From positions 1 through 50,141 of the forward strand of contig JAAYEK010000066.1 in assembly GCA_012728785.1 (NCBI GenBank): a DNA stretch of 50,141 nucleotides, written 5' to 3'. Below are positions 1 through 50,141 of the stretch, piece by piece (position 1 is the first letter of the stretch; every line of letters begins with the position of its first letter). Both the position numbers and the translations under genes were made by a program. The notes under the pieces are model-generated. The model was not told the origin of the DNA. It did no database searches and worked only from the letters and a program-made list of their open reading frames with translations. The DNA is from Bacillota bacterium (GTDB lineage: Bacteria > Bacillota > UBA4882 > UBA8346).

Positions 1-229
1 ATACCCCCTTTTGGTGTGCTACCTTAAGGGTATCGGTATTAAGTTCCGGGTGCTGGCAATGGTTTTTCCATTTTTTGCTCGGTTTTTTATCTTCCGCTCT
101 GCTTGGTTTTTATTTTACCAAAAAGAAATTAGGTCATCCTACCGTGACTCAGCAATGCCTAATTTAAGATAAATGTGGTAAAATAAAAGAAAGAAATTCA
201 TAAAGAAGTTCTCGATGGGAGGGATTCAA

Positions 230-532
230 ATGAATGCGCAAACAAACGAAATCCCGCAGCAATATAGAGAAGACATTGATAAAGCACTAAGAATTCTTAA
301 AGCCGAAGGTTGTACGGAAGTCTATTTATTTGGGTCGTTAGCAGAAGGTCGATTTAATGAAGGTTCAGATATAGATTTGGCTGTAAAAGGATGTCCTAAG
401 GGTAAGTACTATAAAATTTTTGGTAAGCTCCTTATGGAACTAAACCATTCTGTAGACTTAATAGATTTAGACAGAAAGAATGATTTTGTTAGGTATATCG
501 AACAGGAAGGTGCTCTCCTTTATGTCCAATGA
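230..532 (+). CDS. mntA: MntA-like nucleotidyltransferase antitoxin
   Basis: Minimal nucleotidyltransferase (MNT) domain, the antitoxin half of a HEPN/MNT pair. Residues 35-49 carry the GS-x10-DxD active-site motif (G35, S36, D47, D49). Characterised MntA proteins use this site to add AMP to a tyrosine of their HepT partner and silence it. I start at the ATG at 230, not the in-frame ATG at 215, because GGGAGGG at 217-223 lies six bases before it; the resulting 100 aa is the usual family size. The stop overlaps the next start by 11 bases, so translation is probably coupled. The family and motif are clear; activity is inferred. Confidence 0.88.
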   Translation: MNAQTNEIPQQYREDIDKALRILKAEGCTEVYLFGSLAEGRFNEGSDIDLAVKGCPKGKYYKIFGKLLMELNHSVDLIDLDRKNDFVRYIEQEGALLYVQ

Positions 533-986
533 GCGAATAAAATCCCAAATACAATTTCAAATACAACAGATTGATAATCTATTTATTATGTATAAAGAAT
601 TATTAGAAAAATGCAGGGAGAAAGAACCTGACCTTGTGGAGATTACAGCAATAGCTTCTGTACTTCACTCTTTTTATAATGGCGTAGAAAATATTTTTGG
701 GATAATAGCTAAAAGAGTAGACAATAATTTTTTTCAAGGTGAACAATGGCATAAAAGACTTTTATCTGAAATGGCAAACAAGTCTGAGAAACGAAATCCG
801 GTAATATCTAAGGATTTAAAAGATAAGTTAGTAGAATATATGGGTTTTAGGCATTTCTATCGACATTCATATTCCTTTTTCTTAGAATGGGACGAATTAA
901 AAAAACTAGTATTACCTTTGAAAGATATTTGGAATAAAACAAAAAAAGAAATAGAAGTATTCATAAGTTGTATCGATAAAAGTTAG
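522..986 (+). CDS. hepT: HepT-like HEPN RNase toxin
   Basis: Partner of the preceding MntA-like gene. The 154-aa, mostly helical protein contains R110-x4-H115-x-Y117, the Rx4HxY motif of HEPN ribonucleases of the HepT type; the tyrosine is the AMPylated residue in studied pairs. It is a little longer than short HepT proteins, closer to the longer HepT-like subfamily. A longer frame is open from 480, but the ATG at 522 overlaps the mntA stop, the usual arrangement, and restores a normal N-terminus. Substrate RNA is not predictable. AT-rich codon use fits an acquired module. Confidence 0.82.
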   Translation: MSNERIKSQIQFQIQQIDNLFIMYKELLEKCREKEPDLVEITAIASVLHSFYNGVENIFGIIAKRVDNNFFQGEQWHKRLLSEMANKSEKRNPVISKDLKDKLVEYMGFRHFYRHSYSFFLEWDELKKLVLPLKDIWNKTKKEIEVFISCIDKS

Positions 987-991
987 TTGAC

Positions 992-1090
992 ATGGCAAAT
1001 AACACCAAGTTTAAGCTTGCGAAGAGCGGTTTTTCGAAGATACGCATTCGAAGGGGCAGACCAATTAATGATGTAGAATCAAGGAATTGA
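992..1090 (+). other. possible 32-codon basic peptide or gene remnant
   Basis: A short open frame starts at an ATG six bases after the hepT stop and encodes 32 residues rich in Lys and Arg, including a GRP turn. No good ribosome binding site is visible. It may be the remnant of a DNA-binding protein or chance coding. I do not recognise a family. Confidence 0.15.
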
Positions 1091-1171
1091 TTTATGTCGC
1101 TACGATTTATTTTTATTATATCAGAAAAGACATAACCTCCTTCAAGGCGATTAATAAAGGAGGCTTTATTG

Positions 1172-1456
1172 ATGTTGAAATGGTTAAACCACTATGTCAA
1201 GGAATTTATCGTTGACCGGACCGAAGAAGTCTACCGTAAGGTTTTATTGAACAATAAACGCTACCTGGAATTGACCTCACAAATCATCCAAGTCCAACAT
1301 GAACTCCTAAATAACCTCCCCCCGGAACTAAAACCTTTAGTAAACCAATATGACGAAGCGGAAGCGGAACAAGACGGTTTAATGATGTCCCTCATGTACC
1401 GGCGAGGGTTTTTTGATGGAGTAAGAACAGGCAGATTGATGAAGGGAAAGCATTAA
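1172..1456 (+). CDS. small hypothetical protein
   Basis: A 94-aa protein preceded by a strong AAAGGAGG site at 1157-1164, which selects the ATG at 1172 over the TTG at 1169. The sequence is predicted to be helical, with an acidic patch (EAEAEQD, about residues 63-69) and a C-terminal MYRRGFFDGVRTGR segment reminiscent of small uncharacterised clostridial proteins. There is no transmembrane segment, signal peptide or cysteine motif. A terminator follows at 1486, so it is probably monocistronic. Function unknown. Confidence 0.7.
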   Translation: MLKWLNHYVKEFIVDRTEEVYRKVLLNNKRYLELTSQIIQVQHELLNNLPPELKPLVNQYDEAEAEQDGLMMSLMYRRGFFDGVRTGRLMKGKH

Positions 1457-1485
1457 AAGGGTAAAGGGTAAAATTTAAGATCCAA

Positions 1486-1510
1486 CGCGGCTGTAAGTCG
1501 CGGTTTTTTT
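1486..1510 (+). terminator. intrinsic terminator of the 1172-1456 gene
   Basis: Stem CGCGGC (1486-1491) pairs with GTCGCG (1497-1502) with one G-U pair around a 5-base loop, followed by a run of seven T. It lies 30 bases after the stop codon. Confidence 0.6.
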
Positions 1511-2033
1511 AGGGGCAACAACCAGTGATAGCATTTTCTAGGTAGTCGCCCACCCCGGCTAGCCGGAGCACATTAAAGAATGAAAATAGAAGTTTAGCAA
1601 GCCTATTTTTACTCCCGCGGAGGCGCTGAGGTGTTGGTCAGTCAGGATAGCCAAAGGGTGTTAGCCATTTAGGATAGCCTATATCGGTTTTCCTCTGCGC
1701 CACTGCGCCTCTGCGCGAGAATAAATGTATTTTGGCTGCGAAGGCATTGGTTCCTTGTGTTCCAGGACGGGACGAAGTCGCGAAGGACATGGACTCGGCT
1801 TTTCGCCATCCTGGCTGCTTCGTCCTGTGTCATCCAGACACTACGGATGTCCGAGAGCGACCCCCCACTAAATTTGCTGCTTCGAATAGGCTTTGTTGGG
1901 GGAGAGCAAGAGAGAGGCGATAATGTATTTTCTAGGTAGCTTAGTTACAAGCAGAATATAATAGCGTAATTGAACTTCTGTATAAAATTGGGTATAATTA
2001 AACCATTAGTAATGTGTAAATGGGGTGTAAGAT
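1511..2033. other. gene-free stretch with repeats
   Basis: About 520 bases without a credible gene; the open frames at 1732-1939 have no ribosome binding site and low-complexity translations. The stretch holds a 13-base direct repeat (1533-1545 and 1927-1939), a repeated AGGATAGCC (about 1644 and 1671), a TCTGCG-rich tract near 1690-1720, and a small hairpin at 1827-1841 (GTGTC/GACAC) that reads as a TGGAT loop on the minus strand. It looks like accumulated repeat debris. Confidence 0.5.
1533..1939. repeat. 13-bp direct repeats bounding a 381-bp segment
   Basis: ATTTTCTAGGTAG occurs at 1533-1545 and again at 1927-1939, enclosing a non-coding segment. The copies are exact, and GATA precedes each at a similar distance. 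This could be a target-site duplication or the product of an old duplication. No transposase or terminal inverted repeat is visible inside. Confidence 0.45.
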
Positions 2034-2207
2034 TTGAGTTTGGCTGAAAGATTTTTAAAAGACTTTGATGAACTCCCCGAAGAGAAGAAAAAAGAAGTAA
2101 TTGATTTTATTGAGTTTTTAAAAGTGAAAGAAAAAAATGAACTAGGAACATTAATGGATACAATTATTAAGGAGAATCAACAAGCTTTGAAGGAACTTAG
2201 CCAATGA
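2034..2207 (+). CDS. antitoxin-like small protein
   Basis: A 57-aa ORF with a TTG start; GGGGTG at 2022-2027 lies six bases upstream. The protein is highly charged: a segment reading LPEEKKKEVIDFIEFLK resembles small DUF2281-like antitoxin proteins, with a lysine/glutamate-rich tail. Its stop overlaps the next ATG in an ATGA arrangement typical of toxin-antitoxin operons, and that ORF resembles the tail of a Doc toxin. An antitoxin role is inferred from context and composition only. Confidence 0.55.
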   Translation: MSLAERFLKDFDELPEEKKKEVIDFIEFLKVKEKNELGTLMDTIIKENQQALKELSQ

Positions 2208-2314
2208 AACTAAATTATTCGCAAAACGAATTGGTTAATTTAGGACTGGGCATAGCTGACGGTTCAATGGACGAAAAAGATATTAAACAATGGATTAAAA
2301 AACATATAGTATGA
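2204..2314 (+). pseudogene. remnant of a Doc/Fic-type toxin
   Basis: Only 36 codons, translationally overlapping the antitoxin-like gene. A stretch reading ELVNLGLGIADG followed by DIKQWIKKH resembles the C-terminal end of death-on-curing (Doc) toxins, where a conserved leucine-rich helix and a short acidic helix close the Fic fold. The catalytic HPFxxGN-type motif and the rest of the Fic domain are absent, so no AMP- or phospho-transferase activity is possible. The start region may be original, with the middle deleted. The match is from memory of the family and is moderate. Confidence 0.45.
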
Positions 2315-2324
2315 GGGCATCATG

Positions 2325-2352
2325 AAATAAGGCGCAAAAAGGCCTTATTTTT
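2325..2352 (+). terminator. intrinsic terminator after the Doc remnant
   Basis: A perfect 9-bp stem, AAATAAGGC (2325-2333) with GCCTTATTT (2342-2350), with an 8-base loop and T-rich 3' side. It closes the antitoxin/Doc-remnant operon. Confidence 0.75.
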
Positions 2353-2357
2353 ATTGA

Positions 2358-2468
2358 ATGGAAAACTTCGATAAATTAGCTTTGAACAGGGATAATGAAC
2401 CAAGGAGAATTGAAAGAGCACAAGCAGTAGCGGATTTGGAAGAAGAAGACGGGAGCTCCCGGCCATAA
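2358..2468 (+). other. possible 36-codon ORF, probably a gene fragment
   Basis: An open frame from ATG 2358 encodes 36 charged residues ending in DGSSRP. No ribosome binding site is visible and it begins inside the tail of the preceding terminator. Composition is protein-like (acidic helix), so it may be a fragment left by deletion. Not assignable. Confidence 0.15.
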
Positions 2469-2535
2469 GGTTAACTTTGAGGACCACACCTTCGTGGCGT
2501 TGAGTTAAAAAAAGGGTTTCATTTGGAGGCGCCGA

Positions 2536-2934
2536 TTGCGAGAGGATATTGAGGGAAACAATAGTTTTATAGTTGATTATGTTTCACCAGATGAATCTTG
2601 GATAGTTGTTTTTTAAGATAATGGGGAAACGGGATATTTATATTTAAGTGTTTGGAAAAATGGCGAGTTTGCCGGGATAGTTGATCATTTATGGATTTAT
2701 AACCAAATATCACCACCAATTAAGGAGTGTAAGGAAGTTTTTATTATTTGGTTTGATGATTCATCTCGGGCCGGTTTAGTTGTTGATGATGAATGTTGGG
2801 GAATTTTCGATATAAAAACGAAACGAAAAATGAATGCGCCTCGTAATGGGAATTGTATAGTGTCTATTGAACGTAAGTATTGGGATTATGGTTTGACGGA
2901 AAACGATGGGGAAGTGTTAAAAACATTTTTGTGA
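2536..2934 (+). pseudogene. DUF2251-like gene interrupted by an in-frame TAA
   Basis: A GGAGG site (2525-2529) followed by TTG at 2536 opens a frame that would run 132 codons to the TGA at 2932. Codon 27 (2614-2616) is TAA, where the surrounding motif, VVF-stop-DNGETGYLYL, suggests an original Glu (GAA to TAA). The DNGETGYLYL motif resembles the FEDDGETGYFYA-type motif of DUF2251 proteins, whose function is unknown. The frame is otherwise intact with natural codon use, so inactivation looks recent. Family assignment is tentative. Confidence 0.5.
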
Positions 2935-2943
2935 GGTATAAAC

Positions 2944-3411
2944 ATGAGTATTCGAAAAGCTGTACAACAAGATTTTGATAGTTGGCTTGAAATGAGAATG
3001 TTTCTATGGCCTGATTGTCCGGAACAAGAACATCGGGATGAAATGAAAGCGATTATTGAAGGAAAGCCAATTGGTGAAGAGCTCGAGACGGAAGTTCTTG
3101 TTTATCAGTTAGAAAATGGTAAATTAACCGGTTTCATAGAATTGTCATTAAGAGAAGAGCTTGATGGGTTTAGAACATCACCCATTGGATATGTCGAGGG
3201 ATGGTATGTAAGTGAAGATTATAGATTGAAGGGAATTGGGCGCGAGCTCATTAAAGGAGCCGAATATTGGGCAACAGAGAAGGGTTGTAAGGAGATGGCT
3301 TCCGATGCTGAAAAAGATAATGGTATAAGCATAGAAGCCCATAAGAAGCTTGGGTTTAGAGAATATGGCTCGAATGAGGATGAAGTTCTTTTTAGAAAAC
3401 GGATTCAATGA
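2944..3411 (+). CDS. aminoglycoside 6'-N-acetyltransferase-like GNAT protein
   Basis: A 155-aa single-domain GNAT acetyltransferase. It carries the signature of AAC(6')-type enzymes: LWPDCPEQEH near residues 20-29, the core EGWYVSEDYRLKGIGREL (strand beta4 plus the acetyl-CoA pyrophosphate loop RxxGIG, about residues 82-99), the ASDAE segment, and a C-terminal HKKLGFREY. Enzymes of this group acetylate the 6'-amino group of aminoglycosides, but chromosomal homologues may have other substrates. GAGGT precedes the ATG at 2944. The stop overlaps the following broken GNAT fragment. Confidence 0.8.
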   Translation: MSIRKAVQQDFDSWLEMRMFLWPDCPEQEHRDEMKAIIEGKPIGEELETEVLVYQLENGKLTGFIELSLREELDGFRTSPIGYVEGWYVSEDYRLKGIGRELIKGAEYWATEKGCKEMASDAEKDNGISIEAHKKLGFREYGSNEDEVLFRKRIQ

Positions 3412-3662
3412 TGAATATAAAAGACAAAGAAATACAATATATTTATTCAGGGGTTCAGGTTAATAATGTGCATGCAATTAAATTTTGGGATAGAATGGGT
3501 TACAAAATTTATGACGATCCCATGAACCAAGGAAATATTATTGTACTTCAAATGACCAATGAAGGTATAGAACATTCATGGAAAGTAGAAGTACAAATAG
3601 GAGTAAAACCAAGAGAACAAGAATGTTTTAGAAAAGCTAGAGGTTATATGTCCGACATATAG
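3408..3662 (+). pseudogene. C-terminal fragment of a second GNAT acetyltransferase
   Basis: The 84-codon frame begins in an ATGA overlap with the AAC(6')-like gene. Its first half, with GVQVNNVHAIKFWDRMGYK, is the closing helix-strand of a GNAT fold (typically VxxNNxxAIxFYxKxGF). The acetyl-CoA-binding core that should precede it is missing, and the last 30 residues look unrelated. It is best read as the 3' remnant of a deleted acetyltransferase gene joined to new sequence. No enzyme activity is expected. Confidence 0.6.
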
Positions 3663-3740
3663 TTAACATGTCATCTCCGTTTCTTGTGTAGGTAATCCTT
3701 ATCGTTATACGCAATAGCCCTAGAAAGTGAGGAAATCAGT

Positions 3741-4475
3741 ATGCAATATAAAGTATTAAAAAATATACCTAATCACGTGAAACAACAAGATGAAATTACA
3801 TTAAAATTATGGCCGGAATTTATGCTTCATAATCCGGTTTCAAATTCAAATTGGCACAAACTATTTGAGATTTTTCCCGAATATCAGTTTTCTTTAGAGT
3901 CAAATGGTGAAATTATTGGCGCTACCAATTGCTTACCTTATTTTTGGGATAAGCCGTTTGAGGATCTACCTGAAAGAGGATGGGATTGGGTATTTGAAAA
4001 AGGAATCAATGATAAAATAAAAGGAATTAAAGCAAATATTTTAAATGGTCTTCAGATTGCTGTAAATAAAGACTATCAAGGAAAAGGAATAAGCTCCATA
4101 ATCTTAAAAGAAATGATTTCCGTTGCTCGTGATAACGATTTTAAATATATAACTATACTTGTAAGACCAAGTTTAAAAAGTAAATATCCATTAATACCGA
4201 TAGATAATTATTTAAAATGGAAGAGAGAAGATGGTTTACCATATGACCCCTAGTTAAGAGTTCATGTTAGAATGGGCGGAAAAATAATAAAACCTTGTCA
4301 TAAAGCAATGTATATTCCGGGTACTATTGCCGAATGGGAAGAATGGACTGATATGAAATTTTATGAAACAGCTGATTACATAGTTCAAGGCGCATTAGCG
4401 CCTGTTAAGATAAATATTGAAGAAGACATTGGAGAGTATGTAGAACCAAATGTTTGGGTATTACATGAGGTGTAA
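3741..4475 (+). pseudogene. GNAT acetyltransferase interrupted by an amber codon
   Basis: Two adjacent frames, 3741-4253 and 4272-4475, are the same reading frame separated by a single TAG at 4251-4253. The bridged product (244 aa) is one GNAT protein: acetyl-CoA loop YQGKGISS around residues 112-119, then PYDP-stop-LRVHVRMGGK. Homologues I recall read DPWLRVHxRxGG here, so the TAG most likely replaces Trp (TGG). TAG serves as a normal stop elsewhere in the window (for example hepT and csfB), so recoding is unlikely. The truncated 170-aa product keeps the cofactor loop but loses the last third. Confidence 0.7.
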
Positions 4476-4612
4476 ATATATGAAAATTGAGCGGAATGCG
4501 TAGATAGTTTTATTAAAGGTTTATGAAGCTGGTATAAAAAACAAATCAAGTCTTGAAGTGGCACTATAAGGTTTGAATTGTTTTTAAAGAGATTACCATG
4601 GAAGGAGTATAA

Positions 4613-5560
4613 ATGAAATATCTATTTTTGATTTTTTTAGGTATTTTTATGACATTTATTCTCGTCATAGGTATCATGATCGTAGTTCCACCACCCAAAT
4701 CGATTGCTAAATTGGAATCAATTTCAGATCCATTTCGTACGGTAGATTTTTCAAAAATGCCGGATATACAATATTATATGGCGCGGGATGGTTCCAAGTT
4801 AGCCTATCACGAATACCCGAACAAATTAGCAAAGCAAATTGTTGTGTTAGTGCATGGATCATCCGGATCCAGTCGTCAGATGCATCCGCTTGCCGAATAT
4901 TTACAAAAACAAGGTATGACAGTTTATTCGCTAGATATTCGCGGTCATGGTGATTCGGGTCGGAAAGGCGATATCCAATATATAGGTCAACTCGAAGATG
5001 ATATGGAAGATTTCGTTAATCAAGTATTGAAGCATCAAGAAGCCACACTGGTAGGATTTTCTCTTGGCGGCGGTTTTGTTCTGCGATTTGCAGGCAGTGA
5101 GCGACAAACCCTTTTCAGTCGCTATATTTTGCTTTCTCCATATATGGGTTATAATTCACCAACTTTGAAGCCAAATAATGGTGGATGGGCTGAGACGAGC
5201 TATCCTAGATTTATTGGAATTCTATTACTTGGACCGATTGGGGAAAAAGTGTTTGGTAACTTACCGGTAATAACATACGCAATAAATCCCGAGAATCAGC
5301 ATCAAGTTTCTCAAAATTCATTCAGACTATTACGCAATTTTGGACCGGGTTTAGACTATAAATCAGTTATAGCTTCGATCAAACAACCTTTAAAAGTAAT
5401 AATCGGGGAAAATGATGAGTTGTTCAATGCTCAAGCATTTCCACCCTTATTTAAGGAGGCAAGCGCTAAGGTTATTATCGTGCCGGAGACAGGCCACATT
5501 ACATTGACTACGAGTTTGTCCGGGATTTCTGCTGTTGCCAAAGGAGTAATTGAAGATTGA
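4613..5560 (+). CDS. membrane-anchored alpha/beta hydrolase
   Basis: A 315-aa serine hydrolase of the lysophospholipase/monoacylglycerol-lipase type. An N-terminal hydrophobic segment (about residues 3-25) should anchor it in the membrane with the catalytic domain outside. HGSSG (81-85) forms the oxyanion region, GFSLGG (148-153) the nucleophile elbow with Ser150, GENDELF the acid region and ETGHI the histidine. DIRGHGDSG at 108-116 is typical of this branch. GGAAGGAG precedes the ATG. The next gene starts inside its 3' end, implying co-transcription. Substrate unknown. Confidence 0.8.
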   Translation: MKYLFLIFLGIFMTFILVIGIMIVVPPPKSIAKLESISDPFRTVDFSKMPDIQYYMARDGSKLAYHEYPNKLAKQIVVLVHGSSGSSRQMHPLAEYLQKQGMTVYSLDIRGHGDSGRKGDIQYIGQLEDDMEDFVNQVLKHQEATLVGFSLGGGFVLRFAGSERQTLFSRYILLSPYMGYNSPTLKPNNGGWAETSYPRFIGILLLGPIGEKVFGNLPVITYAINPENQHQVSQNSFRLLRNFGPGLDYKSVIASIKQPLKVIIGENDELFNAQAFPPLFKEASAKVIIVPETGHITLTTSLSGISAVAKGVIED

Positions 5561-6281
5561 CATCGGCAATGCCAAATGCTTAAGAAAAGCCGAGAAAGAG
5601 TTAAAAGACAGATATGATGATATGGTAGAAGATTTGCTAAAAGAAGGTAAAGTATCAAAATATAAATGCGTACCGGATTATAAAGGAAAAAGTTTTATAT
5701 CAAGCGCTTTAACAATTAGTGCTAGCGGAGAATCACTTTTTGAAGAAACTATTAAAATTTGGTTAACGTTTGAGGTAATTATGATGATGAAGGATACCAA
5801 AGAAAAGCTTATCAAGGTTTTAGTCCAAGGCCGTTTAGACTGTTATGTCAGTAAGACCGAAAATTATAATCCGTATATTAAATCGGATCTTTATGATTGG
5901 TATTTTGAAAAGATAATAGGGGATCTGCGATTTACAGATTCATACAGAGGATTTAATCCATATGGCGGAGTTGAATATGTTTTTGTTAAAGGCGACTCTT
6001 TGCCGGTTTGGTCTTGTGATTACGTTGGATATGTAATAAACCAAAGGACTTTTAATGAAAATGAGATATATGGTTTTTTGAAAGAGGCAAGGGGAAAACA
6101 CTTATTAGAATGTGGCGGTTGTTTGTTTAGTAACTATGAATATAAACTGGACAACTTGTTTTATAAGCTTTTATTTCAAGAGATAAATAATGAAGTGTTA
6201 GAAAAAGCAGATATATATTATAAGGATTGTTTAATTGCTCAACATATAGCTTCGGGGAAGATTAGGAAAGAATTAGCATAA
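5550..6281 (+). CDS. DUF5680-like protein of unknown function
   Basis: A 243-aa protein starting at TTG 5550, inside the end of the hydrolase gene; AAGGAG at 5541-5546 is close but usable, and no ATG with a better site exists nearby. From about residue 100 the pattern resembles DUF5680: DLYDWYFEKIIGDLRF, then a short VWSCDYVGYV strand, FLKEARG, and an IYYKDCLIAQHIASGKI ending. The N-terminal 100 residues are lysine-rich and not recognised. No catalytic motif, signal peptide or membrane helix is seen. The family has no established function. Confidence 0.6.
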   Translation: MKIDIGNAKCLRKAEKELKDRYDDMVEDLLKEGKVSKYKCVPDYKGKSFISSALTISASGESLFEETIKIWLTFEVIMMMKDTKEKLIKVLVQGRLDCYVSKTENYNPYIKSDLYDWYFEKIIGDLRFTDSYRGFNPYGGVEYVFVKGDSLPVWSCDYVGYVINQRTFNENEIYGFLKEARGKHLLECGGCLFSNYEYKLDNLFYKLLFQEINNEVLEKADIYYKDCLIAQHIASGKIRKELA

Positions 6282-6365
6282 AAAAGAACTTATTATGGAA
6301 TATATCGCGCAACATCGCATTTCCTCAAAGAATAGTGTTGAAATAAGGTTAAAGGAGTTCTTAAA

Positions 6366-6872
6366 ATGCCTCAAATATTCAATGAGAAGAATATATCCTT
6401 CCAGCTTAGACACTCGCCGATTCCGGAATTTGCTTGGCATACCAGTCCAAAGTTAGCGGAAATAGTTAAATCGAAACATTTACATTTTGATTTAAGATCG
6501 CTTGATCCCGGCAAATATTCTTACCCATATCATTTTCACAGAAATGCGGAAGAAATCTTTGTAATCTTATCAGGGAAAGTTACCCTTAGAACACCGGATC
6601 AGTATGTTGAATTATCCGAAGGGGATCTTGTCTTTTTTGAAATGGGCCCCCAGGGCGCGCATCAACTTTATAATCATACCCAAGAACCCTGCAAGTACCT
6701 GGATATTCGTACCAATATTGGGTTGGACATTTGTGAATATCCTGATTCCGGAAAAATAAATATTTTACCATTTCAAGAAGTATATGAACAAATTGATAGA
6801 GTTGATTATTACAAGGGAGAAGAAAAGGTTAGTGAAAAGTGGGCTAATAGAATGGAGAAACCTAAAAAATGA
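6366..6872 (+). CDS. cupin-domain protein
   Basis: A 168-aa single-cupin protein. Motif 1 is YHFHRNAEEIFVILSG (residues 57-72), giving two His and a Glu as metal ligands; motif 2 is GDLVFFEMGPQGAHQLYN (about 85-102), supplying the third His. Such proteins bind a metal and act as isomerases, dioxygenases or sugar-binding proteins. AAAGGAG lies upstream of the ATG. It is the last gene of the accessory plus-strand run; a short run of coding-like sequence at 6937-6987 (MIKDIIIKAGNE) after it appears to be debris. Confidence 0.8.
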   Translation: MPQIFNEKNISFQLRHSPIPEFAWHTSPKLAEIVKSKHLHFDLRSLDPGKYSYPYHFHRNAEEIFVILSGKVTLRTPDQYVELSEGDLVFFEMGPQGAHQLYNHTQEPCKYLDIRTNIGLDICEYPDSGKINILPFQEVYEQIDRVDYYKGEEKVSEKWANRMEKPKK

Positions 6873-6994
6873 TCGCTACGGTGATTTCGCCAATCCGGAT
6901 GACGCATTATAGGAATACATAGAAAGGCTTGGATTTATGATTAAAGATATAATTATTAAAGCCGGTAATGAGTTGAAGAAACAGTAAATCAACC

Positions 6995-8638
6995 CTAAAC
7001 CAACACTAACTCCTTCTCCGGCTCTTTCTTTCCTTCCAATCCGGGGAACTTTACCGGACTGGCGACCACATCAACCAACGCCGGTTGGTCGCTATTAACC
7101 GCTTCCCTCAAAACATTTTCCAAATCATCGGGACGCTCCACCCGGAATCCTTTGCCGCCGCAAGCCTCGGCGAACTTGGCAAAATCGGGATTAGTCAAGG
7201 AAGTTAACGATGGATCCATCTGTTCCAGTTCCATCCGGTCTTTTTCCATCGCCAGATAACCATTGTTCATAACTGCAATCGTAATCGGAACATGATAACG
7301 GACGGCGGTTAAAAATTCGCCCAAGGACATTGCCAACGAACCGTCACCGACCAAAGCGAAGATTTGGCGGTCCGGTTGGGCTAATTTAGCGCTGATGGCA
7401 GCGGGAAGCCCGAATCCCATCGTCCGCCAGGAACCGGAGATTAACACTTCTTGAGCGCTGCCATTGAAAATCCGATTGAACCAAACAGTATGATCGCCCA
7501 CGTCAAGAACGATTATCCCATCTGGGGCCGTAACTTTTTCCATGGTTTTAACTAAATATCCCGGACTAATCGGAGTCCCGCCAGAGGTTATTTCTGTAGC
7601 TATTCGATCTAACCATTGTTCCCGTAGATAGGATAACCGCTCCACCCATGTTCTCTTGTCCGTTTCCTGAATACCACGGGTTAATTCCGGTAAAAGAGCT
7701 TTCAAATCACCAACCACACCATACTCCACCTGAGTTAGCTTGCCGATATTATCGGGTATGGCATCAATTTGGATAATTCTAGTTTGCTTGGAGGTATATT
7801 TCTCCGGCCACCAAGTTGCTCCTACAATTAGTACCAAATCGGCTTCAAGCAACATAATCGTCGTTGCCTCGCTACCTCCCTCGCCCAAACCACCCATCAT
7901 TAGAGAAAAATCCCCAGGGACTACTCCTTTGGCTGGTAAGCTGGTACAGATTCCGGCCTGCCATTTTTGGGCCAATTCAATCAATTGCGGGCTTAAATTT
8001 CGAGCGCCTCGTCCCGACAAAATAGCCGGCCGTTGGGCTTCGTTCAGTCTTTTTACGGCTCCGGAGATTACCTCCGGAGAGGACTGGGCCATGGTTCTTA
8101 GATGAGGTTCCAGAGGACGGATTCCTTCTTCGGTGGGAATTTGCCAAACATCTTTGGTAAAACAAACATGGGCGACTGTTCCTTGAGTTAAGGCTTTCCG
8201 TAGAGCCTTTACCGTAACATCATTACAAGAGTCGGGAACACTTACCAATCCCGAGTAGTCGGTTACCGCTGCTATTAATAAATGCTGGTCAATATATTGC
8301 TTATAATTGGTTCCTAAATTAAAACTATCCACTTGGCCGGTGATGGCGAGAACCGGTGCTCGGTCACTCTTAGCGTCGGCCAACCCATTAATAAGATTAG
8401 CTACTCCCGGCCCGCTGGTGGCCGTGCAAACACCGATTCTACCGGTTAGTTTGGCTTCGGCTGAGGCCATTAGAGCTGCGGCTGACTCGTGTTTAACACT
8501 GATAAACCTTATTCGGGGATGCCGGTTGATAGCGTCCACAAAAGGCAAAATAGCATCACCGGGAATTCCATAGATATTTTGAATTCCCCATGCATCCAGT
8601 TGTTCAACAAGATAGTCGGCTACGGTTCTTTGGGACAT
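6995..8638 (-). CDS. thiamine-pyrophosphate enzyme, pyruvate oxidase-like
   Basis: A 547-aa three-domain TPP enzyme of the PoxB/YdaP branch of the acetohydroxyacid synthase superfamily. The N-terminal Pyr domain has YGIPGDAI and the catalytic glutamate in KHESAAA (E51). The middle FAD/DHA-type domain spans about 190-320. The C-terminal PP domain carries GDGS followed by a conserved NN for Mg-diphosphate. The C-terminus (about 20 residues after VDVVASP) is shorter than the membrane-binding tail of E. coli PoxB, so it is probably soluble. Acetolactate-type activity cannot be excluded. It is monocistronic, with a hairpin in its leader. Confidence 0.8.
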   Translation of the reverse strand: MSQRTVADYLVEQLDAWGIQNIYGIPGDAILPFVDAINRHPRIRFISVKHESAAALMASAEAKLTGRIGVCTATSGPGVANLINGLADAKSDRAPVLAITGQVDSFNLGTNYKQYIDQHLLIAAVTDYSGLVSVPDSCNDVTVKALRKALTQGTVAHVCFTKDVWQIPTEEGIRPLEPHLRTMAQSSPEVISGAVKRLNEAQRPAILSGRGARNLSPQLIELAQKWQAGICTSLPAKGVVPGDFSLMMGGLGEGGSEATTIMLLEADLVLIVGATWWPEKYTSKQTRIIQIDAIPDNIGKLTQVEYGVVGDLKALLPELTRGIQETDKRTWVERLSYLREQWLDRIATEITSGGTPISPGYLVKTMEKVTAPDGIIVLDVGDHTVWFNRIFNGSAQEVLISGSWRTMGFGLPAAISAKLAQPDRQIFALVGDGSLAMSLGEFLTAVRYHVPITIAVMNNGYLAMEKDRMELEQMDPSLTSLTNPDFAKFAEACGGKGFRVERPDDLENVLREAVNSDQPALVDVVASPVKFPGLEGKKEPEKELVLV

Positions 8639-8689
8639 AAAAAATCACTCTCTGATCCTTATTCTTTAAATCAAGAACACCTTCGATCG

Positions 8690-8741
8690 CTAAAAAAACA
8701 AGCTCATTCTCCATTGGTAGCTTGCTGTTTTAATTATACTT
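8690..8741 (-). promoter_or_regulatory. -10 element and short terminator-like leader hairpin
   Basis: Reading on the minus strand, TATAAT (8735-8740 approximately) is followed within about 15 bases by CAAGCT ... AGCTTG (6-bp stem) and a run of seven T, about 60 bases before the start codon of the TPP enzyme. No convincing -35 is seen. The arrangement could attenuate transcription, or mark the end of an unseen small RNA. Confidence 0.35.
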
Positions 8742-8911
8742 TTATGCGTTAACACCCACGGGATTTTCGACGTAATAATCGATTATTTCCTATAATACTC
8801 TTTATAGGAAGACCAGCAAGGCTTTTTTCACAGTGGCATCCCTTTCCGGGCGTATTTTACCCTCCTACGGGAAAAATAATTTTGCAAGTTGATTAAAAAG
8901 GAGGGTTGGTA

Positions 8912-9265
8912 TTGAACAATTTTATGAAGAATTTCTTGAATCAGAACAAGCAAAATGACTTTGAAATCGGTAATTTTGAAGACGAACGCATCTCCTGGAA
9001 CCCGGCTCCCGCTAGTCCTGGAGATACAGTCGAAATCAAATACCACGGCCTACTCAAAGACTCCGGCGCTGACTCCGTATTTTTGCATTTTTCCTTCGAT
9101 AGCTGGAATTCTCCCGCGCATACGGTCCGGATGGACCGAGTTGGAGACAACTTTATTACGGAGGTAAAGGCTAACGGTAATCATGAATTAAATTTCTGTT
9201 TTAAAGATGGCGCTGCCAACTGGGATAATAACAGTGGCGCTAACTGGCTTATGCATTTACAGTAA
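8912..9265 (+). CDS. stand-alone CBM25 starch-binding protein
   Basis: A 117-aa protein that is essentially one carbohydrate-binding module. From about residue 35, VEIKYHGLL, FLHFSFDSW, a central strand pair and FCFKDGAANWDNNSGANW match CBM25, a family that binds alpha-glucan (starch/glycogen) through exposed Trp residues. AAGGAGGG at 8898-8905 selects the TTG at 8912; the ATG at 8924 is too far. There is no signal peptide and no catalytic domain, so it would act in the cytoplasm, perhaps on glycogen. A terminator follows, making it a single-gene unit. Confidence 0.78.
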   Translation: MNNFMKNFLNQNKQNDFEIGNFEDERISWNPAPASPGDTVEIKYHGLLKDSGADSVFLHFSFDSWNSPAHTVRMDRVGDNFITEVKANGNHELNFCFKDGAANWDNNSGANWLMHLQ

Positions 9266-9284
9266 CGTCCTTATCCATCCCTTA

Positions 9285-9316
9285 AAGACCCAGGTATTAA
9301 ACCTCGGGTCTTTTTT
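9285..9316 (+). terminator. intrinsic terminator of the CBM25 gene
   Basis: AAGACCC (9285-9291) pairs with GGGTCTT, extended by AGG/CCT across a one-base bulge, followed by a T6 run. Confidence 0.85.
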
Positions 9317-9373
9317 GTATAAAAAAATTTAAAAGAGGAAATTGGTCTAGTCTGTCGAAAATAATTATAAAAT

Positions 9374-9386
9374 ACTTTTGAAAAGT
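9374..9386. promoter_or_regulatory. candidate XylR operator
   Basis: A 13-bp perfect palindrome, ACTTTTGAAAAGT, lies 28 bases upstream of the xylR start and next to an A/T-rich -10-like TATAAA. ROK-family XylR repressors bind AT-rich palindromes near their own promoters. The assignment rests only on position and symmetry. Confidence 0.35.
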
Positions 9387-9414
9387 TTCTTTAAAAGATA
9401 CGGCTGGGGTAGGA

Positions 9415-10566
9415 ATGAAAAAAGCGATTAATCACCGGATAATGCGGTCTAACAACAAGCGTCAGATATTAGAGTTTATCCGTAAAAATGGGCCGTCAAC
9501 TAAAAGGGGAATTGCCCAAAAATTAGGTATCAGCATTACTACAGTGGCAACTTTTATCAACGAGCTGTTGAATGAAGATAGAATTACCGCTTTCGGTAAT
9601 GCGGCATCCAGCGGAGGACGAAAATCGGAATTATATCGCCTCAACCCGGATTCTTTGTATGTAATTGGAGTGGACCTCCAGGTCGATCGGATAATAATGC
9701 TCTTAATAAACTTACAAGGAGAGGTTCTTGGGGTCGAAGAGGAAAAATTTAATCGTAGTGATGAATGGGAAATAGCTTCGCTCTTACGTCAAACTATCAC
9801 TAAAATCTGTGATTCAAACAAGATCCCTTTGGCAAAGATTTCAGGTATTGGAATTGGAGTTCCGGGTATTGTCAACCATCAGACCGGAATAATTGAATTT
9901 GCCCCAAATTTGGGATGGAAAAATGTAGATCTTCCGATGATATTACCTGTGGATTTACCGGTTATCGTCGAGAATGAGGCTAAAGCCGCAGCCGTCGGTG
10001 AAGCTACATTTGGTTCCGCCCAAGGGTATGCCAATGTTATATATGTTTCGCTGGGGTTAGGAATCGGTACCGGTTTAATCTTAAATAATAATTTGTTTTA
10101 CGGCCATAATTTTCTAGCTGGAGAATTTGGCCATATGGCGATAGTCCCCAATGGACTGCCTTGCCGATGCGGTAAAAAAGGTTGTTGGGAGGTTTACGCG
10201 TCAAATAATGCAGCCTTAAAACTATATCAGGACTATTCCGGAATAGAGTTGAGTTCTTATGATGAACTGTTAAAAGCCTTATTTAAGGAAGACCCGATTG
10301 CCATTAAAGTCTTTGCTGAAATCGTCAATTACTTAGGTTTAGGTATTGCTAATCTTATTAATGGCTTAAACCCGGAGATGATCGTTATCGGTGGGAAAAT
10401 AACCGAAGCCGATAGTTTAATTCATTACCAACTTTTAAAAGTAATCAAGGAAAAATGTTTTGAATACTCATACCGGGGTGTCTCGCTTCAATTTTCCGGT
10501 TTAAGAAACCGGGCAACCGCTTTAGGGGTTGGCAGCTTAATGATTGACAGTTTATTATACAATTAA
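9415..10566 (+). CDS. xylR: ROK-family xylose repressor
   Basis: A 383-aa ROK repressor. The winged helix-turn-helix occupies residues 1-70 (STKRGIAQKLGISITTVATFINELL). The sugar-kinase-like ROK domain follows with a GIGIGVPGIV phosphate-binding loop, ENEAKAAAVGE, and the zinc/signature motif CRCGKKGCWE near residues 255-264 after GEFGHM. XylR proteins repress xylose genes until xylose binds. It sits directly upstream of, and likely in one operon with, a xylulokinase and a xylose isomerase-like gene. A glucose-responsive NagC-type role is possible but less likely in this context. Confidence 0.88.
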   Translation: MKKAINHRIMRSNNKRQILEFIRKNGPSTKRGIAQKLGISITTVATFINELLNEDRITAFGNAASSGGRKSELYRLNPDSLYVIGVDLQVDRIIMLLINLQGEVLGVEEEKFNRSDEWEIASLLRQTITKICDSNKIPLAKISGIGIGVPGIVNHQTGIIEFAPNLGWKNVDLPMILPVDLPVIVENEAKAAAVGEATFGSAQGYANVIYVSLGLGIGTGLILNNNLFYGHNFLAGEFGHMAIVPNGLPCRCGKKGCWEVYASNNAALKLYQDYSGIELSSYDELLKALFKEDPIAIKVFAEIVNYLGLGIANLINGLNPEMIVIGGKITEADSLIHYQLLKVIKEKCFEYSYRGVSLQFSGLRNRATALGVGSLMIDSLLYN

Positions 10567-10592
10567 AAAATAAAATGAAAGGAGTTGAGGAG

Positions 10593-12092
10593 TTGGGCTA
10601 TCTATTGGGTTATGATATCGGAAGCTCATCAATTAAAGCATCCCTGGTTGAGATTGATTCAGGGAAAACTAGGGCGTCGGCAGTATCTCCTACAGAAGAA
10701 ATGGAGATTCATGCTCCCGAACCCGGCTGGGCCGAACAAGATCCGGAGGAATGGTGGAAACATATTAAGCTGGCTACAGCTAAGATCCGGAACCAAGCAG
10801 GGATCGATCTAAAAGAAGTAAAAGCGGTTGGAATTGCCTATCAAATGCATGGTTTGGTCTTGGTAGATCGTAACCGTAAGGTTTTACGGCCGTCGATTAT
10901 TTGGTGCGACAGCCGTGCGGTTCAGATTGGGGAGGAAGCCTTTAAATCGTTAGGCAAGGATAAATGCCTTCAAACTTTACTTAATTCTCCAGGTAACTTT
11001 ACCGCTTCCAAACTAAAGTGGGTCCAAGAAAATGAACCCGAGATCTATGCTCAAACCTATAAAGCGATGCTGCCGGGTGAATATATCGCCATGCGGATGA
11101 CTGGAGAAATCATTACCACGCCTTCCGGTTTATCGGAGGGGATCTTGTGGGATTACCCCAACCAAAAACCGGCTGACTTAGTCCTTGATCATTATGGAAT
11201 TTCGCCGGAATTTCTTCCAGAAATAAAGCCGGTCTTTTCAATCCAAGGCGCTTTAACAGCTGAGGCAGCGGCTGAATTGGGATTGATGGGTCAAACACCC
11301 GTTTCGTACCGGGCTGGAGACCAACCTAACAACGCTTTATCATTAAAGGTGATGGAGCCGGGTGAAATCGCTGCTACCGCAGGGACGAGCGGTGTGGTTT
11401 ACGGGGTTGGGGACCAACCCAATTATGATCCTCTTTCCCGGGTGAATACTTTTGTCCATGTTAATCATAGTCAGAACAGCCCCAGATATGGGACTCTACT
11501 CTGTATCAACGGCACCGCCATCTTAAATCGCTGGCTTAAAAATAACTCGATGAGTAATTTCAGCTATAAGGAAATGGATCAAATGGCGGCCAGTGTTCCG
11601 GCAGGGTCTAATGGATTGAGTATTTTACCTTACGGTAATGGGGCCGAACGAACTCTTGGAAACAATAATATCGGCGCGTCAATTCATGGTTTGGACTTTA
11701 ACATCCATAGTCAATCTCATTTGGCCCGCGCGGCCCAAGAAGGAATTGTCTTTTCATTAAACTACGGCATGGAAATCATGGGCCAAATGGGGATTAAGAT
11801 CTCAACCATCAAAGCCGGATTTGCCAATATGTTTTTGAGCCAGGTCTTTGCGGAAGCCTTTGCTACTATTAGTGGCGCTCGGGTAGAGCTTTATAACACC
11901 GATGGTTCGCAAGGGGCGGCACGAGGCGCCGGTATTGGGGCGGGAATTTATCAAGACTATCAACAGGCTTTTAAAGGGGTTGAACTTGTTAAAACCATTG
12001 ACCCCAATCAAATGTTAACCGAGGCTTATCAAGAAGCCTACCGAAAATGGGTAAAAATATTAAGTAGCCAACTAAAACCAATAAATAATTAA
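10593..12092 (+). CDS. xylB: xylulokinase
   Basis: A 499-aa FGGY carbohydrate kinase that phosphorylates D-xylulose to xylulose 5-phosphate. Near the N-terminus, LGYDIGSSSIKASL is the ATP-binding phosphate-1 motif; HAPEPGWAEQDPEEWW and GIAYQMHGLVLVD are typical of XylB; the ATAGTSGVVYG and DGSQGAARGAGIGAG segments form the C-terminal nucleotide site. I prefer TTG 10593 because AAAGGAG (10578-10584) precedes it by eight bases; the ATG at 10575 would overlap that site. It lies 26 bases after xylR and 12 bases before the isomerase gene. Confidence 0.92.
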   Translation: MGYLLGYDIGSSSIKASLVEIDSGKTRASAVSPTEEMEIHAPEPGWAEQDPEEWWKHIKLATAKIRNQAGIDLKEVKAVGIAYQMHGLVLVDRNRKVLRPSIIWCDSRAVQIGEEAFKSLGKDKCLQTLLNSPGNFTASKLKWVQENEPEIYAQTYKAMLPGEYIAMRMTGEIITTPSGLSEGILWDYPNQKPADLVLDHYGISPEFLPEIKPVFSIQGALTAEAAAELGLMGQTPVSYRAGDQPNNALSLKVMEPGEIAATAGTSGVVYGVGDQPNYDPLSRVNTFVHVNHSQNSPRYGTLLCINGTAILNRWLKNNSMSNFSYKEMDQMAASVPAGSNGLSILPYGNGAERTLGNNNIGASIHGLDFNIHSQSHLARAAQEGIVFSLNYGMEIMGQMGIKISTIKAGFANMFLSQVFAEAFATISGARVELYNTDGSQGAARGAGIGAGIYQDYQQAFKGVELVKTIDPNQMLTEAYQEAYRKWVKILSSQLKPINN

Positions 12093-12104
12093 GGAGGTTA
12101 TCAA

Positions 12105-13235
12105 ATGGAAAAATCATTACATGCAATCTGTAGGTGGACTTTTAATCCGGGTAAAGGAGGATTTGTCCCCGGTAACATGCGGCCGGCTTGGAGTTCCGAC
12201 AAGCTGGACGTTGTTGGTATTATTAAAATCATTAAAGAAAAAATCGCTCCCCGGTTACCGGAAAATGTACAGCTTGGTTTGGAGCTTCACTACGACACCG
12301 AGGTAAACGAGGGAACCGCTGCGGCCGTGGCCGACGCTTTAGTCGACGCTAAAATGTATTTGGCGATGATTACCCCTGGCGCCCATAGCCATTTCGGATA
12401 TGGCGGTATTTGTTCTTTAGACCCTAAAGAACGGGAGGCTGCTGAGGCCCTTGGCACCAAAACCGTTGACCTAGCCTATGGACCACTGAAGAAGGCTTGG
12501 CATCCTGATGCGGACAAAGCCCCTTCATTTGTTCTTTGGAACGGTTCTTATGGGTATGACATGGCTAGCATTGCTATTAAGGCCATGTATCAAAACCTAA
12601 AAGAAAGCATCGCCAAATTATGTAAGTATGAAGCTTCGAAAGGTAATGCCTTATATATCGGAATCGAACCCAAACCCAATGAAGGTCATCCGGCAATGCT
12701 TCTTCCAACCGTTGCTTCCGCTTTGCTATTATTCTGGAGACTCGAAGAGGAATTTGGCGTTTCCCGTCAAAAGAAAGGTGTCAATAAGGAGTTCGGTCAT
12801 TCGGAGATGATCGGTTTAGACCATGTTTACGATACCGTTGAAGAACTTGATAATAACGCCATGGTTCACATGCACCTCAACAGCCAAGGTTATAATGACG
12901 GAATTATTTTAGGCGGTCCCGGAAAATACGATATCGATCATGGTACCAGAATTAATGGTATGAATATCGCCATTGCCGGATTAATCGCCAATGCTGGTTT
13001 TAACCGTTGGAAGGGCCATGATATGGTGCCTAGAGCTTATGACAATGAAGCTCAAGCAACCGATCGGATTGTTCGCAGTATATTGAGTTGGGAAGCCTGC
13101 GCCCAGGCTGCCCAGAAACTTAATAAGGAAAAATTAATGGACCTGTTGATCCAAAGGGAAACCGGAAAAGCCGAAGACTTAATCCGGGATTCCGTAGGTC
13201 AAGCATTCCAATTCTTCAAAGAGATGTATAAGTAA
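12105..13235 (+). CDS. divergent xylose isomerase-like TIM-barrel protein
   Basis: A 376-aa sugar isomerase of the xylose isomerase-like TIM-barrel superfamily. It keeps E188-P-K190-PNE, E229 and H232 and the MIGL segment of class I xylose isomerases, so the barrel and one metal site are recognisable. It lacks the WGGREG motif (here LWNGSYGYD, 144-152), and the metal-ligand aspartate of HIDLN is replaced by His257 in HMHLN. Immediate linkage to xylR and xylB argues for D-xylose to D-xylulose conversion, but another aldose substrate is possible. AAGGAGG precedes the ATG. A very strong terminator follows. Confidence 0.8.
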   Translation: MEKSLHAICRWTFNPGKGGFVPGNMRPAWSSDKLDVVGIIKIIKEKIAPRLPENVQLGLELHYDTEVNEGTAAAVADALVDAKMYLAMITPGAHSHFGYGGICSLDPKEREAAEALGTKTVDLAYGPLKKAWHPDADKAPSFVLWNGSYGYDMASIAIKAMYQNLKESIAKLCKYEASKGNALYIGIEPKPNEGHPAMLLPTVASALLLFWRLEEEFGVSRQKKGVNKEFGHSEMIGLDHVYDTVEELDNNAMVHMHLNSQGYNDGIILGGPGKYDIDHGTRINGMNIAIAGLIANAGFNRWKGHDMVPRAYDNEAQATDRIVRSILSWEACAQAAQKLNKEKLMDLLIQRETGKAEDLIRDSVGQAFQFFKEMYK

Positions 13236-13251
13236 ACTCTCTCCTTGTCAG

Positions 13252-13292
13252 AGAGAACTAAAAAAGAGGCTTAGCCTCTTTTTTAGTTCTCT
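13252..13292. terminator. strong bidirectional terminator of the xyl operon
   Basis: A perfect 19-bp stem with a TTA loop; the stem contains A6 on one side and T6 on the other, so it can terminate transcription on either strand. It separates the xyl operon from the oppositely oriented tRNA genes. Confidence 0.88.
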
Positions 13293-13392
13293 TCTATAAA
13301 AAATAAATCAATTAAATTAGTATTGCCATCAAAATTAGTTAAGCCATCTAAGGGTCCAGGGGCTATTTTTCGAACCCGGGCCCGCAGAAAGA

Positions 13393-13425
13393 AACAAAAG
13401 ACTTTGAAACACTCATCAAAGTCTT
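13393..13425 (-). terminator. terminator of the tRNA-Met/tRNA-Lys unit
   Basis: On the minus strand AAGACTTTG ... CAAAGTCTT (perfect 9-bp stem) is followed by TTTTGTTTC, ten bases after the tRNA-Lys CCA end. Confidence 0.7.
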
Positions 13426-13434
13426 ATAAATAAC

Positions 13435-13510
<76 letters not shown>

Positions 13511-13530
13511 AAAATATTTAATTAAAATAA

Positions 13531-13607
13531 TGGTGGCGGTGACTGGATTTGAACCAGTGACACTACGGGTATGAACCGTATGCTCTGACCACCTGAGCTA
13601 CACCGCC
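13531..13607 (-). tRNA. elongator tRNA-Met (anticodon CAT)
   Basis: A 77-nt tRNA with encoded CCA. The acceptor stem GGCGGTG/CACCGCC is fully paired including G1-C72, which excludes initiator tRNA. The anticodon stem TACGG/CCGTA with loop TTCATAC resembles Bacillus elongator tRNA-Met. A CAT-anticodon tRNA-Ile2 is the alternative but less similar. A TATAAT on the minus strand at 13632-13637 is the likely -10. Confidence 0.92.
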
Positions 13608-13726
13608 ACAACATAGCGCATTAGTTATTATATTATAAACTGAGACTTAAATCAAGAGTTCTTCACTAGATTTTTATGGGAAGACTTCAGGATAGCGGCT
13701 CCCGACTACTATTGACCTAAGATCAT

Positions 13727-15082
13727 TTACTTAAGTTTTAATTTTGCTTCTAAATCCGCTTTCTCCGCTTCGTACCCCGGTTTACCGAGAAGGGCAAACA
13801 TATTCTTTTTATAGGCCTCAACCCCAGGTTGGTTAAAAGGATTTACAGCATTAAGATAACCACTCAAGCCGCAAGCTTTTTCAAAGAAATAAACTAAATT
13901 TCCGAAGTAATATGGGGTTAGTTCCGGAACTTGAATCACCATGTTCGGTACTCCCCCTTGGTGATGGGCGAGCAATGTGCCTTCAAATGCTTTTTCATTA
14001 ACATGTTCCATGGTCCGGCCGGAAAGGAAGTTTAAGCCGTCGATATTATCGGGATCATTAGGAATGGTTACCGAGCGGCGTGATTTATTCACCCAAAGAA
14101 CAGTCTCGAAAAGATCGCGTCGTCCTTCTTGAATGTATTGGCCCATCGAATGTAAATCGGTTGAGAAATCGCATGCCGCAGGGAAAATGCCTTTTTGATT
14201 TTTACCTTCGCTTTCACCGAACAATTGTTTCCACCATTCAGCGAAATAGTGTAGGCCAGGCTCGTAATTAACCATGATTTCAATGAGCTTTCCCTTTCGA
14301 TAAAGAATGTTCCGGGCTGCGGCATATTGATAAGCCGGGTTTTCTTCCCAATTCGGTTTTTGATAGGCTTCATAACCGAACCGAGCGCCATCCATTATCT
14401 CTTGAATGTCGATTCCGCTGGTAGCAATCGGTAGTAGGCCGACCGGTGTCAAAACCGAATACCTGCCGCCAACATCGTCAGCGATTACAAACTGAGTATA
14501 TCCATCGGTATCCGCCATTTTTTTTAGGGCGCCTTTGGCCCGGTCGGTCGTAGCATAGATCCGCTTGTTAGCACCGGCAACGCCGTATTTCTTGACCAAT
14601 AATTCTTTGATCAGGCGAAAGGCAATGGCAGGTTCAGTAGTTGTTCCAGACTTGGAAATAATATTTACGCTAAAGTCCTTTTCAGCCAATACTTCAAGTA
14701 ACTCCGCCGTATAAGTTGGGCTAATTGTCTGGCCCAAATAATAGATTTGAGGATTACTCCGTTTTTCTCCGGGAAACTGATTATAAAACGAATGGTTCAA
14801 CATTTCAATGGCGGCTCTTGCTCCCAGATAAGATCCTCCAATTCCGATTACCACCAAAGCTTCGGAGGATTCCCGTATTTGCTTCGCTGCACTTTGAATC
14901 GCTTGGAATTCCGCTCGGTCGTAAGCAACAGGAAGCTTCACCCAACCTAAAAAATCACTTCCGGCACCGGAACCTTTATGAAGCTGATCATGAGCTGCAA
15001 GCACCTGGCTCGTCATTAAGTTCATTTCCTCAGCTTCAATATATGGAGCTGTTTTAGATAAATTCAGGCTTAAACTTTTCAC
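13727..15082 (-). CDS. pgi: glucose-6-phosphate isomerase
   Basis: A 451-aa phosphoglucose isomerase interconverting glucose 6-phosphate and fructose 6-phosphate in the cytoplasm. Diagnostic segments are [15 protein letters not shown] (sugar-phosphate loop), [15 protein letters not shown] (about residues 142-156), [14 protein letters not shown] with the catalytic region, and the C-terminal [20 protein letters not shown] containing the active-site lysine. Length matches the short bacterial form. The start is GTG at 15082 with GGGGGTAA upstream. Monocistronic; it feeds hexose from neighbouring sugar pathways into glycolysis. Confidence 0.95.
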
Positions 15083-15420
15083 AACTTTACCCCCATACTA
15101 ATTTTTGGTTATTTATACATTCCTAATTATACGGGTTAATACTTAAGATTTTCCCATTTTCCTGACTATTCTCTTAATTTGCGAGATTTCCTTCCACTTA
15201 TCGATGTTGTAAACTTAAATTCTAATTAATTTATCTTTAATAGTTGGGTGATCGAGATCAAAAAAATGAGCAGCGCTTAAAACAGATGTCTTAATTATCG
15301 CCGCCCAATAGCCATATTATCTTTGATAATTTACCAGTTTAACTGGGAACTGGACTAATCTTCGAATGACTACTTTAAAGTTAAAAGCCAAAACTCACTA
15401 AAGGAGAAATAGATTGCTTT
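15083..15420. other. intergenic region, no gene seen
   Basis: About 340 AT-rich bases between pgi and the oxidoreductase gene. A minus-strand TATAAT at 15126-15131 is a possible -10 for pgi without a clear -35. No RNA gene, repeat or terminator is convincing. Confidence 0.4.
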
Positions 15421-16467
15421 TTAGACAAAAGCCAGATCCTTTAGACGGTCTACTTTGACAATTTCTTCATCCTTAATTGACTGTAGAATTGCGAAGACTG
15501 TTCTAATATCCCCCAGCTCGACCTCGGGGGTAACTTGGATCGGTTCATTATACAATACGGCATTATAGAGATTAAGCAATTCGTTATAGTAACCCCGATC
15601 CGGTCTGAAAGAAACCTGTTCTTGCCGGCCTTCGTTATGGAAGATATTTATGATTCCACAATTGGTATCTTCCAAGTAAATCATTCCGTCTTGGCAAAAG
15701 ATTCTTAACCCTACAAACGGCTTTTGGGCTTCATGCCCGGCCGGGTAATATGAAAATCCGCCAATTACTCCGCTAAAAAATTTTATGTTTGCCGTAACCA
15801 CCGCATAGGGACTGAAATCATCCTTTTGTTTCATACCATAAGCCTGCAAGTGTTCTATCTCACCGAAAACATGGCGAATTCCAGCTAGTTTATGAATAGC
15901 CGCGTCTAAAATATCGCCTCCGGGGTATTCCGGGTGTTGCCGCCATTCAGTAGCGGAAAAAGTATCCTGAGTCATGGCGCACGGGAAGCAACTAGTGTTC
16001 TGGTAAATAAAAAAAACCGGACTTCCAACCCGCTTTTCCTGAACTAAATTTTTGATCAGGTTAAATTCCTCACTATAACGATAGTTTTCCGCAATTAAAA
16101 TCTTGCTGCCGTACCGCTCGTAAATTTTTTTGGTAGCTAAAGCTTGTTCGATAGTGGCGCCCATGGGTTTTTCCAAAATAACCGCTTTGCCGGTTTTGGC
16201 TACAACTTCGCCTACTGGATGGTTCTCAGAAATAGGAACTAAAATGTCGATAACATCCAAATCCGGTCTTTCCAATAATGCGTAAAAATCCGTGAATAGA
16301 TCTCGTTGCATATTTAAGCCTAGACGCCTGCCCCAACTTTCAACAAGGCCCCGATCAACATCGCAGAGAGCGGCTATCTCGTATTTAGCGGTTAATTCCT
16401 TGAATGCCGGGTAATGTAATCTTTCCCAGGCCAATCCGGTCCCGATGACTCCTACTTTTAATTTCAT
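15421..16467 (-). CDS. Gfo/Idh/MocA-family oxidoreductase
   Basis: A 348-aa NAD(P)-dependent dehydrogenase. The N-terminal Rossmann fold has VGVIGTGLAWERLHYPAF (dinucleotide loop GxGxxxxxxH) and VILEKPMG contains the conserved EKP of the family near residue 95. The C-terminal domain carries GGDILDAAIHKLAGIRHVFG, the usual D/H substrate-site segment. The family acts on sugars, inositols or sugar acids; the substrate is not predictable. The start is ATG 16467, preceded by AAAGGGGG, rather than the open frame extending to 16515. It lies 63 bases after leuA on the same strand and may be in its transcript. Confidence 0.82.
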   Translation of the reverse strand: MKLKVGVIGTGLAWERLHYPAFKELTAKYEIAALCDVDRGLVESWGRRLGLNMQRDLFTDFYALLERPDLDVIDILVPISENHPVGEVVAKTGKAVILEKPMGATIEQALATKKIYERYGSKILIAENYRYSEEFNLIKNLVQEKRVGSPVFFIYQNTSCFPCAMTQDTFSATEWRQHPEYPGGDILDAAIHKLAGIRHVFGEIEHLQAYGMKQKDDFSPYAVVTANIKFFSGVIGGFSYYPAGHEAQKPFVGLRIFCQDGMIYLEDTNCGIINIFHNEGRQEQVSFRPDRGYYNELLNLYNAVLYNEPIQVTPEVELGDIRTVFAILQSIKDEEIVKVDRLKDLAFV

Positions 16468-16530
16468 AAAGAATCCCCCTTTCCAGTTTATTTTTCCCGG
16501 AAAGAGGGAAGTCATAAGTCTTTTATCAAA

Positions 16531-18039
16531 TTATTTAATGGCCCGTACTATTTTGTTAATTGCGTGAAGGTAAGCTAGAGTACTAGCTTCAATAATATCG
16601 GTGGAAAGTCCCCGGCCAACATAAGCGTGGCCATTCTCTCTAACTTTTACAATTACTTCACCGAGAGCGTCTTCTCCGGAAGTCACCGCTTTAATATTAT
16701 ATTCATCCAGTTTTACGGTTACGTCAGTAATTCGATCAATCGCCTTATAAATGGCTTCGATTGGCCCGTCACCACAAGACGCTTCCTGGATCGGAGTTCC
16801 GTCAACTTTTAAGCGAATAGTTGCCGTAGGAATCGTCGAGTTACCGGTACTCACATGGAAATAATCCAATTCATATTTATCGGTAATAGCTTTAAACTCA
16901 TTTCGGACTAGAGCCTCCAGATCGGAGTCGGTCACTTCCTTTTTTTTGTCCGCCAATTCGATAAAGCGTTGATAAGTGTTATCGATTTCGGCTTCACTTA
17001 GGTTATAACCTAATTCCTGAATCCGGTTTTTAACCGCGTGTCTGCCGGAATGTTTGCCTAGAATAATATTGCTCTGACCTAATCCAATGGATTCGGGAGT
17101 CATAATCTCATAAGTCATCCGGTTCTTAAGCATTCCGTCTTGGTGGATTCCGGCTTCGTGGGCAAAAGCATTTGAGCCGACAATGGCTTTATTATGTTGG
17201 ACCGGTTTTCCGGTTAAAGTTGACACCAATAAACTGGAACGGTGGATCTGTTCCGTCACAATCCGGGTTTGGGCTTTAAAGTTTTCGGCCCGGGTCTTAA
17301 TAGCCATTACTACTTCTTCCAAGGCGGCGTTTCCAGCCCGTTCTCCTAAACCATTAATAGTACACTCTACTTGATCGGCGCCGTTTGCCACTGCAGCTAA
17401 TGAGTTAGATACTGCTAGCCCTAGATCGTTGTGACAGTGGACCGAAAGTGAAACCCGGTCAATTCCAGGTGTGTTTTCTTTTAAGTATTGAATCATCTTG
17501 GCGAATTCGCTGGGAATAGCATACCCAACTGTATCCGGGACATTGATTATGGTAGCCCCGGCTTTAATAACCTCGCCAAAAATCCGGCAGAGAAAATCCC
17601 AATCGCTCCGGGTAGCATCTTCCGCTGAAAACTCAATGTTGGGGCAAAGACTCTTGGCGTACTTAACCGCTTCCACCGCCATTGAGACGATCTGATCAGG
17701 TTCCTTATTAAACTTATATTTCATATGGATATCGGATGTAGCGATAAAGGTATGAATCAAAGGGTTTTCTGCTTCTTTTAATGCCTCCCACGCTCGCTCA
17801 ATATCGGCTTTAACAGCCCGGGACAGAGAACAAACAGTAACTCCTTTGATTTCGCGGGCTATCGCTTGAATAGCTGTAAAGTCTCCTGGTGAAGCGATAG
17901 CAAAGCCCGCTTCGATAATATCAACGTTTAACCGGGCCAATTGCCTAGCGATCTGTAGCTTTTCATCAACATTTAAATTAATACCGGCTGATTGCTCTCC
18001 ATCACGAAGAGTAGTATCAAAGATTTTAACCATTTTCAT
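16531..18039 (-). CDS. leuA: 2-isopropylmalate synthase
   Basis: A 502-aa enzyme condensing acetyl-CoA with 2-oxoisovalerate, the first committed step of leucine synthesis. The catalytic HMGL-like barrel begins with [30 protein letters not shown] and [14 protein letters not shown] are the metal and signature motifs; the C-terminal ~130 residues form the LeuA allosteric domain for leucine feedback. AAGGAGG places the start at ATG 18039; the longer open frame to 18282 runs through the T-box and is not coding. No leuB/C/D genes are nearby. Regulation by a leucine T-box and a consensus promoter is visible upstream. Confidence 0.95.
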
Positions 18040-18123
18040 TTGGGTTACCTCCTTAAATTTAAGGCTTGAGTTAAAACTCAGCTTTGGACCTAAATTGATT
18101 AATTTAATTTTTGGTGGGAAAAC

Positions 18124-18419
18124 AAAAAACCCCCGTCCCGTAACTTTCGGGACGAGGGTAACTCTCGTGGTACCACCCAACTTTACCATTTTTGCAATGG
18201 CCTCAACAACTTCTCCTATAACCACGCAGGTTATAGAAAGACGTTTTCGCGATAACGGGCGGGACTTCCTTTCGAAATCCACCGGCTCCGCCTACTCGAA
18301 ATCTTTGGGCGGGCAGCTCAGAGGGGAGTTTCAGATGTTGAGGTACTGGTTCACACCATCCACCAGCTCTCTTTGACCATACCATCCTACAGACCTCATC
18401 ATAGCGGTTCTCAATATTT
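18124..18419 (-). promoter_or_regulatory. T-box leader (leucine, CUC specifier) of leuA
   Basis: The minus strand shows the T-box core GGGTGGTACCACG (complement at 18166-18178), followed by a terminator stem (18130-18140 with 18148-18158, one mismatch) and a T6 run. Upstream, AGAGAGCTGGTGGATGG and GTGTGAACC form the distal Stem I elements. After them a GAAACTCCCC segment places CTC (18326-18328), a leucine codon, in the specifier loop. Uncharged tRNA-Leu(GAG) would stabilise the antiterminator and switch on leuA. The specifier register is read by eye. Confidence 0.9.
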
Positions 18420-18425
18420 AAAACT

Positions 18426-18454
18426 ATTATAATGGAGGTGCTTGTGGTTGTCAA
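18426..18454 (-). promoter_or_regulatory. consensus sigma-A promoter of leuA
   Basis: Perfect TTGACA (complement at 18449-18454) and perfect TATAAT (complement at 18426-18431) separated by exactly 17 bases, just upstream of the T-box leader. Confidence 0.93.
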
Positions 18455-18484
18455 TACAATTTCATTATTTTGTCTGACAAAAAA

Positions 18485-19354
18485 TCATTCGATATCATTA
18501 CTGTCTTGATCGGTATCTTTGTTATTAATATCTTTATTCGCTTCCGGCAAATCTAGAATAATTTCCTCGATTTCGGCCAAGAGTACCTCTTTGCTAGTAC
18601 CGTTGTTTAATTCCACTAAAACCGACTCCTTAATCGGATAGGTTTCGAGAATAGTCCCTTCAACTCCGTCAATTCGGACTTTCCCACCGAACAGGGGCAA
18701 ATCGGATTTGGCATCGCGGTAGGAAGAAGCTTCATATTTAAGGCAACACATCAGCCGTGAACAAATACCGGATATTTTAACCGGGTTTAACGATAAATTT
18801 TGTTCTTTGGCCATTTTAATGGAGACCGGTTCAAATTCCCCTAAAAAAGTAGCACAACAAAGTGGGCGGCCACATGGTCCAAGCCCTCCCAACATTTTAG
18901 CCTCATCCCGGACTCCGATCTGACGTAACTCGATTCGGGTTTTAAAAACTGCCGCCAAGTCCTTTACTAATTCCCGAAAATCCACTCGCCCGTCAGCCGT
19001 GAAGTAGAAAATGATTTTACTTCGATCGAAAGTATATTCTACATCAACCAGTTTCATTTCCAATTGATGTTGTTTGATTTTTTGGAGACAGATTTCAAAT
19101 GATTTCTTGCTCTTATCTTCATTCTCTTTTACCTGGGAAAAGTCTTCCGAAGTCGCGATTCGAATCACTTTTTTCAAAGGAGAACTAATTTTTTCTTCAG
19201 CTACTTCACGCGGTCCGATCATTACCTTACCAAATTCCACTCCTCGGACCGTTTCGACAATGACATGATCACCTTGTTTAATTTCAAAACCAGTTGGGTC
19301 AAAATAATAAACTTTGCCCGCTAGTTTAAAACTGACCCCAATTACAGTTACCAT
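18485..19354 (-). CDS. yaaT: YaaT/RicT, PSP1-domain protein of the Y-complex
   Basis: A 289-aa PSP1 (SPBc2-type) protein. Beginning MVTVIGVSFKLAGKVYYFDP it aligns with B. subtilis YaaT. Two cysteine clusters, CGRPLCC (about residues 160-166) and CSRLMCC (about 197-203), are those that bind a [4Fe-4S] cluster in the RicA-RicF-RicT complex. That complex promotes RNase Y-dependent processing, sporulation and competence in Bacillus. I choose ATG 19354 over the GTG at 19375 by homology; the ribosome binding site is weak. The C-terminus is Asp/Asn-rich. Last gene of the conserved block. Confidence 0.9.
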   Translation of the reverse strand: MVTVIGVSFKLAGKVYYFDPTGFEIKQGDHVIVETVRGVEFGKVMIGPREVAEEKISSPLKKVIRIATSEDFSQVKENEDKSKKSFEICLQKIKQHQLEMKLVDVEYTFDRSKIIFYFTADGRVDFRELVKDLAAVFKTRIELRQIGVRDEAKMLGGLGPCGRPLCCATFLGEFEPVSIKMAKEQNLSLNPVKISGICSRLMCCLKYEASSYRDAKSDLPLFGGKVRIDGVEGTILETYPIKESVLVELNNGTSKEVLLAEIEEIILDLPEANKDINNKDTDQDSNDIE

Positions 19355-19468
19355 CAATAAGTTCAATCCCTTCACGCCATAATTAGTTTTTTTCGGAATC
19401 TAATTATGATTCAGATTAATATTATAACAGATTAACAAAATCCAGACTATAGACTTAAAATAGCTTTT

Positions 19469-20386
19469 CTAGATCTTTATGTTTAGAAAAAAATTCTCAA
19501 TCGCTAATCTAAGATTGACGTTGCTTTCAATCATTCTAATGACTTGTCCGGTCTTTTCGATAATAAAAATTAATTCGTTTATCTTAGCTTGTCCCAGACT
19601 GGACCCAGTGGCTGTTAATAATTCCTGTCGGGCTTGAAGTTCCCAGTTTCTAAAATAACCTAAGATGTCGCGGCGTTCTTTTTTTTCAAGTTCATTGGCG
19701 AGTTTAAACAAGTCCAATAAATCTGAAGAGAGAATCGTGGTTAAGGTCGGCAGTTGTCCGGGTTGAGCTTGTTCTAACCCGCTTAAAGCAATCCCCGGTA
19801 GACCTTGGCTTAGTTTGGCCCTCTCGGAAGCTTCGGAAGGGTCCATTCCTTTTTTTACGAGAGCTTCGGTGATTTCCCCTCCGGATACGGGGAAAAGCTG
19901 ATAGACTTGGCAACGAGACCGAATTGTAGGTAAAATTAGGTCCAATCGGACGGCAGTAAATAAAAAAACCACTCCCGGTGGGGGCTCTTCCAAAATTTTT
20001 AAAAAACTGTTGGCCGCCGCTTCGGTAAGCAACTCGGCATCAGGGAAAAAACAAACCTTTCGTTCTCCTAGTAACGGCCGATAAAAAAGGTTATGCTGCA
20101 GTTGGCGAAGTTGTTCGATTTTAATGGTATTTCCAGCCGGTAAGATAGTAATAAAATCAGGGTGATTGCCCAGCTTTGTTCGGACACATCCTGCGCACCG
20201 GCAATCCGGGTTTCCCGTTTTATCTTGACAAAGTAACCGGATTGCAAAAGCTTTAGCCAAAGTTTTTTTCCCGATCCCAGCCGGACCGGTAAATAGGTAA
20301 GCATGACCAACCTTTGATTCATCAATGGCAGCTTTTAAAGGCCGAATAATATCTGTATGTCCGATTATATCAGAAAAATGCGCCAA
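19469..20386 (-). CDS. holB: DNA polymerase III delta' subunit
   Basis: A 305-aa clamp-loader subunit. GPAGIGKKTLA (about 35-45) is the Walker A loop, four cysteines in CRCAGC and the preceding NPDC form the zinc module, and LKILEEPPPGVVFLF and the TIRSRCQ sensor (SRC) motif are characteristic. It joins DnaX and delta to load the sliding clamp. TTG start at 20386 with TAGGAG five bases upstream. It sits between yaaR and yaaT as in Bacillus. Confidence 0.93.
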   Translation of the reverse strand: MAHFSDIIGHTDIIRPLKAAIDESKVGHAYLFTGPAGIGKKTLAKAFAIRLLCQDKTGNPDCRCAGCVRTKLGNHPDFITILPAGNTIKIEQLRQLQHNLFYRPLLGERKVCFFPDAELLTEAAANSFLKILEEPPPGVVFLFTAVRLDLILPTIRSRCQVYQLFPVSGGEITEALVKKGMDPSEASERAKLSQGLPGIALSGLEQAQPGQLPTLTTILSSDLLDLFKLANELEKKERRDILGYFRNWELQARQELLTATGSSLGQAKINELIFIIEKTGQVIRMIESNVNLRLAIENFFLNIKI

Positions 20387-20456
20387 TTTAGCTCCTATGG
20401 TAATTTATACGTATATTATTCAGTGGACTAAATTTATGTGTAATAATATAAACTTA

Positions 20457-20909
20457 TTAAATATATAGATCCAACAACATTCCTCTAATTTCATCCAATT
20501 TGGCGACCAAATTAATCTGTTTTTTTTCACGTTCCATTACTTCACTGGTCAATTCTTCCAAAGCTTTGTTGATGTTTCGGACGGTAATATAACTTTTACG
20601 GTTTCCACTTCGATCCCAGTGGGTCTCTTCATTAAGTTCATAGGTTTGGTCCATAGCTTCCCTGATAAATGAAGCAACCAGGCGGCGGTATTTTTTTACA
20701 CCGCTGGGTGTCGGGGCTTTCTTCAATTCTGCGCTAAGGGTATCAATTTGGCGCAAAATCTCATCACAAGCCTGGCGCCGCCTATCAAGATCGTTCTCTT
20801 TGAGTGTTTCAATAAACACAGACTGTTTAGCGGTTACACTAGGATGTCTTCCTAAACTCTCGTTACTTCCAGCACCTACCTGTTTGGAACCGGTTGGTTT
20901 TACTTCCAT
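20457..20909 (-). CDS. yaaR: YaaR (DUF327) protein
   Basis: A 150-aa helical, charged protein of the YaaR/DUF327 family: FIETLKENDLDRRRQACDEIL and LVASFIREAMDQTYELNEETHWDRSGNRKSY are recognisable. Function is not established; it is nearly always linked with yaaQ, tmk and holB in spore formers. CGGAGGT precedes the ATG. The first 25 residues are low complexity. It starts 15 bases after yaaQ, implying co-transcription. Confidence 0.87.
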   Translation of the reverse strand: MEVKPTGSKQVGAGSNESLGRHPSVTAKQSVFIETLKENDLDRRRQACDEILRQIDTLSAELKKAPTPSGVKKYRRLVASFIREAMDQTYELNEETHWDRSGNRKSYITVRNINKALEELTSEVMEREKKQINLVAKLDEIRGMLLDLYI

Positions 20910-20924
20910 CGTTTCAAACCTCCG

Positions 20925-21254
20925 TTATACTTTGGAGAATTCCAGCACATCCACTACAAAAACAGTGGCTCCTCCTACTGAAACTTCAACTGGCTCCGGA
21001 ATATAATTATTCATCGAGCGACCCACCGAAGCAAGGGGGGTCATTAATTGTTTTCGAGAATGACAAGTATCTTTGATTAGATCGACAACTTCACGGACTT
21101 GTTCGTCTTCAACGCCGATTAAGAGAGTTGTGTTACCAAGCCGAAGAAATCCTCCGGTACTGGCGAGTTTAGTTGCATAGTAACTGTGATCGGTTAATAC
21201 CCCTAATAACCTGTTAACATCTTGGTCTTGTACCATTGCAATTACTAATCTCAT
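20925..21254 (-). CDS. darA: c-di-AMP-binding PII-like protein DarA/PstA
   Basis: A 109-aa PII-like protein (YaaQ/DarA/PstA). MRLVIAMVQDQDVNRLL, TKLASTGGFLRLGNTTLLIGVE and the C-terminal VEVSVGGATVFVVDVLEF match the family, a trimeric cyclic-di-AMP receptor in Bacillus, Listeria and Staphylococcus. ATG 21254 with AAAGGAG nine bases upstream gives exactly the B. subtilis length. The downstream target is still unknown in studied species. Confidence 0.92.
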   Translation of the reverse strand: MRLVIAMVQDQDVNRLLGVLTDHSYYATKLASTGGFLRLGNTTLLIGVEDEQVREVVDLIKDTCHSRKQLMTPLASVGRSMNNYIPEPVEVSVGGATVFVVDVLEFSKV

Positions 21255-21399
21255 TACGATCAACTCCTTTTTAGATTAAGCGGTTTCATCGTTGTTCTCT
21301 TAGGGTACCGATCCAATATATTAATAGTCTATCATAAATTCTACGCTATATCTTGGATCGGAATTAAAATTATGCAAATTAGGAAGCTCGCTTAGACAA

Positions 21400-22041
21400 T
21401 TATATGTTTAGCTTTTCAGAAAGAATTCCGGTGATCTCCAAAAAGACGGCATTAATACTTTTACCGGCGGTATTGATCAAAATAATACTAGGGTCCTCTT
21501 GAGCCAGTTTTAAAAAACCGGTCCGAACCCGATCTTGGAAGGATAGACCCCGCATTTCGATTCGGTCGGTATTGTGTCCATTTATCTTGGAACGTTTTGC
21601 CACTCTTTTTCCGGAAGTTTCCGGAGTCGAATCCAATAAAAAAATGAGATCCGGTTGAATATCCCCGGTAGCCAAGGAGTTGATATCCCGAATCAGTTTT
21701 AAATCCCAACCAAGACCATATCCTTGATAAGCTAGGCTAGAATGGACAAAACGCTCGGAAACAACTACCTGTCCAGCTTCTAAAGCGGGTTTAATTAAGT
21801 AATTAACATGTTGCGCTCGAGAAGCGGCATAGAGCAAAATCTCCGCCATCGGATCCAACTCTTCTTTACCGGGAGTAAGGATTACTCGCCTAATTTCTTC
21901 GGCTAAATCCGTTCCACCAGGCTCTCTGGTTAACAATACCCGGCAGCCCTTAGTCTGGAGGTGTTGATAAAGGAGTTTTGCTTGAGTCGATTTACCACAA
22001 CCGTCGATGCCTTCTAAAGTAATAAAATATCCTTTCGCCAT
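21400..22041 (-). CDS. tmk: thymidylate kinase
   Basis: A 213-aa dTMP kinase. FITLEGIDGCGKSTQAKLL holds the P-loop (residues 5-23), TREPGGT the DR/E motif, SERFVHSSLAYQGYG the dTMP-binding segment, and LLDSTPETSGKR the lid region. I start at ATG 22041 by homology; its Shine-Dalgarno (AAGGAG) is 13 bases away. It begins five bases after the stop of the decarboxylase gene, so the two are coupled. Confidence 0.93.
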   Translation of the reverse strand: MAKGYFITLEGIDGCGKSTQAKLLYQHLQTKGCRVLLTREPGGTDLAEEIRRVILTPGKEELDPMAEILLYAASRAQHVNYLIKPALEAGQVVVSERFVHSSLAYQGYGLGWDLKLIRDINSLATGDIQPDLIFLLDSTPETSGKRVAKRSKINGHNTDRIEMRGLSFQDRVRTGFLKLAQEDPSIILINTAGKSINAVFLEITGILSEKLNI

Positions 22042-22045
22042 TTCG

Positions 22046-23470
22046 TTATCGGTTCTCCTTAACCACGGCAATCTTGTGACCGGAGTTTAAACCCCGGACG
22101 ATCCCTCCGGATAAGATCGTCTGTTTGATGCTTTCAACTTCATCTTTTCCAATCAATTCACCTGGAACAAGCAGCGGGACTCCGGGTGGGTAGGGGGCGA
22201 TAATATTTGCCGCTACTCTACCAATTGCTTCTTCCAGTGAAACCCAAGTTTTTGAGGCAAAAACCCCATCCCGAACCGGTATAACTTGGGCTGGTATTGA
22301 TGGCGGCATCCAATTGATCGGAGCTATTTTTCCTTGTTTGCGTTTGGAAATGGCGGTAACAGCCTGATAAAGAGCTTCCAAATCCGCCCGGTCCTGCCAG
22401 GGCCCAATCAATAAAGTAACTTGATTTAGATCGGCATATTCGGGTTGGATCCGAAAGTCAGTCTCTAAAATATGCGCCGCCTGATATCCGGTTAAACCTA
22501 AAAGATTAAAATTAAGGGTAATTTTCCAAGGGTCAATAACCCGGTCTTCAGCTAGGGGACCTTCCAAAATCCGGGCACCATCGCAAGCTGCTATGCGTGA
22601 GCGGACCTTCATTAACTCGGGTAACCTTTCTCGGAATAAACGCCGTCCTTTTTCGGCTAAAAAGCGTCGGTTAGAATCGAGTGATGCCAATAAAACATAT
22701 GAAGGACTGGTGGTTGTGATTAAGTCGAGTCCCTGTTGAAGTTGATCCGGCTCAATCCTTGCCGTATTCACGTGAAGCATTCCGGTCTGGGTGAAAGACC
22801 CCATCATTTTATGGGTGCCATGGATCCAGAGATCCGCCCCCTCGTAAGCGTTATATCCGCTTATTCCCGACCATTCCAAATGGCCTCCGTGAGCTTCATC
22901 GACGAGTAGGATTCGGTCGGCGCTCAACTCCCGGTAATCCCGGATCCGGTTGGCTATACCCTGATAGGTCGGGTTGGTAATGAGCAGTCCTTTATAATCC
23001 GGGTGTTCCTTTATTTTGGCCCGTAAAGCAGATTTTTTTAAACCTCCGGGAATCCCCCATTCCGGCAAGTAATCGGTTTCAATAAAAATCGGAGTTAAGC
23101 CGGCGATAGTAATTCCTTTAATTACTGAAAGATGACAGTTGCGGGAAACTAAAATTTTATCACCCGGTGCGAAAATTCCGGTCAACGCGCCGATAATTCC
23201 TTGTGAAGCCCCTTGAGTAAGAAAAAAGCTTAGGTCGGCATCAAAAAAATTAGCCGCCAACATCTGCGCTTTTTCAAGCGCTCCCCACCAATCAAAGGCT
23301 GAAATCTCAGTCAAATCAATTTTCGCCACAATATCCGATTGAAACCATTCTGGTTCTAAACCAGCGCCCCTTTTATGTCCGGGAGTATGGAAAGGCGCTA
23401 GTGGTCTCTGAGCACACCGTAACAATTCTTCAAAAAGCGGCGCTTGATTTTGGGAAAACTCAGTTTTCAT
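22046..23470 (-). CDS. yaaO: Orn/Lys/Arg decarboxylase family protein YaaO
   Basis: A 474-aa fold-type I PLP enzyme of the arginine/lysine/ornithine decarboxylase family. PFHTPGHKRG (about 26-35) is the N-terminal signature; LVDEAHGGHLEW contains the PLP-ring aspartate and histidine, and WIHGTHKMMGSFTQ the Schiff-base lysine. Substrate is not predictable from sequence; in B. subtilis YaaO lies at the same place. The open frame extends to 23623, but the extra 51 residues are low complexity and overlap the csfB terminator, so ATG 23470 is preferred although no clear ribosome site precedes it. Confidence 0.87.
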   Translation of the reverse strand: MKTEFSQNQAPLFEELLRCAQRPLAPFHTPGHKRGAGLEPEWFQSDIVAKIDLTEISAFDWWGALEKAQMLAANFFDADLSFFLTQGASQGIIGALTGIFAPGDKILVSRNCHLSVIKGITIAGLTPIFIETDYLPEWGIPGGLKKSALRAKIKEHPDYKGLLITNPTYQGIANRIRDYRELSADRILLVDEAHGGHLEWSGISGYNAYEGADLWIHGTHKMMGSFTQTGMLHVNTARIEPDQLQQGLDLITTTSPSYVLLASLDSNRRFLAEKGRRLFRERLPELMKVRSRIAACDGARILEGPLAEDRVIDPWKITLNFNLLGLTGYQAAHILETDFRIQPEYADLNQVTLLIGPWQDRADLEALYQAVTAISKRKQGKIAPINWMPPSIPAQVIPVRDGVFASKTWVSLEEAIGRVAANIIAPYPPGVPLLVPGELIGKDEVESIKQTILSGGIVRGLNSGHKIAVVKENR

Positions 23471-23537
23471 TACTAAACTTAATTCGACAAGTATTTTCCG
23501 CTTCCTTTTTCTAAACAACCATAGTTTTATTAATCGA

Positions 23538-23553
23538 CCCCGGCAAGCCGGGG
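23538..23553. repeat. GC-rich palindromic hairpin between csfB and yaaO
   Basis: CCCCGG-CAAG-CCGGGG, a perfect 6-bp GC stem with a 4-base loop, stands out in the AT-rich leader. No T run follows on either strand, so it is not a terminator. Confidence 0.4.
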
Positions 23554-23593
23554 GAGTAAAGGGAAAATTAGTCTTACTTGGTCTGAGGGTAAA

Positions 23594-23614
23594 TAAAAAA
23601 AGGCTATTCAGCCT
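23594..23614 (-). terminator. terminator overlapping the csfB stop codon
   Basis: On the minus strand AGGCT-GAAT-AGCCT is followed by T7. The csfB stop codon TAG lies inside the hairpin, so transcription of csfB is largely insulated from yaaO. Confidence 0.6.
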
Positions 23615-23810
23615 CTTCTTCAAATCCAGTTATTTTTCGATTTAATTTTTCCCAAAACCGGTGACAACTATCGATCCAATGTTGATATTCAAATTTGTCA
23701 GTTTGGCATTTCACCAGACTCGTTTCACAATTCTCACAGAGGTATTGCCCTAAAATTTTCAAACCTCCCGAAGTAGAGGCGCCGCAACTGAAACACTCCG
23801 GGTTATCCAT
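23604..23810 (-). CDS. csfB: CsfB/Gin, anti-sigma-G-type zinc protein
   Basis: A 68-aa protein with two CxxC pairs (C6/C9 and C25/C28) spaced as in Gin (CsfB), the forespore inhibitor of sigma-G in Bacillus. The Zn-binding fold is followed by a helical tail. ATG 23810 with GGAGG eight bases upstream is favoured over TTG 23816. Position between bofA and yaaO is conserved in Bacillus, which supports the call despite low sequence information. It implies a sigma-F/sigma-G sporulation programme. Confidence 0.82.
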   Translation of the reverse strand: MDNPECFSCGASTSGGLKILGQYLCENCETSLVKCQTDKFEYQHWIDSCHRFWEKLNRKITGFEEEAE

Positions 23811-23890
23811 CAACAATACCTCCGTTTGTGGTGTTTTACTTTGTTATATAATTATGTTGATGGGTCCGAATTCGTGTCTGTCCCTGCTAT

Positions 23891-24163
23891 TCATATTTTT
23901 ATCCAATATTTCAGGACTACCAGCGAAGCCAAACCTGGGATTCCCAAAAAACCGGTAAAAATCGAGGTAAATGGGTTCAAGGGGATCTCATAACTCCAGT
24001 TGAAGCTGGTAATGATTAAGTTGTAAAAATACAGGCCCAATGCGCCTAAAGCGCCTTGAAACAATAAATTATAGCATCTAAACAATGGTTTCCAACAATT
24101 CTTTCCCAGAAGATAAAGTAGTCCTAAGACCACCAAATAGGTTAAGATCAGTCCGGTCGGCAT
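23891..24163 (-). CDS. bofA: BofA, pro-sigma-K processing inhibitor
   Basis: A 90-aa integral membrane protein: two hydrophobic helices (about residues 3-20 and 35-52) and a C-terminal hydrophobic half ending NPFTSIFTGFLGIPGLASLVVLKY, the conserved BofA tail. In Bacillus BofA holds the SpoIVFB protease inactive in the outer forespore membrane and so times sigma-K activation. AGGAGG precedes the ATG. It lies between yaaL and csfB as in B. subtilis. Confidence 0.9.
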   Translation of the reverse strand: MPTGLILTYLVVLGLLYLLGKNCWKPLFRCYNLLFQGALGALGLYFYNLIITSFNWSYEIPLNPFTSIFTGFLGIPGLASLVVLKYWIKI

Positions 24164-24246
24164 TCGATCATCCTCCTTAAAAACATTGTATTGGAGGAAT
24201 CGAATTTTTAGACCCGTCCAGTGATGAACTCAAGTCACCACGTATC

Positions 24247-24555
24247 TCAGCTGACCCGACTGGCGAAAGAAAGGCGATCGATATTGACCCCGGTTTCCTT
24301 AGCTTTCTTAAGTAAATAAACATACTTTTTTTCGGTCGCGCCCATATAAAATATGGCATGGTCGACTAAGTCCGGATCCGATACGCTGTTAAAATAATTA
24401 TTAGCATATTGCCAATCCCGCCAAGCCGCTTCTAAATTTTCAATCATATCAGGGGTCTTTACCGAACCTATTTGGGGGTCGTCCAATCGAAACACTCCCC
24501 AAATCTTCCGGATTATATTTTGAATGGTTCCGTTTACATGCTTGGACTCCCACAT
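24247..24555 (-). CDS. yaaL: YaaL (DUF2508) protein
   Basis: A 102-aa protein of the DUF2508 family, recognisable from LEAAWRDWQYANNYFNSVSDPDLVDHAIFYMGATEKKY. Function unknown. GGAGGAG, itself part of an upstream in-frame ATG codon context, is five bases before ATG 24555, so the longer 24567 start is unlikely. Located between recR and bofA, the canonical position. Confidence 0.87.
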   Translation of the reverse strand: MWESKHVNGTIQNIIRKIWGVFRLDDPQIGSVKTPDMIENLEAAWRDWQYANNYFNSVSDPDLVDHAIFYMGATEKKYVYLLKKAKETGVNIDRLSFASRVS

Positions 24556-24649
24556 CTTCTCCTCCATAATTTAAATAATAACTTAATTATTATCTAATGT
24601 AGGAGAAAATATGCATTGGGAGTTGCGGGGCAGACACTAGCAGCTTGCC

Positions 24650-25246
24650 TTACAGCTCGATACGGCCTTCAAAAGCTTTACCTAAGGTTATTTCATCGGC
24701 ATATTCCAAATCGCCGCCTACCGGTAAACCCCGGGCGAGCCTGGTTACCTTATACCCCATCGGGCGTAATAATTTACCTAGGTATAAAGCGGTAGCCTCG
24801 CCTTCGACATTAGGATCGGTCGCAATTATTATTTCCTGAAAGTGTTTCTCGGAGGCCCGTTGTAATAGTTCTTTAATCTTCAATTCCTCAGGCCCGATTC
24901 CTTCCAAGGGGGACAAGGCTCCGCCCAAAACATGGTATAATCCTTTATAAACTCTAGTCCGCTCCATTGCAATAACATCTTTGGGTTCCTCAACCACGCA
25001 AAGGAGGGACCGGTCGCGCCCTTCGTTTACGCAGATAGCGCAAGGAGAGATTTCGGTTAGATGCCCGCAAATAGAGCAAAAAGTAATCTTATTTTTAGCG
25101 TCCAATAAGGCTTCCGCCATTTTACTTACTTCGTCTTCAGAAAGAGTAAGAATATGAAAAGCTAGCCTCTGAGCGGTTTTAGGACCTACCCCCGGGAGCC
25201 TGCTTAGTTCATTAATCAATCTCGTCATCGGTTGCGGGTATAACAT
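24650..25246 (-). CDS. recR: recombination mediator RecR
   Basis: A 198-aa RecR. The N-terminal HhH motif ([20 protein letters not shown]) is followed by the four-cysteine zinc finger ([16 protein letters not shown], about residues 56-71) and the Toprim domain ([17 protein letters not shown] and [15 protein letters not shown]). RecR acts with RecO and RecF to load RecA on gapped DNA. Start at ATG 25246 with GAAAGG upstream. It is 32 bases after yaaK. Confidence 0.96.
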
Positions 25247-25278
25247 GATACTACCTTTCTATCGAATCAATGTACTAT

Positions 25279-25599
25279 CTAAAACAAACCGGGTATGCCT
25301 GGTATTTTAAGGTTTCCAGTGACTTTGGCCAATTCGGATGCGGATAAATCCTGGGCTTTTTTGATCCCTTCATTAACTGCGGCGGTAATCAGGTCTTGAA
25401 GCATTTCTAAATCCTCGCCGGCAACTTCCGGGTCGATTTTAATCGTTTTTAACTCCAACTTCCCTGAAAAGATAACTTCAATCACACCTCCGCCAGCGGT
25501 AGCGGATACGGTCTTCTCTTCCAGTTCTTGTTGGACTCTAGCCATATCGGCCTGCATCTTTTGAATCTGTTTCATTGCTTGTTGCATATTAGGGTTCAT
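25279..25599 (-). CDS. yaaK: YbaB/EbfC nucleoid-associated protein
   Basis: A 106-aa protein of the YbaB/EbfC family: an N-terminal methionine/glutamine-rich coiled coil (residues 1-35), the central VSATAGGGVIEVIFSGKLELKTIKIDPEV strand region, and a glycine-rich C-terminus. Such dimers bind DNA with little specificity. AAGGAGG is embedded in the end of dnaX, whose stop overlaps its ATG by one base (TAATG), indicating coupled translation. Confidence 0.94.
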   Translation of the reverse strand: MNPNMQQAMKQIQKMQADMARVQQELEEKTVSATAGGGVIEVIFSGKLELKTIKIDPEVAGEDLEMLQDLITAAVNEGIKKAQDLSASELAKVTGNLKIPGIPGLF

Positions 25600-27188
25600 T
25601 ATTTTTCCTCCTTTGATACTGGCCTTACTTCTCCCCCAAAAAGGTCCACGGTCCGTTTTAAAATTTCATTAGCTTTATCATTAGTATTTGTTTTAGCGGG
25701 TTCGGGTTCCTCCAATGGTATAAATTGAAGTTTCATTTCCCGGCCGCAAATACTTTTGAGGATACTTTCCAAAAGCTCTTTATTATTAGGGGAGTTAACG
25801 TTTTCCAAATGAAATTTAAGATTCGGCGGGAAACCTACTACTAGCTCATCGCCTTCAAAGCTGACCGGTTTACCTTCCTGGACTAAAGCGGCCAAAGTTC
25901 GCTTTTTTTTCTTAATCACTTCCATAAAGACTTCCCAATGCTTCATGGGATCATTTATTAGGGGTTGGACCGATTGGGATGCTATCGACGATCCGGTTTT
26001 TGGTTTGGTAGCGGTTGTTTCCGTTGGTGGAATAACTTTGGAAACGCTTTGCTTGACCGGAATATTACCGGTGCTAGTCAAATTCACATTTCCTTGGACT
26101 AAGGCTTCCAATTTGGCGATTCTAGCTTCCAAATCCTTTACCGGGGTGGCGGTAGTTAATTTTATCAGCGCCAATTCTAAGGGTAGCAAACTTTGTTGGC
26201 TTCGTTTAACCTCTACAGTGGCATCGGCTATGGTTTCAATGATCCGGACTAAATCGGCGGCCTTAAAACCGATCTCAATTTCCGGTCTTTTATTGCCCAA
26301 ATTGAGTAGGAGCAGCTCTCGAAAATGCTCCACCAGACTTCGCCCAAATTGCCAAAGGTCTTTACCGCTAAGGTTAACCTCAGCCAAAAGCTCTAAAGCC
26401 CTTTTTGTATCCCGTTCCCTAATAGCTGAAGTAATCTGGTCGATCTCCTCTTGATCAATCAATCCTAAGATGGCTCGGACATCAACCTCTTCTAGTTTGG
26501 TTTCGCTATGGGCCAGGGCTTGTTCAAGGAGACTAACCCCATCGCGCATTCCGCCGTCGGCATGTTTGGCGATTAATTCCAAGCCTGCGTTGGAAGCCTC
26601 CAGATTTTCGGCGGCGATGATCTGTTCCAAGCGTCCTTTTATTTCATTGATCGTAAACCGCTTAAAATCAAAGCGTTGGCAGCGGGAGAGGATCGTAGCC
26701 GGTATTTTGTGAACTTCAGTGGTTGCCAGGATAAATACAACGAAGTCCGGTGGTTCTTCCAAAGTTTTCAAAAGGGCGTTAAAAGCTTCTGCTGTTAACA
26801 TATGCACTTCATCAATGATATAAATCTTGAATGTGCCTTCGGCGGGCGTAAATTTGACTTTTTCGCGTAAATCCCGAATTTCGTCGATCCCCCGGTTAGA
26901 AGCGGCGTCAATTTCGGAAACATCAAGAAACACGCCATCATTAATCCTGGCGCAACAGGAACATTGATCGCAAGGTTCGGCTCCCTTCGGATTTTCACAG
27001 TTAAGGGCTTTGGCCAAAATCTTAGCGATGCTGGTTTTCCCCGTTCCCCGGGGTCCGGTAAACAAGTAGGCGTGAGCAACTTTTTTACCCGTAACTGCAT
27101 TTACAAGGGTTGTTACCACATGGCTTTGCCCGACGAAATCGGAAAAACCCCTAGGCCGCCAACGTCGGTATAAAGTTTGGTATTCCAT
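25599..27188 (-). CDS. dnaX: DNA polymerase III gamma/tau subunit
   Basis: A 529-aa clamp-loader ATPase. GPRGTGKTSIAK (about 45-56) is Walker A, four cysteines (C64 to C80 region, ending CDQCSCC) bind zinc, IIDEVHML is Walker B, TILSRCQRFDF carries the SRC arginine finger. Domain III follows, and a proline/threonine-rich linker leads to the tau-type C-terminal region (WEVFMEVIKKKKRTLAALVQEG). Short for full tau, but typical of Clostridia. GGAGG precedes the ATG. First gene of the conserved block; no SRP RNA is seen upstream. Confidence 0.95.
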   Translation of the reverse strand: MEYQTLYRRWRPRGFSDFVGQSHVVTTLVNAVTGKKVAHAYLFTGPRGTGKTSIAKILAKALNCENPKGAEPCDQCSCCARINDGVFLDVSEIDAASNRGIDEIRDLREKVKFTPAEGTFKIYIIDEVHMLTAEAFNALLKTLEEPPDFVVFILATTEVHKIPATILSRCQRFDFKRFTINEIKGRLEQIIAAENLEASNAGLELIAKHADGGMRDGVSLLEQALAHSETKLEEVDVRAILGLIDQEEIDQITSAIRERDTKRALELLAEVNLSGKDLWQFGRSLVEHFRELLLLNLGNKRPEIEIGFKAADLVRIIETIADATVEVKRSQQSLLPLELALIKLTTATPVKDLEARIAKLEALVQGNVNLTSTGNIPVKQSVSKVIPPTETTATKPKTGSSIASQSVQPLINDPMKHWEVFMEVIKKKKRTLAALVQEGKPVSFEGDELVVGFPPNLKFHLENVNSPNNKELLESILKSICGREMKLQFIPLEEPEPAKTNTNDKANEILKRTVDLFGGEVRPVSKEEK

Positions 27189-27510
27189 TGCCGCCTCCGA
27201 TTGGGATTAATCTTTTCCTATTTCGCTATCCGCCTTGGATCTCCTTTCAAGTTCAAAAAGTCGAACAGTCAAAAGTCAAAAGTCGAACGGTCAAATGTCA
27301 AAAAGTCATACTGTGAAAAGGTGAGTATAGGTTAGGTCGTTCTCCTTGATGATTATCTCCACCATATTCCTAAACCAATTAAGATACCGGTGAGATAAAG
27401 TTGGTTTGAAGCAGAAAACTTCCCAGAGTGGCTAAAGGGCCAAAAGCTAATCCCACCGCGGAATTTTATTTTGCTTAACATTTTTCACCTCTATAATAGG
27501 CATTCTTATC
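27189..27510. other. intergenic region with repeats and gene debris
   Basis: No intact gene. It holds an 18-base imperfect direct repeat (27256-27273 and 27278-27295, differing at one base) within GTCAAA-rich sequence, and minus-strand debris resembling a UbiA-type prenyltransferase (separate entry). Confidence 0.5.
27320..27481 (-). pseudogene. frameshifted UbiA-type prenyltransferase fragment
   Basis: Reading on the minus strand from a GAGGTG-preceded ATG at 27481, one frame gives KIKFRG and another, from 27456, gives GLAFGPLATLGSFLLQTNFIS. The second is strikingly like the GLAFGPLMVLGSYYVQTGSIS segment of UbiA/MenA-type prenyltransferases. After an in-frame TAA, EY-GDNHQGER recalls the NExxDxExDxxxGKR metal-binding motif. 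Only about 55 codons remain, with stops and frame changes, so this is decayed. Assignment is from remembered family patterns. Confidence 0.4.
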
Positions 27511-27759
27511 TTATTGAGGGAAGCTTATGGTTTGCACGGATAACCCGGGAATTGTATCCAGTTCCCGCCGGAATGAAGTTAATTGTTCCAAATCACTCTC
27601 GATAATTATAGTAATTAAGGCTTTATGTTTTTTAGGCCCAGGAATCCCCATCCGGCAGAGGATTTCACTACCATACTTAGTTATCACTTCTTGGAGCTCA
27701 GGCGCGACTGCAGCCCGGTCTTCCACTAAAATACCCATAATCCATAACGGAACAGCCAT
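27511..27759 (-). CDS. TM1266-family iron-only hydrogenase system regulator
   Basis: An 82-aa ACT/ferredoxin-like alpha-beta protein. MGILVEDRAAVAPELQEVITKYG, ILCRMGIPGP and the closing LDTIPGLSVQT match the TM1266 family, annotated as putative regulators of [FeFe]-hydrogenase systems and often found beside hydrogenase maturation genes. None of those genes is in the window, so it stands alone here. GGGAGGTGA precedes the ATG. It suggests an anaerobe with [FeFe]-hydrogenase; its own biochemical role is unknown. Confidence 0.78.
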   Translation of the reverse strand: MAVPLWIMGILVEDRAAVAPELQEVITKYGSEILCRMGIPGPKKHKALITIIIESDLEQLTSFRRELDTIPGLSVQTISFPQ

Positions 27760-27882
27760 TTAAATCACCTCCCGTCTATTTTATCCATTCCTCCATCTAT
27801 AATCCTTCTTTTATCCATCGATGGTTTTTGAATATATTTTTTCTTTTTTTGGCCGATGAATAGATTATGGATTAAAAATTAT

Positions 27883-27910
27883 TTGACATATGTGGCAAGT
27901 TGCTTATAAT
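27883..27910 (+). promoter_or_regulatory. sigma-A promoter of the beta-propeller gene
   Basis: Perfect TTGACA (27883-27888) and perfect TATAAT (27905-27910) with a 16-base spacer, 40 bases upstream of the start codon. Confidence 0.85.
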
Positions 27911-27949
27911 TGAACTCAAGACGAGTTTATTAGACGGGAGTGACTGTTA

Positions 27950-29119
27950 ATGCGGCTGGGAAACGTTAAACATAACAAAGCAATCTTTTTTTTATCACTA
28001 CTATTATTATTAATCTTACCAAGTTTAGGATATGGTGAGGAACACAAAGAAACACCACAGAATCCTCTAAAACTCATTAAAACTGAGATGATTGACAAAA
28101 CCTGCTGGGGTGTAAAAGCGATTATCGCCGGTAAAGATGATTCCCGTTTTTATTCTATTAATCTGGAAGGCTTAAGTGTTTATGAGTTTAACCGGGAAAC
28201 TAAAAAGATCCTTCGAAAACTTACATTTGTAGCCCACCCTGGAAAAGGATACAATTACGATAAAAAAGAATGGTTTGATTCTTATCAGGAAAAACCGGTG
28301 GAAGCCCTTTTTACCCACGAAGGACGTTATTTATGGATGTCCCTTCATAATGCCGGTGGGGTAGTAGTCTGGGATTTAGAAGACGATGATACTTTTGTGG
28401 AAGGTAGGCCTTTCAAAGAGGCATGGTTAGAGGATCTGTCCTCGGGTTCTCCAGCTAAGAAGAAAATTCGGCTTCTTTGGATTAAAACCAATACCACTCC
28501 TAAAGTTATCGCAGCCACCCCGGACGATAAATATTTATTCGTATCAAATTGGCATTCCAACACCGTTAGCGTACTGGATATTAGTTCGTCATTATCAAAA
28601 GATTGGGTGGTAATTAAAGAACTTGGACCAAGCCCAATCCCCCGCGGAATGGTTGCTTCCGCCGACTCGGATTTGTTGTATTTAGGCCAGATGGGCAGTG
28701 ACCATATTAGTATTATTGAGTTGGAAAGTTTCAAAAAGTTACGCTCAATTAATGTAGGAATTAATCCGAGACACTTGATTAGGTACGGCGACTATATTTA
28801 CTGTTCTTTAAATCTCAGTGCCAAACTGGTAAAAATCGATACTAATACTGAAAAAGTCATTCATAAAGTGAGTACCGGCAGATCTCCCCGGACGATTAGT
28901 ATTACCAAAGATGGGAAGTATGTTTTTGTAACTTGTTATAACGCAGACCAGCTTCAAGCATTTGACGCTGATTCGTTGAAGCTGATCGGTTCCTGGGAAT
29001 CAAAGGGGCATCCGGTGGCTTCCGAAGTGTTCCGGGAAGGTGATTTGATCGAGGTATGGGTTGGAAATCACACTTATGGAACTGTTAAAGTATTTACCTT
29101 CCAAGAAGACAGTTATTAA
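27950..29119 (+). CDS. secreted YVTN-type beta-propeller protein
   Basis: A 389-aa protein with a clear signal peptide (positively charged start, hydrophobic residues 11-27, cleavage near GYG-EE). The rest is a seven-bladed-type YVTN/YncE propeller: repeated blade motifs such as ATPDDKYLFVSNWHSNTVSVLDI, GMVASADSDLLYLGQMGSDHISIIEL and RTISITKDGKYVFVTCYNADQLQAFD. These act as extracellular binding scaffolds; a specific ligand cannot be named. Its own strong promoter lies just upstream, and a GH10 xylanase gene follows 113 bases downstream. Confidence 0.82.
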   Translation: MRLGNVKHNKAIFFLSLLLLLILPSLGYGEEHKETPQNPLKLIKTEMIDKTCWGVKAIIAGKDDSRFYSINLEGLSVYEFNRETKKILRKLTFVAHPGKGYNYDKKEWFDSYQEKPVEALFTHEGRYLWMSLHNAGGVVVWDLEDDDTFVEGRPFKEAWLEDLSSGSPAKKKIRLLWIKTNTTPKVIAATPDDKYLFVSNWHSNTVSVLDISSSLSKDWVVIKELGPSPIPRGMVASADSDLLYLGQMGSDHISIIELESFKKLRSINVGINPRHLIRYGDYIYCSLNLSAKLVKIDTNTEKVIHKVSTGRSPRTISITKDGKYVFVTCYNADQLQAFDADSLKLIGSWESKGHPVASEVFREGDLIEVWVGNHTYGTVKVFTFQEDSY

Positions 29120-29232
29120 AAAAGAAGAAACTTGTTTAGTTATCACGGCCTAGGTAATGGTTTAAAATTACCGCGGCTGACTCTTTATGTGATTTTCGGT
29201 GGTTGATAAGTACAGAGCGAAAGGATGTCAAC

Positions 29233-30495
29233 ATGAGTAATTTAGCGAAATCCATTTGTAATCTGGACTCGCAAATCAAAAGATCCCGAACTACCACTGT
29301 TACATTGCAGGTTTTAAAGGAGGGGAACACTCCTTTAGCTAACCAAGAAGTAATGATCGGCCAAACCAAGCACAGGTTTCTCTTTGGTTGTAACGGTTTC
29401 GATTTTGTCCCTTACGCCAATAATGAGTTATCAGGAAAAGAAAAAGAACTGGTCGAAGGTCTAAGTGTAAAATTTACCGATCTTTTTAACTTTGTAACCC
29501 TCCCATTTTATTGGGGCCGTTTTGAACCTAAGAAAGGAAATCCCGACACCAAAAGGTTGACCAAGGTCGCCCAGTGGTGTGATGACCTTGATTTGACCAT
29601 CAAAGGACATCCCTTAAGTTGGCATACTCATGCCCCGGACTGGCTCCTAGCCATGAGCAACCAGGAGATCCTAGCCGCCCAATTAAAAAGGATTGAACGG
29701 GATGTGACCGGTTTTAAAGGATTGATCGATATGTGGGACGTAATCAATGAAGTAGTGATTATGCCCATTTTTGACAAGTACGATAACGGACTTACCAGGC
29801 TTTGTAAAGAGTTGGGGCGGATCGATATTATCCGGCGGGTATTTGAGGCAGCCCGGGCCACCAATCCCGATGCCACATTCTTGCTGAATGATTTTGATGT
29901 TTCACCCGCTTATGATATTTTAGTGGAAGGCTGTTTAGAAGCGGGCATTGAAATCGATGTCCTAGGAATTCAATCCCACATGCATCAAGGCTATTGGGGA
30001 GTTGAAGAGACTCAATTCGTGCTGGAGCAGTTTGCCCGCTTTAACAAACCGATTCATTTCACCGAAAATACCATCATCTCTGGGGAGCTGATGCCGCCGG
30101 AGATTGTGGATCTCAATGATTATCAGGTGACCGATTGGCCGACTACTCCCGCAGGGGAAGATCGTCAAGCCGAAGAAGTGGTAAAACATTATCGAACCCT
30201 TTTTGCCCACCCGTTGGTGGAAGGAATCACCTGGTGGGACTTTACCGACGGAAAATGGTTGAACGCCCCTTGTGGCTTAGTCCGTAAGGACGGTTCCGCC
30301 AAGCCGGCTTATGATGAACTCCTAAAACTAGTTAAAGGCGAATGGTGGGTAGCGCCGACCAAGTTCGTGACGGATCAGGATGGGAAGGTGGAATTTTGTG
30401 GGTTTTTCGGGGACTATAAGTTGGATTGCGCGGGAAGGGAAAGGGCTTTTAGTTTGGAGAAAGAGGGTCCAACCGAACTTAAGATTAAACTTTAG
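29233..30495 (+). CDS. GH10 endo-1,4-beta-xylanase, no signal peptide
   Basis: A 420-aa glycoside hydrolase family 10 enzyme that cleaves beta-1,4 xylan or xylo-oligosaccharides with retention. KGHPLSWH and WDVINEV contain the acid/base Glu173; FTEN contains the nucleophile Glu278; GITWWDFTDGKW is the substrate-binding C-terminal strand. Residues 20-60 form a short beta-sandwich-like extension and the last 50 residues another small sheet. No signal peptide is present, so it probably hydrolyses imported oligosaccharides in the cytoplasm. ATG 29233 (AAAGGA upstream) is preferred to 29203. Confidence 0.9.
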   Translation: MSNLAKSICNLDSQIKRSRTTTVTLQVLKEGNTPLANQEVMIGQTKHRFLFGCNGFDFVPYANNELSGKEKELVEGLSVKFTDLFNFVTLPFYWGRFEPKKGNPDTKRLTKVAQWCDDLDLTIKGHPLSWHTHAPDWLLAMSNQEILAAQLKRIERDVTGFKGLIDMWDVINEVVIMPIFDKYDNGLTRLCKELGRIDIIRRVFEAARATNPDATFLLNDFDVSPAYDILVEGCLEAGIEIDVLGIQSHMHQGYWGVEETQFVLEQFARFNKPIHFTENTIISGELMPPEIVDLNDYQVTDWPTTPAGEDRQAEEVVKHYRTLFAHPLVEGITWWDFTDGKWLNAPCGLVRKDGSAKPAYDELLKLVKGEWWVAPTKFVTDQDGKVEFCGFFGDYKLDCAGRERAFSLEKEGPTELKIKL

Positions 30496-30500
30496 AAGTA

Positions 30501-30530
30501 AGAGCCGACGGAATATCGTCGGCTCTTTGG
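30501..30530 (+). terminator. terminator of the xylanase gene
   Basis: A perfect 10-bp stem, AGAGCCGACG with CGTCGGCTCT, around GAATAT, starting five bases after the stop. The T run is short (TTTGGTT), so efficiency may be moderate. Confidence 0.65.
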
Positions 30531-30576
30531 TTGTGACGGGGAGTTTTTATCTTTGTTGGATCTATTTAACGCTGTG

Positions 30577-30620
30577 TCTCTGCGTCTCTGTGGCTAGATC
30601 GGTTCACAGAGACACGGAGA
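30577..30620. repeat. TCTCTG-rich inverted repeat between convergent genes
   Basis: 30577-30592 pairs with 30605-30620 over 16 positions with one mismatch and one G-T pair, around a 12-base loop. The sequence resembles the TCTGCG tract at about 1690-1720. Such CTCTGTGTCTC elements are common in intergenic DNA of unrelated bacteria. Confidence 0.5.
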
Positions 30621-30649
30621 AATCATTTTCGAAGATAACGCCCCATGCC

Positions 30650-31954
<1,305 letters not shown>

Positions 31955-31964
31955 TTATTTATCA

Positions 31965-31993
31965 ATTATAACCCATTAAACGGCAAAAAACAA
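31965..31993 (-). promoter_or_regulatory. sigma-A-type promoter of serS
   Basis: On the minus strand TTGTTT (complement at 31988-31993) and perfect TATAAT (complement at 31965-31970) with a 17-base spacer, about 45 bases before the start codon. Confidence 0.65.
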
Positions 31994-32112
31994 TGAATCG
32001 GCAATGAAAATAAGAATACTCAAAGATGAGGAATATAGGAGCTAGGAGCGATAGCTAATTCAAAGGCGGTCGGTCCTCATATATGAATATTTCATAACTA
32101 TGTCTTAACACC

Positions 32113-32144
32113 AAAAAAAGCGCGTCCCTTCCGGGCGCGCTTTT
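32113..32144 (-). terminator. terminator of the SleB-like gene
   Basis: On the minus strand AAGCGCG pairs with CGCGCTT, with an extra CC/GG step, followed by T7, starting about 20 bases after the stop codon at 32165. Confidence 0.85.
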
Positions 32145-32164
32145 CCCATCTTACCACTCAAATC

Positions 32165-33109
32165 CTAATAACTGAAAAATACATGATTACCAATCCGGGC
32201 GGTTACCGGATGGGATCTAACCCAACTGCTGCTGGTTCCGGTCGGGTTGTAAAAACCATTGGCGCCGTTGCTCGGGTCCCAACCGGAGAGGGCTGCTTGA
32301 ACAGCCTTATATGTGCTGGAGGTCGGCGGTAGATTAATCCGTCCGTCTAAAACCGGGCTATACTGGTAACGGCCATGATCAACTTGATAAATAATCCCGG
32401 GAACCGTATTCGGGTAACGCGAGTCTTTGAGCCGGTTTAAGATAGTAGCGGCGACTGCTACTTGTCCGGTATAAGGTTCACCTTCGGACTCCGCTCTGAC
32501 TAACCTGGCCAACAAATCAATATCACTTTGGTTCAGATTGAACTTACTATTAGCGGTCACAGCCCCGCCTGAAGCAGCCGGGATCTTCAAGGTTTGTCCG
32601 ACCCAAAGATTGGAACCGCTCAAACCGTTGGCTTTCTTCAATGCATCGACTGTAGTGCCGTATTTCCTGGCAATCAAATAAAGGCTGTCACCGGATTGAA
32701 CACGATAACCGGTACTGGAAGACTTTGCAGTCGAACCGCTGCTAATAGTAAGACGTTGCCCGACCCATAGGTAATTGCTTGACAGGTTGTTGGCGCGTTT
32801 TAAAACATCGATGCTGGTTCCGTACCGTTTGGCAATCAGATAAAGGGTGTCGCCGGATCTGACCGTATATGTCCAACCGGAACCGGTAGAACTTCCGGAT
32901 GTTACATTTAGTGCTTGTCCCGGATATAAAGCAGTCGATTTTAACCCGTTATTCTTTTGGAGAGTGGATACCGATGTCCCATAACGAGCGGCGATCTTGT
33001 AAAGGGAGTCGCCCGGTTGCACATAGTAAGTCTGCGCCCAAGCGGTACCGATAGTTAGAGATAAAGACCCCAATGCGGTAACTAAAAATAATTTTCGCGT
33101 GCGTGGCAC
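32165..33109 (-). CDS. LysM x3 plus SleB-type cell wall hydrolase
   Basis: A 314-aa exported peptidoglycan hydrolase. A signal peptide (cleavage after AWA, residue 25) is followed by three LysM modules (about 27-70, 80-123, 135-177), each with YxVxxGDSLYxIAxxYGT, linked by Ser/Gly spacers. The C-terminal Hydrolase_2 (SleB) domain carries LVRAESEGEPYTGQVAVAATILNRL with catalytic Glu207. SleB and its relatives degrade spore cortex muramic-lactam peptidoglycan or act in mother-cell wall turnover. GTG start with AAGGAG eight bases upstream. Confidence 0.9.
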   Translation of the reverse strand: MPRTRKLFLVTALGSLSLTIGTAWAQTYYVQPGDSLYKIAARYGTSVSTLQKNNGLKSTALYPGQALNVTSGSSTGSGWTYTVRSGDTLYLIAKRYGTSIDVLKRANNLSSNYLWVGQRLTISSGSTAKSSSTGYRVQSGDSLYLIARKYGTTVDALKKANGLSGSNLWVGQTLKIPAASGGAVTANSKFNLNQSDIDLLARLVRAESEGEPYTGQVAVAATILNRLKDSRYPNTVPGIIYQVDHGRYQYSPVLDGRINLPPTSSTYKAVQAALSGWDPSNGANGFYNPTGTSSSWVRSHPVTARIGNHVFFSY

Positions 33110-33613
33110 AATCTCAGCTCCTTCTTGTCCTCGTTTTCCACGGGGGGCAAAAAGTTGGCTTCAAAAATTTTTGCGTTTAAAGTTCGTTGATAAGAATGAA
33201 TTCTAATTGTTCCGTGGTTTCTTTTTTGTTTTGGAAAAATAGATCTACCTGTCAGGCAATTTCTTGTCTTAGCAAATTCTTTAAAAGCAGGTAGTTTCCT
33301 TGTGGAAAACGGTGGGAAAACCCATTTCGCTATGGTTTTGCCATGGATGGCTTTTGAAGGAAAAACTATCAAAGTAGATGAGCAGAGATAGCAAAATTTT
33401 TGATTTGGGAGTCAAGAGAAGATCTGTTACTCAAAAGCTTTAAAGAGATTTTTGATAAAACCGATAATATAAATGGGTTTTAAGATTTTCGATCAAGCAA
33501 AGGTCGGAATATTAAGTTTTCATGCTGATAATCGAATATTTTTGATTGGGATTTTTCGAACTGAGTCCAAAAAGAATTTTGATCGTTTATTTTCGAGGAT
33601 ACTTGGAGGTAAC
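33110..33613. other. divergent intergenic region with structured DNA and a sigma-D-like promoter
   Basis: About 500 bases between the SleB-like gene and the HDOD gene. It contains small hairpins at 33313-33324 (TGGG-AAAA-CCCA) and 33340-33351 (GCCA-TGGA-TGGC) and a flagellar-type promoter at 33441-33467. The open frame at 33082-33372 on the minus strand has no family features. No promoter for the SleB gene is obvious. Confidence 0.5.
33441..33467 (+). promoter_or_regulatory. sigma-D (FliA)-type promoter of the HDOD gene
   Basis: TAAA (33441-33444), a 15-base spacer and ACCGATAA (33460-33467) match the sigma-D consensus TAAA-N15-GCCGATAA at 11 of 12 positions. Transcription would start near 33475, leaving a leader of about 140 bases before the ATG. 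Confidence 0.7.
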
Positions 33614-34834
33614 ATGCGAAAAAAGATTCTGTTTGTGAACGATTCGGCAACCACCCAAAATATGCGAGAGATGTTAGATCAGATGGTGGAATTTTGGGAA
33701 ATGCAATTTGTACAAGATGAAACAAGTATTTGGGGAAGATTGGAAAGCCAGGACTATGATGTAATAGTACTAAACTTAAGAACACCGGAAGTAAATGGTA
33801 TAGAATTATTCGAGCGTGTCAAGGAACATTATCCGCAACTGGTAAGGGTAATGATTGCCGGACCATCCGATCAAGAGATAGTATTGAGAGCGATCCGTTT
33901 TAATCATCATATAATTGCTGAACCCTTTAATCCCCACTCTTTAATGAGTTTAATCAACCGTTCTTGTCAATTACGGGATATTTTGCGGGATGAAAAATTA
34001 AAACAAAGTATTGCCCGGATAAGCAATTTACCGAGTCTGCCCAGTTTATATCAGCAGATTATTTCTGAATTACAATCGCCCCGGGTTTCGGTGAAAAGAG
34101 TGGCGGACCTAATCGCCCAGGATGTAACCATGACTGCTAAGATCTTGCAACTGGTCAACTCGGCATTTTTTAGTTTGCCGCAAAAGATTATCAATCCTCA
34201 TCAAGCCGTTGTATTACTGGGAATCGACATTATCAAAGGGCTAGTCCTTCACGTCCATATTTTTTCTTCCTTCAAAGTAGACTCTCAAATAAAGAATTTT
34301 TCCATTGAAGCCCTCTCCAAACATAGCTTACTAGTGGCCAAACTAGCAAGGGAGATCGTTTTAGCCGAAACAAGTGTGCGCAGCATGGAAGATGACGCGC
34401 TAGTGGCGGGCTTGTTACATGATATCGGAAAATTGGCCTTGCTTCGGGATCCGGACCGCTATAACCAGGTGATGGCTCACTGTCAATCAAGGAAATGTAA
34501 TCATTATCAAGGGGAGTACGAAGTTTTAGGAGCATCTCATGCCGAGATGGGGGCATATTTATTGGACCTTTGGGGGATACCGGAACCGGTTGTCCAAGCG
34601 ATTGCTTTTCATCATAATCCCTCAAAAGCTATGGAAACCAACTTTTCGGTATTAACCGCGGTGCATGCCGCCAATGTATTGATTAATCGAAAAAAGCATG
34701 ATGGTGACCAATACCCGGGGCTAGATCTGTTTTACTTATTATCGATCCGTAAAAAAGAGGAGATCTCCAAATGGGAGGAGATTCACCGTCGGTTTAAGGA
34801 AAACAGGGATATTCAACTGGTATCCGGCAAGTAA
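33614..34834 (+). CDS. degenerate receiver plus HDOD signalling protein
   Basis: A 406-aa two-domain protein. Residues 1-120 have a CheY-like fold, but the phospho-acceptor Asp is Asn54 (VLNLRTPEVNG), the acidic pair reads ND, and the conserved Lys of KPF is Glu103 (AEPF), so it should not be phosphorylated normally. Residues about 135-340 form an HDOD domain (SLPSLPSLYQQI, VNSAFF, LLHDIGKLALL). HDOD proteins link signalling to motility, biofilm or nucleotide second messengers, with no settled activity. GGAGG precedes ATG 33614; the longer frame to 33473 overlaps the promoter region. Confidence 0.85.
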   Translation: MRKKILFVNDSATTQNMREMLDQMVEFWEMQFVQDETSIWGRLESQDYDVIVLNLRTPEVNGIELFERVKEHYPQLVRVMIAGPSDQEIVLRAIRFNHHIIAEPFNPHSLMSLINRSCQLRDILRDEKLKQSIARISNLPSLPSLYQQIISELQSPRVSVKRVADLIAQDVTMTAKILQLVNSAFFSLPQKIINPHQAVVLLGIDIIKGLVLHVHIFSSFKVDSQIKNFSIEALSKHSLLVAKLAREIVLAETSVRSMEDDALVAGLLHDIGKLALLRDPDRYNQVMAHCQSRKCNHYQGEYEVLGASHAEMGAYLLDLWGIPEPVVQAIAFHHNPSKAMETNFSVLTAVHAANVLINRKKHDGDQYPGLDLFYLLSIRKKEEISKWEEIHRRFKENRDIQLVSGK

Positions 34835-34883
34835 GCAGCTAGCAATGTTAAGCAAGACAGTCACCGGATAGAGGTAAAAGAAG

Positions 34884-37010
34884 CTAGTGATCGCGGAATA
34901 ATTTCCGGAGCCATTTTAGAAAACTCTTTTCATGGCATAAATCGCATATTTCCACCGGTTGTTCGTTAAAGGGGAAAGTTTTTTCTTCGGTGCGGCAATG
35001 AAGCCCGGGAAGCAGCCCAGTTTTTCGGCAGACTTCCAGCTTGACAAATCGATGTTTAGAACAATATTCACTTGGTTCGGTGCCGGCTAGAAAATATTCT
35101 TGGATCTGTTCACAAAAGGCAGTCCCTTTGGCGCCGGTCTCTTTGCAAATCAGTACTTTAACAATTTCGTTGGGAATCACAAAGTCGAGTTTGGGTTTAT
35201 CGGCTAAGGCCTTTTTGACGAAATTAACCCAAATGGGAGCGGCGATTCGGTTCCCTGATCCGGGAAGCGGTCGTTGGTTTCGATCACAACCGACAAACAC
35301 CGAAACTAACAAATCCGGAGTATAGCCAATAAACCATGCGTCACGATTATCTTCGGTAGTTCCGGTTTTACCTGCTGCGGGCCGATCAACTAAACTACCA
35401 ACATTGGCGGCGGTCCCTCCTTCTGCAAAAACTCCGGTTAAGGCTTGAGTGACCAAATAAGCTACTCCGGGATTTAAAACCGGGGTTTGGGTGGAAGATG
35501 CTTGATAGAGCAGCCTGCCTTTATGGTCAAAGATCCGCCGAATCGTGGTGGGTTGAATTTGACCGCCACCGTTGGCCAGTGGTAGATAAGCTTTGGTTAT
35601 TTCCAAAGGGGACACCTCCCCCGACCCTAATGCTAATGAAAGATGTTTTGGTAAGGAAGAGCTAATCCCTAGACGTTTCGCCATATCTAAAACCGATTCT
35701 AACCCTAATTGATGAAGAAGTTTGACAGCAACTACATTACTAGAACATGCCAGAGCGTTTCTAAGGGACAACAGTCCTCTTTCCTCCGGGTTGTGACTGT
35801 CTAAGGGTTGGTAAACCTCCGTCCCTAAGTCGTATGACTGAGGGGCGGTATCAATCATACTGGCTAGAGTATACTTTTCGTTGAGGGCCGTCGCATATAA
35901 AATCGGTTTAAAGGAAGAGCCTGGTTGCCGTTTGGCTTGGACAGCCCGATTAAATTTGGATTTTGAGTAGTCGGTCCCTCCCACTAAAGCCAGGATTTGT
36001 CCGTTGCGCGGATTGATCGCAATCAGGGCGCCCTGAGGCTGAACCAAACCGTTGGAGTCATGCAATAGTATGGGTAAGCCTTTGGACAATGACTTTTCTG
36101 CCAAGTTTTGGAGCTTTAAATCCAGGGTAGACTCGATTTTTAATCCCCCGGTATAAATCAGACCTTGAGATTTAGGGAAAATTTGATTCAGTTCCGACTG
36201 GAGCAGATCTAAAAAATAAGGGGCTTGTTGTTCCCTGGTATGAAGGCCCGGCAAATTAAGTTGCTGGCGGGAGTATTCCGCAAATTCGGCCTCGGTCAAA
36301 TAATTACAAGCAACCATTCTTCGTAAAACTTGCTTTAGGCGTTTGCGGGCGGCATTTTTATGGTTATAGGGCGAATAATAGGCCGGCCCTTTAGGTAATC
36401 CGGCCAACAACGCCATTTCCCCTTGGTTTAAATCCTCCAGTTCTTTGCCGAAATAGGTTGTGGCGGCAATTTTGATGCCATAGGCGCCGTGGCCAAAATA
36501 AATTTGATTCAAGTAATTTTCCAGGATCTGATCTTTCGAGAGATACAGCTCTACTTTTACGGTATAGAACAGTTCTTTCAGTTTTCGAATCAAGGTCCTT
36601 TTTTGGTCCAGATAAGCATTTTTAACTAATTGTTGAGTGATGGTGCTGGCGCCTTGTTCAAGACGTTGATGGATTAAATTATTGATCAGCGCTTTACCAA
36701 TTCGTCCCAGGTTAATACCGCGATGATGGTAAAAACGGTGATCTTCGACAGCTAAAAACGCTTGGCGTAAAAAAAGTGGGACCCTTTCCAGAGAAACGGG
36801 AAGGCGGTTCTGGAGATAAAAAGTGGCGATCAGATTTTGTTCGCAATCATAAACTTCCGAAGCAGTCGGCATTAATGACGATGGTAACGGAAGATAAAAA
36901 AAGATTAAGGTTGTCAAACAAAGGGTGAAAATCATGAAAAGCAAAGCTTGTTTCCAGGATAGTTTGGCAAAGGGTGTTTTATTCCAGTATTGTTTGATCT
37001 GTTCGACCAT
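34884..37010 (-). CDS. class A penicillin-binding protein (PBP1A type)
   Basis: A 708-aa bifunctional peptidoglycan synthase. A single membrane anchor (residues about 20-42) is followed by the GT51 glycosyltransferase domain (AVEDHRFYHHRGI, GASTITQQLVKN, YLNQIYFGHGAYGI) and the transpeptidase with SSFKP (SxxK), SSNVV (SxN) and KTGTTED (KTG). The C-terminal 90 residues contain six cysteines in CKETGAKG, CRKTGLLPG and CDLC contexts, a small PASTA-less tail common in Clostridia. AAAGGA precedes the ATG. It is transcribed away from the cheD promoter region. Confidence 0.93.
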   Translation of the reverse strand: MVEQIKQYWNKTPFAKLSWKQALLFMIFTLCLTTLIFFYLPLPSSLMPTASEVYDCEQNLIATFYLQNRLPVSLERVPLFLRQAFLAVEDHRFYHHRGINLGRIGKALINNLIHQRLEQGASTITQQLVKNAYLDQKRTLIRKLKELFYTVKVELYLSKDQILENYLNQIYFGHGAYGIKIAATTYFGKELEDLNQGEMALLAGLPKGPAYYSPYNHKNAARKRLKQVLRRMVACNYLTEAEFAEYSRQQLNLPGLHTREQQAPYFLDLLQSELNQIFPKSQGLIYTGGLKIESTLDLKLQNLAEKSLSKGLPILLHDSNGLVQPQGALIAINPRNGQILALVGGTDYSKSKFNRAVQAKRQPGSSFKPILYATALNEKYTLASMIDTAPQSYDLGTEVYQPLDSHNPEERGLLSLRNALACSSNVVAVKLLHQLGLESVLDMAKRLGISSSLPKHLSLALGSGEVSPLEITKAYLPLANGGGQIQPTTIRRIFDHKGRLLYQASSTQTPVLNPGVAYLVTQALTGVFAEGGTAANVGSLVDRPAAGKTGTTEDNRDAWFIGYTPDLLVSVFVGCDRNQRPLPGSGNRIAAPIWVNFVKKALADKPKLDFVIPNEIVKVLICKETGAKGTAFCEQIQEYFLAGTEPSEYCSKHRFVKLEVCRKTGLLPGLHCRTEEKTFPFNEQPVEICDLCHEKSFLKWLRKLFRDH

Positions 37011-37176
37011 GGAGTTTCCTTTCGAATTACATAGGGACGACTATTAAATTAATATGTCCTTACCATCTATTTTTATGAGACTTTTTGAAGTGATCTCGGT
37101 CAAATTAATACATGGTTTTAAATGAATCCAATTTGGCTTGGAGTTGTTTTTTAAAGATGGAAGCCTAATTATTGAT

Positions 37177-37204
37177 TCAAGAAATCCGTATTGTAAACCG
37201 ATAA
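37177..37204 (+). promoter_or_regulatory. sigma-D (FliA)-type promoter of the che operon
   Basis: TCAA (37177-37180), a 16-base spacer and ACCGATAA (37197-37204): 10 of 12 consensus positions. The -10 octamer is identical to that before the HDOD gene. It lies 50 bases upstream of cheD. Confidence 0.6.
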
Positions 37205-37256
37205 AATATGGGAGTAGGCTCGTTTTTGATCAATAAGAATCCGGAGCTTTCCTTAA

Positions 37257-37760
37257 ATGCTAAGTGATAAAAAAATTGTGACTATTTATAGTGGTACTTA
37301 TTATGTATCAGATGATCCTCAAGTGGTAATCCATACTTTACTAGGTTCATGCATTGCGGTCTGCCTCTTTGATAATGAAAACCACATCGGCGGAATGAAC
37401 CATTTTTTATTACCGGAAGAAAATCCAGCTAGAAAGCGGTTATTCAAGCCCGATTCAGGTTGGTTTGGTTTAGATTCGATGGAAGCAATGATCGGCCGTG
37501 TATTGGAGCTGGGAGGGGTTTTTTCCAACTTAAAAGCCAAAGTATTCGGCGGGGGTCAGGTAGTTGATAATCTTACCCCTTTTAATATTAATTTGGCGGA
37601 AGCTAATATCAAGTTTATCCTTTCTTATCTCAGCGAAAAAAAAATACCGGTAATAGTCAAGGATGTAGGCGGGCGCTATGGACGGAAGGTCTTATATTAC
37701 TTAGAAGACCATTCTGTTTTGGTCCAGCGCTTGGAGAAGGAGCTGAAGTTGGATGTCTGA
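37257..37760 (+). CDS. cheD: chemoreceptor glutamine deamidase CheD
   Basis: A 167-aa CheD. TLLGSCIAVCLFD holds the catalytic cysteine, GGMNHFLLP the histidine, and KVFGGGQV the conserved glycine loop. CheD deamidates Gln residues of receptors and, in Bacillus, is controlled by CheC, which is absent from this window. It is first in an operon with cheA, cheW, cheR and cheB; its stop overlaps the cheA start by eight bases. Start ATG 37257 with GGAG about ten bases upstream. Confidence 0.93.
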   Translation: MLSDKKIVTIYSGTYYVSDDPQVVIHTLLGSCIAVCLFDNENHIGGMNHFLLPEENPARKRLFKPDSGWFGLDSMEAMIGRVLELGGVFSNLKAKVFGGGQVVDNLTPFNINLAEANIKFILSYLSEKKIPVIVKDVGGRYGRKVLYYLEDHSVLVQRLEKELKLDV

Positions 37761-39729
37761 CATAACTAATATGGATGAAACGTTGGTTTTATTGTTTAAA
37801 AATGAGACCAGGGAACAATTGGAACGCTTCACTGAGATTATGTTACACCTAGAACAAGATCCGGACCAACAAGGTGATGTGATAAATGAGTTGTTTCGGT
37901 TAGCCCATAATGTTAAGGGTTCCGCCGGGATGATGGGTTTGAATGAGCTCAAAGAAATTATGCATCAAGTGGAGAACCTATTTGACGGGGTCCGTAAAAC
38001 CCTGATTACTTTAGACTCAGAAAAGATTGATGACTTGATTGAATTTAGCGATTGCGTCCTTAAGTACATCGATGGGGGACACTGGGACCAGGCGGCAGAA
38101 ATCAGCCCCTGGAAAGAAAAGTTTCATTTTCAAAGTGAACCAGACGGGTTACCCAAAGACCGCTATAATAATAATTTGATCTTAAGTGAAGCTGAAAAAC
38201 AAGAAGTCGCCATATGGCAAACTTCCGGCAAGGCTGTCTATGGAGTTGAGCTTCAATTTTCGTTGGATGCAAATATGAAGTCCGCGTCAGCATTGGTTTT
38301 TGTCAAATATCTTGAAAAGTATGGTTCAATCTATAAAATGGTCCCCTCCATCAAGGAGTTGGCGGCTGAGAAATTCGATATTTTCAAGGCGATTCTCTTT
38401 GCGGAAAATTCTTTAACTCCGGAACAAGAGCAAACTGTGATCACTTACCCAGTGAACGATGTTTTGGAAACAAGGCTTCGCAAATGGGTTTATCGTCCGG
38501 AGGAAGCCAAAAATGAAACTAAGGCCTTCCAAGAGATCCAAGAGCATCAAGAACAGGTAACGGTGGGATACGGAGAACGTTCCATAAGAGTTGAACCAGG
38601 CAAAATTGACAAACTAGTCAATAATATTGGAGAATTACTCAATATTAAGGCTAATTTGAAACAATTAACCCAACTAGGGTATCAAGGACGGACTACCTGG
38701 GAGCAATTAACGAAAGCCGTCCAAAAACTCGATCAACTGATTGCCATTTTTCATGAAGATGTTATGGATTTACGGATGGTACCGGTACGGCAGCTGTTTG
38801 CGCGGTTTCCCAAAATAATCCGGGATGTTGCTAAGAGGAATAATAAACAAGTAGAATTGATTATTTTTGGTGAAGATACGGAGATTGATAAACAAATCGC
38901 TGAGAATTTGGTAGATCCGTTAACCCATATGATCCGTAATGCGGTTGACCATGGGTTGGAAAATGGCGCTGAAAGAATCGCCGCCGGTAAACCGGAGGTT
39001 GGCCGGATTAAATTAGGGGCCTATCAAGACGGTGACTATATTGTGATTAGTATCGGCGATGACGGAAAAGGGCTTAACCCAAAGCTGATCAGAGATAAGG
39101 CGGTTAAGAACGGTCTGATCAAAAATGATCAGCAATTGAGTGAGGATGAACTAATTAAACTGGTGTTTGCTCCTGGGTTCTCCACCGCTACAAAGGTCAG
39201 TGACATTTCAGGCCGCGGCGTGGGAATGGATGTGGTTGCAAACAGTATTAATCTTTTAAAAGGGGACATTGAAGTAAATACTCAACTTAACCGGGGAACG
39301 ACTTTTCTACTTAAAGTGCCTTTGACCTTGGCTATTATTCAGACTTTATTAGTTAAGATCGGCGATCAATCTTTCGGGATTCCTTCCGGTGATGTACTGG
39401 AAAGCCTGATTATTCAAGGAAATGAGGTCCATACTGTTGCCGATCAAATGATTTATAACTGGCGTCAGGATGCTTTTCCCATAATTGATCTGCGGAAGCG
39501 ATTCGGGGTCCAAAATGATACGGAAGCGGATCAAATTCCTTTGGTAGTGTTTAAAAACGGCTACGGTAAGATGGGTTTGATTGTGGATGAATTGATCGGT
39601 CAGGAAGAAGTGGTGATTAAGCAAATTAATCCGGCTTTTCCCAATAACCCGACTATTGCCGGGGCCGCAATTTTAGGCGACGGTGAAATCGCATTAATGA
39701 TCAATGTTCATAGTATTCAATCAAATTAA
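37753..39729 (+). CDS. cheA: chemotaxis histidine kinase CheA
   Basis: A 658-aa kinase. P1: LAHNVKGSAGMMGL with phospho-acceptor His52. A P2-like segment spans about 155-235. P3 dimerisation starts at SIRVEPGKIDKLVNNIGELL. P4 kinase: N box PLTHMIRNAVDHGLE, G1 GDDGKGL, F box FAPGFSTA, G2 SGRGVGMDVV. P5 CheW-like regulatory domain from about residue 520. One HPt only. It phosphorylates CheY and CheB in the receptor array. The start overlaps cheD by eight bases. Confidence 0.95.
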   Translation: MSDITNMDETLVLLFKNETREQLERFTEIMLHLEQDPDQQGDVINELFRLAHNVKGSAGMMGLNELKEIMHQVENLFDGVRKTLITLDSEKIDDLIEFSDCVLKYIDGGHWDQAAEISPWKEKFHFQSEPDGLPKDRYNNNLILSEAEKQEVAIWQTSGKAVYGVELQFSLDANMKSASALVFVKYLEKYGSIYKMVPSIKELAAEKFDIFKAILFAENSLTPEQEQTVITYPVNDVLETRLRKWVYRPEEAKNETKAFQEIQEHQEQVTVGYGERSIRVEPGKIDKLVNNIGELLNIKANLKQLTQLGYQGRTTWEQLTKAVQKLDQLIAIFHEDVMDLRMVPVRQLFARFPKIIRDVAKRNNKQVELIIFGEDTEIDKQIAENLVDPLTHMIRNAVDHGLENGAERIAAGKPEVGRIKLGAYQDGDYIVISIGDDGKGLNPKLIRDKAVKNGLIKNDQQLSEDELIKLVFAPGFSTATKVSDISGRGVGMDVVANSINLLKGDIEVNTQLNRGTTFLLKVPLTLAIIQTLLVKIGDQSFGIPSGDVLESLIIQGNEVHTVADQMIYNWRQDAFPIIDLRKRFGVQNDTEADQIPLVVFKNGYGKMGLIVDELIGQEEVVIKQINPAFPNNPTIAGAAILGDGEIALMINVHSIQSN

Positions 39730-39762
39730 TCCAAGCCGTTATCATGCCGGGAGGATTGTCTA

Positions 39763-40602
39763 ATGATTAAAATTAATCATTCGGTTATGGAAGATAGTTC
39801 CGGCGCTGTGAAAGAGAGCCGGACCGAACCGCATGTTATCTTTAGGGTTAATACTGAAGAATTCGGGGTTGAGGCCAAAAAAGTATTGGAACTGGTAAAG
39901 TATATGCCTCCATTATCGATAACCAATAATTATTATAACGCCTTCGGAATGACGGTTTTTCGCGGAAAAATGGTCCCCATAGTAGATCTGCGAATGGTAT
40001 TTGGCTTAGAACAGCCGGCCTATAATGACCATACAGTAATAATCATGGTTGAGTCGATGATTAGTGATTTTGGAATCATCGCCGAGCAAGTAATGGATCT
40101 CAGTTATTTTCCCGTTACCTCCATCAAGACAGTAGCTAGTTATAATTTGGGGGAGAAAACCGAGTATTTAAAGAGTGTTGCGAATATCGACGGACGATTA
40201 ATCTTATTGATTGATCCTGAAAAAATGCTTGAACTCAAGCAGGAACAACCCGGCCTTGAGACAGTTGTTCAATACCCAGCTAAACTTGAGATGTCAAGTA
40301 TTGCGGAGGGAGCCCCAAGTATTGCAGGAGTCGAGGAGACTATACCTGAGGTTAATCAAATGGGGGACGAAAAACCAGCCGCTTATTTAGTTGATCAGCA
40401 AGAACTAGATGACCTTTTGAAGGAGCTTGAACCTAAACCGGAAGAAAAATGGGAGCCGACGCCTGCAATAAATGAGGCGAAAAAAGATTTGGAAGGTACT
40501 GGTGAGACGGTTCCGGATCGATCTAGCGATGATTCTGAAGCTGCTCTGATGAAGGCGGAACAAGTAACGCAGAGTTTAGCCGAGGAGAACTATCATGATT
40601 AA
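39763..40602 (+). CDS. cheW: CheW coupling protein with long acidic tail
   Basis: A 279-aa protein. Residues about 22-165 are a CheW/SH3-like domain (HVIFRVNTEEFGVEAKKVLELVKYMP, FRGKMVPIVDLR, DGRLILLIDPEKML) that links receptors to CheA. The next ~115 residues are an unusual Glu/Pro-rich, probably disordered extension containing a short predicted helix (DQQELDDLLKELEPKPEE). A typical CheW is ~150 aa. GGGAGG precedes the ATG; the stop overlaps cheR by eight bases. Confidence 0.88.
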   Translation: MIKINHSVMEDSSGAVKESRTEPHVIFRVNTEEFGVEAKKVLELVKYMPPLSITNNYYNAFGMTVFRGKMVPIVDLRMVFGLEQPAYNDHTVIIMVESMISDFGIIAEQVMDLSYFPVTSIKTVASYNLGEKTEYLKSVANIDGRLILLIDPEKMLELKQEQPGLETVVQYPAKLEMSSIAEGAPSIAGVEETIPEVNQMGDEKPAAYLVDQQELDDLLKELEPKPEEKWEPTPAINEAKKDLEGTGETVPDRSSDDSEAALMKAEQVTQSLAEENYHD

Positions 40603-41419
40603 TCAGTCTCGGGAAGCAACTGATCGGGAAATCGAAGAAATTTGCCGGGTACTTAATCAAAGACTGGGCTTTAATTATACCTTACAAAAAAAATATTTGG
40701 TCCAATCCCGTCTCAACAAAAGGCTGAACGATCTTAACCTGAATAGTTATCAAGCCTATATGGATCTGGTAAAGCAAGATCTGGGGGAATTTAATAAGCT
40801 GGTATCTTTAGTAACCACTAATGTAACCAGTTTCTTTAGGGAAGCGGACCAATTTCAGATCTTACGGCAAGAATTACTTCCTAATATATTGGCTAATATC
40901 AAAAAAGATAACAAGATTAGGTGCTGGTCGGCAGGATGCTCTTCCGGCGAGGAAGCATATACGCTGGCGATTGTGATTAATGAAACCCTTGAAAAGGGAT
41001 GGGACCTTCGGGTCCTTGCTTCTGATATCAGTACCGTTAAGTTAAAGGAAGGGATGGCTGGAATATACCCGCAGGAAAGGATGGTAAGAATACCCCAAGA
41101 ATTGCAGGGGAAATATTTCACACCGTTGATCAGGAATCCAGGATATTATCAAGTGAAACCGGGCTTGCGTGACCAAATTTGCTTTCGCAAGCTTAATCTG
41201 GTCGAAGCAATGGATGTCCCGGACCGGATCCGGTTTGACTTGATTTTATGTAGAAATGTGTTTATTTATTTGACTCCCAGATATCAAGAGAAAGCGATCA
41301 ACAGTTTTTATTATTATTTAAAAGATAAGGGCTATTTATTTCTGGGCCATTCGGAATCATTAAATTATGAAGACCAAAGATGGATACCTTTAAAAAAAAG
41401 TATTTACCGGAAGATGTAA
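40595..41419 (+). CDS. cheR: chemotaxis protein methyltransferase CheR
   Basis: A 274-aa SAM-dependent methyltransferase that methylates receptor glutamates. The N-terminal all-helical domain (LNQRLGFNYTLQKKYLVQSRLNKRL) precedes the SAM-binding domain with RCWSAGCSSGEEAYTLAI, TNVTSFFREADQF and LDLILCRNVFIYLT-like RFDLILCRNVFIYL. It is translationally coupled to cheW and ends 12 bases before cheB. Confidence 0.95.
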   Translation: MINQSREATDREIEEICRVLNQRLGFNYTLQKKYLVQSRLNKRLNDLNLNSYQAYMDLVKQDLGEFNKLVSLVTTNVTSFFREADQFQILRQELLPNILANIKKDNKIRCWSAGCSSGEEAYTLAIVINETLEKGWDLRVLASDISTVKLKEGMAGIYPQERMVRIPQELQGKYFTPLIRNPGYYQVKPGLRDQICFRKLNLVEAMDVPDRIRFDLILCRNVFIYLTPRYQEKAINSFYYYLKDKGYLFLGHSESLNYEDQRWIPLKKSIYRKM

Positions 41420-41431
41420 GAGGAGATGGCG

Positions 41432-42493
41432 ATGGGGACAAAGAATCGTGTTTTAGTAATTGATGATTCGGCATTATTCCGAAAAATACTCACCGATATA
41501 ATTAACTCCTCCCCTGATCTGGAAGTGGCGGCGTCCTTGGGAAATCCGGTCGAAGCTTTGGAACTGATCAAAAATGAAAAGTTTGACGTGGTGACCTTGG
41601 ACGTGGTAATGCCCAAAATGGACGGGCTGGAATTGTTAGCACGAATAATGGAATTTAAACCATTGCCGGTGATCATGATTAGCTCTTGGACTCAGGTCAA
41701 TAGTCAAATAGGGATTAAGTCCTTGGAATTAGGAGCGGTGGATATCATCGCCAAACCCCAAAACAATTATCAGGAAGGAATTAGGCTGCTAGAGAAGGAA
41801 ATTCTTACTAAATTAAGGACGGCAGTCAGAGCCAAGGTGGGAAAGCCTTCAGCTTGGACCCCGGCTTCTTCCGTACGGGTCGGGGAACTACCCCAAAATC
41901 TACTTTCGAAACGTATTATAGCCATTGGCGCTTCCACCGGAGGGACTACCGCGATCGGGGAAATTATTAAAATGCTGGATCCGGATTTACCGGGAATATT
42001 GATTATTCAGCATATGCCGGCGATGTTTACCGGCGCTTTCGCCCAGACGTTAGACCAAAACGGGGCAATCCGGGTCAAAGAGGCTGAGGACGGGGAGGAG
42101 ATCACTGGAGGGAAAGCCTTAGTAGCTCCCGGAGGAAAAAATTTGGCCCTGGTTAGACTGGGGCAAGGATACCGAGTGAAACTTGGGCAACCGGTGAACA
42201 ATACTTTTTATACCCCTTCAATTGATTATACTTTTTTATCTTTGGCCCAGTTGGGAAAAGAAGCAATGGGAGTGGTTCTTACGGGTATGGGGGCCGATGG
42301 GGCCAAAGGATTAAAGGCCATGCGTGATCAAGGGTCTTTTACCATCGCTCAGGATGAAAAAAGTTCGGTAGTGTATGGAATGCCCCAAAAAGCCGCGGAA
42401 CTTGGCGGAGCGCTTAAAATCGTTCCTTTAGATAGAATAGCGATGGAGATTAATCAATGGGGGAGAACAACTAGAGTTGCGGGAGAAATTTAG
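41432..42493 (+). CDS. cheB: chemotaxis methylesterase/response regulator CheB
   Basis: A 353-aa CheB. The receiver domain (VLVIDDSALFRK, phospho-acceptor Asp57 in TLDVVMPKMDG, lysine in AKPQ) regulates a C-terminal methylesterase with IGASTGGTTAI (catalytic Ser), IIQHMP (His) and GMGADGAKGL (Asp). The linker is about 40 residues. AGGAG at 41421-41425 fits the second ATG at 41432 better than the ATG at 41426. Last gene of the overlapping che run; cheY follows after a 148-base gap. Confidence 0.94.
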   Translation: MGTKNRVLVIDDSALFRKILTDIINSSPDLEVAASLGNPVEALELIKNEKFDVVTLDVVMPKMDGLELLARIMEFKPLPVIMISSWTQVNSQIGIKSLELGAVDIIAKPQNNYQEGIRLLEKEILTKLRTAVRAKVGKPSAWTPASSVRVGELPQNLLSKRIIAIGASTGGTTAIGEIIKMLDPDLPGILIIQHMPAMFTGAFAQTLDQNGAIRVKEAEDGEEITGGKALVAPGGKNLALVRLGQGYRVKLGQPVNNTFYTPSIDYTFLSLAQLGKEAMGVVLTGMGADGAKGLKAMRDQGSFTIAQDEKSSVVYGMPQKAAELGGALKIVPLDRIAMEINQWGRTTRVAGEI

Positions 42494-42550
42494 TGTTTGA
42501 CTTAAGGAAGACTGCGAAGTATCATTATCATAAAAAAGATTATAGAAGCT

Positions 42551-42587
42551 GGTTTCATAAATATGATAATTATCCAATTATGAAACC
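42551..42587. promoter_or_regulatory. 10-bp inverted repeat in the cheB-cheY gap
   Basis: GGTTTCATAA (42551-42560) and TTATGAAACC (42578-42587) are perfect complements around 17 AT-rich bases that include GATAATTATC, itself palindromic. T-rich DNA follows. It may be a weak terminator for cheB or a protein site upstream of cheY. Confidence 0.45.
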
Positions 42588-42641
42588 GACATATTTTATC
42601 CCCCCCTTTTTTATTTTTGATCCCTGGAAAAGAGGTGTGCT

Positions 42642-42998
42642 ATGAAGATCTTAGTAGTTGACGATGCTAACTTAGCCCGAGCAATGCTCAGAAAGATACT
42701 TGAAGATAACGGTTTTAAGGAAGTGTTGGAAGCTGCCAGCGGAATGGAAGCCATCGACCTTTATCAAGAACACCATCCGGCGTTGGTGACTATGGATATT
42801 ACGATGCCGGAGATGGATGGAATAACCGCGATAAAAAAAATCAGAGAGATTGACCCTAATGCCAACATTATTGTCTGTAGCGCTTTAGGCCAGAAAGAAG
42901 TAATTATGGAAGCTATCGAAGCCGGGGCCAAACATTTTTTAGTAAAACCTTTTGAGGCTGATCAAGCGATTAAAATCATTAAGGCGTTGTTAAGTTAG
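42642..42998 (+). CDS. cheY: response regulator CheY
   Basis: A 118-aa stand-alone receiver. LVVDDAN supplies the acidic pair, Asp52 in VTMDITMPEMDG the phosphorylation site, VCSALGQ the switch Ser, and LVKPF the conserved Lys. Phospho-CheY binds the flagellar switch. AGAGGTG precedes the ATG. It is separated from cheB by a spacer containing an inverted repeat, so it may have its own promoter. Confidence 0.92.
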   Translation: MKILVVDDANLARAMLRKILEDNGFKEVLEAASGMEAIDLYQEHHPALVTMDITMPEMDGITAIKKIREIDPNANIIVCSALGQKEVIMEAIEAGAKHFLVKPFEADQAIKIIKALLS

Positions 42999-43110
42999 GT
43001 GGGCTTTTGGCAGGTACGAATTTTTTGGGGATGATCTGATTAGGATTATTGATTAGGATGACTATTTGAAATAAAAATGAGGATTCGATAAAGGGAACGG
43101 AGTGTTGGGA

Positions 43111-43917
43111 GTGTCTGAGATAGCCGCGATCGGGGTTTTTGATTCCGGAGTGGGAGGACTTTCAATTTTAAAGGAGATCAGGCAGTTGCTTCCCGGAGAG
43201 GATCTGACCTATTTGGCGGATTCGGCTTACTGCCCCTATGGGACCAAACCGGTCTCCGAAATACGGGCCCGGATTTTGAAGGTAGCCGCTTTTTTAAGCG
43301 GACTAGGTGTCAAGGCGATTGTGGTGGCTTGTAATACTGCTTCCATAGCCGGACTAGATCAAGTTAGGGAGGCTTATCCGTTAATTCCGGTTATTGGAGT
43401 GGAACCGGCGCTTAAGCCTGCTCATGGTCTGACTCGTAATGGGAAGATTGGAGTATTGGCAACCAGTCTGACCTTGAAAGGGGACCGCTTTTCAGTCTTG
43501 GTTGAACAGTTTGGGGCTGATGTGGAGGTATACACTAAGCCGGCTCCGGGATTGGTTGAATTGGTGGAAGCCGGTAAACTAGATACTCCCGAGACCGAAA
43601 CTTTATTACATCAATATCTTGATCCTTTATTGGAAAAGCAAATCGATACTTTGGTTTTGGGTTGCACTCATTATCCTTTTTTAATTCCGATGATCAGAAA
43701 CATTTGCGGCCCGAAGGTCACTATTTTAGATACGGGTTTGGCTGTAGCCAAGCAGACGGTCCGGGTATTGGAGCAAAACCGGATTTTAAACCCGCGGCCA
43801 AGAGTGGGGGAGGAGACTTTTTACACCAGTGGCGACCCTGAAGTTGTTAATGAGGTTGTAGCCAAGTTATGGTCCAAAAAATCGGTTAAGGTGTTGAAGG
43901 CCCAGATTGAGGCATGA
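43111..43917 (+). CDS. murI: glutamate racemase
   Basis: A 268-aa cofactor-independent racemase giving D-glutamate for peptidoglycan. IGVFDSGVGGLSIL holds Asp/Ser of the active site, VVACNTASIAGL the first catalytic cysteine, LGCTHYPFLIP the second cysteine and following histidine. GTG 43111, with CGGAG eight bases upstream, is favoured; GTG 43102 and TTG 43105 are in frame and possible. No clear terminator separates it from the next gene. Confidence 0.94.
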   Translation: MSEIAAIGVFDSGVGGLSILKEIRQLLPGEDLTYLADSAYCPYGTKPVSEIRARILKVAAFLSGLGVKAIVVACNTASIAGLDQVREAYPLIPVIGVEPALKPAHGLTRNGKIGVLATSLTLKGDRFSVLVEQFGADVEVYTKPAPGLVELVEAGKLDTPETETLLHQYLDPLLEKQIDTLVLGCTHYPFLIPMIRNICGPKVTILDTGLAVAKQTVRVLEQNRILNPRPRVGEETFYTSGDPEVVNEVVAKLWSKKSVKVLKAQIEA

Positions 43918-43978
43918 GGATGGGTTAATCCAAGGGATGAAATAAGTATAACGATGATCAAAACAACGGAGAACCGCG

Positions 43979-46399
43979 ATGAAATTTTCCAGAAATATTT
44001 GTTTTGCCATTAAAAGATTGGAGTATCCCAAACCCAAGACCCAACCGGAGATGGCGGTGCATTTAAAGAATGCCGATCAATTACTGGATGAAAACCGTTT
44101 TGATGAGGCACTGGCTTATATTGCCGGGCTGATCGAAAAATTTTCCAAAGGCCGGGACAGTAAACTATATGGGTATTTCCATCTTTCGCAAGGAATTTGT
44201 TACCGGAAGATGGCTTTTTTCAATGGGGAAAACGAGAGTTTGAAGAAAGCGGCGGCGGTTTTTGAAAAAGCTCTTGGCTTTTTTAAAGAACCAGATTGGG
44301 AGTTTGGTATCGTCCAACTTAATTTGGGGGTCACGCTAAATTTTCTGGCGGAACATGAGGAACGGGAATCCAATACCGGTAAAGCTTTGAGCGCCTTTGA
44401 AAAGGCTAAAGGGGTATTGGAAAAAGCTTGGGCTAGTGTTAGCAAGAACAAGGGTTCTAATGAATATCCGTTGTTATCCTTATACTTAGGTACTATTTAT
44501 AATTGTTTGGCGGATTTTCAGGACCGGGAGCGGAACTTGGGGCAAGGGGTCAAGTTGCTTCAAGAAGCGGTACTGTTAGTCAAGGAAGAAGAGAGGTCCT
44601 CGATTTATGCGTCGCTCCAGTTTCAACTGGGGCATGGTCTTAGTTCTCTGGCGGATCTACGGGATTCTGCCGCTGATTATCAACAGGCGATTCAGGCCTA
44701 TGAAAGCGCTTTGCAGGTCTATGACCTTCAAACTTATCCGTTCGAGTATTCCCATACTCTAAATAGCCTGGCTAATATTTATATTGATTTGGCGCGGCTT
44801 AATAATGAAGAAGCCAACTTAAACCAAGCAATGGAAATTTGTAAAAAAGTCTTAAACGCATTGACTACAACAGCCGAATATCCGTTAGGTTATGCTTTTA
44901 TACTACATAACTTAGGGTCGGCTTGTAAATTATATTCGAAAATTCGAAACCGGGATTCTTATTTGGATAAGGCGATCCATTATTTTAAAAGGATTTTAGA
45001 AATTGATAATCTTTCGTTGGCTTCAGAAATAGTTGCTTCCACTCATTTGAATTTAGGGGTAATTCATAATGTTATCGCCCCAATCCGGGACCGAGACCAA
45101 AATTTGGCTGAAGCAGTTACTCAGTTTAATAAAGCCCTCCGGATCTATGTTGACCGGCAAAACATTTTACGGCGGTCTATTACCCAGACTAACCTGGGCC
45201 AAACTTATTTGGCCCTTGCTGAAAATGATAATGACGGCGAGAATTATCAAAAAGCGGTGGCTGCTTTTGAGGAAGCGCTCCAACTGCTGGACCCCAGCGC
45301 TAACAAAGCCCAATTCATTGAAAGTAGTATTTTTTTGGGCAAGGCCAGGTTACGATGGGCCCAGAACTGTTTTGAAGCAGAGATGGTTGAGCGAGGGTTT
45401 CAAGATTATTCCGCGGCGCTTCAAGTCTGTAATCCGGAAGAGATGCCGGTTGAGTATGGAAAACTCCAAATGGGTTTGGGTGGAGCCTATCAATTTTTAG
45501 GATTAATCAAACGTCAAGGGGACTATTTTGGGAAAGCTATTGCGGCTTTGGAGGAGGCTTTAAAGGTAGTCGGCGCCAAACAGCTATCTACCCAAGAAGC
45601 TGAAGTAATGGAAAAGCTGGGCTTCGCTTATTGCGATTTTGCCAAGGTAATCAGCAAGGAGACTAATCTGCAAAAGGCGGAAAAGTATTTTCGGGACGCG
45701 CAACGGATTATGGATCTGGATCATCATCCTCTGGAATTTGCGGAGCTAAATGAAGCGTTAGCTGAAACTTATCTTGAACGGGCCGAAATTAATCAAAAGG
45801 AACATTATGTGAGTCTAGCGGTTAAAACTTTGGAAGAGACCGGGCCGATCCTGGCGGTTGTTGGTAGCCCGGAACAGGGTAGCCGTTTGCAAAGCCGTTT
45901 GGGAGATCTGTACCGGATCTTGGCGGAGACGTCTAATGAGATTGGCGCGAAAAGGGAAGCGTATCGGAAGTCAATCGCCGCCTATGAAGGGGTTTTGCAG
46001 TATTTCACCATCGATAAGTTTCCCAAGGAGTTTGCCGACAATACTTTAGAGATTGGCATTACTTATAAGACAATGGCGGAAAACATTAAGAATATGTATT
46101 TCAATAGTATTGCCGAGTATAACGAATTTCGGGTGGACCGGCTGTTGAATGCGATGGGCGCTTTTCAAGGAGCATTACGGGTGTTCACTGTTGATAAATA
46201 TCCTTATGATTTCGCCATGGTCCAATTTTATATGGGAGAGAGCTATACGATACTGGCTGAGCTTCAGGATCGAAAAGAAAACTTAGCCAGTGCGCTCACG
46301 GCTTTAGAGGAATCATTGAAAGTTTATACACCCACTGCCTATCCCAATGAACACAAAAAGGCGATCTATTATTATGAGAAAGTGAAGCATCGGATGTGA
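43979..46399 (+). CDS. large TPR-repeat protein
   Basis: An 806-aa protein made almost entirely of tetratricopeptide-like repeats with a long period of about 55-60 residues: a helix of the NLGxxYxxLA type, a loop often reading RDRxxNL, a helix of the AIxAYExALxVY type, then a linker with YPxxYA. I count at least eleven units, some degenerate. There is no signal peptide, membrane helix or enzymatic domain. The spacing recalls the TPR arrays attached to CHAT or signalling proteins, here without an effector. A scaffold role is likely; partners are unknown. GGAG lies eight bases before the ATG. Confidence 0.85.
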   Translation: MKFSRNICFAIKRLEYPKPKTQPEMAVHLKNADQLLDENRFDEALAYIAGLIEKFSKGRDSKLYGYFHLSQGICYRKMAFFNGENESLKKAAAVFEKALGFFKEPDWEFGIVQLNLGVTLNFLAEHEERESNTGKALSAFEKAKGVLEKAWASVSKNKGSNEYPLLSLYLGTIYNCLADFQDRERNLGQGVKLLQEAVLLVKEEERSSIYASLQFQLGHGLSSLADLRDSAADYQQAIQAYESALQVYDLQTYPFEYSHTLNSLANIYIDLARLNNEEANLNQAMEICKKVLNALTTTAEYPLGYAFILHNLGSACKLYSKIRNRDSYLDKAIHYFKRILEIDNLSLASEIVASTHLNLGVIHNVIAPIRDRDQNLAEAVTQFNKALRIYVDRQNILRRSITQTNLGQTYLALAENDNDGENYQKAVAAFEEALQLLDPSANKAQFIESSIFLGKARLRWAQNCFEAEMVERGFQDYSAALQVCNPEEMPVEYGKLQMGLGGAYQFLGLIKRQGDYFGKAIAALEEALKVVGAKQLSTQEAEVMEKLGFAYCDFAKVISKETNLQKAEKYFRDAQRIMDLDHHPLEFAELNEALAETYLERAEINQKEHYVSLAVKTLEETGPILAVVGSPEQGSRLQSRLGDLYRILAETSNEIGAKREAYRKSIAAYEGVLQYFTIDKFPKEFADNTLEIGITYKTMAENIKNMYFNSIAEYNEFRVDRLLNAMGAFQGALRVFTVDKYPYDFAMVQFYMGESYTILAELQDRKENLASALTALEESLKVYTPTAYPNEHKKAIYYYEKVKHRM

Positions 46400-46420
46400 A
46401 GTAGGCCTCTACTTCACATC
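46393..46420. terminator. perfect 12-bp palindrome shared by two convergent genes
   Basis: GATGTGAAGTAG (46393-46404) and CTACTTCACATC (46409-46420) pair perfectly around GCCT. The hairpin includes the stop codon of the plus-strand TPR gene and reaches the stop of the minus-strand aminotransferase gene. ATTTT follows on the plus strand. Confidence 0.7.
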
Positions 46421-47606
46421 ATTTTAACTGATACTCTTCGGCTAGGGCGGTGAAGGCCGGGAATGAGTTGAGGATGGTTTCTTCGGAGACGCAATAGGCG
46501 ATCCGGAAATAGCCGGGCATTCCGAAACCAGTCCCGGGCACCAGCAATAGGTTGTATTTGACCGCCGCTTGGACAAAGGCCACATCATCGGGGATCGGGC
46601 TTTTTGGGAAGAAGTAAAAAGCGCCTTGGGGTTTGACGACTTCAAAGCCGTTGGTCGTCAAATGATCATAGAGGAGGTCCCGGCGTTTGCGATAGATTTC
46701 GACTCCAACCGCTTTTCCCTGTAATTCGGCTACTAGACGTTGCATTAAGGACGGGGCGTTGACGAAACCCAGCACCCGGTTGGCGAAGACCAGGCCGTCG
46801 AAGAGGAGCTCCGCTTCGGGGTTGTTGGGGTTAAAGGCAATGTAGCCGATACGCTCTCCCGGAAGGGCCAAATCCTTGCTATGAGAAGTAACCAGTAAAC
46901 TGTGGTCAAAGATGCTTAATATTTGAGGGGCTTTGACTCCGTCATAGATCAAGGCGGAGTATGGTTCGTCGGAGATCAGGTAAATAACCGACCCCAGCTC
47001 GGCTTCTTTGCGGGCGATGACTTCGGCCAAGCCCTTTAAAGTTGTGGCGGTATAGACTACGCCGGTCGGGTTGTTGGGCGAGTTGATTAGGATCCCTTTG
47101 GTTTTGGGGGTGATCGCTTGTTCAATGGCTTCCAAGTCCAATTGAAAATCAGGACGGGAATTGACCACCACCAGCTTGCCTTGGTGATTATCGGTGTAAA
47201 ATCCGTATTCGACAAAGTAGGGGGCGGAGACGATCACTTCGTCGCCGGGGTTTAGGATGGCTTTCAAGACGACATTTAGGCCACCGCCGGCGCCGACGGT
47301 CATGATTACGTTATTTTCGGTCAGTTTGAGCCCGGTTTCCCGGTTGAGATGAGCAGCCACCGCTTTCCTGGTTTCGGGGTAACCGGCATTACTCATGTAT
47401 TTGTGCATTCCGGGGACGGGGTTGTTGGCTAGTTCTCGGAGGCGAGTTTTGAACTCCTCCGGCGGTTCCAGGTCGGGGTTACCGAGGGTGAAGTCATATA
47501 CATTTGCAGCGCCGTGGATGGCGCGGAGCCGGTCGCCTTCTTCGAACATTTTACGGATCCAGGAAGAGCGGGTCAGAAAGTCATGTACTTTGGTAGAAAT
47601 TGGCAC
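46419..47606 (-). CDS. class I/II PLP-dependent aminotransferase
   Basis: A 395-aa fold-type I aminotransferase. TVGAGGGLNVVLKAI forms the PLP phosphate region, INSPNNPTGVVY and ISDEPYSALIYD the Asn and Asp that contact the cofactor, SHSKDLALPGERIGYIAF the Schiff-base Lys and downstream Arg, and the C-terminal GYFRIAYC the substrate-carboxylate Arg. The closest group is the aspartate/aromatic aminotransferase subfamily I-gamma; exact substrate unclear. GTG start with AAGGAGG ten bases upstream. Confidence 0.88.
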   Translation of the reverse strand: MPISTKVHDFLTRSSWIRKMFEEGDRLRAIHGAANVYDFTLGNPDLEPPEEFKTRLRELANNPVPGMHKYMSNAGYPETRKAVAAHLNRETGLKLTENNVIMTVGAGGGLNVVLKAILNPGDEVIVSAPYFVEYGFYTDNHQGKLVVVNSRPDFQLDLEAIEQAITPKTKGILINSPNNPTGVVYTATTLKGLAEVIARKEAELGSVIYLISDEPYSALIYDGVKAPQILSIFDHSLLVTSHSKDLALPGERIGYIAFNPNNPEAELLFDGLVFANRVLGFVNAPSLMQRLVAELQGKAVGVEIYRKRRDLLYDHLTTNGFEVVKPQGAFYFFPKSPIPDDVAFVQAAVKYNLLLVPGTGFGMPGYFRIAYCVSEETILNSFPAFTALAEEYQLK

Positions 47607-47955
47607 GGGGGGAATCCTCCTTAAAGTTGGGGATGGAGCGGTTTGAGTCGCAGGCTTGCTTTATGAATAGGCATGAGGTGCGACGCTAACATTTAACTGA
47701 TTTGCTCGATCTCGCTTAATAATGGTTTTGATTAGTTAGAGTTTATGTCTAATTTTTAGTTTTTATTAAGTTTTAATTGTAATTATATCAAATTGGGCGG
47801 TTATTTCAATTAATTATTTACAGTTTAACGTTATATTTAATAACTCCCGCCTAAGGCCTCATACCTCATATCCCATACTTCATAATGTTCTCCTGGAGGA
47901 ATTAACCTACTTTACAGAAAGGTTAGGATCGAGTATAATAATGGGTGCATGAGAT
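47607..47955. other. intergenic region, no gene seen
   Basis: About 350 bases between the aminotransferase and tRNA-Leu. AT-rich DNA at 47740-47830 may hold the aminotransferase promoter. A plus-strand TATAAT at 47934-47939 directly before tRNA-Leu is a plausible -10. No RNA, repeat or protein gene recognised. Confidence 0.4.
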
Positions 47956-48042
47956 GCCGAAGTGGCGGAACTGGCAGACGCGCTGTGTTCAGGGCGCAGT
48001 GTCCGTGAGGGCGTGCGGGTTCAAATCCCGCCTTCGGCACCA
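47956..48042 (+). tRNA. tRNA-Leu (anticodon CAG)
   Basis: An 87-nt class II tRNA with encoded CCA. Acceptor GCCGAAG/CTTCGGC, D-arm GGCGGAACTGGCAGACGC, anticodon stem CTGTG/CGCAG with loop TTCAGGG (CAG), a long variable arm (GTGTCCGTGAGGGCGT) and T-arm GCGGGTTCAAATCCCGC. All are typical of tRNA-Leu. Confidence 0.96.
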
Positions 48043-48056
48043 AATAAGATAATTAA

Positions 48057-48090
48057 AACCTCCGTTAAGCGACGGGGGTTTTTCTTTTTT
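48057..48090 (+). terminator. terminator of tRNA-Leu
   Basis: AACCTCCGT pairs with ACGGGGGTT (one G-T pair), followed by T3CT6, 15 bases after the CCA end. Confidence 0.82.
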
Positions 48091-48202
48091 TAAGGCGTAA
48101 CTAATTGGCAGGATTTCAGCTTTAGTGTTTGTTAATCCTATCTAAGATAAGGGTTTGGTCGGTAATCGTGCCAATAAAAATCATTTGACAGGATTAACAG
48201 GA

Positions 48203-48409
48203 TTAACTGGATTTCTTTTGGGGGGGTTGTTTTTGGGCCAGGCGGGTGTATTCGGTGACGAGCAGGTCCAGTTCGGTGCTGACCTTTAGGACTTCCCGGT
48301 CGATGTGACCTTTGGCGTCCCAGAGAGTGCTGAGGCTGCTCCGGGCTGCGGCGATTTTTGTTTTTAGTTCGGTTTTTTGGTCCTTGGTTGGTTCTTTGGT
48401 TTGGTTCAT
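48203..48409 (-). CDS. Spo0E-family aspartyl-phosphate phosphatase
   Basis: A 68-aa helical protein. VLKVSTELDLLVTEY (residues 40-54) contains the SxELD motif (S44 to D48) of Spo0E/YisI/YnzD phosphatases, which dephosphorylate Spo0A-P and delay sporulation. A first helix from residue 10 to 33 completes the expected two-helix hairpin; the tail is lysine-rich. The ATG lacks a good ribosome site. The call is based on the short motif plus the fold and agrees with the sporulation genes in this window. Confidence 0.72.
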   Translation of the reverse strand: MNQTKEPTKDQKTELKTKIAAARSSLSTLWDAKGHIDREVLKVSTELDLLVTEYTRLAQKQPPQKKSS

Positions 48410-48502
48410 TTGTCTATATTTTGGTTATCCTTTACCTTTGCCCTTTAGGATTCGCGCGGTTGCGCTGCGCATGGTATAATATTCCTGTCTATGTTTTTTA
48501 GG

Positions 48503-48588
48503 GGACGAAAACGCTTTGTTTTGACAAAACGACTGATAGGGTTGGTAGCCTTCTGGTCAGTGGTTTTGGGTTGGGCGCGTTTTCGTCC
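48503..48588. ncRNA. candidate structured RNA, hairpin A
   Basis: A perfect 12-bp outer stem (48503-48514 with 48577-48588, GGACGAAAACGC and its complement) encloses an inner 11-bp stem with one mismatch (48526-48536 with 48557-48567) and a 3-bp apical helix. Total about 86 bases. Could be a structured leader, a small RNA or a palindromic repeat element. Confidence 0.4.
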
Positions 48589-48590
48589 GG

Positions 48591-48638
48591 CAATCGAATA
48601 ACACGCGAAACAGTTTTTGTTTTCGGTGTTATTGATTG
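48591..48638. ncRNA. candidate structured RNA, hairpin B
   Basis: CAATC and AATAACAC (48591-48604, separated by a bulged G) pair with GTGTTATT and GATTG (48626-48638), continuing inward through CGAAAC/GTTTTCG with a bulge. About 19 base pairs in 48 bases, directly abutting hairpin A. Confidence 0.4.
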
Positions 48639-48678
48639 TTTTGGTTTGGAGATATTACCATTTGTTAAATATATTATA

Positions 48679-48690
48679 TCGGAATTCCGA
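48679..48690. promoter_or_regulatory. palindromic candidate operator of the XRE gene
   Basis: TCGGAATTCCGA is a perfect 12-bp palindrome 26 bases upstream of the regulator start, next to an AT-rich tract (TATATTATAT) that could hold the -10. The position suits autoregulation. Confidence 0.4.
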
Positions 48691-48716
48691 ATTAAAATCA
48701 AGGAGATTTTCGAGAT

Positions 48717-49163
48717 TTGGAACCCAAGATGGAATCTGTTGGAGAAAGGCTAAGAACGCTTAGAAATGCAAGAAACCTTACTATCCCACAAGTTGCTAAG
48801 TTTACCGGGGTGGGGAAAGGTAGCTTGAGCGATCTTGAAAATAATATAAATAATCCAGGAAAAATTAATTTAGTTCGGCTATCCGAATTTTACGGTGTAT
48901 CCGCAGATTGGATTTTATTTGGAGATCAAGTTGATGAAAATGGAGAAATAAACGATAATAGTATTAAATTAACAGTCCCTAATTTGGAACTTGCGGCGCT
49001 ATTTTCGCAGATTATTGAAATTTGGGAAAATGGCGATGGAGAAATGAAAGTTTGGGTAAAGAAGCAGTTGGAGCTAGGATTTGCTCAGGCGGCGAGGGAG
49101 TTGAAAAATAAGAAGAAAGTTAGACGAAAAACAAAAAGGATATTGAGAAAAATAGATAATTAA
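48717..49163 (+). CDS. XRE-family transcriptional regulator
   Basis: A 148-aa regulator. Residues 8-68 form a Cro/C1-type helix-turn-helix domain (LRTLRNARNLTIPQVAKFTGVGKGSLSDLENNIN, then LVRLSEFYGVSADWILFG). The C-terminal 75 residues are helical and end in a highly basic tail (LKNKKKVRRKTKRILRK). The TTG start at 48717 is 11 bases after AAGGAG; ATG 48729 is farther away. Regulators of this shape often control nearby mobile or phage-like genes; no target is evident. A terminator follows. Confidence 0.82.
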   Translation: MEPKMESVGERLRTLRNARNLTIPQVAKFTGVGKGSLSDLENNINNPGKINLVRLSEFYGVSADWILFGDQVDENGEINDNSIKLTVPNLELAALFSQIIEIWENGDGEMKVWVKKQLELGFAQAARELKNKKKVRRKTKRILRKIDN

Positions 49164-49174
49164 AAATACTAGTG

Positions 49175-49207
49175 AATCCTTTGCTTTAGGAAAGTGGAGG
49201 ATTTTTT
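49175..49207 (+). terminator. terminator of the XRE gene
   Basis: AATCCT (49175-49180) pairs with AGGATT (49198-49203), with an inner CTTT/AAAG helix, followed by a T6 run. Confidence 0.75.
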
Positions 49208-49276
49208 GTTGGTTAAGCATTTTTAAATTTGAAAATCGGTCTTTGTATTTCTGTTGGTCCACTGTTCCGACGGCGT

Positions 49277-49304
49277 GATACTTTTTGAGCGACCAAAAAG
49301 TATC
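49277..49304. repeat. perfect 11-bp hairpin with outer GC clamp
   Basis: GATACTTTTTG (49277-49287) and CAAAAAGTATC (49294-49304) pair around AGCGAC; CGGCG/CGCCG (49271-49275 with 49313-49317) can pair outside. A second hairpin at 49315-49334 (CCGAAACC/GGTTCCGG with a bulge) follows. Confidence 0.6.
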
Positions 49305-49352
49305 CAAAAAGTCGCCGAAACCGCGTGGTTCCGGACCTCCTGCAATAGCTCC

Positions 49353-49708
49353 GGTTCATCCATGAACCTTCGGAGGTAAGGCTATCGCCATTTTAGTTGG
49401 ACGCCTGCATCCGTGCAGTCGTCTTCAGGGGTGTTATATTGGGCCGACGGCGTAGAACTTCCTGTTCTCGTGCCGCGCAGGCTACATCCTTGTAGCCCGG
49501 TTTTGTGGTGTTTGTTTTAGAGTTCAAAGAATGATAGAAACCCCGGCAGGGATGCCGGGACGCGGATTGGATACATGGATGTATCAAAGCCGTCGGCGGG
49601 ATAGGTTTGGCCTGGTAGGCTGAGAACACGAGGTTCGAAGACTGCATTGGGGGCGGAGGATTTACTTATAATGTTTTTTTTTATAATCCCGGCTATGGAT
49701 GGCCGGGA
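49353..49708. repeat. array of hairpins with NGGA loops closed by A-U
   Basis: Minus strand: GGTTCA[TGGA]TGAACC (49353-49368), CTGCA[CGGA]TGCAG (49405-49418), GGCTACA[AGGA]TGTAGCC (49480-49497). Plus strand: CCCGGCA[GGGA]TGCCGGG (49542-49559), GATACA[TGGA]TGTATC (49570-49585), CCCGGCTA[TGGA]TGGCCGGG (49688-49707). Stems differ completely, yet loop and closing pair are constant. The two halves are inverted relative to each other. A further minus-strand hairpin at 49454-49468 has an AGGAA loop. Confidence 0.7.
49443..49597. repeat. 9-bp inverted repeats bracketing the array centre
   Basis: GCCGACGGC (49443-49451) and its exact complement GCCGTCGGC (49589-49597) flank the central hairpins. Outside them, GAAC-N5-GTTCTC (49455-49469) and its inverted relative (49623-49637), and GTCTTC/GAAGAC elements, are roughly mirrored. 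Confidence 0.55.
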
Positions 49709-49721
49709 ATAAGGGGTTCCA

Positions 49722-49773
49722 AGGGGTGAAACCCCTGGCGCTGGGATTCCAAAGGGTATGGCGGTATACCCTT
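49722..49773. repeat. two further perfect hairpins
   Basis: AGGGGT-GAA-ACCCCT (49722-49736) and AAGGGTAT-GGCGGT-ATACCCTT (49752-49773) follow the GGA-loop array on its right side but lack the GGA loop. Confidence 0.55.
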
Positions 49774-49952
49774 GGACCTGGAGGGTGTGGGAGGCCGGGG
49801 AAAGGCCTTCCATCGGCCCGAATTAATCGATATTACACATAGACTTGTTTGATATACTGTCTGGCTGCGGGTTTTGGTTTATTATTGCAGGAAAATGTAG
49901 GTTTAAATAGAACTACATAACTAATTGGGCTTGTATGGGAAGGATGGGTTTG

Positions 49953-50141
49953 ATGAATAAACTGCAAAAACAATATTTTGAGATTAAAACTGCTTTGAGG
50001 GCTCGTCCTACTAGGACGGAGATGTATTTGAGGTTAGGCAAGAAGGTTGATAAGTATCTGCGCTGGGGTTGGTTGAGTTTCCTTAGGGAAATTGGGGAGT
50101 TGACTCCAGAGGAGAGGCTGTTTGTCGGGACTATGGCGGAG
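49953..50141 (+). CDS. start of an unrecognised gene, cut by the window edge
   Basis: The ATG at 49953 is nine bases after GGGAAGG (49937-49943) and opens a frame that runs to the end of the window (63 codons seen). The visible part is a basic, helical N-terminus with ARPTRTEMYLRLGKKVDKYL, recalling the short xRPTRxE repeat segments found in some DNA-binding or helicase-associated modules, and ends in EERLFVGTMAE. I cannot name the family. An in-frame ATG at 49944 is possible but overlaps the ribosome site. Confidence 0.6.
   Translation, partial: MNKLQKQYFEIKTALRARPTRTEMYLRLGKKVDKYLRWGWLSFLREIGELTPEERLFVGTMAE

Follow-up and report, generated by a model that had tools for sequence, protein, structure and literature searches.

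A gene in the place where xylA belongs, with a product that resembles xylose isomerase (XI) and has an altered metal site, raises the question of which sugar the product isomerises, if any. The gene lies in the window, which is the whole stretch of 50,141 nucleotides analysed here. Its product is most likely a D-xylose isomerase that has a hybrid metal site and forms a class apart, a predicted activity to which we assign a probability of roughly 0.7. The gene and its immediate surroundings are listed below.

9415-10566, forward strand: ROK-family regulator with a winged helix (PF00480, 208 bits; PF13412, 36.4 bits)
10575-12092, forward strand: XylB-like FGGY kinase of 505 residues (TIGR01312, PDB match and motif alignment)
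12091-12098, forward strand: ribosome-binding site AAGGAGGT, strong, 6 bp before the isomerase ATG, read from the sequence
12105-13235, forward strand: xylose-isomerase-like gene, an open reading frame of 376 residues and a real gene

The three genes are tightly packed, the kinase gene starting 8 bp after the ROK gene and the isomerase gene 12 bp after the kinase gene. A hairpin and T-run, seen by eye in the sequence, lie 3' of the isomerase stop codon, and a phosphoglucose isomerase gene follows on the opposite strand. The region upstream of the ROK gene was scanned for palindromes and gave no convincing operator. In front of the ROK gene is a 117-residue protein with a starch-binding CBM53 module (8912-9265, forward strand; 33 bits against a cut-off of 27.6), to which an ORF in another locus of the set is related (L025, 1622-2050). 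The window also holds an Orn/Lys/Arg decarboxylase-family gene (22046-23623, reverse strand), and GH43 matches occur at three places in its own genome.

The isomerase does not pass the models of the recognised enzymes. It scores 70 bits on the class I XI model TIGR02631 against a cut-off of 447, and the models for class II XI (TIGR02630, cut-off 533 bits) and rhamnose isomerase RhaI (TIGR02635, cut-off 531 bits) have no match in its own genome at 1e-5. Because the class I and class II tests failed, a protein that probably works like XI is filed in neither class. Identity to the XI rows of the alignment is 15–26%. Profile-profile comparison matches it to class I XI with a probability of 99.3% over 265 columns, and to RhaI with a probability of 0.8%. 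Membership of RhaI was ruled out by this score and by the Glu that occupies the bridging position (E229, not Asp).

In the tree, 22 rows of the window family form a clade (support 100/100) whose stem is 3.6 changes per column long, apart from class I, which forms its own clade (99/97). Class I, class II, and a group of short class-I-like proteins of 344 residues stand together opposite the family (90/75). The join of all four has a support of 100/99 with rhamnose isomerases chosen as the outgroup, and the long branches leave the exact branching order unsettled. Compared with XylA classes I and II and with rhamnose isomerases, the family is a clade of its own beside the two XI classes. The protein might instead be a true class I XI in which drift has changed a ligand and a pocket residue. 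No NCBIfam family other than TIGR02631 is matched at E <= 0.001, and all 46 members scanned match it; PF01261 (AP_endonuc_2) is matched at E <= 0.1 by 27 of the 46, the window protein not among them. The position of the family outside the grouping formed by the two XI classes and the short group, its long stem, and the fixation of the loop changes and replaced residues within it make such a drift very improbable.

For the fold, an AF2 model built from a 46-row alignment (pLDDT 86.8, pTM 0.89) was used in place of a single-sequence prediction, which reached a pLDDT of 36.8 and was set aside. The model matches class I XI with a Z of 33.3 over 321 residues (rmsd 2.4) and Pseudomonas stutzeri RhaI with a Z of 31.6. 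Its low-confidence blocks, residues 11-20, 191-200, 231-240, and 261-280 (means of 57–63; 58–61 for 261-280), include active-site stretches. The predicted fold is an XI-type TIM barrel, a likeness that by itself shows no function.

The metal site was read from a MAFFT alignment of 51 rows that includes both XI classes and rhamnose isomerases, and from profile-profile comparison with class I XI. The comparison rows are 6 class I, 6 class II, 7 rhamnose isomerase, 6 short-group, and 22 family sequences. Invariance was counted over 81 sequences, the window protein and the best 80 of 135 relatives. The XI residue numbers and roles given are taken to be those of Streptomyces rubiginosus; the numbering of the aligned Streptomyces row runs three above them. 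In a large XI survey, the metal and pocket residues of a class II XI come in the same order as matched here (PMC9891696). The codons concerned are as follows.

12384-12386, forward strand: H94, at the place of XI pocket residue F94, changed; H in 81/81
12666-12668, forward strand: E188, at the place of XI E181 (metal 1), from the alignment; E in 81/81
12789-12791, forward strand: E229, at the place of XI E217 (bridges both metals); E in 81/81
12798-12800, forward strand: H232, at the place of XI H220 (metal 2); H in 81/81
12873-12875, forward strand: H257, at the place of XI D245 (metal 1), the altered ligand position; H in 81/81
12897-12923, forward strand: insertion of nine residues, approximately 265-273, between H257 and the D-x-D, from the alignment
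12930-12938, forward strand: D276-I-D278, at the place of XI D255-x-D257 (metal 2); both D in 81/81
13020-13022, forward strand: D306, at the place of XI D287 (metal 1), kept in the alignments; D in 81/81

Six of the seven class I metal ligands therefore have a counterpart (E181, E217, H220, D255, D257, and D287) and D245 does not. The preliminary description of this DNA had rightly noted an altered site, with HMHLN in place of HIDLN and a ligand Asp changed to His. It was also right that EPKPNE is kept, that the E/H pair survives (as E-x-x-H, E229/H232), and that WGGREG is absent; WNGSYG stands there instead, with the Trp retained. Its picture of two lost ligands was wrong. The D287-type ligand that it gave as apparently lost is D306, which aligns in both the 51-sequence and the profile-profile alignments, and which may have been overlooked by eye because the nine-residue insertion precedes the D-x-D. 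Two features went unmentioned there, namely the retained D255/D257 pair, where KYDID of the window protein aligns with KYDQD of XI, and the replacement of Phe94 by His94. A sporadic mutation or a sequencing or assembly error at H257 is ruled out, as every one of the 81 sequences carries His.

At the D245 place, Asp is found in all 12 class I and class II rows, and His in 7/7 rhamnose isomerase, 6/6 short-group, and the 22 family rows. The E217 place is Asp in 7/7 rhamnose isomerase rows and Glu in XI and the family. Judged by these alignments, the family combines a His ligand of the rhamnose isomerase type with a metal site that otherwise follows XI, H257 being the putative metal-binding residue. 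The insertion is modelled with low confidence, so that D265, which lies within it and is Asp in 81/81, could also serve as a ligand. His in place of D245 would be expected to move the metal preference of site 1 towards Mn2+, Co2+, or Zn2+ over Mg2+. Asp at this place is confined to classes I and II, and His is shared by the short group and the rhamnose isomerases, so that Asp may be the later state.

W16, F26, H54, W137, and K183 of XI have identical aligned counterparts that are invariant in 81/81, the ring-opening His54 being kept as H62. D57, the second acid of the ring-opening dyad, aligns with T65 at a variable place, and the neighbouring E66 is invariant. The F94 place is Phe in 6/6 class I, 6/6 class II, and 7/7 rhamnose isomerase rows, and His in the family. 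This His94 in the pocket weakens the xylose reading and strengthens the alternative of another aldose.

Among the closest known systems is class I XylA (TIGR02631; e.g. S. rubiginosus and Thermus thermophilus). The window protein shares with these enzymes the TIM barrel over 321 residues, the counterparts of the six metal ligands and of H54, W16, F26, W137, and K183, and a locus in which a ROK regulator, xylA, and xylB come as a set. It differs from them in its identity of 21–26%, in His at both D245 and F94, in the nine-residue insertion before the D-x-D, and in WNGSYG for WGGREG. Class II XylA (TIGR02630; Escherichia coli) has the same aligned ligands except D245, at 15–18% identity, and the window protein is without its N-terminal extension. 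RhaI (TIGR02635; P. stutzeri, 3m0x/3itl) has a similar fold (Z 31.6) and the His at the D245 place; its identity is 16–17% (two RhaI rows), and it has Asp at E217 and Phe at F94 where the window protein has Glu and His. The short 344-residue group (L122 and its kin) shares the His at D245, EPKPNE, the D-x-D, and the D287 counterpart, but it is a separate clade at 21–23% identity (two rows) with Trp at the F94 place.

The family is widely distributed. Among GTDB species genomes, 135 relatives were found by a scan; the best 80 of them, which were analysed, are 66–82% identical to the window protein and come from at least ten phyla. By record title, these best 80 comprise 35 Planctomycetota, 17 Bacillota, seven Fibrobacterota, and four Atribacterota; Calditrichota, Myxococcota, and Omnitrophota with two each; and Latescibacterota, Spirochaetota, and Thermodesulfobacteriota with one each. 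Eight had no phylum in the lookup, with KSB1, Hydrogenedentes, and Aerophobetes among them by title. All but one of the 80 are titled as MAGs, the remaining record being titled 'Bacterium isolate'. The Atribacterota members are 69–70% identical to the window protein.

The gene is under purifying selection: between the window and its nearest named relative, L025, pN is 0.11 and synonymous change is saturated. An inactive or non-catalytic relative, or the product of a pseudogene, could be suspected from the one metal ligand and the one pocket residue that are unlike those of classes I and II. Such an origin is extremely improbable, given this selection, the invariance of all proposed ligands in 81/81, and a place beside a kinase gene that is kept across phyla.

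Gene context was surveyed at the 80 loci of the best 80 of 135 relatives. Ten loci with less than 1.5 kb of upstream sequence were left unjudged, which gives 70 judgeable loci. In 56 of these 70 (56/80 overall), an FGGY kinase is encoded on the same strand no more than 4 kb away. At 47 loci it is a kinase of the window type directly upstream (at most 300 bp, same strand), and at five a kinase of this type lies 1.3–3.7 kb upstream. In three Atribacterota loci the isomerase is followed directly by a different kinase, and L096 has a distant FGGY match upstream at 22% identity. The other 14 judgeable loci, each read for at least 1.5 kb upstream, are without such a kinase nearby. L050 and L055 are both without the kinase; in L050 a Gfo/Idh/MocA oxidoreductase and a second AP_endonuc_2 TIM-barrel protein adjoin the isomerase (2791-4980), and an ORF of L055 (10388-11116) falls in the same cluster as that oxidoreductase. 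In L096, genes for a GH4 glycosidase and a PfkB kinase come directly after the isomerase (6132-8454).

Several loci tie the family to xylose more closely. The kinases of two Atribacterota loci, L054 and L056, were scanned on the XylB model and score 589 and 595 bits against a cut-off of 380. Genes for xylose-type transporters adjoin the isomerase in L055, L057, and L075. The XylF-like proteins of L055 (Atribacterota) and L075 (Fibrobacter) score 348 and 370 bits, just below the cut-off of 390, and the transporter ATPase of L055 scores 667 bits, just below its cut-off of 699. In L057, the transporter, a ROK gene, the isomerase, and the kinase stand in one row. An alpha-xylosidase gene is directly upstream of the isomerase in L098 (614 bits, cut-off 606). 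Among 11 Atribacterota matches on short loci (L173-L183), the end of a XylH-like gene is directly upstream in five, a XylF gene is downstream in one, and a canonical-type kinase adjoins in five. Thermus and Streptomyces, too, have a ROK regulator, xylA, and xylB grouped together where their canonical class I enzyme is encoded. Gene context thus points to D-xylose.

The partner kinase is less clear-cut. It scores 313 bits on the XylB model TIGR01312, which does not pass the cut-off of 380, yet this is its best model, and no protein of its own genome matches XylB better. Its best solved relative is the E. coli xylulose kinase 2itm (4.5e-55). The QMHG motif is common to it and E. coli XylB, and RAGDQPNNAL of the window kinase stands against GGGDNAAGA in the E. 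coli enzyme. The tree groups the window kinase with the L-xylulose kinase LyxK (91/90), with long branches. Kinases linked to the isomerase form a clade of their own (14 rows, 100/99) with a changed GDQ region, and are possibly a distinct kinase subfamily. The partner kinase, like the isomerase, is thus divergent, so that another substrate is conceivable.

The preliminary description had already offered, as its alternative, an isomerase for another aldose that works with a xylulokinase. The sugar could be, e.g., D-lyxose, D-ribose, L-xylose, or a 6-deoxy sugar, with the divergent kinase phosphorylating the resulting ketose. His257, His94, and the W-N-G-S-Y-G loop would then reflect that substrate. 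The proposal draws on the metal-1 His as a rhamnose isomerase trait, the pocket His in place of Phe94, the fold match to RhaI, which is nearly as good as that to XI, and a kinase that falls below the XylB cut-off, has a changed GDQ region, and groups with LyxK among long branches. Nonetheless, the metal bridge is Glu as in XI and not Asp as in rhamnose isomerases, the profile match to RhaI is nil, and NCBIfam and the PDB both give a xylulose kinase as the best match of the kinase. The genes of Atribacterota members with the same catalytic residues adjoin those for canonical XylB and for XylFGH-like proteins, and that of one further member adjoins the alpha-xylosidase gene. Hence this alternative, for which His94 and the divergent kinase speak, is rather unlikely. 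A fuller form of it, in which the isomerase and divergent kinase act as a pair matched to some sugar that is not D-xylose, in a two-enzyme aldose-to-ketose-phosphate route of uncultured anaerobes, is a tentative suggestion that we also consider unlikely. Such a pair would combine the hybrid xylose/rhamnose isomerase metal site and the pocket His with a kinase changed in step.

The window's own genome is 99.4% complete and has no other match to the window protein or to either XI family model, so that a search for a canonical xylA in it found none by these two models. Class I XI was searched in this genome and 49 other carriers, and none of the 50 has a match over the cut-off; class II XI is over the cut-off in one of the same 50. 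The other genome sets were searched for class II only. Among 61 related genomes, 21 have the family gene, and the gene is present in 21 of the 29 genomes of the window's class; G040, from outside this class, has only a partial match (27% identity, E 3e-5). Class II XI is over the cut-off in one of the 61, G049, itself without the family gene (1/40 of the relatives that are without it). Among 50 Atribacterota genomes, 11 have the family gene, one by a partial match, and class II XI is over the cut-off in none, including the 39 without the family gene. One of these 39, G135, has an 80-bit XI fragment over 58 positions, which may be a cut canonical XI. The absence of canonical xylA from the carriers is weak evidence, because class II XI is rare also in genomes without the family gene and completeness is given for the own genome only.

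The short class-I-like protein of 344 residues is present in 11 of the 50 carrier genomes (189–229 bits) and could be the xylose isomerase of those 11. Its loci include L122 (1495-2529), L108, L109, L112, L116, and L124. In L122, the one locus examined for neighbours, the gene adjoins those for a PIG-L deacetylase and an FAD oxidoreductase, with no xylulokinase. The short group may therefore do something else.

Taken together, the suggestion in the preliminary description of a distinct and poorly characterised class of XI is the best-supported reading, given the family's own clade, its XI fold, the xylose-type neighbourhoods, and the lack of a canonical xylA in the own genome. The analysis itself shows the gene, how it is conserved, which residues correspond, the predicted fold, and the neighbouring genes. 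The metal binding, chemistry, and substrate that we infer on this reading follow the residue roles and hydride-shift mechanism of xylose isomerase. The isomerase would hold two divalent metals, metal 1 through E188, E229, H257, and D306, and metal 2 through E229, H232, D276, and D278. Ring opening would fall to H62, in a pocket lined by K190, W145, and W11, plus F20, whose XI counterpart comes from the neighbouring subunit. The metals would then carry the C2-C1 hydride shift to give D-xylulose, from which the XylB-like kinase encoded upstream would make D-xylulose 5-phosphate. Isomerase and kinase would be controlled by the ROK (XylR-type) regulator.

Xylose isomerase is a major industrial enzyme, and the window family, apparently undescribed, is probably a third lineage of it; among open-licence full text, no description of the family was found by title or abstract. 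The large XI survey sorts XI into two types; to be kept in it, a sequence had to carry an Asp (D297 in PirXI numbering) and to have the length of type I or type II (PMC9891696). With D297 of PirXI matched to D245 by order, members that bear His would fail the survey, because the Asp is required. Atribacter laminatus is described as growing on xylose (PMC7736352). If the reading as a D-xylose isomerase is true, a third lineage, present in at least ten phyla and almost only in metagenome-assembled genomes, would explain how its carriers could use xylose where canonical xylA is not found. Natural variants on both sides, with Asp or His, would also offer a direct test of the role of the metal-1 ligand in the XI fold.
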